From an uncultured Clostridia bacterium (GTDB lineage: Bacteria; Bacillota; Clostridia; Christensenellales; Aristaeellaceae), in contig CAMVHE010000024.1 in the NCBI GenBank assembly GCA_947167215.1, positions 1-38,534 on the forward strand: a DNA stretch of 38,534 nt, given 5' to 3'. Position numbers and translations under genes: made by a program. Positions 1 through 38,534 of this stretch are shown in pieces (position 1 is the stretch's first letter; each line of letters opens with the position of its first letter). The notes under the pieces are model-generated. The model made no database searches, was not told the origin of the DNA, and was given only the letters and a program-made list of their open reading frames with translations.

Positions 1-1383
1 AACCCGAATCTTTTTCGAGTCGACCTCGCCCTTGGAAAGCAAGACAACCGTCTCTACGGAGGAGGTCCAGCAGAACATATCAACGCTTTGTATGCGGGAA
101 ACCTGGTAATCAGGGCCCCCGGTAAGAAATTGAATGTCACGGGCCAAAGTGGCAGGGTCACATGAAACATATACGATCCGGTCCGGCTGAGATGCAAGTA
201 TGGCTTCCAGCACAGAACGCTCGCATCCTTTTCTTGGCGGATCCAGAATGATAACGTCTGGTGACATGCCATCTGCAACCAACCGGGGAAGAACATCCTC
301 GGAGGCTCCGCAGATAAAGTCAGCATTTGTAATGTTATTCTGGACTGCATTGCGATGCGCGTCGGCGATGGCATCGCTGATGATTTCGATTCCCGTGACA
401 TGTTTGGCCTTTGGAGCACAAAGCAGGGAAATTGTCCCGGTGCCACAATAGGCGTCTACAACATTTTCCGTGCCATGAAGGTCAGCAAATTCTAGCGCCA
501 GAGAATAGAGCTTTTGCGTTTGAAGGGGATTGACCTGGAAAAAGGAAAGCGGAGAAACAGTGAAAGTGAAGCCAAGGAGAGAAGTAAACAGCTCCTTTTC
601 CCCCCATACAAGGAGATTCGTCTGGCCGAGAATAACGTTTGTTTTTTCATCCTGAAGAGAGACATACAGGCTGGCCATTTCCGGAATATTCTGTCGGAGG
701 GAATCGATCAGGCTGTCCTTATGGGGAAGAGAAAGATTTGTACTGACCAGTATAATCATGAGCTTTCCGTCACTGGCAGAGCGAGTGACAATATGCCGGA
801 TAAGACCTTTTCCCGTGAGTTCATTGTAGACGGGAATGTGATGGCTTTTCATCCACGAAAGGATGGTATGAATCGCAGCAGTGGAAGCGGAGGCCTGAAG
901 GGGACAGCCGTTTTCAGGAAGCGGAATGACAGAATGACTTCGAGAAGCATAGAAACCGCAGACCGGATGCCCCTCCTCTGTGCTGACGGGGTAAGAAGCT
1001 TTGTTACGATAGGCGAATGGTTTGTCCATACCGAGCACCGGAGGAAGGGAAATATCCACTTTGCCTACCCGGGAAATGAGAGATTCCACCTGCGTGCGTT
1101 TGTATTCAAGGGAAGCTTCATAGGTCATATGCTGACAACTGCAGCCACCGCACCGTTTGTAGATAGGACAGAAGGGGTCCCGGCGTTCGGGGCTTTTCGT
1201 AAGCAGTTGATCAATTCGACCATAGGCATACCGCTTCTCTGTTTTGGTGATTCGCACCATGGCAGTTTCTCCAGGCAGCATGCCTTTGACAAACACGGCG
1301 ATACCCTCATGACGGCAGACGCCTTCAGCATCCTTTCCAAAGTTTTCACAGGTCATTTCAACCAGTTGATTCTTTTGCAGCAT
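1..1383 (-). CDS. rlmD: 23S rRNA (uracil-5-)-methyltransferase, RumA/RlmD family, 3' end cut by window edge
   Basis: The minus-strand frame is open from the ATG at 1381-1383 to the first base of the window, giving 461 codons without a stop. The family uses SAM to methylate C5 of uridines in 23S rRNA. Visible features, in order: an N-terminal TRAM-like segment (about residues 1-60); an iron-sulphur cysteine cluster around residues 72-83 (C-P-x4-C-G-G-C); the SAM-binding VDAYCGTG motif; LDPPRKGC; and the catalytic-cysteine motif SCDPATLARD near residue 405. The last residues, around KGEVDSKKIRV, continue past the normal family end and suggest the C-terminal extension seen in some clostridial relatives, but the rest lies outside the window. 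The gene is about 80 bases downstream of pfkA on the same strand. Confidence is high for the family and lower for the exact uridine modified. Confidence 0.93.
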   Translation of the reverse strand, partial: MLQKNQLVEMTCENFGKDAEGVCRHEGIAVFVKGMLPGETAMVRITKTEKRYAYGRIDQLLTKSPERRDPFCPIYKRCGGCSCQHMTYEASLEYKRTQVESLISRVGKVDISLPPVLGMDKPFAYRNKASYPVSTEEGHPVCGFYASRSHSVIPLPENGCPLQASASTAAIHTILSWMKSHHIPVYNELTGKGLIRHIVTRSASDGKLMIILVSTNLSLPHKDSLIDSLRQNIPEMASLYVSLQDEKTNVILGQTNLLVWGEKELFTSLLGFTFTVSPLSFFQVNPLQTQKLYSLALEFADLHGTENVVDAYCGTGTISLLCAPKAKHVTGIEIISDAIADAHRNAVQNNITNADFICGASEDVLPRLVADGMSPDVIILDPPRKGCERSVLEAILASQPDRIVYVSCDPATLARDIQFLTGGPDYQVSRIQSVDMFCWTSSVETVVLLSKGEVDSKKIRV

Positions 1384-1463
1384 AGAAGTCTCCTATCCTT
1401 GAGATCCGAGATATTTCGGGAATATAAAAGAAATGCAGGAACGAGGGTTCCTGCAGATGTACA

Positions 1464-2510
1464 TTATAAGGTATTGATCATATTGTAGAGCTGGAGGTTG
1501 AAGTCCCGCTTCTGGGCGAGGGCTTCACTGATCGGCATGTAGTACACTCTTCCGTCCTTAATGCCGATTACCTGGTTGCCAATGCCGTTGCGCAGCAGAT
1601 TGACAGCCAGATTTCCGGCTTCAAAAGCGAACCAGGAATCGTAGGCGGAAGGCGTCCTGCCGCGCTGGGTATATCCGAGAATGGTTCCGCGTGCTTCAAC
1701 ATGGCATTTATACTTCAGGACTTTCGCCAGCACATTGGTGGTAAAGACGTCATCATCATGAACATTGACGCCCTGATCCCGCAGGAAATGCTGCCAGGCA
1801 AAAGGCTGCATTGCGTCCCAGGCACCTTCAGCTACGACGACGGTTGCACGGGGATTGCCGCCTGCCACCAGACGGGACAGATGATCTGCTACGTCCTGGA
1901 CCGACCAGCGGACTTCCGGAACAATGCAGATTTCAGCTCCGGTACCGGCAGCTGCCTTGAGAGCGATGTCACCGCAGTGTCTGCCCATGACTTCAACCAC
2001 GGCGGGACGGTCGTGAGAACGGCTGGTGGCACGAATGGCGCGGATGTCATCGACGCAGGAATTGACAGCGGTATCATATCCCAGAGTCATTTCGGTATAG
2101 GCCAGGTCATTGTCAATGGTGCCTGGAATTCCAACACAGGGAACCCCAAGCTCACAGAGCTCCATGGCTCCGTGATAGGAACCGTCACCGCCGATGACTA
2201 CGATGCCTTCAATTCCCATTTCATGAATGTTATTGGCAGCATGTACGCGCATTTCAGGACGCATAAAATCAAGACAGCGGGCGGTGCGCAGATAAGTGCC
2301 CGGCTGATCGGCAATATCCAGAATCGTATCGAGGTCAAGCTCGACCATATCATCTTCAATATTGTGGCTTTTGCAGAGCGTTCCGTTATAGCCCCGCTTG
2401 ATTCCGATCAGACTGAGGCCATAATAACGTGCAGACTTTGCAACGGACATAACGGCAGCATTCATTCCCGGAGAATCGCCACCAGAGGTTAAAACACCAA
2501 TACGTTGCAT
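1464..2510 (-). CDS. pfkA: ATP-dependent 6-phosphofructokinase
   Basis: This enzyme phosphorylates fructose-6-phosphate to fructose-1,6-bisphosphate, the committed step of glycolysis, in the cytoplasm. The 348-residue protein has the N-terminal nucleotide loop TSGGDSPGMN, the GGDGS motif whose glycine favours ATP over pyrophosphate, the catalytic PGTIDND motif, VEVMGRHCGD, and the substrate-binding stretch LGYTQRG. Length is close to bacterial PfkA (about 320) with a slightly longer C-terminus. Two in-frame ATGs lie close together. AAGGAGG sits one base before the first and seven before the second, so I start at 2510 rather than 2516. A sigma-A-like promoter lies 60 bases upstream. No pyruvate kinase gene, its frequent clostridial partner, is adjacent. 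Confidence 0.95.
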   Translation of the reverse strand: MQRIGVLTSGGDSPGMNAAVMSVAKSARYYGLSLIGIKRGYNGTLCKSHNIEDDMVELDLDTILDIADQPGTYLRTARCLDFMRPEMRVHAANNIHEMGIEGIVVIGGDGSYHGAMELCELGVPCVGIPGTIDNDLAYTEMTLGYDTAVNSCVDDIRAIRATSRSHDRPAVVEVMGRHCGDIALKAAAGTGAEICIVPEVRWSVQDVADHLSRLVAGGNPRATVVVAEGAWDAMQPFAWQHFLRDQGVNVHDDDVFTTNVLAKVLKYKCHVEARGTILGYTQRGRTPSAYDSWFAFEAGNLAVNLLRNGIGNQVIGIKDGRVYYMPISEALAQKRDFNLQLYNMINTL

Positions 2511-2571
2511 AAGCATACCTCCTTCAAAATCGCCACAGAGACTTTAAAAAATTGCTATAAAAAGCAGGGAA

Positions 2572-2601
2572 ATTATATAGTTCCGGAGCCGGTAAAGTCA
2601 A
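2572..2601 (-). promoter_or_regulatory. Sigma-A-type promoter for pfkA
   Basis: Read on the minus strand, TTGACT (2601-2596) is followed after 18 bases by TATAAT (2577-2572). Transcription would start near 2565, giving a leader of about 55 bases before the pfkA ATG at 2510. The rest of the AT-rich interval 2602-2767 shows nothing further. Confidence 0.7.
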
Positions 2602-2767
2602 GAAAGAGAAAAGAAACAGAAAAGTGTTTATTCAAAGGCATATTGAAGATAATTGGAAAAAGAAACTAATTTTTTAAACAATGATTTATGGAAAAGTAAT
2701 GAAAGAGAAGAAAAGAGATAGCAAAATGAGGAAAAAACCGGTTTGAAAAACAGTAATATTCAAAAAG

Positions 2768-3757
2768 CTAGAGTCCGAGAAAGGACCGAATGCCAGGAAT
2801 ATGGACTGCAATCCTGCAGGTCATCAGACAGAAAATCAAATCTGCAAGGAAGATGGGGATCACCAGGTGGATATTCATGTGGCTGGCGAGGAGCGTGTAC
2901 AGAATGACACGATAAAAGGCATCCAGCAGCATTTCCTGATAGGAAAAGCGGGAGATATCCTGGAAAAGCGGAAGCTTTTCAGGCAGGATACTTGCCAGAA
3001 GATACAAAAAATACATTAAAGCAAAGGAAACGAAGATCATGACGGGGAAAGTGTCCTTTACAGAGTCGAGCCCCTGGGATTCCACATAGAAGATGGTGGC
3101 AAGCACGACTGCAAGGGAGAGACAGACACGCAGAGGCTTTCTCCGATGAAGGAAATCATGGGCATCCGGCAGCAGCTGGAGAAGATATCCTGCGACAAAA
3201 TAAGGAGCATAATATACTGCCATCTGAATCTGGAATTCGGAAGGAAACCAGTAAGGACTGAAATAGAGACAGCCAATATAGAGAATGAGACCTGTCAGAA
3301 GGAAAAAAACGGGAAGAACACCGCGGCGCCCAAGGGCCCAGAGGAGGGGGGCAAACAGAAACAGAATGAGAATAGCGTAGGAGAACCAGTAAAGCTCTCC
3401 GTAAAGAAAAGCCTCAGACAGCTGCTCCAGAAGGTTTTCCCCGTGCGTGAAGGAGTCGGAGATGATCGCGGAATAGAGAATTTTCAGCAGAGAAAAAAAG
3501 ATAAACGGGACAAGAATGCGCTGCACTTTTTTTCGATAGAAGGAAAGAACCGGCTGCCTGCGGCAGAGAAATCCAGAAACGGTAAAGAAGGTGGGAACGT
3601 GAACGGCATAGATCAGGGCGAGAAGGGTCTGAAAATGCTGCGGAAGATATTCAATATGGTAATTATAATAGTTCAGGCAGTGCCCGAAAAGGACCAGAAT
3701 GGCAGCAAAAGCGCGCAGATAGGTAACAGAAGAAATAGTCTTATGTGATTTATCCAT
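2768..3757 (-). CDS. Acyltransferase-3 family membrane protein (OafA/YrhL-like)
   Basis: The 329-residue protein is almost entirely hydrophobic, with about ten predicted membrane spans. It opens with the family hallmark around residues 12-27: a TYLRAFAAILVLFGHC run holding the conserved R and the H of the first helix. Family members transfer acyl groups, often acetyl, from acyl-CoA to sugars of cell-surface polymers at the membrane. The acceptor cannot be read from the sequence. The start is the ATG at 3755-3757, preceded by AAAGGCGG at a good distance. It is followed by pfkA on the same strand, but the 250-base gap with its own promoter argues that the two are separate units. It sits where dnaA would normally lie next to rpmH. 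Confidence 0.88.
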   Translation of the reverse strand: MDKSHKTISSVTYLRAFAAILVLFGHCLNYYNYHIEYLPQHFQTLLALIYAVHVPTFFTVSGFLCRRQPVLSFYRKKVQRILVPFIFFSLLKILYSAIISDSFTHGENLLEQLSEAFLYGELYWFSYAILILFLFAPLLWALGRRGVLPVFFLLTGLILYIGCLYFSPYWFPSEFQIQMAVYYAPYFVAGYLLQLLPDAHDFLHRRKPLRVCLSLAVVLATIFYVESQGLDSVKDTFPVMIFVSFALMYFLYLLASILPEKLPLFQDISRFSYQEMLLDAFYRVILYTLLASHMNIHLVIPIFLADLIFCLMTCRIAVHIPGIRSFLGL

Positions 3758-3989
3758 AATTATCCGCCTTTGTAAGTGGTTCTAGGATAATAGCACAGTA
3801 CGAAAAAAGAGGCAAATATAACCCGGCGCAGGGAAGACGTAGAGTGTCAAAGAACGGAGGTCATTGGAAAAGAGTATCCTTCGGAAAGTACGGAAGAGAC
3901 AGCATTCCTTTCATACAGCAGAAGATGAGTGTGAGTAAGAGCATTATCAAATAATCGGGAGGAAAAAGAAAAGTATAAGAATTTTTTTC

Positions 3990-4019
3990 TTGACTTGACT
4001 TAACGGACTGAAGTATACT
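3990..4019 (+). promoter_or_regulatory. Sigma-A-type promoter for rpmH
   Basis: TTGACT at 3990-3995 is followed after 18 bases by TATACT at 4014-4019. A second overlapping TTGACT at 3995-4000 could pair with TACTAT at 4016-4021 over a shorter spacer. An A/T-rich stretch (3961-3990) lies directly upstream like an UP element. Transcription would begin about 90 bases before rpmH. The rest of 3758-3989 shows no gene. Confidence 0.7.
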
Positions 4020-4116
4020 ATACAGGCTTTTGATGAAATCAAAGGGACATGCTAAACTGTCCATATTCACTTCACAACAATGAAGTGATAGGATTGAGAA
4101 TAAGGAGTGAATAAAA

Positions 4117-4272
4117 ATGGCTTCATCTGTTCGGACTTATCAGCCGAAGAAACGTCAGCGCGCAAAGGTACATGGATTCCGTGCCCGTATGTCCACGAAG
4201 AATGGACGCAGGGTTCTCGCACGCCGTAGAGCCCGTGGTCGCGCAAAGCTGACCGTGTCCAATCCTGTCTAA
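4117..4272 (+). CDS. rpmH: 50S ribosomal protein L34
   Basis: This 51-residue basic protein is a structural component of the large ribosomal subunit. It contains the L34 core: [10 protein letters not shown] near residue 6, then [27 protein letters not shown]. Compared with the common 44-residue form it carries an extra MASSV at the N-terminus in place of MK and a short SNPV tail. AAGGAG lies nine bases before the ATG. It is the first gene of the rpmH-rnpA-yidD-yidC-jag block. A terminator-like hairpin follows 60 bases after the stop, so full read-through to rnpA is uncertain. Confidence 0.97.
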
Positions 4273-4331
4273 TTGACGAGGAGATTACCGCCAGAGGCGG
4301 TGCAGTCTCATCCCCATGAGACGTTCGGTCC

Positions 4332-4364
4332 GGCCCGGCCAAAGACTGGGAGCGGGCCTTTTTG
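4332..4364 (+). terminator. Intrinsic terminator after rpmH
   Basis: GGCCCG (4332-4337) pairs with CGGGCC (4353-4358), followed by TTTTT. It may terminate or attenuate rpmH transcripts before rnpA. Confidence 0.7.
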
Positions 4365-4372
4365 TTTAGCAT

Positions 4373-4655
4373 GAGTTCATGTTTTCCTGCCAGGAGAGTA
4401 TGCCTGCGGGAAACATGACGGATGCATCCATGAAACCGACAGAACTCGGAGGATGCTGTTAGGGTGTTCAGAACATCACTCTGCTGACGTGTCGCTCGGG
4501 ACCACTCTGAGGGTCCGTCCCCGAACTGTTATCCGAACAGCGGGGATTCTGACATGCGGGAAGCTGGAGAGCCTTGTCCTGCAACAGGCAGGACTGCCCT
4601 TGGCACGCATGGGAACCGCGCACTGAGATGCGCATATTACTTTTCCTTTCATGGT
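4373..4655 (+). other. Structured non-coding spacer upstream of rnpA (leader or small RNA candidate)
   Basis: About 280 bases between the rpmH terminator and the rnpA ribosome site contain no convincing ORF but many short inverted repeats. CGTGTC (4487-4492) can pair with GACATG (4551-4556) through one G-U. Inside that stem sit GGACC/GGTCC (around 4500-4517) and a long hairpin in which CCCCG-AA-CTGTT pairs with AACAG-CGGGG around the loop ATCCG (4520-4545). Further on, GTCCTG/CAGGAC (4577-4595) and GCGCA/TGCGC (about 4618-4634) form more hairpins. I do not recognise RNase P RNA, SRP RNA, tmRNA or 6S RNA here. It may be an rnpA leader or an independent RNA. Confidence 0.4.
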
Positions 4656-4667
4656 GAAAGGAGCAAC

Positions 4668-5072
4668 ATGCAAAAGAGATACAGTCTTAAAAAGAATGCA
4701 CAGTTCAAATATGTTTACCGCAAGGGCAGTTCCTTTGGCAGCAAAGAAATGGTGCTGTTGTACGTGAAGTCCAACAACCTCAAGGTAGGATTTTCGGTTG
4801 GAAAAAAGCTTGGCTGTGCAGTGGCGCGCAATCGAATCAAGAGACGTTTGCGTGCAGTGTGGACCCCTTACCTGCTTCAAATGAAGAAAGGGCTGTATGT
4901 AATCATTGCAAGAAAGCCGATTTGTGATGCATCTTTTGATCAGCTTGACAAATCTGTGCATTACATGCTGAAAAGACAGAATCTGCTGAAGGAGAAAACG
5001 GAGACGACGAGAGAAAGGATTGTGGTGGAAGATGAAACACATCCTGATGGCACTGATCCGGTTCTATCGTAA
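4668..5072 (+). CDS. rnpA: Ribonuclease P protein component
   Basis: This small basic protein binds RNase P RNA and helps it remove the 5' leaders of precursor tRNAs. The 134-residue product starts [20 protein letters not shown] and carries the diagnostic RNR motif as [12 protein letters not shown] near residue 60. I use the ATG at 4668, with GAAAGGAG five bases upstream, rather than the in-frame start at 4554, which would run through the structured spacer. The C-terminal tail extends past the normal fold (about 110-120 residues) and overlaps the start of yidD. Confidence 0.95.
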
Positions 5073-5244
5073 GTATCTGAGTCCAATGCATCAGCCATGC
5101 TGCCGCTTTACCCCTACCTGTTCCCAGTATGCCCTGACGGCCATAGAACGGTACGGAGCTCTGAAAGGCGGTTATCTGGCTATCCGTCGCATTCTGCGCT
5201 GTCATCCTTTTTATCAGGGCGATCTGTATGATCCGGTTCCCTGA
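5032..5244 (+). CDS. yidD: Membrane protein insertion efficiency factor YidD
   Basis: The 70-residue protein belongs to the YidD (DUF37) family, a small membrane-associated helper of YidC-dependent insertion. Diagnostic stretches are [10 protein letters not shown] near the N-terminus, [12 protein letters not shown] with its three cysteines, and the C-terminal RRILRCHPF. The ATG at 5032 lies inside the end of rnpA, 41 bases before its stop, implying translational coupling. An in-frame TTG at 5020 is possible but poorly placed for a ribosome site. A 139-base gap with no strong terminator follows before yidC. Confidence 0.93.
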
Positions 5245-5383
5245 AGTGGGGGTAGAATGCCTGTTCCTGCTGCAGGAGAGCATTCAGGAAACTCCCGGAA
5301 GAAAAAAATCAAGATGCCGGGAAAAGTCAGGGAAGTAAAAATCCTGCTTATTTACGCAAGCAACCAAGGAGGAAAATCCGCTC

Positions 5384-6382
5384 ATGAGCGTACTCAACTC
5401 ATTGCTACTTACGGCGATTAAGGGACTGTACAGTCTCATTAACAATTATGCGCTGACTATTATTCTGTTTACGGTGATCATCAAGCTGCTGGTGGCTCCG
5501 CTTAACCTGAAAAGCCGCAGATCTACCATGCGCATGTCCACCCTGCAGCCCAAAATGCAGGAGCTGCAGGCCAAGTATAAGGACGATCAGGAAAAACTGA
5601 ACCAGAAAATGCAGGAACTCTACAAGAAGGAAGGGGTCAGCCCCATGGGCGGGTGCCTGCCGATGATCATCTCCATGGTCATTCTCTTCGCCATGTTCTA
5701 TGCCCTCCGGACGTTTGCCAATGAGCAGCTGGTCCGTCAGTTCCTGACTTTTTACCATCATCCGGAGATGGATCCCCATACTCTGGTGGAGCCTTTCTTC
5801 TGGATTAAGAACCTCTGGATGCCGGACAGCCCGTTTGCCACCTTTATGCCGGACGTGCAGTCTCTGCAGATGGTTGAGTATAGTGTCTGGAATACGGTAA
5901 GTGAAAGCCTGGCCGCTGCCGGAACCATTCCCGAGGCACTTAACTTCACCGGACGCGATGCCATGATGACGTATATCAATGATGTGGTTACTCCTTTTAT
6001 TGCTTCAGATGTTTATGCACCGCACATTGCACCGGTGGCTGGACTTGGCAATCTCAGCATTCTGGGCCTTATCCGCTTCTCCATCTTCAAGGAGGGAAAT
6101 GGTTTCTTTGTACTGCCGCTGCTCTCCATGGGCACACAGGTCATCATGCAGAAAATGACCATGTCGAATACCCAGATGGATGCCAATCAGGCAAACAGCC
6201 AGAAGACCATGATTTATGTCATGCTCTTCATGTCCCTTTATTTCTGTGCAACTTACAACTCTGCATTTGCTCTTTACTGGGTTGTGGCAAACATTTATGC
6301 CATTGCTGAACAGATTGTTTTCAACAAATACTTTGAGCAGCAGGATCGGAAGGCTGCCAAAGCGGAGGAGGTTGGCATTTGA
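5384..6382 (+). CDS. yidC: Membrane protein insertase YidC/OxaA
   Basis: The insertase places proteins into the cytoplasmic membrane, alone or with SecYEG. The 332-residue protein has the Gram-positive layout: first core helix around residues 22-40 with the conserved arginines of the hydrophilic groove just after it (LKSRRSTMRM), then a charged cytoplasmic helical hairpin (residues 52-85, ending VSPMGGCLPM), then the remaining helices. Between the second and third core helices is a long insertion (about residues 115-235) with amphipathic segments. AAGGAGG lies upstream of the ATG. No lipobox is present at the N-terminus. The stop TGA shares its A with the jag start (TGATG). Confidence 0.95.
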   Translation: MSVLNSLLLTAIKGLYSLINNYALTIILFTVIIKLLVAPLNLKSRRSTMRMSTLQPKMQELQAKYKDDQEKLNQKMQELYKKEGVSPMGGCLPMIISMVILFAMFYALRTFANEQLVRQFLTFYHHPEMDPHTLVEPFFWIKNLWMPDSPFATFMPDVQSLQMVEYSVWNTVSESLAAAGTIPEALNFTGRDAMMTYINDVVTPFIASDVYAPHIAPVAGLGNLSILGLIRFSIFKEGNGFFVLPLLSMGTQVIMQKMTMSNTQMDANQANSQKTMIYVMLFMSLYFCATYNSAFALYWVVANIYAIAEQIVFNKYFEQQDRKAAKAEEVGI

Positions 6383-7656
6383 TGAATAAAGTATTTGAGT
6401 TTACCGGAAAGACGACGCAGGAAGCATTGGATGCAGGCCTGAAGGAACTGAATCTTTCCTTGGCAGATGTCAAATGGGAAGTCCTGCAGGAAGGCGCCAA
6501 AGGACTCTTCGGGCTCTTCGGCAGCAAGCCTGCAAAGGTGCGCATTGAGATAAAGGATGAGGAAGAGGACGATGGAGGAATGAGCGATCTGATCAGCTCC
6601 CTCAGCATTGATTCTCCAAAGGAACAGAAAAAGAAAAATCAGCCTGTCAAGAAGGAAGCAAAACCCGTGAAGCCGGAAGTCCCCCGTGAGGTTCCCAAGA
6701 CGGAACTTCCCAAGGCAGAGCCGAAGGCTGAGGCGGTGAAGCCGGCCGCTCCCAAGACAGAAGTTCTGCCTGCAGAAGAAATGACGAAGGCAGAGCCTGC
6801 ACCGGAAAAGAAGGCACAGAAAGAGGCTGGAAAACCGGAGAAAAAGCAGGAAAAGTCCAGACAGCCGAAAAAAGAAGCTGCCCAAAAGCCCCAGCCTGTG
6901 GCGAAACCGGAAAACTCCGAGAAGCCTGCTGAGGAAAAGGATATTTCGGTTCCCATGAAACCGGCAGAGCCTTTCGTTGTAACTGAACCGCCTGTTATCT
7001 ATAACGAAGATACTCCTGCAGGCAAAGCTCAGAGATTCCTGATGGACATCAGTGAGCGTATGGGCGTCAAAGTGGATGTCTATGTGGATGACAGCGAAGA
7101 GGGAATCCTCATGATCCACATGGTAGGAGATACGATGGGCGTTCTGATCGGCCATCGCGGTGAGACCCTGGATGCACTCCAGTATTTAACCAGTCTGCAG
7201 GTGAATAAGGGGCGGGACGGCTATATCCGGGTCACACTGGATACCGAGAATTACCGGGCAAAACGGGAGGAGAGCCTCCGGCGTCTTGCTGTCCGCATGG
7301 CTAACAGGGCGGTCAAGACGGGGCGCCGCGTAGTTATGGAGCCCATGAATCCTTATGAGCGCAGAGTACTGCATACCGCGCTTCAGGATCATCCGGCAGT
7401 AACCACGCATTCCGAAGGCGATGAACCCAATCGCCGGGTAGTCATTACCCTGCAGGTGCAGCCTGAAAAGGAAGCACAGAGCGATGCCCAGAAAACTGCA
7501 GTGAAGGAAGCTGCAAAAGATTCACGCAAGCGTAAGCGTAGCCGCCATCGCCGCGGACCACGGAAAAAAACGGAAAATCAGCCTGCGGCAGAGACTGCAG
7601 AAGTTGAAGCCCCTGTGGTGGAAACAGAAATTGAGAATCTGGGCGGAGAGGAGTAA
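6382..7656 (+). CDS. jag: RNA-binding protein Jag/KhpB (Jag-N, KH, R3H)
   Basis: Jag/KhpB is a cytoplasmic RNA-binding protein linked to envelope growth and division in Firmicutes and is typically co-transcribed with yidC. The 424-residue protein has an N-terminal Jag-N domain (residues 1-55), a long Lys/Pro/Ala/Glu-rich low-complexity linker (about 70-205), a KH domain with the LIGHRGETLDALQYL loop (about 255), an R3H-type segment with RRLA through NPYERRVLH and a DPH-like DHPAVTTHSEG stretch (about 295-350), and a very basic tail with RKRKRSRHRR. It starts at the ATG at 6382, overlapping the yidC stop by one base, with GGAGGAGG upstream. A terminator overlaps its stop codon. mnmE, its usual next neighbour, is not present. 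Confidence 0.93.
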   Translation: MNKVFEFTGKTTQEALDAGLKELNLSLADVKWEVLQEGAKGLFGLFGSKPAKVRIEIKDEEEDDGGMSDLISSLSIDSPKEQKKKNQPVKKEAKPVKPEVPREVPKTELPKAEPKAEAVKPAAPKTEVLPAEEMTKAEPAPEKKAQKEAGKPEKKQEKSRQPKKEAAQKPQPVAKPENSEKPAEEKDISVPMKPAEPFVVTEPPVIYNEDTPAGKAQRFLMDISERMGVKVDVYVDDSEEGILMIHMVGDTMGVLIGHRGETLDALQYLTSLQVNKGRDGYIRVTLDTENYRAKREESLRRLAVRMANRAVKTGRRVVMEPMNPYERRVLHTALQDHPAVTTHSEGDEPNRRVVITLQVQPEKEAQSDAQKTAVKEAAKDSRKRKRSRHRRGPRKKTENQPAAETAEVEAPVVETEIENLGGEE

Positions 7657-7672
7657 AACCTCCGCCCTTTTT
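7641..7672 (+). terminator. Intrinsic terminator overlapping the jag stop codon
   Basis: GGGCGGAG (7641-7648) pairs perfectly with CTCCGCCC (7660-7667), followed by TTTTT. The jag TAA (7654-7656) lies in the loop. Confidence 0.9.
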
Positions 7673-7763
7673 CATTCAGAACCGTTTTTTGTCCGGGAAC
7701 GGAATACCGGCATTTCCAAAATGCGCTGCAGAAATTGTGAAAATACAGAGGAGGGAAAGCAAC

Positions 7764-9230
7764 ATGGAGAAGCGCATGGTACAGCTTCGGGATATACTCT
7801 TCAGGGTTTTGCAAAATGAAGCGCTGTTTTTTGTGCTGGCCTTTCTGGTGAGGGGCGTTCTGGAAAGCGATCTGCTATACTGGCATAAGGATGCGCTTAA
7901 TCAGGTATATAACTATGTCCTTTGTCCGTGGGGCGGTATTCTGATTGGCATGCACCTCATGAATCTTCAGCAGATGCGATCTGTTCGACGGGACATGGCA
8001 GTTCTTTTCCTGCTGTTCCTCTGGATCTGCATTCCGTTCCTCTATCGCTACGGATTTACCTTCAATAATCTGGTGACGGATGTCGGCTATCTGATGGTGT
8101 TTTTCGCCATATATGCCAGAACCTCGAGCAGGAATATTGCTGACCGCCGCACAATTCTGCGTATTGCAGGCTTTCTGCTGTCCCTGGTGGCATTGATCTG
8201 GGGCGGCATGCTTCTGCTGTGCGCTGTTTCCGGAAAAACTTATGTAATGGCGGAGAATGCCACTGTCTTTGGGGTGGATGCGTTCGGCTTCCTGTGTGCA
8301 GGCATGCATTATAACCATGTGGGAATGATTGCCGTGGTTTGTCTTTTCTTCTGCCTGGCGGCTTTTTCAGAAGAAAAGCATCCTTTGCGTTTCTTCTATT
8401 TGCTGGCTGCGGTAATAATGATGCTGGTTATTATTCTTTCTCAGAGCAGGACAGCCCGATATGCCGTCCTTCTGGCCTTTGCTTTCGGGACCTTTGCCTT
8501 TGCTGTTCGAAGGAATTATTCTCATCGGCTTCTTCATATTGCTGTTCCGGTGATGACTGCCGCCGTGATTCTGGTGGCCGGTTATATGGCCTGTTCTCTG
8601 GTGACAAGGACTGCCTTGGCACATTATCTGCAGAACGCGGAGACAGCCGTACCTGAAAACGTCGTGCCTGAAAACGCAGCACCTGAAAATGCTGCTTCTG
8701 AAAGCGTTGCACCCGAAAACACTGCTCTGGAAAGCACTGTACCGGAAAACTCCGCTCCGGTTGAAAGGAAGTTTGCAGATGCTACTTTTTCGGAACGTAC
8801 ACTGATCTGGAAGAATCTCTTTGAGCTTTGGCACAAGGAGCCGAAGATGCTGCTTATCGGCCGGGGAATTGGAAAGACCGGAGCCCTGGTAGTGAAAGGT
8901 ACCGTTCATGAGAATGCAGGAGCGGTGGCTATCCACAATACCTATTTGCAGTTTATGGCAGACTTTGGTATCATTGGTATGATTATTCAGGGAATTTTTC
9001 TGCTCATGATGGTCTGCAGAATCCTGAAGGTACTCTTTGTTTTCCCCAGAGAAAAACAGCCGGCGGGAACGCTGCCCCTCTGTATGCTTATCCTTGCAAT
9101 CATGGCGACAGGGATGATGGAAAGCCAGCCGCTGGGGCAGATGACACCGATGAATCTGGGACTATATATGGCCTTTGCACTGCTCATTCCGGAAAAAGAG
9201 CAGATGCTTGAAGTGAAAGGGAGGAATTGA
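7764..9230 (+). CDS. Polytopic membrane protein resembling O-antigen ligase/polymerase (Wzy-like)
   Basis: The 488-residue protein has roughly ten to twelve hydrophobic spans. A large extracytoplasmic segment (about residues 290-395) before the last spans carries the conserved-looking GRGIGKTG and AIHNTYLQFMADFGIIGM. The latter, with the H and N of the HNxYLQ pattern, is typical of the O-antigen ligase/polymerase family that joins lipid-linked glycans. Substrate and direction are unknown. The start is the ATG at 7764 with AGGAGGG eight bases upstream. Residues 295-334 form a degenerate pentapeptide repeat (separate entry). The next gene begins three bases after the stop, so the two form an operon, and it encodes a secreted protein. 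Confidence 0.75.
   Translation: MEKRMVQLRDILFRVLQNEALFFVLAFLVRGVLESDLLYWHKDALNQVYNYVLCPWGGILIGMHLMNLQQMRSVRRDMAVLFLLFLWICIPFLYRYGFTFNNLVTDVGYLMVFFAIYARTSSRNIADRRTILRIAGFLLSLVALIWGGMLLLCAVSGKTYVMAENATVFGVDAFGFLCAGMHYNHVGMIAVVCLFFCLAAFSEEKHPLRFFYLLAAVIMMLVIILSQSRTARYAVLLAFAFGTFAFAVRRNYSHRLLHIAVPVMTAAVILVAGYMACSLVTRTALAHYLQNAETAVPENVVPENAAPENAASESVAPENTALESTVPENSAPVERKFADATFSERTLIWKNLFELWHKEPKMLLIGRGIGKTGALVVKGTVHENAGAVAIHNTYLQFMADFGIIGMIIQGIFLLMMVCRILKVLFVFPREKQPAGTLPLCMLILAIMATGMMESQPLGQMTPMNLGLYMAFALLIPEKEQMLEVKGRN
8646..8765 (+). repeat. Degenerate 15-bp coding minisatellite (xxPEN repeat)
   Basis: Eight in-frame 15-base units encode AVPEN, VVPEN, AAPEN, AASES, VAPEN, TALES, TVPEN and SAPVE. 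The GAAAAC/GAAAGC core recurs every 15 bases. The units lie in the extracytoplasmic loop of the host membrane protein and probably form a flexible acidic spacer whose copy number may vary between strains. Confidence 0.85.
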
Positions 9231-9233
9231 CAA

Positions 9234-10778
9234 GTGAGAAGAGGTTTGCTCTTTGGCTGCGTACTGCTTTTCCTGCTGCTGCCTGTGCTGGCGCTGGGAG
9301 ATACCTATGTCTTCCCCTATGAAGGATTCCGATACACAAAGCAGGCAGAGGAGACCGTGATCACCCAGACAAATACGGAAACGCAGAAAGACTTTATTGC
9401 TGCTCTGGGAACCACCAGCGAGGCGATGCTGGCGAACTTTATTGCGTCAGGAACCGTAATGGAGGTGTTTTCGCCGGAAGGAAGCCAGGTGGCTGTTCTT
9501 GTTGCAAGTGATCCGGATATTACAGGAGTGAGTTTTGAACTGACTTCTCCGGATGCCCGGGATGCAGTGCTTTCTCATTATGAAGAAAGCGGACTTTACG
9601 ATTCCTGTTCCTGGACCGATACCACACCGCGCTGCATTCGTCTGGTTTCTTCAGCCATGTATGCATCCATGCCGGTATACTCTCTTCGCTATGTTACGCT
9701 CCGCAATGACCGTCTTTATACGCTGCATATGAGTATTGTGGGACATGAGCCGGCAGAGGAAGACGACGGCCGCATGCAGACAATTCTGTCGGGTATCCAT
9801 TTCTTTGACGTGGTGCCTGAACCTACGGCGACGCCGACGCCTGCTGTCCGCGTGACAGAGACCGCTGTGCCGGAGGCTACACCTCAGGCGGTGCAGGCGG
9901 CAGTTATCAGCGGCAACATCACTCTGATGCAGACGCCTACGTACACCAATGACCGCAATGTCCTGATTTCCGGAACAACCGATCCCAATGCTGCACTGAC
10001 GCTGACCTGCAATGAACAGGAACTGGCAAAAGCCACTTCGGGGACGGATGGTGTTTTCCGTATCAGTGTGAATCTGCCGGAGGAGGGAGATAACACGCTC
10101 CTGCTGACGACGGATAATGCCAGTGCTCAGTTTGTTATCCGCTATGAGCTGCCGGCAACGCGTCTTGAAATTACAGGGCCGGAAGAAACGACCTTTACCG
10201 GAGAAGGAATTGTGATTCGCGGCGTTACGGAGCCGGAGGCAACGGTATTTGTAAACAGCGAGATCTATGATACCAATGTGAAGGCCAACCGGAACGGTGC
10301 TTTCAGTGTACGGGTAGTTCTTTCCCGGGCGGGTACCTATGCCTTCAATCTCCGGGTTAAGACCAACGGGCACAGCCGGACGAATAAAGTCATATATCTT
10401 ACCCGTGTTCTGACAGAACGGGAAGAAATTGCAGCTTTCAGAAATGAGGTCATTCCTCTCGAGTATTCCGATCTGGCAGCCCACCCGGAACGCTATGTGG
10501 GCGAGAAATTCATCTTCCGCGGAAAAGTTATGGAATTTACGGATTACAACGGGTCACCCTGTGCATTGGTCTGTGTTTCCAACCCCAATACGGGTGTCTG
10601 GAACAATCCTCTCTATGCGGTGCTCAAGGTGGATGCGGAAGTGAATATTGGAGATGTCATGACCTTTTACCTGACCGGTGAGGGGATTACCCTGCCTGCA
10701 GACCGCCAGTATACCAGCGACGGACGGGACACGGAAGCGCCGGTGGCACGGGCATTTTACTATAGCACAAACCGATAA
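9234..10778 (+). CDS. Secreted multidomain protein with Ig-like domains
   Basis: The 514-residue protein starts at GTG 9234, three bases after the previous stop, with GGGAGG upstream. A clear signal peptide (residues 1-22, cut after VLALG or thereabouts) precedes a first globular domain (about 25-185). A Thr/Pro/Glu linker follows (about 190-220, PTATPTPAV and EATPQ), then two Ig-like beta-sandwich repeats. Each repeat has the pattern T..R/G..I.G.T-(D/E)P-(N/E)A followed by G.F.(I/V).V.L...G (about 235-390), typical of bacterial surface proteins. The C-terminal domain (about 405-514) contains YVGEKFIFRGKV and looks like an OB-type barrel. Its function is unknown. Co-transcription with the ligase-like gene suggests a role in envelope polymer handling. 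Confidence 0.75.
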   Translation: MRRGLLFGCVLLFLLLPVLALGDTYVFPYEGFRYTKQAEETVITQTNTETQKDFIAALGTTSEAMLANFIASGTVMEVFSPEGSQVAVLVASDPDITGVSFELTSPDARDAVLSHYEESGLYDSCSWTDTTPRCIRLVSSAMYASMPVYSLRYVTLRNDRLYTLHMSIVGHEPAEEDDGRMQTILSGIHFFDVVPEPTATPTPAVRVTETAVPEATPQAVQAAVISGNITLMQTPTYTNDRNVLISGTTDPNAALTLTCNEQELAKATSGTDGVFRISVNLPEEGDNTLLLTTDNASAQFVIRYELPATRLEITGPEETTFTGEGIVIRGVTEPEATVFVNSEIYDTNVKANRNGAFSVRVVLSRAGTYAFNLRVKTNGHSRTNKVIYLTRVLTEREEIAAFRNEVIPLEYSDLAAHPERYVGEKFIFRGKVMEFTDYNGSPCALVCVSNPNTGVWNNPLYAVLKVDAEVNIGDVMTFYLTGEGITLPADRQYTSDGRDTEAPVARAFYYSTNR

Positions 10779-10850
10779 TCATTTACGGGCGGAGACTGAG
10801 GCCTCCGCCAGGATAAGCGTATGTTCGCCGATATCACGGGATACTTTTAC

Positions 10851-10887
10851 AGCAGATACACAAGAGCGTGTATCTGCTTTTTCTTTT
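10851..10887 (+). terminator. Strong intrinsic terminator after the secreted Ig-like protein
   Basis: AGCAGATACAC (10851-10861) pairs over 11 bp with GTGTATCTGCT (10868-10878), followed by TTTTTCTTTT. A weaker hairpin without a T-tract, GGCGGAG/CTCCGCC, lies just upstream at 10788-10809. Confidence 0.92.
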
Positions 10888-11270
10888 CCCGGTTCGTGAC
10901 GGAGAGGGGTATCTGAACGATGAAGTATTACACACATAATATGAGTAAAGTTTCCGCAGGCAGAAAAGGAGGACGACAGTAAAGGGAATAATATGTCGTC
11001 CATAATTTGTGCAAACAGATGGCGATGCTGAATAGCAGAAATGAAGCAGCGGAAAAGTACGAGACACGGGTGATTACCTTCACCTGCGGGGATAAATGAG
11101 AATATAAAAAGAAAAATACACCTTTCTGCCGGCGGGAAAGAAATAAAGCGCATTCTGTTCCGGACTTTATCAGGAAAAGTCAATGATACTTGACAGCAGG
11201 TTTTGTAAAACAAAATCTTCTGAAAAACGAACATTTAAAAACATGTCCTAAAAAAATTACAGTGAAAGCC
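10888..11270. other. Intergenic region without a recognised gene
   Basis: About 380 bases between the terminator and the XRE promoter. Both strands have short open frames, but none has a ribosome site and a family signature. I see nothing else in it. Confidence 0.5.
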
Positions 11271-11299
11271 TTGACAAATAAGAGATATTATGATTTAAT
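11271..11299 (+). promoter_or_regulatory. Sigma-A promoter of the regulator-potABCD operon
   Basis: A perfect TTGACA (11271-11276) is followed after 17 bases by TTTAAT (11294-11299), one mismatch from consensus. The start point would be near 11306, about 55 bases before the regulator ATG. Confidence 0.8.
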
Positions 11300-11315
11300 C
11301 TGCATCGTTTTGATT

Positions 11316-11328
11316 AAACATATTGTTT
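11316..11328 (+). promoter_or_regulatory. Candidate operator, inverted repeat AAACA-TAT-TGTTT
   Basis: A perfect 5-bp inverted repeat with a 3-base centre sits about ten bases downstream of the predicted start point. A dimeric helix-turn-helix repressor bound here would block transcription. It is the natural candidate for autoregulation by the adjacent XRE-cupin protein. Confidence 0.5.
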
Positions 11329-11360
11329 CATATAAGAAAACTTTTGCGGGGAATTTTGCG

Positions 11361-11897
11361 ATGAATATTGGAAAGAAGATCAAAGCACTCCGAAAAAAGA
11401 ATAATTTAACGCAAAAGGAGCTGGCAGACCGCTGTGAACTGTCCAAAGGTTTTATTTCCCTGGTGGAAAGCGATCAGACATCACCATCTCTGTCGACCCT
11501 GGAGGACATCCTGACGATCTTTGGCATCTCTTTTCATGAATTCTTTTCGGAGGAGGAAACGGAAAATCCCGTTTACTGCAAGGAAGACGTCTTTGTGAAG
11601 AAAGGCGAGGACGGTGTTACCATACACTGGCTGATTCCGGATACCCAGAAGAAAGACCTGGAACCTATTATGGTGACGCTTAATCCCGGTACTCAGACGG
11701 AACCGGATGATCCCCATATGGGAGAAGAGTTTGGCTATGTCATGACGGGAGCCATTGATCTGGTACTGGGAGATAAAAGCTATCATGCCCGCAGGGGAGA
11801 CAGCTTTTCCTATACGGCATCCAAGATCCATTACCTGAAAAACACGGGGAAAACCCAGGCGGTTGTTATCTGGGTATCCACCCCACCCAGCTTTTAA
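11361..11897 (+). CDS. XRE-family regulator with C-terminal cupin domain (polyamine operon regulator)
   Basis: The 178-residue protein joins an N-terminal lambda-repressor-like helix-turn-helix (residues 1-62, including LTQKELADRCELSKGFIS) to a C-terminal cupin-2 barrel (about 100-175, with the GEEFGYVMTGAIDL strand and RRGDSFSY). This architecture is common in PuuR-type regulators that sense small ligands of the operon they control. It lies 24 bases before potA with no terminator between. The inference is that it senses polyamine levels and adjusts both its own expression and the importer's. The start is the ATG at 11361 preceded by GCGGGGA; the longer in-frame start at 11190 lies upstream of the promoter and is rejected. 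Confidence 0.9.
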   Translation: MNIGKKIKALRKKNNLTQKELADRCELSKGFISLVESDQTSPSLSTLEDILTIFGISFHEFFSEEETENPVYCKEDVFVKKGEDGVTIHWLIPDTQKKDLEPIMVTLNPGTQTEPDDPHMGEEFGYVMTGAIDLVLGDKSYHARRGDSFSYTASKIHYLKNTGKTQAVVIWVSTPPSF

Positions 11898-11921
11898 TTC
11901 ATCCCATTGGAGGACATGATC

Positions 11922-13031
11922 ATGGAAAACAAAACCATTCTTTCGGTTCGCAATGTGCAGGTAGTCTTCGATGACGGCTTTACGGCATTGCATGGGGTCA
12001 GCCTTGATATTGGAGAAAATGAATTTGTTACCCTGCTTGGCCCATCAGGCTGTGGAAAAACGACTCTGCTGCGCTGCATCGGCGGATTTGAAAAACCGAC
12101 GGGCGGTGAGATTCTCTTCAGGGGAGAGAACATTATCCCATATCCTCCTTACAAGCGTCATATCAATACCGTGTTTCAGCGCTATGCACTTTTCCCGCAC
12201 CTGAATGTAGCCCAGAATGTCGCATTTGGCCCGGACCTGCGGAGAGAAGACAAGAAAAAAGTTGCCCGCCAGGTTTCGGAGATGCTTGAACTGGTCGGCC
12301 TTGCCGGTTTTGAAAAACGGCGCATCAACAGTCTGTCCGGCGGTCAGCAGCAGCGCGTTGCAATTGCGCGTGCGCTGATCAACAGTCCGTCCATTCTGCT
12401 GCTGGATGAGCCCCTTGGCGCCCTTGACCTTAAGCTCCGCCGGGAGATGCAGCTGGAGCTCAAGCGCATCCAGCGGGAATCTGGCATTACGTTCCTTTTT
12501 GTCACCCATGATCAGGAAGAAGCACTGACCATGAGCGACCGTGTTGCTGTCATGCGTTCCGGTCATATCCTGCAGTTGGGAACCCCGGAAGACATTTATA
12601 ATGAGCCGCGTTCGGCATTCGTAGCTGATTTCATAGGAGCAAGCAATATTCTGCCGTCGACGATGGTGCATGACCGCCTTGTGCATTTTCTGGGTGTGGA
12701 CTTTCCTTGTGTGGATGAAGGCTTTGGAGAAAACAGTCCGGTTGATGTGGTTCTGCGGCCGGAGGATGTTAAGCTTCATCCGCTGACAGACCCCTATGAG
12801 AATGTGCCGGAAGGCGTTGTGGAGTCCTTACTTTTTAAAGGGGTCCATTATGAAATGAAAGTGCGCACCGGTGATGATGTGCTTCTGGTTCATTCCACGC
12901 ATGCCAGACCCGTCGGTACGCAGGTGAAGCTCACGGTGGCGCCGGAAGATATTCAGGTGATGGAGAAGAGCGAGTTTTCTCCGGACAGAAGAAAAGCTGC
13001 ACAGGCGGCAGAGAAAGGGGCAAACCATTGA
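11922..13031 (+). CDS. potA: Spermidine/putrescine ABC transporter ATP-binding protein
   Basis: This is the cytoplasmic ATPase that powers polyamine import through PotBC. The 369-residue protein has Walker A GPSGCGKTT (about residue 39), the ABC signature LSGGQQQR (about 138), Walker B LLLDEPLGALD (about 158), the switch histidine in FVTHDQEEA, and a C-terminal TOBE regulatory region (about 275-350). Of the clustered in-frame starts, the ATG at 11922 has GGAGG eight bases upstream, while the ATG at 11916 has it only two bases away. The last four bases overlap potB. Confidence 0.96.
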   Translation: MENKTILSVRNVQVVFDDGFTALHGVSLDIGENEFVTLLGPSGCGKTTLLRCIGGFEKPTGGEILFRGENIIPYPPYKRHINTVFQRYALFPHLNVAQNVAFGPDLRREDKKKVARQVSEMLELVGLAGFEKRRINSLSGGQQQRVAIARALINSPSILLLDEPLGALDLKLRREMQLELKRIQRESGITFLFVTHDQEEALTMSDRVAVMRSGHILQLGTPEDIYNEPRSAFVADFIGASNILPSTMVHDRLVHFLGVDFPCVDEGFGENSPVDVVLRPEDVKLHPLTDPYENVPEGVVESLLFKGVHYEMKVRTGDDVLLVHSTHARPVGTQVKLTVAPEDIQVMEKSEFSPDRRKAAQAAEKGANH

Positions 13032-13996
13032 AAAGAAAAAGTATTATGGCGCTTCCTTTTGCTGTATGGGCGTTCATCTTTATCATCTTCCCGCTTTGTC
13101 TGGTGGTCTGGTACGGCATTACGCTGGAAGTGCCAATGGCCTATACAGAGATTACGCTGGAGGATGGCACCACTGCCTATGAGCTGGAGGATGGTACCGT
13201 GCAGACGCAGCTTCCCTGGCAGAAAAAATGGGTGCTTTCTACACAGAACTTCCATCGGATGGTGGAGCCTACCTACCTGAGGCTGCTGATCCGTTCCCTG
13301 CGTGTTGCGTTTATTACGACGATTGTATGCCTCCTGCTGGGATATCCGGTTGCACTTATTCTGACGGGCAAGGATTTCAAGCATCCCGCACTCTGGCTGA
13401 TGCTGATCATTCTTCCCATGTGGATGAACTTTCTGCTTCGAACGTATTCCTGGCTTTCCATCCTCGAAAAGAATGGCATTCTTAACAACTGGATTGCGGC
13501 GCTGAGGGATATATTCCCTGCACTGGATACTGTTCTGACAAACCGCGGCGTTGAGGGGAAGATCATCTTCCTTTATAACGAGAATGCTGTGATCCTCGGC
13601 ATGGTTTATAACTATCTGTCCTTTATGATCATGCCAATCTATACCGTGATTGAGAAAATTGACAGGAGCCTGCTGGAAGCGGCGGCGGACCTCGGTGCAA
13701 ATCCGGTGAAGAGCTTCTTCCGGGTAACCCTTCCTTATTCCATTCCGGGCGTCATGGAAGGTGTTACCATGGTCTTTGTGCCGGCGGTCACCACCTTCGT
13801 TATTTCTCAGCTGATGGGCGGCGGCAAGGTCCCGCTTATCGGAGATATCATTCAGAATCAGTTTGGCAAATCCAGTGACTGGCACTTTGGCGCAACGCTG
13901 TCCCTGCTCGTGATGGTGGTAGTGCTTTCCTTCATGTGGGCACTGCAGCATATTGACAAGGAAGAAGAGCAGCAGAAGGAGGTGCGCATCCTCTGA
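13028..13996 (+). CDS. potB: Spermidine/putrescine ABC transporter permease
   Basis: This is one of two channel-forming permeases of the polyamine importer. The 322-residue protein has six membrane spans and the EAA loop that docks on PotA, LLEAAADLGANPVKSFFRVTLP (about residues 215-236). An unusually long extracytoplasmic stretch (about residues 33-85) rich in Glu, Asp and Thr follows the first helix. The start is TTG at 13028, which overlaps the potA stop (TTGA) and has AAAGGGG eight bases upstream. An internal ATG at 13046 has no comparable site and would cut into the first helix. Confidence 0.94.
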   Translation: MKRKSIMALPFAVWAFIFIIFPLCLVVWYGITLEVPMAYTEITLEDGTTAYELEDGTVQTQLPWQKKWVLSTQNFHRMVEPTYLRLLIRSLRVAFITTIVCLLLGYPVALILTGKDFKHPALWLMLIILPMWMNFLLRTYSWLSILEKNGILNNWIAALRDIFPALDTVLTNRGVEGKIIFLYNENAVILGMVYNYLSFMIMPIYTVIEKIDRSLLEAAADLGANPVKSFFRVTLPYSIPGVMEGVTMVFVPAVTTFVISQLMGGGKVPLIGDIIQNQFGKSSDWHFGATLSLLVMVVVLSFMWALQHIDKEEEQQKEVRIL

Positions 13997-14799
13997 TGAA
14001 AAGTCTGAGAAAGATTTATGTGGGGCTGATCATGGCCTTCCTGTATGCGCCGATTGTCCTTCTTATCCTTTACTCCTTTAATGACAGCAAATCCCGCGCA
14101 AACTGGGGCGGATTTACGTTCAAGTGGTACCTGGAACTGCTGCATGATCAGACAATTCTTTCTGCACTTGGCGTCACACTTTCGATTGCAGCACTTGCAG
14201 CGGTTATTTCTACGGTTCTGGGAACCTTTGGCGCGATTGTTCTTTTCCAGATGAAAAAGGCTCCCCGCCAGGTACTGCTCAGCACCATAAACCTGCCGAT
14301 GCTTAACTCGGAAGTAGTTACCGGCGTGAGCCTGATGCTTCTGTATTCCATGACCCACCTGCAGCTTGGCTATCTGACACTGCTGCTTTCTCATGTGGCA
14401 TTCTGCGTTCCCTATGTGGTACTGAGCGTCATGCCAAAGCTGCGGCAGCTGGACCCTAACCTGGCCGAAGCCGCGCAGGACCTTGGGGCGACACCTTTAC
14501 AGGGATTCTTCAAGGTTATTCTACCGGATATCATGCCGGGCGTGCTTTCAGGCTTCCTGATGGCGCTTACCATGTCGCTGGATGACTTTGTGGTCAGTTT
14601 CTTTACTACGGGATCAGGCGTCAATAACCTGTCCATAACCATCTATACCATGGCAAAGAAAGGCATCTCCCCGAAGATTAATGCTCTTTCATCGATTATT
14701 TTTGCAGTGGTTTTTGTTCTGATGTTAGGCCTTAACCTGAAAGATATCCGCAAACCCGGACAGGAGGGCAAGCTGGATAAGGTTAAGATTCCTTACTAA
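13996..14799 (+). CDS. potC: Spermidine/putrescine ABC transporter permease
   Basis: This is the second permease, pairing with PotB. The 267-residue protein has six hydrophobic spans and the EAA motif LAEAAQDLGATPLQGFFKVILP (about residues 156-177), which contacts the ATPase. The SLDDFVVSFF segment (about 195) is typical of PotC. The ATG shares its A with the potB stop (TGATG), and AAGGAGGT lies upstream. A 97-base gap with a modest hairpin but no T-tract precedes potD. Confidence 0.95.
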   Translation: MKSLRKIYVGLIMAFLYAPIVLLILYSFNDSKSRANWGGFTFKWYLELLHDQTILSALGVTLSIAALAAVISTVLGTFGAIVLFQMKKAPRQVLLSTINLPMLNSEVVTGVSLMLLYSMTHLQLGYLTLLLSHVAFCVPYVVLSVMPKLRQLDPNLAEAAQDLGATPLQGFFKVILPDIMPGVLSGFLMALTMSLDDFVVSFFTTGSGVNNLSITIYTMAKKGISPKINALSSIIFAVVFVLMLGLNLKDIRKPGQEGKLDKVKIPY

Positions 14800-14896
14800 A
14801 TATCCCCGGTACTCCCGAGGAAACGGCGAAAGCGGAAAATATTTGCGGCTTCTGCTTTCTAACCCGCCCGGCCGCCGCACCGGAGAGGTAACAAAC

Positions 14897-15931
14897 ATGA
14901 AGAAATGGATGATTTGCCTGCTGACTCTCGTGCTGACATTTGGTGCCTGCGCATTGGCTGCGGAAACGATTTCCGTGTACAACTGGGGGGATTACATTGA
15001 CATGGAAGTCCTTGACATGTTTGAAAAGGAAACGGGCATCAAGGTGATCTATGAACTGTATGAGACCAATGAAGACATGTATGCCAAACTCATGAATACC
15101 AATGCCGGCTATGATGTTATCTTTCCTTCGGATTACATGGTAGAGCGTCTGATTCATGAAGATGCGCTGCTGCCTATTAACTGGGACAATATCCCCAACG
15201 TAGCAAATATTGAAGAGCGTTTCATGCATCAATCCTATGACCCGGAATCCACCTATTCCGTTCCGTATACCTGGGGTACCATGGGCATTCTTTACAATAC
15301 CGAAATGGTTGATGAGGCGCCAACCAGCTGGAATACACTGATGGACCCCGCATATACCATGGATATGCTGATGCTCAATTCTCCGCGTGATACGTTGGGT
15401 ATTGCACTGCTGATGTGCGGCCACAGCCTGAATTCCATCGATGATGCCGATCTTGAGGACGCCAAGGCACTGCTGATTGAACAGAAGCCCATGGTTCTGG
15501 CATATGTGGTTGATGAAGTCAAGGACAAGATGATCGGCGATGAGGCTTCCGTGGCTCTGGTCTGGTCCGGTGATGCAACGTATTGCATGTCTGAAAATGA
15601 GAATCTCGATTATGTGGTTCCTGAAGAAGGCAGCAATATTTTCTTTGATGCAATCTGCATTCCCAAAGGTGCCAAGAATGTATCCGGAGCGGAAAAGTTT
15701 ATCGACTTCCTCTGCCGCCCGGACATTGCTGCCATGAACTACGAGTATGTTGGATATGCCATTCCGAACAAGGGTGCTATTGAGCTGATGGGTGCTGACG
15801 AATACAATGCATCCCCGGTCAACAATCCGCCTCAGGAAGTCCTCGACAAATGTGAAGTTTTTCATTATCTTGGGGATGAAGATACCAAAAAGTATGATAA
15901 GATCTGGACGGAAATCATTTCTGAATTCTGA
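14897..15931 (+). CDS. potD: Spermidine/putrescine-binding protein
   Basis: This extracytoplasmic solute-binding protein captures polyamines and delivers them to PotBC. The 344-residue precursor has a signal peptide ending near CALAAE (residues 1-23). The mature part begins with the family hallmark ISVYNWGDYID and includes YDVIFPSDYMVERL (about 74) and VPYTWGTMGILYN (about 122), which line the polyamine pocket. A cysteine at residue 17 is preceded by F-G-A, not a good lipobox, so membrane anchoring is uncertain. The ATG at 14897 has GGAGAGG upstream. It is the last gene of the operon and is followed by a terminator. Confidence 0.95.
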   Translation: MKKWMICLLTLVLTFGACALAAETISVYNWGDYIDMEVLDMFEKETGIKVIYELYETNEDMYAKLMNTNAGYDVIFPSDYMVERLIHEDALLPINWDNIPNVANIEERFMHQSYDPESTYSVPYTWGTMGILYNTEMVDEAPTSWNTLMDPAYTMDMLMLNSPRDTLGIALLMCGHSLNSIDDADLEDAKALLIEQKPMVLAYVVDEVKDKMIGDEASVALVWSGDATYCMSENENLDYVVPEEGSNIFFDAICIPKGAKNVSGAEKFIDFLCRPDIAAMNYEYVGYAIPNKGAIELMGADEYNASPVNNPPQEVLDKCEVFHYLGDEDTKKYDKIWTEIISEF

Positions 15932-15936
15932 TCATG

Positions 15937-15961
15937 GCGCTCTTCGGAGCGCTTTTTTATT
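15937..15961 (+). terminator. Intrinsic terminator of the pot operon
   Basis: GCGCTC (15937-15942), a TTCG tetraloop and GAGCGC (15947-15952) are followed by TTTTTTATTTT. Confidence 0.95.
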
Positions 15962-16281
15962 TTGATGCATTTTCGGAAAACCGCAATTACTGCGATTTGG
16001 GCAGCTGATTGCTTCAAATAATAAAAGCATTTAATCCCCTTCATGTCAGAAAACTGCTGTAAGGACAGCTGCGGAAGTGAGGACTTTTTTGGTAAGAACA
16101 GGTTTTCCTATAGCCCCAAACGGAGAGCCCTTGATGAGAAGGAATATAGAGATGGCACAGATGCCGGAAGAATTATCCCATAGATATCTAATGGCATAAC
16201 CTTGAAACCAGGGCCAACGTATTTCCTGCTTTTATCGAAAAACTGATAATTGCGGATAATGCGCCAACGGCATACTGAAAG
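15962..16281. other. Intergenic region ending in an orphan terminator
   Basis: About 320 bases without a convincing gene on either strand. Because a strong terminator stands at its end with no ORF in front of it, an unrecognised small RNA could be encoded here. I see no known riboswitch or RNA family. Confidence 0.4.
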
Positions 16282-16327
16282 AAAACAGGCTCAAAAGACC
16301 TGCAAGTGGCCTTTGAGCCTGTTTTTT
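16282..16327 (+). terminator. Orphan intrinsic terminator
   Basis: CAGGCTCAAA (16286-16295) pairs with TTTGAGCCTG (16312-16321), with further GACC/GGCC pairing inside, followed by TTTTTT. AAAA precedes the stem, so it could also work on the minus strand. Confidence 0.85.
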
Positions 16328-16455
16328 ATGTGTGCTGTGGATCTCAGGAAGGGAAAACAGGGATAGGGCAGACTGTCCGGAGGGAGTGGAATCGTTCTGC
16401 ATGAAATACAATAAGAAGAAAAAACACACTTGATACAACGCTGTGAAGAACTGGA

Positions 16456-16484
16456 TGGTCAGAAACCAGAAAAGAATATATAAT
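16456..16484 (+). promoter_or_regulatory. Candidate promoter of the 2H/LMW-phosphatase gene
   Basis: TATAAT (16479-16484) is preceded after 17 bases by TGGTCA (16456-16461), four of six -35 matches. The start point would be near 16491, giving a leader of about 245 bases before the ATG chosen at 16738. It does not carry the CGCAACTTTTTCGCC box found before the tRNA-like array. Confidence 0.5.
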
Positions 16485-16737
16485 GAATATATAAATGGAA
16501 GAGCGCAGCAGCGGCTGGAACAAGCGGGCTTCCGTGACGGGAAAACCTCATGGAACGCCCCTTTGGAAAGCAGGATATGTCTTCTCTCTGCGGAGTTCTG
16601 AAGGCTATGGAAGATACATGATGCTTTCTGACCAGAAAATGCCAGTGCAGAGGAATACTTTTTTGAAAACACCAGGAAATGAAGAAGAATTCGATAAGAA
16701 ACGGATAGAGGAAACCCGAGAGAAAGAAGGTGCAAGA

Positions 16738-17910
16738 ATGTCTTTGATTTCCGATTATGAGCAGAGAACGGTCTGGAAATACGAACCAATTCACGGCTCG
16801 TTCAGTACGGCAGATGGACTGACCCTGAAAGTGAATGAGGACGGAAGCTACCGCCGGTTTTCCGGAAGTACCGTGGTAATCAGACCGGAGGCGAGATGCT
16901 TTCAAAGCATACAGAGGATGCAGCGTGTACTTCTTCAACAGCTGAAGGACACGGATATGCTGGCAGAGCGCCTTCCCGCATCAACCATTCATATGACATT
17001 GCACGACCTGATTTCTCCGGAGGTGTGCAGTATGGCCTCTGCACAGGAATACAATCAAAAAGTTGAAGACAGTATCAGCAGAGCAGCAGACATTGCGGAA
17101 GAGGTTCGAAAGAGGAGTGCAGGACAAAAGATCACCATGGTTTCGGACAGAATTGTTAACATGGTGTCGAAATCACTGGTACTGATGCTGCGGCCGAAAA
17201 CAGAACAGGATTATGAGATGCTGCTTCAGATGCGTCATCCTTTTGACGCGATACAGACTTTTCCTTATCCTTTCACTCCGCATATTACACTTGCATATTT
17301 TCGACCGGGGGTGCTGAATGGTGACCTTCTTGGGAAGGCCGTCGATTATGCTCAGATCAGGCAGGAAAATGCACCGGTATTCGAGTTTTATCCGGAAGGC
17401 TTGACGGTACAGCGATTTCTGGATATGAAGACCTATATGGATGTTCCGGAGCGGATATGCTTCTGCTGTGACGGGGGGCTTAATCGCAGCGTGATGGCGG
17501 CAAACATCCTGAATGATCTTGCCGGAAAACGAAAACTTCCGGTTACAGGGCAGGCAAGGGCAGCCTTTCCTGATACACAGGGGTGGATGGTTTCGGAACT
17601 GGTCTGGAAAACGCTGGAGAAGAATGGAATATCCCCGGACAGAACATATTCATCGAGCCGCTATCTCGAAGAAAGGGAATTATCCTGGTTTACTGCTTTT
17701 GCAGGTATTTCCGATGGGGCGCTGGGCAGGCTCCTGCAATTGAATCTGCCGGAAGAGAAAGTAACCGGAGTGAGCCATTTCTTTTATGGCGTCAGGGATC
17801 CGGAATACGGAGAAATTACCCATGAACAGGCTTTCAGAGAGCTGTATGACAGGACGGAAAAATACCTGGATGCATATGAGGCTGTTTTCAGAAAGCATGT
17901 GGGAGGTTGA
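16738..17910 (+). CDS. Fusion of 2H phosphoesterase-like and low-molecular-weight phosphatase-like domains
   Basis: The 390-residue protein joins two catalytic-looking domains. Residues about 45-230 contain the paired H-x-T signatures of 2H phosphoesterases: HMT at 85-87 and HIT at 182-184 (in FTPHITLAYF). Enzymes of that family open 2',3'-cyclic phosphates or 2'-5' linkages in RNA. Residues about 237-385 look like a low-molecular-weight tyrosine phosphatase/arsenate reductase: a C-x5-R-S loop at C244-R250 (CDGGLNRS) and the general-acid loop DPEYG near 342. The start is the ATG at 16738 with GAAGG upstream; the in-frame ATG at 16495 lies about four bases past the predicted transcription start. 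It opens the island that contains WYL regulators and RtcB, so RNA end processing is a reasonable inference, but no substrate can be read. Confidence 0.75.
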   Translation: MSLISDYEQRTVWKYEPIHGSFSTADGLTLKVNEDGSYRRFSGSTVVIRPEARCFQSIQRMQRVLLQQLKDTDMLAERLPASTIHMTLHDLISPEVCSMASAQEYNQKVEDSISRAADIAEEVRKRSAGQKITMVSDRIVNMVSKSLVLMLRPKTEQDYEMLLQMRHPFDAIQTFPYPFTPHITLAYFRPGVLNGDLLGKAVDYAQIRQENAPVFEFYPEGLTVQRFLDMKTYMDVPERICFCCDGGLNRSVMAANILNDLAGKRKLPVTGQARAAFPDTQGWMVSELVWKTLEKNGISPDRTYSSSRYLEERELSWFTAFAGISDGALGRLLQLNLPEEKVTGVSHFFYGVRDPEYGEITHEQAFRELYDRTEKYLDAYEAVFRKHVGG

Positions 17911-18296
17911 GAACAGCCATTGCAGGAAATGAGGGGAACACCAGGAATCGGAATTCTGAGGGGAAGGAAATTCTGGAAGCTTTTCCCTGCCGGCCTGAGT
18001 CGCATGAAGTGCAGAAGTAAAGGCATGTATGCGATGGTGCCCGGAACCCACATCAATTGTTTTTTCGTCATACCCGGCGCGGGACCGTTCCGGAAACAGG
18101 TAAAAAAGAACAATCTGCATCCGGAAGACTGTGACCGGGAAAAAGGCAAACAACGGTAAATATTTGTCATTGGCGTGCTCTATGTCTGCGGACCTTTCCC
18201 TCCTGGCAGAAAAAACGGCAGCAAGCGGCACGATGCCAGGAAAACCGATTCTTCAGGGAAGAGAGCGGATGTAAATTGGGAGGACAGTGAAACCAT
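17911..18296. other. Intergenic region without a recognised gene
   Basis: About 385 bases between the fusion gene and the first WYL gene. Short overlapping frames exist on both strands without ribosome sites or family features. No strong terminator separates the two genes, and I find no promoter I would defend. Confidence 0.45.
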
Positions 18297-19517
18297 ATGG
18301 CTTACAGCGAACTGATTAAGGATTTCAAACGGATAAGGGCCTATCTTCGATCCTTTTATGTATATGGTTTTCGCCACAGGGAAGACTATACTCAGAAAAG
18401 CGCACGAAGCTATGATAATGAGCGAAGAAGGGTGGAAAGCTGGCTCGGGGAGTATATGTCATTCAGACAGGATGCAGAAGGCAGACGCGTGTTCCTGTCA
18501 GTAGACAGTCGGGCAATACCGGAAAATCCCCTGTATCGTGCGTTTCGCGCCAAGAGTTTTACGGACAGGGATATTACATTGCATTTCCATATTCTGGATA
18601 TTCTGAAAGAGAAAAGCGTTTCGATCACAGGCATGATGGATGCGCTGACGGAAAGACTGTCCGGATTTGAATCGGATGACCTGCCGGATGAGTCAACAGT
18701 ACGGAAAAAACTCAAGGAATATTCTGCTCTGGGACTTGTGACAATGAGGAAACAGGGGAGGGAGACCATCTATGAGATTGGTGGCGCCGCACCCAACCTG
18801 TCCAGCTGGAGTACGGCGATTGCCTTTTTTTCGGAGGCTTTTCCACTGGGAGTAATCGGCTCTTTTATTCAGGACCGGATCCCGGAGCGATTCCGCCAAT
18901 TTCGATTCAAGCACCACTATATTCTGAATGCACTGGACAGTGAAATCCTGTTTGAACTGTTTTCTGCCATTGGGGAACATCGGCAGGTTACTATAACGGC
19001 CCAAAGACAAAAGGTTACGACTTTGCCCCTTAAAATCTTCATTGGAACCCAGACCGGGAGGCAGTATCTTCTGGCATGGTCCCCGAAAACAGAACATTTT
19101 TCCTATTACCGGGCAGACCGGATTGACAGCGTAAAACCAGAAGAGGTCTTTGCATGCCCGGATGATCTGGAGGAGCGGACGAATGATTTCTGTGCTCATT
19201 CCTGGGGAATTACGGGAAATAACTGTTTCCGCCTTGAACACATCGCCATGACGGTCTTTGTCGGGCCGGAAGAAGGTCATATCGTTGAAAGGCTGATGCG
19301 GGAAAAACGCTGTGGAAAGGTCGAACAGCGGGATGACACCCACTGGACTTTCTCGGCAGATGTGTATGAGGCATTTGAACTGCTTCCGTGGCTTCGGACA
19401 TTTACGGGAAGGGTGACGGATCTGCAGTGCACGGATAAGCGGGTCCTCAATCGGTTTTGGGAAGATTTCGAGAAGATGTCACAGATGTATGGAGGGGGAA
19501 GCGATGCTGTTTCATGA
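18297..19517 (+). CDS. WYL-domain transcriptional regulator (first of a pair)
   Basis: WYL proteins are regulators whose WYL domain binds nucleic acid or nucleotide ligands. This 406-residue member has an N-terminal region (about 1-80) with FKRIRAYLRSFYVYGFRHR and a basic SYDNERRRVESWL stretch. A winged-helix-like segment follows (about 95-165, with ITGMMDALTERL and TVRKKLKEYSALGLV). The WYL domain and C-terminal extension (about 225-400) contain LPLKIFIGTQTGRQYLLAWSP and YRADRIDSVK. GGGAGG lies 13 bases before the ATG, slightly long, but the N-terminal MAYSELIKDFKRIR agrees with the usual start of this protein type. The gene overlaps the second WYL gene by 14 bases. Confidence 0.85.
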   Translation: MAYSELIKDFKRIRAYLRSFYVYGFRHREDYTQKSARSYDNERRRVESWLGEYMSFRQDAEGRRVFLSVDSRAIPENPLYRAFRAKSFTDRDITLHFHILDILKEKSVSITGMMDALTERLSGFESDDLPDESTVRKKLKEYSALGLVTMRKQGRETIYEIGGAAPNLSSWSTAIAFFSEAFPLGVIGSFIQDRIPERFRQFRFKHHYILNALDSEILFELFSAIGEHRQVTITAQRQKVTTLPLKIFIGTQTGRQYLLAWSPKTEHFSYYRADRIDSVKPEEVFACPDDLEERTNDFCAHSWGITGNNCFRLEHIAMTVFVGPEEGHIVERLMREKRCGKVEQRDDTHWTFSADVYEAFELLPWLRTFTGRVTDLQCTDKRVLNRFWEDFEKMSQMYGGGSDAVS

Positions 19518-20424
19518 AATCTATGGCAGTTATTATCGGGCTGCGGCTTCCATCCTGAAAGAAGCGGTACAGGGAAAACTGACAGGAAAAGAACTGGATG
19601 CGCTTATACGGAAATATGCATTCGGGGAAAGTATGCTGACAATTCCTGAAGGGATGAAAGGGGAGAAATGGAGACTGATCCATAAGGACCTTTCCACACC
19701 GATTCAAGAGGTGCCCGATATGCCGCTCACGCTGCTGGAAAAAAGGTGGATGAAGGCGCTGTTGCTGGACCCGAGAATACAGCTGTTTGAGCCGGAGATG
19801 CATGGCCTGGAAAACGTGGATCCGCTGTTTACGCCGGAGATGATTGTGTATTATGACCGGTATCAGGACGGAGATGATTATCAGAATCCGGAATACAGGC
19901 GGCACTTTCAGACTATCCTGCAGGCACTTCGGGAAAAAAGGAATCTTTATGTGAGCTTTGAATCGAGAATGCATGCACATCCCAGACTGGTACTGACCCC
20001 GCACTATCTGGAATATTCGGAGAAGGATGACCGGTTCAGACTGGTTGCAGCAGGCAGAAAACGGCAGTGGACGATCAATCTGTCCCGGATTACGGCATGC
20101 CGGTCTGTGGATGGAGGTCCGTGCATGCCGCTGAGGGAAATGGTGAAAAATACCGTGACATTTGAACTCGAGGACCGGCGCAATGCATTGAACCGGGTGC
20201 TGCTGCATTTTTCCCACCTCGAGAAGGAAACAAAGCGTCTGGATGAAAACAGATATCAGGTTACACTCCGGTATGATAAAAAGGATGAGACGGAAATGGT
20301 GATACGCATTCTTTCCTTTGGCGCTGCAGTGAGGGTGACCGAACCGGATAGTTTTATTGCGCTCATACGGGACAGAATAGACAGGCAGAAAGGACTCGCA
20401 ACTTTTTTTCCGGGAATGCCGTGA
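19504..20424 (+). CDS. WYL-domain protein (second of a pair)
   Basis: The 306-residue protein is a shorter WYL-type partner. Its N-terminal part (about 1-110) is helical and lacks an obvious winged helix. The WYL-like core (about 135-205) includes KRNLYVSFESRMHAHPRLVLTPHYLEYS and FRLVAAGRKRQWTINLSRITACR, followed by a WCX-like C-terminal domain. The ATG at 19504 has GGAGGGGG eight bases upstream and lies inside the end of the first WYL gene, so the two are translationally coupled and may form a heteromer, as the PafB/PafC pair does elsewhere. rtcB follows 39 bases later without a terminator. Confidence 0.8.
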   Translation: MLFHEIYGSYYRAAASILKEAVQGKLTGKELDALIRKYAFGESMLTIPEGMKGEKWRLIHKDLSTPIQEVPDMPLTLLEKRWMKALLLDPRIQLFEPEMHGLENVDPLFTPEMIVYYDRYQDGDDYQNPEYRRHFQTILQALREKRNLYVSFESRMHAHPRLVLTPHYLEYSEKDDRFRLVAAGRKRQWTINLSRITACRSVDGGPCMPLREMVKNTVTFELEDRRNALNRVLLHFSHLEKETKRLDENRYQVTLRYDKKDETEMVIRILSFGAAVRVTEPDSFIALIRDRIDRQKGLATFFPGMP

Positions 20425-20463
20425 ATATACGGCGCATAATACCAGCGAAAGGAGGGAATATTC

Positions 20464-21672
20464 ATGATTGAGATTCGCGGAAAGCACAATACTGCTGTCT
20501 GCTATACGGATACGATGGAAGAGACGGCCCGACAGCAGATACAGGATATGTGCGACCAGCAGGTATTTGAAGGAGCTCGGATCCGGGTTATGCCCGACGT
20601 ACATGCAGGAGCAGGATGTACTATCGGTACAACCATGACGATTAAGGATAAGGTGGCTCCAAATCTGGTGGGGGTGGATATTGGCTGCGGCATGGAAACC
20701 GTGAAGCTGGCGGAAAGGGAATTGGATTTCTCCAAGCTGGACCGGATCATCCGCGAACAGATTCCATCCGGAGAGAATGTCCGTAATACCCCTCATCCGC
20801 TGACCGAAATGATTGACCTTAATGCGCTGCGCTGTGTATCGGCAGTCAAGCTGGACCGTGCCATGCTCAGCATTGGAACCCTTGGAGGAGGAAATCATTT
20901 TATTGAAGTTGACCGGGATGAGGACGGATACCTCTATCTGGTGATTCATTCCGGAAGCCGTTATTTAGGAGTTCAGACAGCAGGCTATTATCGCCGGATA
21001 GGATGGAAGGCCATGAACAGCGTTCCGAATGAATCACGGTGTGAACTGATTGAACGCTATAAGGCAGAAGGCCGTCCGCAGGAGATAGAAAATGGACTGC
21101 GGGAGATGGAGGAAAACTTTATTGCATCCCAGACAATTCCGGAGCAGTTCGCATACGTGGAAGGAAGCAATCTGCTGGACTACCTTCATGATATGCAGAT
21201 TGTTCAATGGTATGCAACCCTGAACCGGCAGGCAATGACACAGACAATTATTGATGGAATGGGACTGACGGAGACAGAACGTTTTACGACTATTCATAAC
21301 TATATTGATACGGAAAACAGGATTCTGAGAAAGGGATCCGTTTCAGCACAGAAGGGAGAGCGTCTTCTGATTCCCATCAATATGAGGGATGGGGCACTGA
21401 TCTGCATTGGAAAGGGAAATCCGGAATGGAACTGTTCTGCACCGCATGGAGCAGGACGCATCCTGAGCAGGAAGGCAGCTCAGAATACACTGACGGTAGA
21501 AGAGTTTCGCCGGGAGATGCAGGGAATTTATACCACCTGCGTAGCGCAGAGCACGCTGGACGAGTCCCCGATGGCATACAAGGGGTTGGAAGAAATTCTG
21601 GAACAGATAGGGCCCACCGCAGAGGTGGTAAAGCAGATCAGGCCGGTTTTCAATTTTAAGGCTGGAACCTGA
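20464..21672 (+). CDS. rtcB: RNA-splicing ligase RtcB
   Basis: RtcB joins RNA ends bearing 2',3'-cyclic or 3' phosphate to 5'-OH ends, using GTP and Mn2+, and can mend tRNAs cut by anticodon nucleases. The 402-residue protein has the expected motifs: MPDVHAGAGCTIGTT (D45, H47), GVDIGCGM (metal-binding C75), LGGGNHFIE (H145), VIHSGSR (H162), HNY (H278), RKGSVSA, and SAPHGAGR with the histidine guanylylated in catalysis (H328), then DESPMAYK. It is somewhat shorter than typical bacterial RtcB (about 400-480). AAAGGAGGG precedes the ATG. No RtcA cyclase and no archease gene is visible. A terminator follows directly. Confidence 0.96.
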   Translation: MIEIRGKHNTAVCYTDTMEETARQQIQDMCDQQVFEGARIRVMPDVHAGAGCTIGTTMTIKDKVAPNLVGVDIGCGMETVKLAERELDFSKLDRIIREQIPSGENVRNTPHPLTEMIDLNALRCVSAVKLDRAMLSIGTLGGGNHFIEVDRDEDGYLYLVIHSGSRYLGVQTAGYYRRIGWKAMNSVPNESRCELIERYKAEGRPQEIENGLREMEENFIASQTIPEQFAYVEGSNLLDYLHDMQIVQWYATLNRQAMTQTIIDGMGLTETERFTTIHNYIDTENRILRKGSVSAQKGERLLIPINMRDGALICIGKGNPEWNCSAPHGAGRILSRKAAQNTLTVEEFRREMQGIYTTCVAQSTLDESPMAYKGLEEILEQIGPTAEVVKQIRPVFNFKAGT

Positions 21673-21676
21673 AAAC

Positions 21677-21715
21677 AGAGGAACGTCAGAGAGGACGCTC
21701 CTCTTCTTTTCTTGT
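21677..21715 (+). terminator. Intrinsic terminator after rtcB
   Basis: AGAGGA (21677-21682) pairs with TCCTCT (21699-21704) and CGTC (21684-21687) with GACG (21694-21697) across one mismatch, followed by TCTTTTCTT. It separates the protein genes from the RNA array. Confidence 0.85.
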
Positions 21716-21844
21716 CTGATGGCATCCTCTTTGGTGGAAGTGCAGGAAGAAAAGGTGGTTATTATATTGCTGCCGGCAGGAAAAGAAGGCAGAAGACTGT
21801 AAACACCGTATCATCATATGTTCCTGGTTTCCGGTTTATATGTT

Positions 21845-21888
21845 CGCAACTTTTTCGCCGGGAAGATCAGGAAAGGGCATGGTATAGT
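21845..21888 (+). promoter_or_regulatory. Array promoter copy 1 with conserved upstream box
   Basis: CGCAACTTTTTCGCCGGGA begins at 21845. An extended -10, TG-G-TATAGT, with TATAGT at 21883-21888, lies 38 bases from the start of the box. No sigma-A -35 is visible at the right distance (GGGAAG there). The box would cover about -50 to -32, the position of an activator that contacts RNA polymerase. The whole segment matches copy 2 without gaps. The two WYL proteins are the obvious candidate activators, by inference. Confidence 0.65.
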
Positions 21889-21894
21889 ACAATC

Positions 21895-21983
21895 ACCAAA
21901 GGGAAAAGCACAGACGGCAAGAAACAGATCTTGCGTTGGAGATATGGGCACGACACATGCAGGAAATTCCCCAGGGAGCATAT
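21895..21983 (+). ncRNA. Candidate small RNA from array promoter 1
   Basis: Promoter copy 1 would start a transcript near 21895. The first part contains a perfect hairpin, GCAAGA (21917-21922)/TCTTGC (21929-21934), and GGGAA (21901-21905) could close it with TTCCC (21967-21971). This leaves a short stem made by the RNA's ends, loosely like a Y RNA. There is no T-arm. The RNA might instead simply read through into promoter copy 2 and the array. This is a tentative call. Confidence 0.3.
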
Positions 21984-22027
21984 CGCAACTTTTTCGCCGG
22001 GAGGAACAGGGAAAAAAGTTGTAAAGT
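21984..22027 (+). promoter_or_regulatory. Array promoter copy 2 with conserved upstream box
   Basis: CGCAACTTTTTCGCCGGGA recurs at 21984, 139 bases after copy 1, and the -10-like TAAAGT at 22022-22027 is again 38 bases from the box. Bases conserved with copy 1 continue as GA, CAGG, GTA, AGTA and AATC. Transcription would start near 22034, directly at the base of the first structured RNA. The -35 region again lacks TTGACA, which suggests activator dependence. Confidence 0.65.
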
Positions 22028-22033
22028 AGAATC

Positions 22034-22150
22034 CTGAGAAGCACGTACAGCAATGATTTCCATTTTAAGGCGTTATTGCGGGTTCGACTCCCGCCGGCAT
22101 CAGAAGATGCTGTAGTTAAACGGTTATAACAACGAAAAACCGTGCTTCGT
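22034..22150 (+). ncRNA. Candidate YrlA-type Y RNA with permuted tRNA-like domain
   Basis: The RNA would begin at promoter copy 2. Its ends pair over 8 bp, GAAGCACG (22038-22045) with CGTGCTTC (22141-22148). Inside, in permuted order, lie a perfect T-arm (GCGGG 22078-22082, loop TTCGACT, CCCGC 22090-22094) and an acceptor-like stem CGGCATC (22095-22101)/GATGCTG (22106-22112) closed by the loop AGAA. Then come TA in the place of U8-A9, and a D-arm GTTA (22115-22118)/TAAC (22127-22130) whose loop contains GG. CGT (22071-22073) can pair with ACG (22132-22134) like an anticodon-stem remnant. The tRNA elbow elements are therefore intact but the gene order is 3' half then 5' half. Bacterial Y RNAs are known to lie beside Ro60 genes and often mimic tRNA, and this one lies in the same array as a Ro60-like gene. 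The alternative is two truncated tRNA pseudogenes side by side. Confidence 0.55.
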
Positions 22151-22154
22151 ATAT

Positions 22155-22265
22155 GGCCATGCAGTTCAACCGGCGGACTGACCTTTTGCAGGAAACGGAT
22201 CATGGCACGTTTAATGCGAAAATGCCGTTTTAATCCCGCAAGGAATCACCCGCAAGGAATCACCA
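22155..22265 (+). ncRNA. Degenerate tRNA-like module, with tandemly duplicated CCA end
   Basis: GCCATG (22156-22161) pairs perfectly with CATGGC (22201-22206). This encloses a D-arm-like hairpin, GTTC (22164-22167)/GGAC (22175-22178) with GG in its loop, and a weak anticodon-like hairpin around CC/GG (22182-22192) with a TTG triplet. No T-arm lies inside. Downstream, the 14-base unit CGCAAGGAATCACC occurs twice in tandem (22237-22250 and 22251-22264), and the second copy ends in ACCA. It may be a T-armless mini-tRNA-like RNA or the decayed remnant of one or two modules. Confidence 0.35.
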
Positions 22266-22269
22266 ATAT

Positions 22270-22346
22270 GCATCTGCAGCTCAGGAGGTCAGAGCGGCGG
22301 CCTTATAAGCCGCGTGTCCGGGGGTCGAGTCTCTGAAGACGCACCA
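22270..22346 (+). tRNA. tRNA-like RNA, anticodon-position UAU (Ile-like), encoded CCA
   Basis: The cloverleaf can be drawn fully. Acceptor: GCATCTG/AAGACGC, with mismatches A-C and G-A. D-arm: GCTC (22279-22282)/GAGC (22292-22295). Anticodon stem: perfect GCGGC (22297-22301)/GCCGC (22309-22313) around CTTATAA. T-stem: CGGGG/CTCTG with two G-U pairs. The 3' end is A plus CCA at 22343-22346. The T-loop is GTCGAGT, so the nearly universal U54 is G. With its acceptor mismatches it looks unfit for translation but kept as a fold. It lies four bases before the next module. Confidence 0.65.
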
Positions 22347-22347
22347 C

Positions 22348-22421
22348 GTTTCCTTCGTTTAATGGAAAGGACACCTGCTTCCTGAGCAGGAAATGTGAGT
22401 TCAATTATCACAGGAATATCA
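22348..22421 (+). tRNA. tRNA-like RNA, anticodon-position CCU (Arg-like), no encoded CCA
   Basis: Acceptor GTTTCCT (22348-22354) pairs with AGGAATA (22412-22418) at five of seven positions. D-arm GTTT/GGAC includes two G-U pairs. The anticodon stem CCTGC (22374-22378)/GCAGG (22386-22390) is perfect around TTCCTGA. T-arm GTGAG/ATCAC has a TTCAATT loop, but the invariant 53-61 G-C pair is G-A. It ends in T-CA instead of N-CCA. The 5' half resembles ordinary bacterial tRNA-Arg(CCU), so descent from such a gene is likely. Confidence 0.6.
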
Positions 22422-22424
22422 AAT

Positions 22425-22500
22425 GCATCTGTAACTCAACTGGGAGAGTAACGGTCTCTTAAAATGTGAGGTGCAGGTTCGAAACCTGTCAGCTGCACCA
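22425..22500 (+). tRNA. tRNA-like RNA, anticodon-position CUU (Lys-like), encoded CCA
   Basis: This is the most tRNA-like module. Acceptor GCATCTG (22425-22431) pairs with CAGCTGC (22490-22496) at six of seven positions (one T-C). U8 and A9 are present, and D-arm ACTC/GAGT is perfect with GGG in the loop. Anticodon stem ACGGT/AATGT has one G-A mismatch and one G-U around CTCTTAA. T-arm GCAGG/CCTGT has loop TTCGAAA. A73-CCA is at 22497-22500. It could be a working tRNA-Lys(CUU), or a mimic like its neighbours. It shares its GCATCTG 5' end with the UAU module. Confidence 0.7.
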
Positions 22501-22507
22501 GTTAAAG

Positions 22508-22580
22508 GCACGCACAGCAAAGATAATGCAGATACCATTTAAGTATTACGGAACGGTTCGATTCCCGTATAAGCGTGGCC
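22508..22580 (+). ncRNA. Degenerate tRNA-like RNA, last module of the array
   Basis: CACGC (22509-22513) pairs with GCGTG (22573-22577). The D-arm-like GCA/TGC spans 22517-22529. The anticodon-like stem GATAC (22531-22535)/GTATT (22543-22547) is complete around CATTTAA, where position 33 is A instead of U. The T-arm is ACGG/CCGT around TTCGATTC, apparently one G short of a normal five-pair stem. No CCA follows; GGCC stands there. Its 5' stretch GCACGCACAGCAAAGAT closely matches GCACGTACAGCAATGAT at 22041-22057, so the first and last array members share an origin. It ends 57 bases before the DUF2828 start codon. Confidence 0.5.
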
Positions 22581-22637
22581 GCTTCCAGCAAATTAACGTG
22601 CCTTGTTAATCAGAAAATGCGGAAAGGAGAGAATATC

Positions 22638-24092
22638 ATGCTGAATTTTTTGAAGAAGATGGCAGACCGGACTTTTACCGAGAACGGTGCAGCTGCTCCG
22701 CGCACCACCGATTCTGACTGTCTGGACCTGTTTGCGATCACTGGCGCCTGGCGCTCCCAGAGCGATTCGGAGATCGAAAACCGATTCCTTCGCGCTTATG
22801 CGGAGAACCCGGACCTGGCAATGAAGATTCTCTTCTATGCCCGTGATATCCGGGGAGGACTTGGGGAGCGTCGTGTGTTTCGTGTTCTTCTCGGGTGGCT
22901 GGCAGAAAACGAGAAGGCATCCCTGGTACGAAATCTGCCTTATATTGAGGAATATGGCCGGTGGGATGATATTCTGGTCCTGCTGGATACCCCGGTGAGC
23001 CGGGAGGCACAGGCAGTACTGTACCGGCAGTTTCTGGCAGACAGGAAGGCGCTGGAAAATGGTGAGCCGGTTTCCCTGCTCGGCAAGTGGCTGCCTTCCG
23101 TAAATGCTTCCAATCCGGAGACCGTTCAAAAGGCAAAGCAGCTTGTCCGTGCATTCGGCATGAGCGAGAAGCAGTATCGTAAGACATTGTCCATGCTCCG
23201 TGAGGAGATCCGTATTATCGAGAATAATTTGCGCGAGCGGGACTATACCTTCGATTATGCAAAGCAGCCATCCGGGGCGATGTTCAAGTACCGCCGTGCA
23301 TTCATGCGAAATGACCAGAAGCGTTATGAGGCGTACCTGATGCAGGTAAAGTCCGGCGAGGCAGTGCTCCATACCGGCACGCTGATGCCCTATGAGATTG
23401 TAACTTCAGCATATATTGCTGGGGAGGATGAGCGTGAGGTTCTGAATGTGACCTGGTCTGCACTGGAGGACTTTACCGGCAGCGAAAACGCGCTTGTCGT
23501 AGCTGACGGTTCGGGCTCTATGTACTGGGGCAGCAATCCTCAGCCTGCTGCGGTGGCACAGTCCCTGGCGATCTACTTTGCAGAGCGGAATCAGGGGGCG
23601 TTTCATAACCACTTTATCACCTTCTCCATGACGCCGCAGCTTGTGGAAATCAGGGGCAGGGGTATTGTGGAGAAGGTCCGGTACTGCCGTTCTTTCAATG
23701 AGTGTGCCAATACAAACCTGCAGGCAGTATTTGAGCTGATTCTGAGGACGGCGGTGGAGAACCGACTGCCGCAGAGGGAACTGCCGGCGACCCTGTACAT
23801 CGTATCCGACATGGAGTTTGATGCCTGCGCATGCAACTCCTCACTTTCAAACTTTGAGCAGGCGAAGCGGCAATATGAACAATTCGGCTACAGGCTTCCG
23901 CGGATAGTATTCTGGAATGTCCAGTCCCGAAATGAGCATCAGCCCGTGAAGATGAATGAGCAGGGATGCGCCCTGGTTTCCGGCTGTACGCCGCGCATCT
24001 TCTCCCAGGTCATGTCCGGCGAGATGGACCCGTATACCAACATGATGAATGTCATTGGCAGTGAACGGTATGCAGTGATCAGGGCTGGATGA
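22638..24092 (+). CDS. DUF2828 protein, Ro60/TROVE-like with vWA domain
   Basis: The 484-residue protein has a helical N-terminal part (about 25-270) with the signature ARDIRGGLGERRVFR at 68-82, then a von Willebrand A-type domain. The metal-binding DGSGSM motif of that domain lies near residue 290, followed by FHNHFITFSMTPQLVEIRG and the late YIVSDMEFDA strand. This layout, helical repeats plus a MIDAS-containing vWA domain, parallels Ro60, the ring protein that holds Y RNAs and misfolded RNAs. The relationship is inferred from architecture and context, not shown. The ATG at 22638 has AAAGGAGAG upstream. The tRNA-like array leads directly into it with no terminator, so RNA array and protein probably share a transcript. 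A strong terminator follows. Confidence 0.8.
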   Translation: MLNFLKKMADRTFTENGAAAPRTTDSDCLDLFAITGAWRSQSDSEIENRFLRAYAENPDLAMKILFYARDIRGGLGERRVFRVLLGWLAENEKASLVRNLPYIEEYGRWDDILVLLDTPVSREAQAVLYRQFLADRKALENGEPVSLLGKWLPSVNASNPETVQKAKQLVRAFGMSEKQYRKTLSMLREEIRIIENNLRERDYTFDYAKQPSGAMFKYRRAFMRNDQKRYEAYLMQVKSGEAVLHTGTLMPYEIVTSAYIAGEDEREVLNVTWSALEDFTGSENALVVADGSGSMYWGSNPQPAAVAQSLAIYFAERNQGAFHNHFITFSMTPQLVEIRGRGIVEKVRYCRSFNECANTNLQAVFELILRTAVENRLPQRELPATLYIVSDMEFDACACNSSLSNFEQAKRQYEQFGYRLPRIVFWNVQSRNEHQPVKMNEQGCALVSGCTPRIFSQVMSGEMDPYTNMMNVIGSERYAVIRAG

Positions 24093-24201
24093 AAAAAGAG
24101 ACGTACATCTTTGAAGAAGGAACTGCAGAAAATGGGAAAAGTGCAGGCCTGCCCTGTCTCTGAGAGCTGGCGGCAGATGCATTCCCGATACTGGTGAACA
24201 A

Positions 24202-24249
24202 AAGCATCAATAATGCAACATAAATTGCAATATTGATGCTTGCTTTTTT
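24202..24249 (+). terminator. Long intrinsic terminator after the DUF2828 gene
   Basis: AAGCATCAATA (24202-24212) pairs over 11 bp with TATTGATGCTT (24231-24241). TGCAA/TTGCA continues the stem after one A-A mismatch, and GC plus TTTTTT follows. It marks the right end of the RNA-repair island. Confidence 0.93.
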
Positions 24250-24296
24250 ATTCTGTGGGAAATAGAATTTAATTATCATCAGCGGGGAGGGAAAAA

Positions 24297-24450
24297 ATGG
24301 AAAAGAAAATTGCAGCAAACGAACAGCTTTTTCGGGATTATCCTGTGTGGAAATCGATAGCAATGCTTGCTGTTCCGTCCCTGCTGTCGATCCTGGTCAT
24401 GATATTCTATAATATGGCAGATACCTTTTTTATTGCTCAGCTTGGCATCC
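24297..24450 (+). pseudogene. N-terminal remnant of a MATE-family efflux transporter
   Basis: The frame from ATG 24297, with GGGGAGGG upstream, reads WKSIAMLAVPSLLSILVMIFYNMADTFFIAQLG, the first membrane helix and following NMAD motif of MATE multidrug/Na+ antiporters. Homology stops abruptly near 24445 after about 50 of some 450 residues. The frame then runs into unrelated residues and a stop at 24498-24500. The rest of the transporter is gone. Confidence 0.8.
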
Positions 24451-24603
24451 AGCAGAGTAACAGACGAAAACCGTATGCTGTATTATTATCAGTTTATTAA
24501 GGCCGGGATGATGAGCATACTGAAACTCTGGCTGGATAGAAACTGTGAGGAAACACCGGACGAAATTGCAGGAATGATGGCAAAGCTGATTAAAAGGTAC
24601 TGA
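24451..24603 (+). pseudogene. C-terminal remnant of a TetR-family regulator
   Basis: In a different frame from the MATE fragment, codons from about 24472 to the TGA at 24601-24603 read RMLYYYQFIKAG, then MMSILKLWLDRNCEETPDEIA and MMAKLIKRY. This resembles the ligand-domain end of TetR regulators, which commonly sit beside efflux pumps. The helix-turn-helix half is missing. The abrupt junction with the MATE fragment points to one deletion that fused a pump gene start to a regulator gene end. Confidence 0.6.
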
Positions 24604-24713
24604 AAGGCAACGAAATAATGCATTTCACAACGGTCCGTTTTTCTGAATGATAATACAGACGGAAAACAGAATCCGTATCAGAACGGGGGAGTCCTTGATA
24701 AAGGGACAGGGCA

Positions 24714-24784
24714 AGCAGAAGCCAATGGAATGGCTTCTGCCAGTCGGGGCACCAGGATATCTTCTGATATCCGGTGCTTTTTTT
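24714..24784 (+). terminator. Tandem hairpins, the second an intrinsic terminator
   Basis: GCAGAAGCCA (24715-24724) pairs perfectly with TGGCTTCTGC (24731-24740). Eight bases later GCACC-A-GGATATC (24749-24761) pairs with GATATCC-GGTGC (24766-24777) around TTCT, followed by seven T. Either this ends the decayed MATE/TetR transcript or the pair is a leader controlling the downstream secreted-protein gene. I recognise no riboswitch class. Confidence 0.75.
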
Positions 24785-24928
24785 CAGATGCATTATCTGC
24801 GTGGAATATATGCTTCAAACCCTGGAAGACGATTTTCTGAACCAGATATCATGGAAAGGAAAAAAAACGGTTTTCCACTCGTTTCTATCATGTACGGAGT
24901 ACAGACCGTCCATGAAAGGAAGATAAAA

Positions 24929-27016
24929 ATGAAGAAATTATTAGCGTTATCGGTATTGCTGGTCATGATATTCATGGTGACATGCGTCGAAGCAGATAAT
25001 ACGGCGCTTCATCTTTTTGAACAGCTTAATGGACAGATGTTTGAGTTCTCAAGCGGTGTTGGAGCCTGGAGTACCGAACTGATTATGGACGAAAACGGTA
25101 CCTTTGAGGGCTACTTCCATGATGGCGAGATGGGGGAAACAGGGGAAGGATATCCGGACGGTACCGTTTATGGGTGTTCTTTCCACGGGTGTTTTTCTGA
25201 CCCGAAATCCATCGATGAATATACCTGGACCGTAAACATTGTCCTGGAGCAGGATGAGGGACAGGTCCCTGAGGCCATTGAGGACGGAGTTCGTTATGTC
25301 ACTGCCGCACCATATGGTCTGGAAAAGGCAGAAACGGTTACCGTTTTTCTTCCTGGGACGCCGGTGGAAAAACTTCCGGAGGGCTTTATGCTCTGGTCCC
25401 ATCTGACGGAGATTGACCCGGATGCAGAGACAATTCCGTACTATGCAATCTGGAATGAGGCCGATGAAAGCGGATTTGTTTCGTCCATGTTTGAGGATAT
25501 CCAGGACGGACCGCTGTCGGGCGGCTGGATGCCTGCATGGGAGTCCGATATCACGGATGAACGGAAAGCTTTGTTTGACAGGGGAATAAACGGGCTTGTC
25601 GGGGTAAACTATGAACCGGTGGCCTATCTTGGATCTCAGATAGTGGCAGGAACAAATCATGCCTTCCTTTGCAGGGCAACGGTGGTCTATCCTGGCGCAC
25701 AGCCGAAATATGTAATTGTGTATCTGTATGAAGACCTGCAGGGAAACGTATCCATCCTGAACATTGCTGACTTTGACATCGGCAGTTATTGCACCTATGG
25801 CGAGGAAGATTCCCACAGTGATTTTGCGGAATTCGATGCCATGAAAATCACGGGGAATATTGAAAACGGGTGCTATGTGCTGACTGTACAGCTGGATGGA
25901 ACGGGTGAATGGCGTGCAGCTGAGTTGCCGGAGGAAGACTCTGCGGTGAAACTTGCGGCTTCCGGCATTGAAAATGATGTTTTTACAGCTCACTATGAAC
26001 CTATCAGTGACGGTGAAGCGACCGTGGAGCTGCATCATTTCAATGAGCATAACCTGTGTGACGAAATACATTCCTTCAGCCTGGTGGTAAAGGACGGCAA
26101 AGTGCAGGAAGTGAACGGAGGTTCTTTTGAGGCATCGCCGGATGAATGGGAATTGAATCCCTACTTCTCCGGAGAATGGATGGAAACGGAAAATCAGTTT
26201 ACTTTGCTGAATGTTACGAAAAAGATCGGGGACGGATGGGACATTGAAATCATTTCTCCTGTCTCTCACGGAGCCTGGGTTATCAGAGCGACAGCATATT
26301 ATGACTGCAGCTATGATGCCTTTGTGTATACTGACGGCATACAATATGACCTGATACCGGGAGAGACTATGCAGGAAAAGGAAAAGGCAAGAGACCTGCA
26401 GGGAACACTGAGCTTTGTCGAAAGCGGGGACAGCCTCCAACTGGTTTGGCAGGATGTGCAGAATTCCCAGGCTGAAGCAGTTGCTTTTGAAAGAGCACCC
26501 GGACTGCCCCCATATGCTTACGCCGAAGGTGACGCACTGGAGGGAGCCATAGCCAATTATCTGGCAGACAGCGAGATTGCAAAAAATTATCTGACAGAAC
26601 CGGGTTATGTGACAATTCCCTGCCCGATCATTCATGAAACGGAAATACCGGATGAGTCGCATGCCAAAGTATATGGATCTTTCTGGATATTGAATTATGT
26701 GAAGCGGGGAGATATACTGTACAATATCTCGGGCGGAGAGCATTCGGGTATCGTTACGCTGGAAAAGGAGACGGATGGCTCCTGGAGAGTAACAGGCATG
26801 GAAGAAGCCGGCGACGGTGAAGACTATGTAAGGGATATCCAGCGGTTCTCAGATGGAAACGAAGCCCTGGAAGAAAAATACTTTTCAGGAGCAGATCTTG
26901 GAACGGAAGCAAATCAGGCAGTCCGTACGCGCTTTGTCAAAGCATATGTTGAATCCAACGGACTGAATATTTTCGCATATCAGGATTATGGATGGAAACC
27001 AGTTCCACTGGAATAG
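24929..27016 (+). CDS. Large secreted protein of unknown function
   Basis: The 695-residue protein has a signal peptide (residues 1-22, MKKLLALSVLLVMIFMVTC then VEA) and an otherwise soluble, acidic, Trp/Tyr-rich body. Repeated beta-rich stretches such as GTFEGYFHDGEMGETGEGYPDGTVYGCSF and, later, WELNPYFSGEWM suggest beta-barrel or sandwich domains. A cysteine at residue 19 lacks a proper lipobox. I do not recognise a family. The ATG at 24929 has GAAAGGA upstream; the longer in-frame start at 24647 would run through the terminator hairpins and is rejected. A smaller secreted protein follows 52 bases later, likely in the same operon. Confidence 0.7.
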   Translation: MKKLLALSVLLVMIFMVTCVEADNTALHLFEQLNGQMFEFSSGVGAWSTELIMDENGTFEGYFHDGEMGETGEGYPDGTVYGCSFHGCFSDPKSIDEYTWTVNIVLEQDEGQVPEAIEDGVRYVTAAPYGLEKAETVTVFLPGTPVEKLPEGFMLWSHLTEIDPDAETIPYYAIWNEADESGFVSSMFEDIQDGPLSGGWMPAWESDITDERKALFDRGINGLVGVNYEPVAYLGSQIVAGTNHAFLCRATVVYPGAQPKYVIVYLYEDLQGNVSILNIADFDIGSYCTYGEEDSHSDFAEFDAMKITGNIENGCYVLTVQLDGTGEWRAAELPEEDSAVKLAASGIENDVFTAHYEPISDGEATVELHHFNEHNLCDEIHSFSLVVKDGKVQEVNGGSFEASPDEWELNPYFSGEWMETENQFTLLNVTKKIGDGWDIEIISPVSHGAWVIRATAYYDCSYDAFVYTDGIQYDLIPGETMQEKEKARDLQGTLSFVESGDSLQLVWQDVQNSQAEAVAFERAPGLPPYAYAEGDALEGAIANYLADSEIAKNYLTEPGYVTIPCPIIHETEIPDESHAKVYGSFWILNYVKRGDILYNISGGEHSGIVTLEKETDGSWRVTGMEEAGDGEDYVRDIQRFSDGNEALEEKYFSGADLGTEANQAVRTRFVKAYVESNGLNIFAYQDYGWKPVPLE

Positions 27017-27068
27017 TCCAAAGTGATGAACTGCTTTCACATAAAAAGCAAAATGGAGGATGAAACAA

Positions 27069-27695
27069 ATGAAAAAATTGATCATGCTGTTCTTGGCAAT
27101 CATGGTACTGTTTCAGACTTCTGCTGCTCTGGCGAAGACAATAGAGCCGGAAGATACGGAAATCGAGCGTTATGCGGGCAGAACGCTCCATGCGACGGTA
27201 GGTGCCTACGATAAAGAAGATGGAACTTTTACGGTAACCATCTATGACTATGACCGATACGATGAAGATGATTTGAGAATGCTGGCAGCCGGAGATACGC
27301 TTCTTGCCGGCGGCAGACTCTACAGGATCACGGGAGAGCAGATGGTTGGGGATACGAAGGTTTTCCTGTGTGATGATGGAGAAGAGATTTACTTTGAAAG
27401 ATCCTATGATGATGACGATGACATGAATGCCTACAGCACAATGGACGACCGCATTTTTATGAAAGTGGTAGCCGTTCTTCAGCTCCCGCCGGCGGGAAAT
27501 ATCGTGTATGAAGATTATTCCGATCCAGATCTGGATGCAGAACCCGTCATTACAGAAGGACTGGATGCTATTCTGCCCATCCAGAATGAGAAGCAGGAAT
27601 ACAGTATTGGATTTGATTCCTATTCCACCACCATAACCTTGAATGAAAATCTGGAGATTGTGAAAATTCATCAGGTCTTTGATGTGGCGCAGTGA
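27069..27695 (+). CDS. Secreted protein of unknown function
   Basis: The 208-residue protein has a signal peptide (residues 1-22, ending AALA before KTIEPED) and an acidic mature part with a DDDDD run near residue 117. I recognise no domain. GGAGG at 27055-27059 abuts an ATG at 27060 but is nine bases from the in-frame ATG at 27069, which I therefore choose. It is probably co-transcribed with the larger secreted protein upstream, and a long terminator hairpin follows about 110 bases after the stop. Confidence 0.7.
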   Translation: MKKLIMLFLAIMVLFQTSAALAKTIEPEDTEIERYAGRTLHATVGAYDKEDGTFTVTIYDYDRYDEDDLRMLAAGDTLLAGGRLYRITGEQMVGDTKVFLCDDGEEIYFERSYDDDDDMNAYSTMDDRIFMKVVAVLQLPPAGNIVYEDYSDPDLDAEPVITEGLDAILPIQNEKQEYSIGFDSYSTTITLNENLEIVKIHQVFDVAQ

Positions 27696-27805
27696 CAGGC
27701 TTTCCGTGGAACTATGGAAAACTTCCGGAGAGAGAATAAATGAACTGCCGGATATAGATATACTTTCATCTGTTTGTCGTGAAAAGACCCGGTAAGGGCG
27801 AAAAT

Positions 27806-27876
27806 GCCGCAAATAATTCTTCCATCAATTTGTGACTGGGAAAAGGAAATTGATGGAGTTATCTGCGGCTTTTTTT
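27806..27876 (+). terminator. Long intrinsic terminator after the secreted-protein pair
   Basis: GCCGCAAATAA through CCATCAATTT (27806-27831) pairs with AAATTGATGG through TTATCTGCGGC (27847-27869) with few mismatches, followed by seven T. Bases 27877-28012, between it and the telA terminator, show nothing. Confidence 0.9.
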
Positions 27877-28013
27877 ACTTTGAAATAATACTGACGTGGT
27901 ACTTTCTCTGGGAGTTCAGACGATATCCGGACGGCCATTCCCAGAAAAGGATGCTGCAACCTCGGCACTATGGGCCATTCCCGGAGAAAACTGCAGCTGA
28001 TTGAAAAAAAGGC

Positions 28014-28044
28014 AAAAAGAAAGCTGGGACAGCACTGTCCCAGC
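28014..28044 (-). terminator. Intrinsic terminator of telA
   Basis: On the minus strand GCTGGGACAG (28044-28035) pairs with CTGTCCCAGC (28032-28023), followed by TTTCTTTTT. Confidence 0.9.
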
Positions 28045-28060
28045 GGTATTAAAATCATTC

Positions 28061-29320
28061 TCAGGAATTGATCTGCATGATCTTTTCACGGAGCTCTTTT
28101 TCGAGACGGCCCAGTTCTGCAGAAGCACGGCGGCGCTCTTCGGTGCCTTCGCGCTGGATCTTCTGAACTTCGGTGAGGGTGTCGATGAGGGCGGTGTTGG
28201 CAACACGGATGGTTTCCATGTCGATAATGCCACGCTCGGCCTCGCGGGCGGTCTCGATGGTTCCCTGTTTGAGCTTTTCGGCATTGCTCTTGAGGAGCTC
28301 ATTGGTCATATCGGTGACAGCCTTCTGGGCCTTGAGTGCTTCTTCGGCATGCTGCATGCCAAGAGCGATGACCATCTGGCTCTTCCACAGCGGGATCGTA
28401 TTGGCAATGGTGGACTGGATCTTCTCAGCCAGCGTATTGTCATTCGACTGCATCAGGCGGATCTGCGGACCCATCTGGATGGAAACCATACGGGTGAGCT
28501 TCAGATCATGTACGCGCTTGTCGAAGCGATCGATGAGCTGGGAGAAATCACTGGCAGCCTGAGCATCGGCAGGATCTGCGGTCTCCTGGGCTTTGGCCAG
28601 CAGCGGAGGCATATCTTCTTCACGCAGTTTCTTCAGCTTGAGCTCGCCTGCGATGATGTAGAGGGTAAGCTCGTGGAAATACTGCTCGTTCTCATCATAG
28701 AGCCCGTCAAGCATCTGAGAGTCGGAAATCAGCTGCTTCTGATGCTCCTGCAGGGTTGTAACAATATCCGTGATATTGTTTTCGACTTTGTCATATTTGG
28801 CTTTCAACTGGGTGATGTCGCTACTGGCTTTTTTGAAGAATCCCAGAATTCCGCCCTTCTTCTCATCGACGGAGAAGCCTTTGAGCTCTGCAACCAGTTT
28901 GGTCAGCATGTCGGAAACATTGCCGGTATCCTTGGTTTTGACGTCTTCGAGGATTTTGTCAGAGAACTGGGAGATTTTGTTCTGCGCAGCATTGCCGTAT
29001 TTGAGGACGGTCTCACTGTTGGTAATGTCAATACGGTCGACAAAGGCCAGTACGGCAGCCTGCTCTTCGGGAGACAGGTTGTTGAAGTTGAGGGAATCCT
29101 CACTTTCTTCAACAGGTTCAACAGCATTCTGCTTTACTTCTTCTTTGGCTTCTTGAACAGCGAAAGCAACCTGAGAAACGCCGGAGGTAACTTCGCTGGC
29201 AGTCTTCTCTGCTACATCCTTGACAGCCTCGATGGCTTCTTCAGCAGTAGCGGTAGCTTCTTCGACAGCTTTTGCAGCCTCTTCCTCACCGGGCAATACC
29301 AGATTGAATTTGTTATCCAT
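28061..29320 (-). CDS. telA: TelA-family protein (toxic anion/envelope stress resistance)
   Basis: The 419-residue protein belongs to the TelA/YaaN family, cytoplasmic alpha-helical proteins linked to resistance to tellurite, some antimicrobial peptides and other stresses. Their molecular activity is not established. The N-terminal 60 residues are an Ala/Glu-rich, probably coiled, low-complexity region. The core contains LSPEEQAAVLAFVDRIDI, GGILGFFKKA, LDGLYDENEQYF and the conserved LTRMVSIQMGPQIRLMQ then NTIPLWKSQMVIALG. The start is the ATG at 29320, with AAAGGAG nine bases upstream on the minus strand, rather than the longer frame from 29353. Its own promoter and terminator make it a single-gene unit divergent from the LCP gene. 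Confidence 0.92.
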   Translation of the reverse strand: MDNKFNLVLPGEEEAAKAVEEATATAEEAIEAVKDVAEKTASEVTSGVSQVAFAVQEAKEEVKQNAVEPVEESEDSLNFNNLSPEEQAAVLAFVDRIDITNSETVLKYGNAAQNKISQFSDKILEDVKTKDTGNVSDMLTKLVAELKGFSVDEKKGGILGFFKKASSDITQLKAKYDKVENNITDIVTTLQEHQKQLISDSQMLDGLYDENEQYFHELTLYIIAGELKLKKLREEDMPPLLAKAQETADPADAQAASDFSQLIDRFDKRVHDLKLTRMVSIQMGPQIRLMQSNDNTLAEKIQSTIANTIPLWKSQMVIALGMQHAEEALKAQKAVTDMTNELLKSNAEKLKQGTIETAREAERGIIDMETIRVANTALIDTLTEVQKIQREGTEERRRASAELGRLEKELREKIMQINS

Positions 29321-29384
29321 ATTCTTTGACTCCTTTTCTGCATAAGTCCGCATTCTTATGAGGGATGTGTTCTGTACTCACATT

Positions 29385-29414
29385 ATCATACACCAAAAAA
29401 AACATGCTGTAAAG
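29385..29414 (-). promoter_or_regulatory. Candidate promoter of telA
   Basis: On the minus strand TTTACA (29414-29409) is followed after 18 bases by TATGAT (29390-29385), with an overlapping GATAAT (29387-29382). Confidence 0.5.
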
Positions 29415-29454
29415 CGGAAAAGAGGAAAAAGAAAGAGGAAAGGAAGGAAGAGAT

Positions 29455-29483
29455 TTGCAGAATACAGCATACTCATGTATAAT
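29455..29483 (+). promoter_or_regulatory. Promoter of the LCP gene
   Basis: TTGCAG (29455-29460), a 17-base spacer and a perfect TATAAT (29478-29483) preceded by TG. Transcription would start near 29490, downstream of the ATG at 29482, which supports the TTG start at 29518. Confidence 0.75.
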
Positions 29484-29517
29484 GGAGCATCGAAAAGAAA
29501 GAAAGGGGCAAAGACTG

Positions 29518-30378
29518 TTGAAAAAAGGCATTCTTGCGCTTCTCCTGCTTCTTCTGAGCATTGCAGCAGCGGCAGCGCTGGCGGAGGAGAATACCCGGGT
29601 ACTGCATTATCTGCTGCTGGGACAGGACGGATATGCGGAAAGCGTTGTAGACGACGCCAGAACGGACACGATTCTGCTCATTTCGCTGGACGAAAAATAC
29701 AATCGTGTGATAATGACTTCCGTTTTACGGGACAGCCGTATCAGTACGCCACGCGGTACACAGACAAAAGCGAATCTGCTCTATAAGGCTTACGGTTTTG
29801 ACGGTATGATAGAAAGCCTTCAGAATGCGCTTGATATTGAGATCGAGGGTGCAGTGCTGGTGAACTTTGAAAATGTTAAGCCGGTGATCGATGCCCTGGG
29901 CGGTGTTGATATTGAGATCGATATGAATGAATATATCAGCATACGCAAAATACTGCTGGGACGGGATCCCAACATGCCCAAAGGTCCGGGCCTTGTGCAT
30001 ATGACGGGGCGTATTGCGCTTGCCTACATGCGTGACAGGCAGTCCGGCGCAGGGGATTTCAGCCGGACTGAACGCCAGAGAAAGGTAATGAGTCTGCTTC
30101 TTGAAAAGTGCCGGCAGATGAGTATGGCAGAACTGTTTGATATCTACAATGCGGTATCTCCCGGAATGAAAATCTCTCTTTCCATGACGGAAATCCTGAA
30201 GGCGCTCAGCAGCGGCTATAAACTGCTGGAAAACAATGCTCAATTTGTGGAGTATCATATTCCCCAGAATGGAACATATGCATATGGCACACTGGGAGGG
30301 TCATCATCCCTTGAAGTACGCTGGACAACGAACCGGGATCAATTCCATCATTTTCTGGATACAGAACCGGTGAAATAA
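29518..30378 (+). CDS. LytR-CpsA-Psr (LCP) family cell-wall polymer transferase
   Basis: LCP proteins attach polyprenyl-linked glycopolymers such as teichoic acids or capsule to peptidoglycan outside the membrane. The 286-residue protein has an N-terminal signal or anchor helix (about 4-23, poly-Leu). The LCP core follows with DARTDTILLISLD (about 45), SVLRDSRI in place of the usual SIPRD, KANLLYKAYG, LGGVDIEID, and late YMRDRQSGAGDFSRTERQRKV, which holds the substrate-binding arginines. It starts at TTG 29518 with AAAGGGG upstream, since the promoter -10 overlaps the earlier ATG. It is followed 53 bases later by the CapA-like gene, probably in one operon of envelope functions. Confidence 0.88.
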   Translation: MKKGILALLLLLLSIAAAAALAEENTRVLHYLLLGQDGYAESVVDDARTDTILLISLDEKYNRVIMTSVLRDSRISTPRGTQTKANLLYKAYGFDGMIESLQNALDIEIEGAVLVNFENVKPVIDALGGVDIEIDMNEYISIRKILLGRDPNMPKGPGLVHMTGRIALAYMRDRQSGAGDFSRTERQRKVMSLLLEKCRQMSMAELFDIYNAVSPGMKISLSMTEILKALSSGYKLLENNAQFVEYHIPQNGTYAYGTLGGSSSLEVRWTTNRDQFHHFLDTEPVK

Positions 30379-30431
30379 TTTGGGATCAGTTACAGAGGCA
30401 GAAAGGTTATTTGCTGTCCGAGGAGGAAACT

Positions 30432-31613
30432 GTGAAGAAAACAATTGTCATCGTAATTTGCATGCTCATGATATGGACACTGCCGGGACTGGCGGAGACG
30501 CTGGATCTCAGTCTTTTTGGAGAAGGTGAGCCTCCTGAAGCTTCCGTTTGGGAGGAAGCGGAGATGCAGACCCGGCAATGGAATCAGCGGGAGGATGGCT
30601 CTGACTGGCGTTATCTGGAAGACGGCTCCGTGCTGGTGACGATTTCCGCTACTGGAGACATCACCATCGGCGGGGACCGGAGGAAAAAAGGAACCAGTGT
30701 TTTTGACAAGCAGCTTGCAGAACAGGAAGCAGGACTGGCTTTTCCACTGCTCAATGTGCGGGATATCTTTGCTGCAGACGATATGACACTGGTGAACTTT
30801 GAAGGTACTCTGACGACAACCAAGAGCGCAACCAAGAATACCTATTCCTTTGCTGCACCGCCGGAATATGTGGAAGTGCTGACTTCCGGCAATGTAGAAG
30901 CCGTTTCACTCGAAAATAATCATGTCATGGACCACGGTGAACAGGGATACAGCGATACCTGTGCTGCACTGGAGAATGCAGGAATCCTGTACTGTGGACA
31001 TCTTGGATCTTCCATTTATACAACGGATACGGGAATTCACATCGGCATGCTCGCTTATCAGACTTTTAACGGCAATTATCCCCGTATCTATGCCAGTATA
31101 GAGGGAGACATTGCTGCGCTGAGGGAGCAGGGCTGCGAACTGGTCATTGTCTCCTATCATTGGGGGGAAGAGAAGGACTATGTTCCCAATGAGCGCCAAG
31201 TTCCGCTGGGACGGGCAACCATTGATGCAGGTGCGGACCTGGTGATCGGACATCACAGCCACCGCATGAATCCGGTTGAGGAATACAAGGGGCGCTATAT
31301 CTGCTACTCTCTTGGTAATTTTTCCTTTGCCGGCAATGTACGGCCGGATGACATGGATACCTATATCTACCAGCAGCGTTTCCGTGTAATTCCCGGAGGA
31401 GCTGCCGAAAACGCAGGTATGAGGATCATTCCCTGCTCTATTTCTTCAGTGGAAAAGAGCAACAATTTCCAGCCTACGCCCAAGGAAGGGGAAGCGGTCA
31501 GTGAACTTCTTGGGCGGCTGTATGAGCTCAACGCAAAATTTGAAAAACGATACAGTGAGCTTGGCGTAAAGGCGGTCAATCCTTACCCGACGACCTGGAA
31601 CACATCTTATTAA
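30432..31613 (+). CDS. CapA/PgsA-like metallophosphatase-fold protein
   Basis: The 393-residue protein has a signal peptide (about 1-22, ending GLAE). Its CapA domain (about 60-330) carries ATGDITIGGD at the front, VNFEGTLT, SLENNHVMDHGEQG, SYHWGEE, GHHSHRMNPVEEYKG and YSLGNFSF. This is the order found in PgsA/CapA enzymes tied to poly-gamma-glutamate capsule synthesis, but many members serve other unknown roles. No pgsB or pgsC gene lies nearby, so the link to polyglutamate is weak. The start is GTG at 30432 with AGGAGG five bases upstream. A terminator follows six bases after the stop. Confidence 0.85.
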   Translation: MKKTIVIVICMLMIWTLPGLAETLDLSLFGEGEPPEASVWEEAEMQTRQWNQREDGSDWRYLEDGSVLVTISATGDITIGGDRRKKGTSVFDKQLAEQEAGLAFPLLNVRDIFAADDMTLVNFEGTLTTTKSATKNTYSFAAPPEYVEVLTSGNVEAVSLENNHVMDHGEQGYSDTCAALENAGILYCGHLGSSIYTTDTGIHIGMLAYQTFNGNYPRIYASIEGDIAALREQGCELVIVSYHWGEEKDYVPNERQVPLGRATIDAGADLVIGHHSHRMNPVEEYKGRYICYSLGNFSFAGNVRPDDMDTYIYQQRFRVIPGGAAENAGMRIIPCSISSVEKSNNFQPTPKEGEAVSELLGRLYELNAKFEKRYSELGVKAVNPYPTTWNTSY

Positions 31614-31618
31614 GACCA

Positions 31619-31647
31619 AGAGCAGGCGACATCGCTCTGCTCTTTTT
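31619..31647 (+). terminator. Intrinsic terminator after the CapA-like gene
   Basis: AGAGCAG (31619-31625) pairs with CTGCTCT (31637-31643), followed by TTTTT. It ends eleven bases before the next start codon, so the following gene may depend on read-through. Confidence 0.85.
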
Positions 31648-31658
31648 CGGTGAAAGAA

Positions 31659-32657
31659 ATGAATGAACTGTCACAGAAACTGAAGAGTGCAATGGAGGCA
31701 ATTCGCAGCGGTATTCCGGATGCGGACCTGATCCGCGATGCCGAACATATCAGTGAGCGATACCGGAATATATCGGACGGGCATGGACAACTTGTAACCA
31801 CCGGCAGGGAAGCCATTGCTTATATGATGGCACGAATGCCGGCAACGTATGGGGCTGCATGCAGGGTGCTGACCGAACTTGCGGAAACTGTGGAGCCGCC
31901 CAGGACAGTGCTGGATGTTGGGGCAGGTACGGGAGCGGTGGCTTTCGCGGCACTTTCCGTATTTGAGCCGGCAGAAATCCGGTGTCTGGAAAGAGAGCGC
32001 TTCATGCTGTCCGCAGGGCAGACACTTACAAAAGAGATGGGAGAAGAAAAGCGAGTTTCCTGGCAGATGGGAGATGTGCTGCATACAGAAGAACTGCCCC
32101 GGGCTGACCTGGTCACTGCAGGATATATGCTGGGGGAGATAGCGGCAGAACAACGGATGCAGGTGACTGAAAAACTCTTTTCTGCAGCAGAGACATTGGT
32201 GCTCATTGAACCGGGTACACCCCGCAGCTCCGGTATTCTCAGGGAAATAAGAGAAAAAATGAAGAACAGGGCATTTGTGCTGGCTCCCTGTCCCGGGGAA
32301 GACTGCCTCATGACCGGAGGAGACTGGTGCCACTTTTCCGTACGGGTTGCGAGATCGCAGCTGCAGAAAAAGCTGAAGGGCGGAGATGCACCATATGAGG
32401 ATGAGAAATACAGTTATCTCGTGCTTGCCCATAGGCCGGGAAACATCTGCAGGGCCCGCGTGCTGAGACATCCGGAAATTGAAAAAGGCAGGATTACGGT
32501 GACCCTTTGCACGAAAGATGGAATCACCAGAAAAGGGATAAATAAAAAAGACCCACTGTGGAAGTGGGCCAGAAAAGCAAAATGGGGCGATTTGCTCAGC
32601 ACGTCTCCCAAAGGGCAGTATGCCGGAGGGCCGGACGAAGAGCGTGGAAAAGAATAG
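31659..32657 (+). CDS. Rsm22-like small-subunit rRNA methyltransferase family protein
   Basis: The 332-residue protein resembles the Rsm22 family, SAM-dependent methyltransferase-fold proteins associated with small ribosomal subunit assembly. Visible motifs: YMMARMPATYGAA (about 50), SAM-binding LDVGAGTGAVAFAAL (about 85), GYMLGEI, LVLIEPGTPRSSG (about 185), and the cysteine cluster LAPCPGEDC then DWCHFSVR (about 205-225), expected to bind a metal or iron-sulphur cluster, followed by YSYLVLAHR. I start at the ATG at 31659, with a weak GGTGA before it; GTG at 31650 is possible. Its 3' end contains the terminator of the convergent ECF gene, and the two genes overlap tail to tail by about 60 bases. 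Confidence 0.82.
   Translation: MNELSQKLKSAMEAIRSGIPDADLIRDAEHISERYRNISDGHGQLVTTGREAIAYMMARMPATYGAACRVLTELAETVEPPRTVLDVGAGTGAVAFAALSVFEPAEIRCLERERFMLSAGQTLTKEMGEEKRVSWQMGDVLHTEELPRADLVTAGYMLGEIAAEQRMQVTEKLFSAAETLVLIEPGTPRSSGILREIREKMKNRAFVLAPCPGEDCLMTGGDWCHFSVRVARSQLQKKLKGGDAPYEDEKYSYLVLAHRPGNICRARVLRHPEIEKGRITVTLCTKDGITRKGINKKDPLWKWARKAKWGDLLSTSPKGQYAGGPDEERGKE
32543..32569 (-). terminator. Terminator of the ECF gene, inside the convergent Rsm22-like gene
   Basis: On the minus strand CCCACT (32568-32563) pairs with AGTGGG (32557-32552), followed by TC and TTTTTTA. It is embedded in the coding sequence of the gene on the other strand. Confidence 0.8.
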
Positions 32658-33156
32658 GGGTTGCAATCGCAGCAAATACTGCGTTGATCAGAGAACCCCA
32701 GAGCTTGCTGAGCATACGGGCAATAACTCCTTCGGTGGCCAGATTATAAACCACATAACCGAAAATGCAGGTTTTGAGCATGTAGAGAGCAACGTAGGAC
32801 AGGGCGCCAAGGATCGATGCAAGGATGATGAGCCCATGCTCTCTGGCGGTATAGGTTTCCTTGTGGGCGGCTTTGTAGGCAATGAGTCCGGAAACCAGAC
32901 CAATTGCGCCTTTGCTTACCAGGGTGATGAATCCTTCTGCTCCATAACCGGACAGCAGGTCGAAAAGAAAGGATCCAATACCGGCGGCGACGAAACCAGG
33001 CAGGGGACCCAGAAGCAAACCGCAAAGAACACAGACAGCGTTGGCCATATGCAGGCTGGTGCCAAAGAAGGGAATCCGGATATAGGAAACAACGCAGACC
33101 ATGGCAGCCATAACAGCCATAACAGTAAGTCGAAGCGTGGAATTGCGGGATTTCAT
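32596..33156 (-). CDS. ECF transporter S component (vitamin/substrate-binding membrane subunit)
   Basis: The 186-residue protein has five to six membrane helices and the pattern VVSYIRIPFFGTSLHMANAV, then GLLLGPLPGFVAAGIGSFLFDLLSGY, typical of energy-coupling-factor S components of the DUF1393/riboflavin-type group. S components bind one micronutrient and work with the shared EcfA/EcfA'/EcfT module, which must lie elsewhere. The substrate cannot be told. The start is the ATG at 33156 with AGAGG eight bases upstream; the longer frame to 33534 would overlap the divergent gene and lacks membrane features. Confidence 0.85.
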   Translation of the reverse strand: MKSRNSTLRLTVMAVMAAMVCVVSYIRIPFFGTSLHMANAVCVLCGLLLGPLPGFVAAGIGSFLFDLLSGYGAEGFITLVSKGAIGLVSGLIAYKAAHKETYTAREHGLIILASILGALSYVALYMLKTCIFGYVVYNLATEGVIARMLSKLWGSLINAVFAAIATPILFHALRPALRHTALWETC

Positions 33157-33286
33157 GATAAAACCTCTTTTCTTTATATCTGGAATGTGGGAAGTATACC
33201 ATAATCTGGTATTATGTAAAGAACCAGATCGAGTTTTTTTCTGCATGCCAGATAAGAAGAAAATGGAGGATATCCACGGAGGAAAT

Positions 33287-34714
33287 ATGAAAAACAGGAA
33301 AAGATGGATGTGTGCGGGCATGAGCCTAGCGGCCTTTGGCCTGCTGACAGGGATCATGCATGTCGGGCTGACCCGCCTGACAGGCTTCACACAGGCGGCA
33401 TGTTTGGCTGGACTTTTCAGCCTGATCTTATTTGTATGCATGCTGATACTGGATATAATCCATCCTCTTGAAGAAAAACAGCTTGCGTGCATGGGGGGAT
33501 TTTTGTTCCTGACCATTCTTGCAAGGGTGCTCATGCTGGATTATGTTTCATCGGATTATGTTTATTTCCTCTCCGGATGGACGAAGGTCTTCCGGGATGG
33601 AGGATTGGCTATGCTGGGGGAAAACGTAGGAGACTATAATCTGCTTTATCAGTATGTTCTCCTGCTGATTGCCAGCACTCCGCTTCCAGATCTGTACATG
33701 ATCAAGTATTTTTCCATTCTCTTTGATTATGCCCTTGCTCTGGGAATGCTGTTTACTTCGGAAAGGCTGTCCGGTCGGCCGGCAGGAATACCGGTTTTAG
33801 TTACAGTTCTGCTGCTTCCCACGGTTCTCATTGACGGGGCATGCTGGGCACAGTGCGACTCGGTGTATGTGTTCTTTATTGTTCTCAGTCTCGGCATGAT
33901 GAAAGACGGGAAGCCGAACCTGGCTGCCGCACTGCTTGGAATCTCTTTTGCATTCAAACTGCAGACGATTTTCTTTTTCCCGGTGGTACTGCTGGGGCTT
34001 CTCCATGGGGAGTATAAGACAAAGCATGCGCTGACTTTCTTTTCTGCCTACTTTGTAACCATGATACCTGCTCTTCTGGCAGGTCGTTCGCTGGCAAGCG
34101 CGCTGTCCGTATACTTCGGACAATCAATGGGACAGTACTATCATCGCCTTACATATAATGCTCCAACGCTGTACGCCTTTTTTCCGCTCATGGAGTTTAA
34201 AACCACGGATATTTTCGGCTGGATGCGGTTTATCGGGGGGATTGACAATGAATCCTCCAGCGAATGGCTGAATCCGGATCTTTATCCAACACTCCAGCAG
34301 GCGGCTCTCATGGCCTGTATTCTTCTGGTACTGCTGATAGTACTGTACTGGCTCTTCCACAGCAAAGAGATTACCAGGGATATGACGCTGTGCTTTGCCC
34401 TTTTCTTTGCGATCCTTCTGCCTTTTGTGATGCCGAAAATACATGACCGCTATTTCTTCCTGGCGGATCTGCTGGCGGTTCTGTATGCATATGTGAAGGG
34501 CAACCGTGCACATATCCCGCTTCTCGTTGTTACTTCTTCTTATATGTGCTATATGCCCTTTCTGACCCGTCAGCATCCCATTGACAACCGTATTCTTTCG
34601 CTGATGATGCTGCTGGCGCTTCTTTCGGTAGGAAGGGATCTGCTAACGGAAATGAGAAGAAACAGGACGAAAATGAAAGGAGGTGCCCCATGCAGAACAT
34701 CCCGGACCGCCTGA
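33287..34714 (+). CDS. GT-C-fold membrane glycosyltransferase-like protein
   Basis: The 475-residue protein has about eleven membrane helices. An acidic motif in the first outer loop (SSDYVYFLSGW, about residue 87) is followed by the GACWAQCDSVYVFF motif (about 184), matching the W-x-Q-x-D-S pattern of mannosyltransferase-like GT-C enzymes. Late PKIHDRYFFLADLLAV (about 385) resembles their conserved HxRY region. Such enzymes use polyprenyl-phosphate sugars on the outer face of the membrane. The acceptor is unknown. The start is the ATG at 33287 with CGGAGG just upstream; an earlier ATG at 33248 has no good site. It overlaps the next gene by 25 bases. Confidence 0.78.
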   Translation: MKNRKRWMCAGMSLAAFGLLTGIMHVGLTRLTGFTQAACLAGLFSLILFVCMLILDIIHPLEEKQLACMGGFLFLTILARVLMLDYVSSDYVYFLSGWTKVFRDGGLAMLGENVGDYNLLYQYVLLLIASTPLPDLYMIKYFSILFDYALALGMLFTSERLSGRPAGIPVLVTVLLLPTVLIDGACWAQCDSVYVFFIVLSLGMMKDGKPNLAAALLGISFAFKLQTIFFFPVVLLGLLHGEYKTKHALTFFSAYFVTMIPALLAGRSLASALSVYFGQSMGQYYHRLTYNAPTLYAFFPLMEFKTTDIFGWMRFIGGIDNESSSEWLNPDLYPTLQQAALMACILLVLLIVLYWLFHSKEITRDMTLCFALFFAILLPFVMPKIHDRYFFLADLLAVLYAYVKGNRAHIPLLVVTSSYMCYMPFLTRQHPIDNRILSLMMLLALLSVGRDLLTEMRRNRTKMKGGAPCRTSRTA

Positions 34715-36105
34715 AAGCCGCAGACAAAGTTTTAAGCAGATATAAGGTGCTGTGGGGTTTTGCATGTGCACTGGTCTTATCTGCACTGGTGGCCGTATTC
34801 AATATTAATGATGGACCATTGCGGAATCTCAATGATATCGGCAACTGGCATAATCGGCAGCAGTTTCTGATTTTCTCCTTTGCGGCGCAATGCCTGATCC
34901 TGTCTGCAGCAGCCTTTTTGCATCAGGAAGGAGCAGCAAAGCTGCTGCTGAAGCAATTGCTGCTGACGTTCTGCTTTCTGCTGTATCTGGAAGCAATCAA
35001 CCAGAAATCCTTTGATTATGTTCGCCATATCCAGCCGGTTGTTCGTATAATGGACAGCGAGGGCCTTTCTTGCCTGTCCTCCCTGGAGACGAGAATGTCA
35101 TCGCCTGCACTTACGCTGCTGTATCTGGTGACGCGCGGCAGCATTTATGATATGTACCTGGTCAAACTGTTCACCATTTTGGTATATTTTCTGCTCTGCC
35201 TGACGGGACAGCGGGCAGCTTCCGACTTTCTGACACCGCACAGAAAAGATGCCATGCTGGTGCTGCTGCTTATCCTTCCGCAGGCATTCCTCTGTCTGGC
35301 CTGCACAGGACAGATTGACGTGCTTGCAGTATTGCTGCTGCTGTTGGGAATGACAGAGCATAAACGCCATTCCCTGATATCCCTCATCGCCTTTGGTCTG
35401 GCTGCGGCGCTGACCAGCGCTTCCTGGCTGTTCCTTCTGGCCTATGCCCTTTTTACCCGGAAATGGAGAATTCAGGATACGGCGGTTGTATGTCTGGTGG
35501 TCATGCTCTGCTGTCTGCCTGCCTGCATAGCCGGCATGCCGCCGCAGACTGCGCTGCTTTCCCTGCTGAGGGCTCATACCACGCTGCCGGAAATAGCTTC
35601 CGGCGCTCCGAATATCGTGGCACTTATCCCTTATCCGGAAGTTGAAGGCATTCCGGAATATGGTCTGCTTTGGGCTGTCCCCGAAATTGATGCGGCGACC
35701 AATGCTTTTGAAAATTACACCATGGTCCATTATGCCGGCATGGTGGCAGGATATACCGTTGCCGGCATTGCAGCCTATATGGCGCTGCTGATGCATTTAA
35801 AGAACCGGAAGATGGATCCGCTGAAGCGGGCGCTGGTGGTGGCAACAGCTGCCCTGATGGCGACGCCCAATATCAGCATCAGCATGTGGCTGGCTGTGGC
35901 GGGGATCTGCGTTGCTGTCCTGCTGGCATGTCCGGAAGCCCGCCTTCCGGCATGCCTTCTGCTCTTTGTGACCGCATCGGGTGCCATCTATCCGGTGACC
36001 CAGGAAACTACATTTTACCCGGCATGGGGATGCCTGGTATGCCTTGCGGCACTGATGATGCTCATGGATGTCATGCCTGCCGTGCAAAGAAAGGAAGAAC
36101 CATGA
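34690..36105 (+). CDS. Polytopic membrane protein, probable GT-C-like partner
   Basis: The 471-residue protein has ten to twelve membrane helices. It shares with its upstream neighbour the broad GT-C layout and a CTGQIDVLAVLLLLLGM motif (about residue 203), which parallels WAQCDSVYVFF there. It lacks the HDRYFF region, so it may be a degenerate or non-catalytic relative. The ATG at 34690 follows AAAGGAGGTG and lies within the previous gene, so translation is coupled. Its stop overlaps the next ATG (ATGA). It may act as a pair with the upstream protein in building a surface glycan or glycolipid. Confidence 0.65.
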   Translation: MQNIPDRLKAADKVLSRYKVLWGFACALVLSALVAVFNINDGPLRNLNDIGNWHNRQQFLIFSFAAQCLILSAAAFLHQEGAAKLLLKQLLLTFCFLLYLEAINQKSFDYVRHIQPVVRIMDSEGLSCLSSLETRMSSPALTLLYLVTRGSIYDMYLVKLFTILVYFLLCLTGQRAASDFLTPHRKDAMLVLLLILPQAFLCLACTGQIDVLAVLLLLLGMTEHKRHSLISLIAFGLAAALTSASWLFLLAYALFTRKWRIQDTAVVCLVVMLCCLPACIAGMPPQTALLSLLRAHTTLPEIASGAPNIVALIPYPEVEGIPEYGLLWAVPEIDAATNAFENYTMVHYAGMVAGYTVAGIAAYMALLMHLKNRKMDPLKRALVVATAALMATPNISISMWLAVAGICVAVLLACPEARLPACLLLFVTASGAIYPVTQETTFYPAWGCLVCLAALMMLMDVMPAVQRKEEP

Positions 36106-36515
36106 AAGTACGTATCAAGACCGTTTCCCGGATGGGAGATGATCGCGATCAACTGGAAGCTGCTCAGCGACATGTCCATCATGGAGAATGGGAAATCGGA
36201 AAGACGGAAAGCATACTCCGATATGGCGATGAAACCGGCGAAAGCCCTGCCAGGGTAACCCTTCGCATGAGGGAGGATGGGGAAATCACCCTTCTTCGTG
36301 AAGGAGAAAACAGTGTTGAAATGGCGTTTCATCTTGGAGAAGTGAAGGGAGGAACCTGGAATAGTTCCTATGGCAGTCTGGAACTCGCCATTGCTACCCA
36401 TCACATGGAGCTGTCCGGCGACGATTCCGGCGGAAGATTATTCCTTTCCTATGATACGATGTCAGAGGGACAGCATATTTCCAGCGTCAGCTTTGAATGG
36501 ATATGGAAATGCTGA
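36102..36515 (+). CDS. DUF1934 family protein (YwiB-like beta-barrel)
   Basis: The 137-residue cytoplasmic protein matches the DUF1934 pattern: an ILRYGDETGE strand, VTLRMREDGEITLLREGENSVEMAFHLGE, then the conserved YGSLELAIATHHMEL and FLSYDTM. The family folds as a calycin-like barrel of unknown function. It overlaps the preceding stop by four bases (ATGA) and the following gene by several bases, so it belongs to a tightly packed operon. In other Firmicutes it often lies next to argS, which is not seen here. Confidence 0.8.
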   Translation: MKVRIKTVSRMGDDRDQLEAAQRHVHHGEWEIGKTESILRYGDETGESPARVTLRMREDGEITLLREGENSVEMAFHLGEVKGGTWNSSYGSLELAIATHHMELSGDDSGGRLFLSYDTMSEGQHISSVSFEWIWKC

Positions 36516-37054
36516 CGGCCTGGAGAATGCGCGAGCAGCTGGTTTCGCTTCTTCTGGATGGGGAAAAGCGGGGATTTGTCCATTTTGCGCCCACAGATGG
36601 ACCGCTGTTTATATCGGATGCACCCCTGTGGGGAAAAGACAGAGAATTACAGATCGCCCTGTGCAAAAGCAATGGATTTATCTGCCGGAGCGATGAACAC
36701 TTTCTATGGATATCTCCTGGAGAAGCAATGCTCTGCGAGCTTGCAGTGGAAATCGCAGAAAACCATGCGCCGGAACCGGGGACATTTTCTTATCGCTGCA
36801 TGAGAAAGGCAAGGTTGCCCCTGACAGCGGCCGGATGGCAATGTGTCCTTGAAGCACTGCGCATGCAGCAGGGAAAGCGGCAGAGTGTACAGGAGAAAGC
36901 GCTAAGGAGACGGATGGCAGTAATGCAGCGCATGCACGATGAAAGCGGCTTTTATGAAGTCGGATGCTTTCTTTTGGAAATGCTCTCCATGGAAAAAACG
37001 GTCCGGGAGCCTGAAAAAGAGAAAACAGCTGTGGAAAAGGAAATGAAATGCTGA
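36509..37054 (+). CDS. Conserved-looking protein of unknown function
   Basis: About 181 residues, soluble and mixed alpha/beta, with a charged helical C-terminal tail (KRQSVQEKALRRRMAVMQRM, later a Lys/Glu run). I recognise no domain. The start is uncertain between in-frame ATGs at 36497, 36503 and 36509. The last overlaps the DUF1934 stop as ATGCTGA and has GGAT upstream. Coupling to the DUF1934 gene and the long uninterrupted frame support a real gene. The next gene follows after 63 bases. Confidence 0.6.
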   Translation: MLTAWRMREQLVSLLLDGEKRGFVHFAPTDGPLFISDAPLWGKDRELQIALCKSNGFICRSDEHFLWISPGEAMLCELAVEIAENHAPEPGTFSYRCMRKARLPLTAAGWQCVLEALRMQQGKRQSVQEKALRRRMAVMQRMHDESGFYEVGCFLLEMLSMEKTVREPEKEKTAVEKEMKC

Positions 37055-37117
37055 AAAGCTTTGAGATCATCAGGAGAGGATCGGGAATCCGCCAGAGGTA
37101 GGAAAGGAGCATAAATC

Positions 37118-38005
37118 GTGGAATTGGACGCCTTTTTGCTTGCGTGTTTACAGGCGCAATATGGATCGGAAGATATGGAACGGATACTTCAAGGCTATGC
37201 CTGTCAGCGCCGCAGCAGTTTGCGGGTGAATTGCCTCAAAACAAATATGCAGCAGATACAGTCTTTGCTGTCTGAAGCTGGAATTACCACCGAAAAGGTA
37301 TCCTGGTATGACGATGCGGTTACTTTTCCTCAGGAGGAGGAAGGACGTTTGCGGGAAATGAGCCTGTATAAGGAAGGAATGATTTACCTGCAGAACCTTT
37401 CGTCGATGCTTCCCCCTCTGGCACTGCAACCACACCCTGCAGAAAACATTCTGGATATGGCAGCGGCTCCTGGCGGGAAAACAACCATGATTGCAATGCT
37501 GACAGAAAATAAGGCAATGATAACGGCCTGCGAACCCAATGCAGGAAGGGCGGAAAAACTCCGATACAATCTGATGCGCCAGGGAGCTTCCAGGGTGACG
37601 GTCATGCAGTGTGATGCCCGCAAACTGGATGATCTTTTTAAGTTTGACCGCATTCTTCTGGATGCGCCTTGCAGCGGAAGCGGAACCGTCAATGCAGGTT
37701 TCCGGGGCAGATTCAATGAAAACAATCTGAAAAAGACAACCTCGCTTCAGGAGGCACTGCTCCGCAAAGCGATAAGCATGCTCTCTTCCAAACATGAAAT
37801 GGTGTATTCTACCTGCTCCATTCTGCGGGAAGAAAATGAGGCTATTCTGGAGCCTTTTATCCGAAGGGGAATCATTGAGGTGATTCCGCCTGAACTGAAT
37901 ACCGGAGACATACCAAAGCTTCCTACAGCGATTAAAGATACTCTCTGTGTCTGCCCGGATGAGCGATATGAGGGATTTTTTATGGCAAGGCTCCGAAAAA
38001 AGTGA
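37118..38005 (+). CDS. RsmB/NOP2-type RNA cytosine-5 methyltransferase (RsmF-like)
   Basis: The 295-residue enzyme belongs to the RsmB/RsmF/Nop2 group that makes m5C in rRNA or tRNA. SAM motif I is DMAAAPGGKTTMIAML (about 112). Motif IV is LLDAPCSGSGTV (about 187), and motif VI is VYSTCSILREEN (about 226), giving the pair of cysteines needed for catalysis and release. It lacks the N-terminal NusB domain of RsmB and the C-terminal PUA-like extension of E. coli RsmF, so it is a compact form. The start is GTG at 37118 with AAAGGAG upstream. It is the last gene of the run from 33287. Confidence 0.88.
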   Translation: MELDAFLLACLQAQYGSEDMERILQGYACQRRSSLRVNCLKTNMQQIQSLLSEAGITTEKVSWYDDAVTFPQEEEGRLREMSLYKEGMIYLQNLSSMLPPLALQPHPAENILDMAAAPGGKTTMIAMLTENKAMITACEPNAGRAEKLRYNLMRQGASRVTVMQCDARKLDDLFKFDRILLDAPCSGSGTVNAGFRGRFNENNLKKTTSLQEALLRKAISMLSSKHEMVYSTCSILREENEAILEPFIRRGIIEVIPPELNTGDIPKLPTAIKDTLCVCPDERYEGFFMARLRKK

Positions 38006-38276
38006 AAGACTGTGAAGGTGACATAAATCAGAAAGGGCATATTGTTCATTCCGTTCTTTCTGCCCGTCTCATGGAAGGGGATTGTATTCTGTTGATATTT
38101 CTGCTGAACAGCGCAATACCGGAAGCAGAATATCTGGAGAATTACATGCTCCGGTCAGAAGATTATAAGGGGCAGGAGACTGTTGAAAATGAAAAATGCT
38201 CAGAACCAAAGCAAGGACAGACACTGCGGCCCCCTTTCCCGTCTACAACGATTATTTGACAGTTGCATTTGAACAT
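38006..38276. other. Intergenic region without a recognised gene
   Basis: About 270 bases between the methyltransferase stop and a bidirectional terminator. An 85-codon open frame overlaps here but has no ribosome site or recognisable features, and I do not call it. Confidence 0.45.
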
Positions 38277-38283
38277 TAAAAAA

Positions 38284-38314
38284 AGAGGATTGGCGATGAA
38301 CCAATCCTCTTTTT
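38284..38314. terminator. Bidirectional intrinsic terminator
   Basis: AGAGGATTGG (38284-38293) pairs perfectly with CCAATCCTCT (38301-38310), with TTTTT after it and AAAAAAA before it. It can serve the rightward operon and the leftward gene that ends at 38322. Confidence 0.93.
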
Positions 38315-38321
38315 ATAGACT

Positions 38322-38534
38322 TTACTGGTCATTCTGACGCTTGTCACTGGAGCGTTTGAGCAGCATGAAAAGTATGGCAAGAATAATCAGAATGAGAATG
38401 AGTACGATAATAAGCCAGTTTACAGAATTGTGCGTTGTGGTAGTTTGTGTTCCGGCAGGAGCTGAAGTGGCGCTGACTTCCGTTTTTTCAGCTGTAGGTG
38501 CGGCTGTTGCTTCACTGCCGGCATTTGGTGTGTC
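38322..38534 (-). CDS. C-terminal membrane anchor of a larger protein, 5' part beyond window edge
   Basis: The minus-strand frame is open from the right edge to the TAA at 38322-38324 (70 codons). It begins with an Ala/Thr/Ser/Pro-rich spacer (about 35 residues), then one strongly hydrophobic helix (WLIIVLILILIILAILFMLL), and ends with a short charged tail KRSSDKRQNDQ. This is the usual end of a surface or sporulation-type protein held in the membrane by its C-terminus. The functional domain lies outside the window. Confidence 0.75.
   Translation of the reverse strand, partial: DTPNAGSEATAAPTAEKTEVSATSAPAGTQTTTTHNSVNWLIIVLILILIILAILFMLLKRSSDKRQNDQ

What the first reader, a model, noticed from the sequence alone, without database searches (positions are those of the whole stretch)
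16738..24249. RNA-repair island: 2H/LMW-phosphatase fusion, WYL pair, RtcB, tRNA-like RNA array and Ro60-like DUF2828 protein
Seen: the order fusion enzyme, WYL, WYL, rtcB, terminator, two array promoters, six structured tRNA-like modules, DUF2828-vWA gene, terminator, all on one strand. Known: in Salmonella the Ro60 orthologue rsr, Y RNAs and rtcBA share an operon controlled by RtcR; RtcB rejoins cleaved RNAs; Y RNAs can mimic tRNA. Inferred: this is a Firmicute counterpart with different parts (WYL for RtcR, DUF2828 for Ro60, 2H enzyme for end processing), possibly induced by tRNA cleavage during toxin or phage attack. The expanded array of imperfect tRNA mimics is the part least like known systems and could act as decoy, guide or quality-control RNA.
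Basis: partly seen in the sequence, partly recalled or inferred. Interest (0 to 1): 0.95.

Follow-up and report, generated by a model that had tools for sequence, protein, structure and literature searches.

The report
Ro60-like protein with tRNA-mimic RNA arrays
Gut clostridia, and many phages, carry a Ro60-like RNA-binding protein beside small RNA cassettes that share one docking stem and often display pieces of tRNA, in the bacteria apparently under one promoter element together with an RNA-repair ligase; this points to an unrecognised RNA repair or decoy machine.

Summary
Observation partly confirmed; interpretation partly supported and extended. WYL1-WYL2-rtcB-array-DUF2828 is real and recurs. 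DUF2828 is a Ro60 homologue by fold. The array's main unit is a cassette, not a tRNA gene: closing stem ARRYRC/GYRYYT, fixed ACAGCAA loop, variable insert. In 84 cellular loci 217 such 5' motifs lie within 1.8 kb upstream of DUF2828, against 18 elsewhere on both strands; 209 of 217 have an exact partner. Phage DUF2828 genes have the cassette too. Inserts include circularly permuted tRNAs, normal-order tRNAs and single anticodon arms (76 of 209; shuffled mean 2.6); 104 of 209 are unrecognised. A 20-nt box at fixed distance from a -10 marks arrays and rtcB: 19 exact sites in 14 genomes, all at this system. WYL1 resembles DriD and PafBC, DNA-damage activators. The 2H/phosphatase fusion is absent from all 80 related loci. 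Most likely: a WYL-switched Ro60-type RNP displaying tRNA decoys or baits, with RtcB repair. Decoy versus tether is undecided; transcription and binding were not tested.

The parts
16495..17910 (+). 2H-like / LMW phosphatase fusion, 471 aa; adjacent gene, not part of the conserved locus
   Evidence: Pfam LMWPc 27.7 bits over its cut-off, 2H families below theirs; H-x-T/S motifs at residues 166 and 263; 0 of 80 DUF2828 loci hold a homologue
18297..19517 (+). WYL1, predicted winged-helix WYL regulator
   Evidence: Pfam WYL, WYL in 23 and PaaX (N-terminal helix-turn-helix) in 7 of 28 homologues; AF2 model pLDDT 70.1, pTM 0.52; all 30 Foldseek hits with E<=0.001 are WYL regulators
19489..20424 (+). 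WYL2, second WYL/WCX protein, overlaps WYL1
   Evidence: Pfam WCX in 22 and WYL in 14 of 23 homologues, no helix-turn-helix family
20395..20440 (+). box plus -10 (CATAAT at offset 40) in front of rtcB
   Evidence: exact genome-wide site G000:C24:20396-20415
20464..21672 (+). rtcB, phage-type RtcB RNA ligase
   Evidence: Pfam RtcB 198 bits, phrog_1075 436.6 bits; motifs IGCG, GGGNHF, IHSGSR, HGAGR present
21689..21705 (+). terminator-like hairpin after rtcB
   Evidence: not above shuffled expectation
21843..21888 (+). box plus -10 (TATAGT at offset 40), first array promoter
   Evidence: TAnnnT at offset 40 in 63 of 72 boxes
21982..22027 (+). box plus -10 (TAAAGT at offset 40), second array promoter
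22038..22148 (+). cassette 1: closing stem, ACAGCAA, circularly permuted tRNA (T-arm, acceptor hairpin, D-arm)
   Evidence: fold z -3.34, 0 of 200 shuffles; alignment A3; weak YrlA match 29.7 bits
   Evidence: z 0.10
22270..22346 (+). tRNA-Ile(UAU)-like unit (anticodon read by eye)
   Evidence: Rfam tRNA 39.5 bits
22348..22420 (+). tRNA-Arg(CCU)-like unit
   Evidence: ARAGORN, Rfam tRNA 35.1 bits
22425..22500 (+). tRNA-Lys(CUU)-like unit
   Evidence: ARAGORN, Rfam tRNA 43.9 bits; 91% identical to its counterpart in the second array
22505..22604 (+). cassette 2: closing stem, ACAGCAA, anticodon-arm-like hairpin and T-arm-like segment
   Evidence: fold of 22504-22613
22638..24092 (+). DUF2828/DUF7788 Ro60-like protein, 484 aa
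   Evidence: Pfam PF11443 and PF25043; phrog_850 RNA-binding protein; AF2 pLDDT 88.6; Foldseek Ro60
24200..24245 (+). inverted repeat and T run after DUF2828
   Evidence: seen by eye; not reported by the scan

Best explanation
The locus encodes an inducible Ro60-type ribonucleoprotein. DUF2828 is a Ro60-fold ring-plus-vWA protein. The cassettes are its Y-like RNAs: the closing stem with the fixed ACAGCAA loop is the dock, and the insert is a display module that mimics tRNA: a circularly permuted tRNA, a normal-order tRNA, or one anticodon arm with varied anticodons. The two WYL proteins form a PafBC-like pair that senses broken single-stranded nucleic acid and switches on the box promoters of the array and rtcB. 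The displayed modules then draw tRNA-cleaving nucleases (bait or decoy) or hold broken tRNA, and RtcB reseals cleaved ends. Phages with the same pair would use it to protect translation against host anticodon nucleases. Shown by comparison: fold, cassette, box, co-occurrence. Inferred: RNP binding, induction, ligand, decoy role.
For: Ro60 fold. Cassette linked to DUF2828: 217 motifs in 1.8 kb upstream versus 16 elsewhere on the same strand and 2 on the other; 78 of 84 loci; 209 of 217 with exact partner versus 58.6 (max 74) with permuted downstream sequence and 10.8 shuffled. Looser cassette on the DUF2828 strand versus the other: 243/10 in 89 viral-contig loci, 31/3 in 11 named phages, 216/15 in 80 cellular loci. 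Anticodon arms, T-loops excluded: 76 of 209 cellular (shuffled 2.6, max 9) and 31 of 127 viral (2.4, max 7); all 20 arrays with two or more arms show different anticodons (chance of that not computed). Box: 19 exact sites in 13 of 14 genomes, 0 for the reversed pattern, all 19 next to cassettes, WYL genes or rtcB; TAnnnT at offset 40 in 63 of 72. WYL1 to DriD/PafBC; PafBC is a heterodimeric WYL factor triggered by single-stranded DNA (PMC11804915, start of abstract). RtcB active-site motifs kept. Salmonella counterpart rsr-yrlBA-rtcBA is induced by cleaved tRNA (PMC7790460, passages).
Against: 104 of 209 inserts show no tRNA arm; a laxer arm test adds only 9 (shuffled 1.0). Salmonella YrlA was not cleaved by the SOS-induced nuclease (PMC7790460, passages). 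Sf14, a phage related to Sf13 by its description, was argued by its authors not to need nuclease escape for its tRNAs (PMC12482277, passages). WYL or RtcB is missing near DUF2828 in 9 of 48 loci with long flanks, and WYL1 in 20 of 48. Phage copies: no box or WYL link was examined systematically. No anticodon nuclease was sought in these genomes. WYL1 model is of modest quality. Most genomes were chosen because they carry the system.
Confidence: 0.45

Rival explanations
1. Tether or adaptor, as for YrlA in RYPER: the tRNA-like insert recruits tRNA-binding enzymes (PNPase, modification enzymes, RtcB) to the DUF2828 ring for repair or decay of damaged RNA; no nuclease is lured.
For: YrlA tethers PNPase to Rsr and is modified by DusA and TruB (PMC8394870, passages); the permuted cassettes match the YrlA fold weakly (29.4 bits); rtcB shares the box.
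Against: Does not by itself explain many different anticodon arms in arrays (31 distinct anticodons in 209 cassettes) or cassettes with an arm and no T-arm (43 of 209).
Confidence: 0.3
2. The array is a decayed phage-like tRNA operon; the cassettes are processing or stability elements, and the tRNA-like parts are remnants without their own role.
For: Array tRNA-likes are the weakest tRNA matches of the genome and at most 74% identical to the compared canonical tRNAs; phage DUF2828 genes often sit beside tRNA arrays.
Against: Closing stems keep exact pairing across 11 stem types; anticodon arms are far above shuffles; box and -10 are kept at fixed spacing.
Confidence: 0.12
3. Functional tRNA supply: the units are charged and used in translation.
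For: Three window units have anticodons and a CCA-like end in some.
Against: Degenerate scores; circular permutation removes the anticodon arm and closes the acceptor; single-arm cassettes cannot be charged as tRNA.
Confidence: 0.04
4. RNA antitoxin array of type III toxin-antitoxin kind.
For: Tandem structured RNA next to a protein gene.
Against: The partner has a Ro60 fold and matches no PADLOC model; inserts differ between cassettes rather than repeat.
Confidence: 0.03

Closest known systems
Salmonella rsr-yrlBA-rtcBA RNA repair operon
   Same: Ro60-type protein, Y RNAs with tRNA-like domain and RtcB under one control, signal linked to RNA damage (PMC7790460, passages)
   Different: DUF2828 instead of TROVE by sequence; WYL pair and a box instead of sigma-54 RtcR/CARF; no rtcA seen among the genes examined here (not searched for); up to 8 motif-bearing cassettes per locus with anticodon arms
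YrlA (Rfam RF02553)
   Same: Closing stem plus circularly permuted tRNA module (permutation of YrlA: PMC11472068, passages)
   Different: Far below the Rfam threshold (29.4 of 69 bits); other stem and loop motif; many cassettes are not permuted tRNAs
PafBC and DriD WYL activators
   Same: Tandem WYL pair (PafBC), predicted fold, promoters with a conserved element at fixed distance from -10
   Different: Regulon is RNA repair, box TTCGCAACTTTTTTTCCGTGA differs; ligand unknown
Phage tRNA counter-defence
   Same: Phage-borne tRNA or tRNA mimic may neutralise tRNA-cleaving defence (PMC11555353, abstract; PMC10264068, search listing)
   Different: There real tRNAs are supplied; here stem-docked mimics with a Ro60-like protein
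'Ro-like RNA binding protein' of mycobacteriophages
   Same: Same DUF2828 family, so named in phage records
   Different: The cassettes beside it (L246 16461 and 16663) carry no annotation in the record shown

Membership tests
Ro60/TROVE | Ro60 fold: helical-repeat ring plus vWA | tested here: met
   AF2 pLDDT 88.6, pTM 0.87; 12 of 12 Foldseek hits with E<=0.001 are Ro60/TROVE, TM 0.48-0.61 by query length
Ro60/TROVE | Sequence match to the TROVE family or to solved Ro60 chains | tested here: not met
   Pfam at E<=0.01 gives only DUF2828 and DUF7788; profile search of PDB chains 0 hits at E<=0.1
Ro60/TROVE | vWA MIDAS residues DxSxS, T, D | tested here: met
   D296, S298, S300, T365, D397 invariant in 40 sequences; their role as MIDAS is recalled, not tested
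Ro60/TROVE | Binds Y RNA | not testable with these tools
   Only genomic linkage to cassettes
YrlA (RF02553) | Score above the Rfam gathering threshold | tested here: not met
   29.7 and 29.4 versus 69 bits
YrlA (RF02553) | Circularly permuted tRNA module closed by a Ro-binding stem | tested here: met
   12 cassettes aligned, D-arm (not used to pick them) paired in 75% of cells; applies to a minority of cassettes
tRNA | Canonical tRNA score and arms | tested here: not met
   Window units pass Rfam's threshold (35-44 bits versus 29) but are the genome's weakest with one unit of the other array
RtcB ligase | Family profile and active-site motifs | tested here: met
PafBC-like WYL pair | Two tandem WYL proteins, winged helix, WYL/WCX fold | tested here: met
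   helix-turn-helix found for WYL1 only
PafBC-like WYL pair | Activated by single-stranded nucleic acid | not testable with these tools
   Inference from DriD and PafBC
Salmonella-type rtc operon | RtcR sigma-54 regulator | not tested
   A WYL pair occupies the place; no search for RtcR was made

The most novel reading that the evidence does not exclude
DUF2828 proteins, in hundreds of bacterial genomes and phages, are Ro60-type platforms with their own unrecognised Y-RNA class: interchangeable docking cassettes that collect mimics of whatever RNA is attacked (tRNA anticodon arms, permuted tRNAs, and in two cases an exact copy of 23S helix 71). The array is a diversifying bait repertoire in an arms race over tRNA and rRNA cleavage, used by bacteria for repair and by phages for counter-defence.
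Probability: 0.3. Interest if true: 0.95.

Novelty: new variant of a known kind. Interest (0 to 1): 0.85.

Why it matters
What Y RNAs do has been open for decades, and bacterial examples were few. Here is a Ro60-fold family with a recognisable RNA partner beside it in most of the bacterial and phage loci examined (73 of 80 and 79 of 89), in arrays that show on their face what each RNA mimics. Cultured bacteria (for example Oscillibacter valericigenes Sjm18-20) and laboratory phages (LeBron on M. smegmatis mc2 155; PJN02 on B. subtilis) carry it, so RNA binding, induction and a role against tRNA cleavage can be tested directly. It also gives a reason for the 'Ro-like' and 'RNA-binding' proteins beside phage tRNA arrays, and predicts a WYL-controlled RNA-damage response.

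Tried and rejected
2H/phosphatase fusion as an end-processing member: rejected as part of the locus (0 of 80 loci; no box nearby), kept as a possible partner of RtcB (5 of 5 carriers).

rRNA mimicry in general: rejected. Against 16S and 23S of two genomes, matches of 24 bits or more were 8 of 209, as in shuffles (8, 9, 3). Only the two helix-71 inserts (24 and 19 nt exact, L112 and L151) stand out. Three inserts (L102, L109, L127) resemble the 23S stretch near 900-946, but the shared pattern was in 0 of 391 Clostridia genomes, and 23S was found in only 1 of 15 genomes searched, none of these three hosts: unproven.

Stem diversity within arrays: same-stem pairs 37 of 305 against 44.5 expected, P 0.13, not significant.

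Rfam scans for other mimicked RNAs gave tRNA and sub-threshold hits; an SAM riboswitch in L113 lies outside the array. Sigma-70 consensus promoters: 0 in the region, 4.2 expected.

Covariation on A3 (45 cells changed on both sides, shuffled 12.6; 13 of 22 pairs): rows were picked by T-arm, acceptor hairpin and closing stem, so only the D-arm is independent. Of 16 rows classed as permuted I dropped 5 by eye and added L081. L149 and L161 were dropped from the DUF2828 alignment because their frames hold a stop.

Anticodon arms: the figure 94 of 209 includes T-loops; (76 of 209) replaces it. Viral loci include near-duplicates; the 127 viral cassettes were made unique, the strand counts were not.
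Full report
What is there. The window belongs to a 3.83-Mb assembly in 204 contigs (contamination 7.14%). On the + strand lie a 2H-like/LMW-phosphatase fusion, two WYL proteins, rtcB, an RNA array and a DUF2828/DUF7788 protein. RtcB is of the phage type (phrog_1075, 436.6 bits) and keeps the motifs IGCG, GGGNHF, IHSGSR and HGAGR (their catalytic meaning is recalled). DUF2828 most likely begins at 22638.

DUF2828 is a Ro60 by fold. An AlphaFold2 model from 40 sequences has pLDDT 88.6 and pTM 0.87. All 12 Foldseek hits in the PDB with E<=0.001 are Ro60 or TROVE entries, among them Deinococcus Rsr and a Thermus phage Ro60. Sequence does not show it: no Pfam TROVE hit at E<=0.01, no PDB chain at E<=0.1 with a profile. 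Phage records already call the family 'Ro-like' or 'RNA-binding', so that relation is not new; a search for DUF2828 in the paper library found 4 papers, none on bacteria or phages by title.

The cassette. Upstream of DUF2828 genes I found a repeated unit: ARRYRCNN-ACAGCAA, an insert, and the exact partner GYRYYT followed by TG in most. By the 5' motif alone, 84 cellular loci (80, L072, L044, the window, L041) have 217 within 1.8 kb upstream (78 of 84 loci), 16 elsewhere on that strand in 1.08 Mb and 2 on the other strand. 209 of 217 have the exact partner within 260 nt; with downstream sequences permuted among cassettes 58.6 (max 74 in 200), shuffled 10.8 (max 19 in 50). Eleven stem types occur, so pairing is kept while the bases change.

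Inserts. A mechanical sorting of the 209 gives 43 with an anticodon-type arm only, 25 with anticodon arm then T-arm, 21 with T-arm only, 16 with T-arm and acceptor hairpin, 104 with none. With T-loops excluded, 76 of 209 have a 5-bp arm with a YUnnnRn loop (shuffled 2.6, max 9), 31 different anticodons; all 20 arrays with two or more such arms show different anticodons (chance not computed). Twelve cassettes, among them window 22038-22148, are circularly permuted tRNAs: T-arm, acceptor hairpin, D-arm, with the closing stem in place of the anticodon stem. That is the layout of YrlA (PMC11472068 and PMC8394870, passages), yet YrlA's model gives only 29.7 and 29.4 bits of 69. Covariation on these rows is strong but partly selected (see Tried and rejected). 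Two inserts in different genomes copy 24 and 19 nt of 23S helix 71 exactly (helix name recalled).

Phages. tblastn finds DUF2828 in 680 of 50,697 phage records. The strict motif occurs 163 times on the DUF2828 strand and once on the other in 93 viral loci; 127 unique cassettes with partner lie in 52 loci, 31 with an anticodon arm. A looser form (any 6-bp stem, ACAGCRA) gives 243 versus 10 in 89 viral-contig loci (79 with at least one), 31 versus 3 in 11 named phages (10 with at least one) and 216 versus 15 in 80 cellular loci (73). By eye, phages of Bacillus, Enterococcus and Shigella hold permuted-tRNA cassettes, and LeBron has two small ones just after its 'Ro-like' gene. Listeria phages AG20 and P100 also hold rtcB near by.

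Regulation. A box TTCGCAACTTTTTTTCCGTGA stands at the arrays; TAnnnT begins 40 nt after its start in 63 of 72 boxes. It lies within 2.5 kb upstream of DUF2828 in 54 of 80 loci (58 sites; 8 elsewhere on that strand, 1 on the other, in 1.14 Mb). Over 14 whole genomes, most chosen as carriers, the exact pattern has 19 sites in 13 genomes and the reversed control none; each of the 19 is followed by cassettes, or by rtcB, or follows WYL2. In the window boxes precede rtcB (20395) and, twice, the array (21843, 21982). WYL1 is in 47 of 80 loci, 43 of them with the box. In 48 loci with long flanks WYL1 is in 28, RtcB in 28, either in 39. Among 100 relatives (own included), 5 have a strong WYL1 match; all 5 have RtcB (24 of 100) and 4 have DUF2828 (7 of 100) (P 0.0006 and 0.00004, phylogeny ignored). 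WYL1's model is modest (pLDDT 70.1, pTM 0.52), but all 30 Foldseek hits with E<=0.001 are WYL regulators, DriD and PafBC first. PafBC is a WYL heterodimer triggered by single-stranded DNA (PMC11804915, start of abstract).

How it most likely works. Broken RNA or DNA ends activate the WYL pair; box promoters make RtcB and cassette RNAs (and DUF2828 by read-through, inferred); DUF2828 docks cassettes by their common stem; the inserts show tRNA anticodon arms or tRNA shapes. I favour bait or decoy for tRNA-cleaving nucleases, with RtcB resealing, because the varied parts are those such nucleases attack and because phages carry the same pair. Hughes et al. suggested that YrlA could be a competitive inhibitor of the anticodon nuclease, and also that it was not cut (PMC7790460, passages). 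The main rival is tethering of tRNA-binding enzymes, as YrlA tethers PNPase (PMC8394870, passages). Nothing here shows transcription, binding or induction.

What is known and what is new. Ro60-Y RNA-RtcB operons are known; jumbo phages with TROVE are known (PMC7824862, passages); a Vibrio phage Ro60 relative was noted (PMC7765460, passages). New as far as my searches go: the cassette beside DUF2828, the anticodon-arm inserts and the WYL box. Burroughs and Aravind 2016, Chen et al. 2014 and two Wolin reviews are not held, so overlap with them could not be checked.

Noticed in passing
G000:C14:38227-39720 (L039, L041): Second DUF2828 gene, 80% identical, with its own box, tRNA-like units and cassettes; with 7.14% assembly contamination it could come from another strain.
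   Followed up: partly
L255, L256, L267: Box plus cassette with no DUF2828 hit within the fetched stretch: orphan arrays in G118 and G113.
   Followed up: no
L112 7457 and L151 6452: Cassette inserts that copy 24 and 19 nt of 23S rRNA exactly.
   Followed up: partly
L102 7321, L109 7755, L127 7883: Three related inserts that resemble the 23S stretch near 900-946; not confirmed.
   Followed up: partly
104 of 209 cellular cassettes: Inserts without a recognised tRNA arm; only a few cluster with inserts of other loci.
   Followed up: partly
L263 (G100:C1:475197): WYL1-WYL2-box without a strict cassette in the next 1.5 kb.
   Followed up: no
window 24647-27016: 789-aa ORF without Pfam or NCBIfam match, just after a short frame at 24297-24500 that looks like a cut-off transporter start by eye.
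   Followed up: no
L248, Shigella phage Sf13: Cassettes with the stem AGACC/GGTCT lie between annotated tRNA genes after DUF2828.
   Followed up: no
genus of the window: The 2H/phosphatase fusion occurs in 5 of 29 genomes, all with RtcB, on other contigs.
   Followed up: partly
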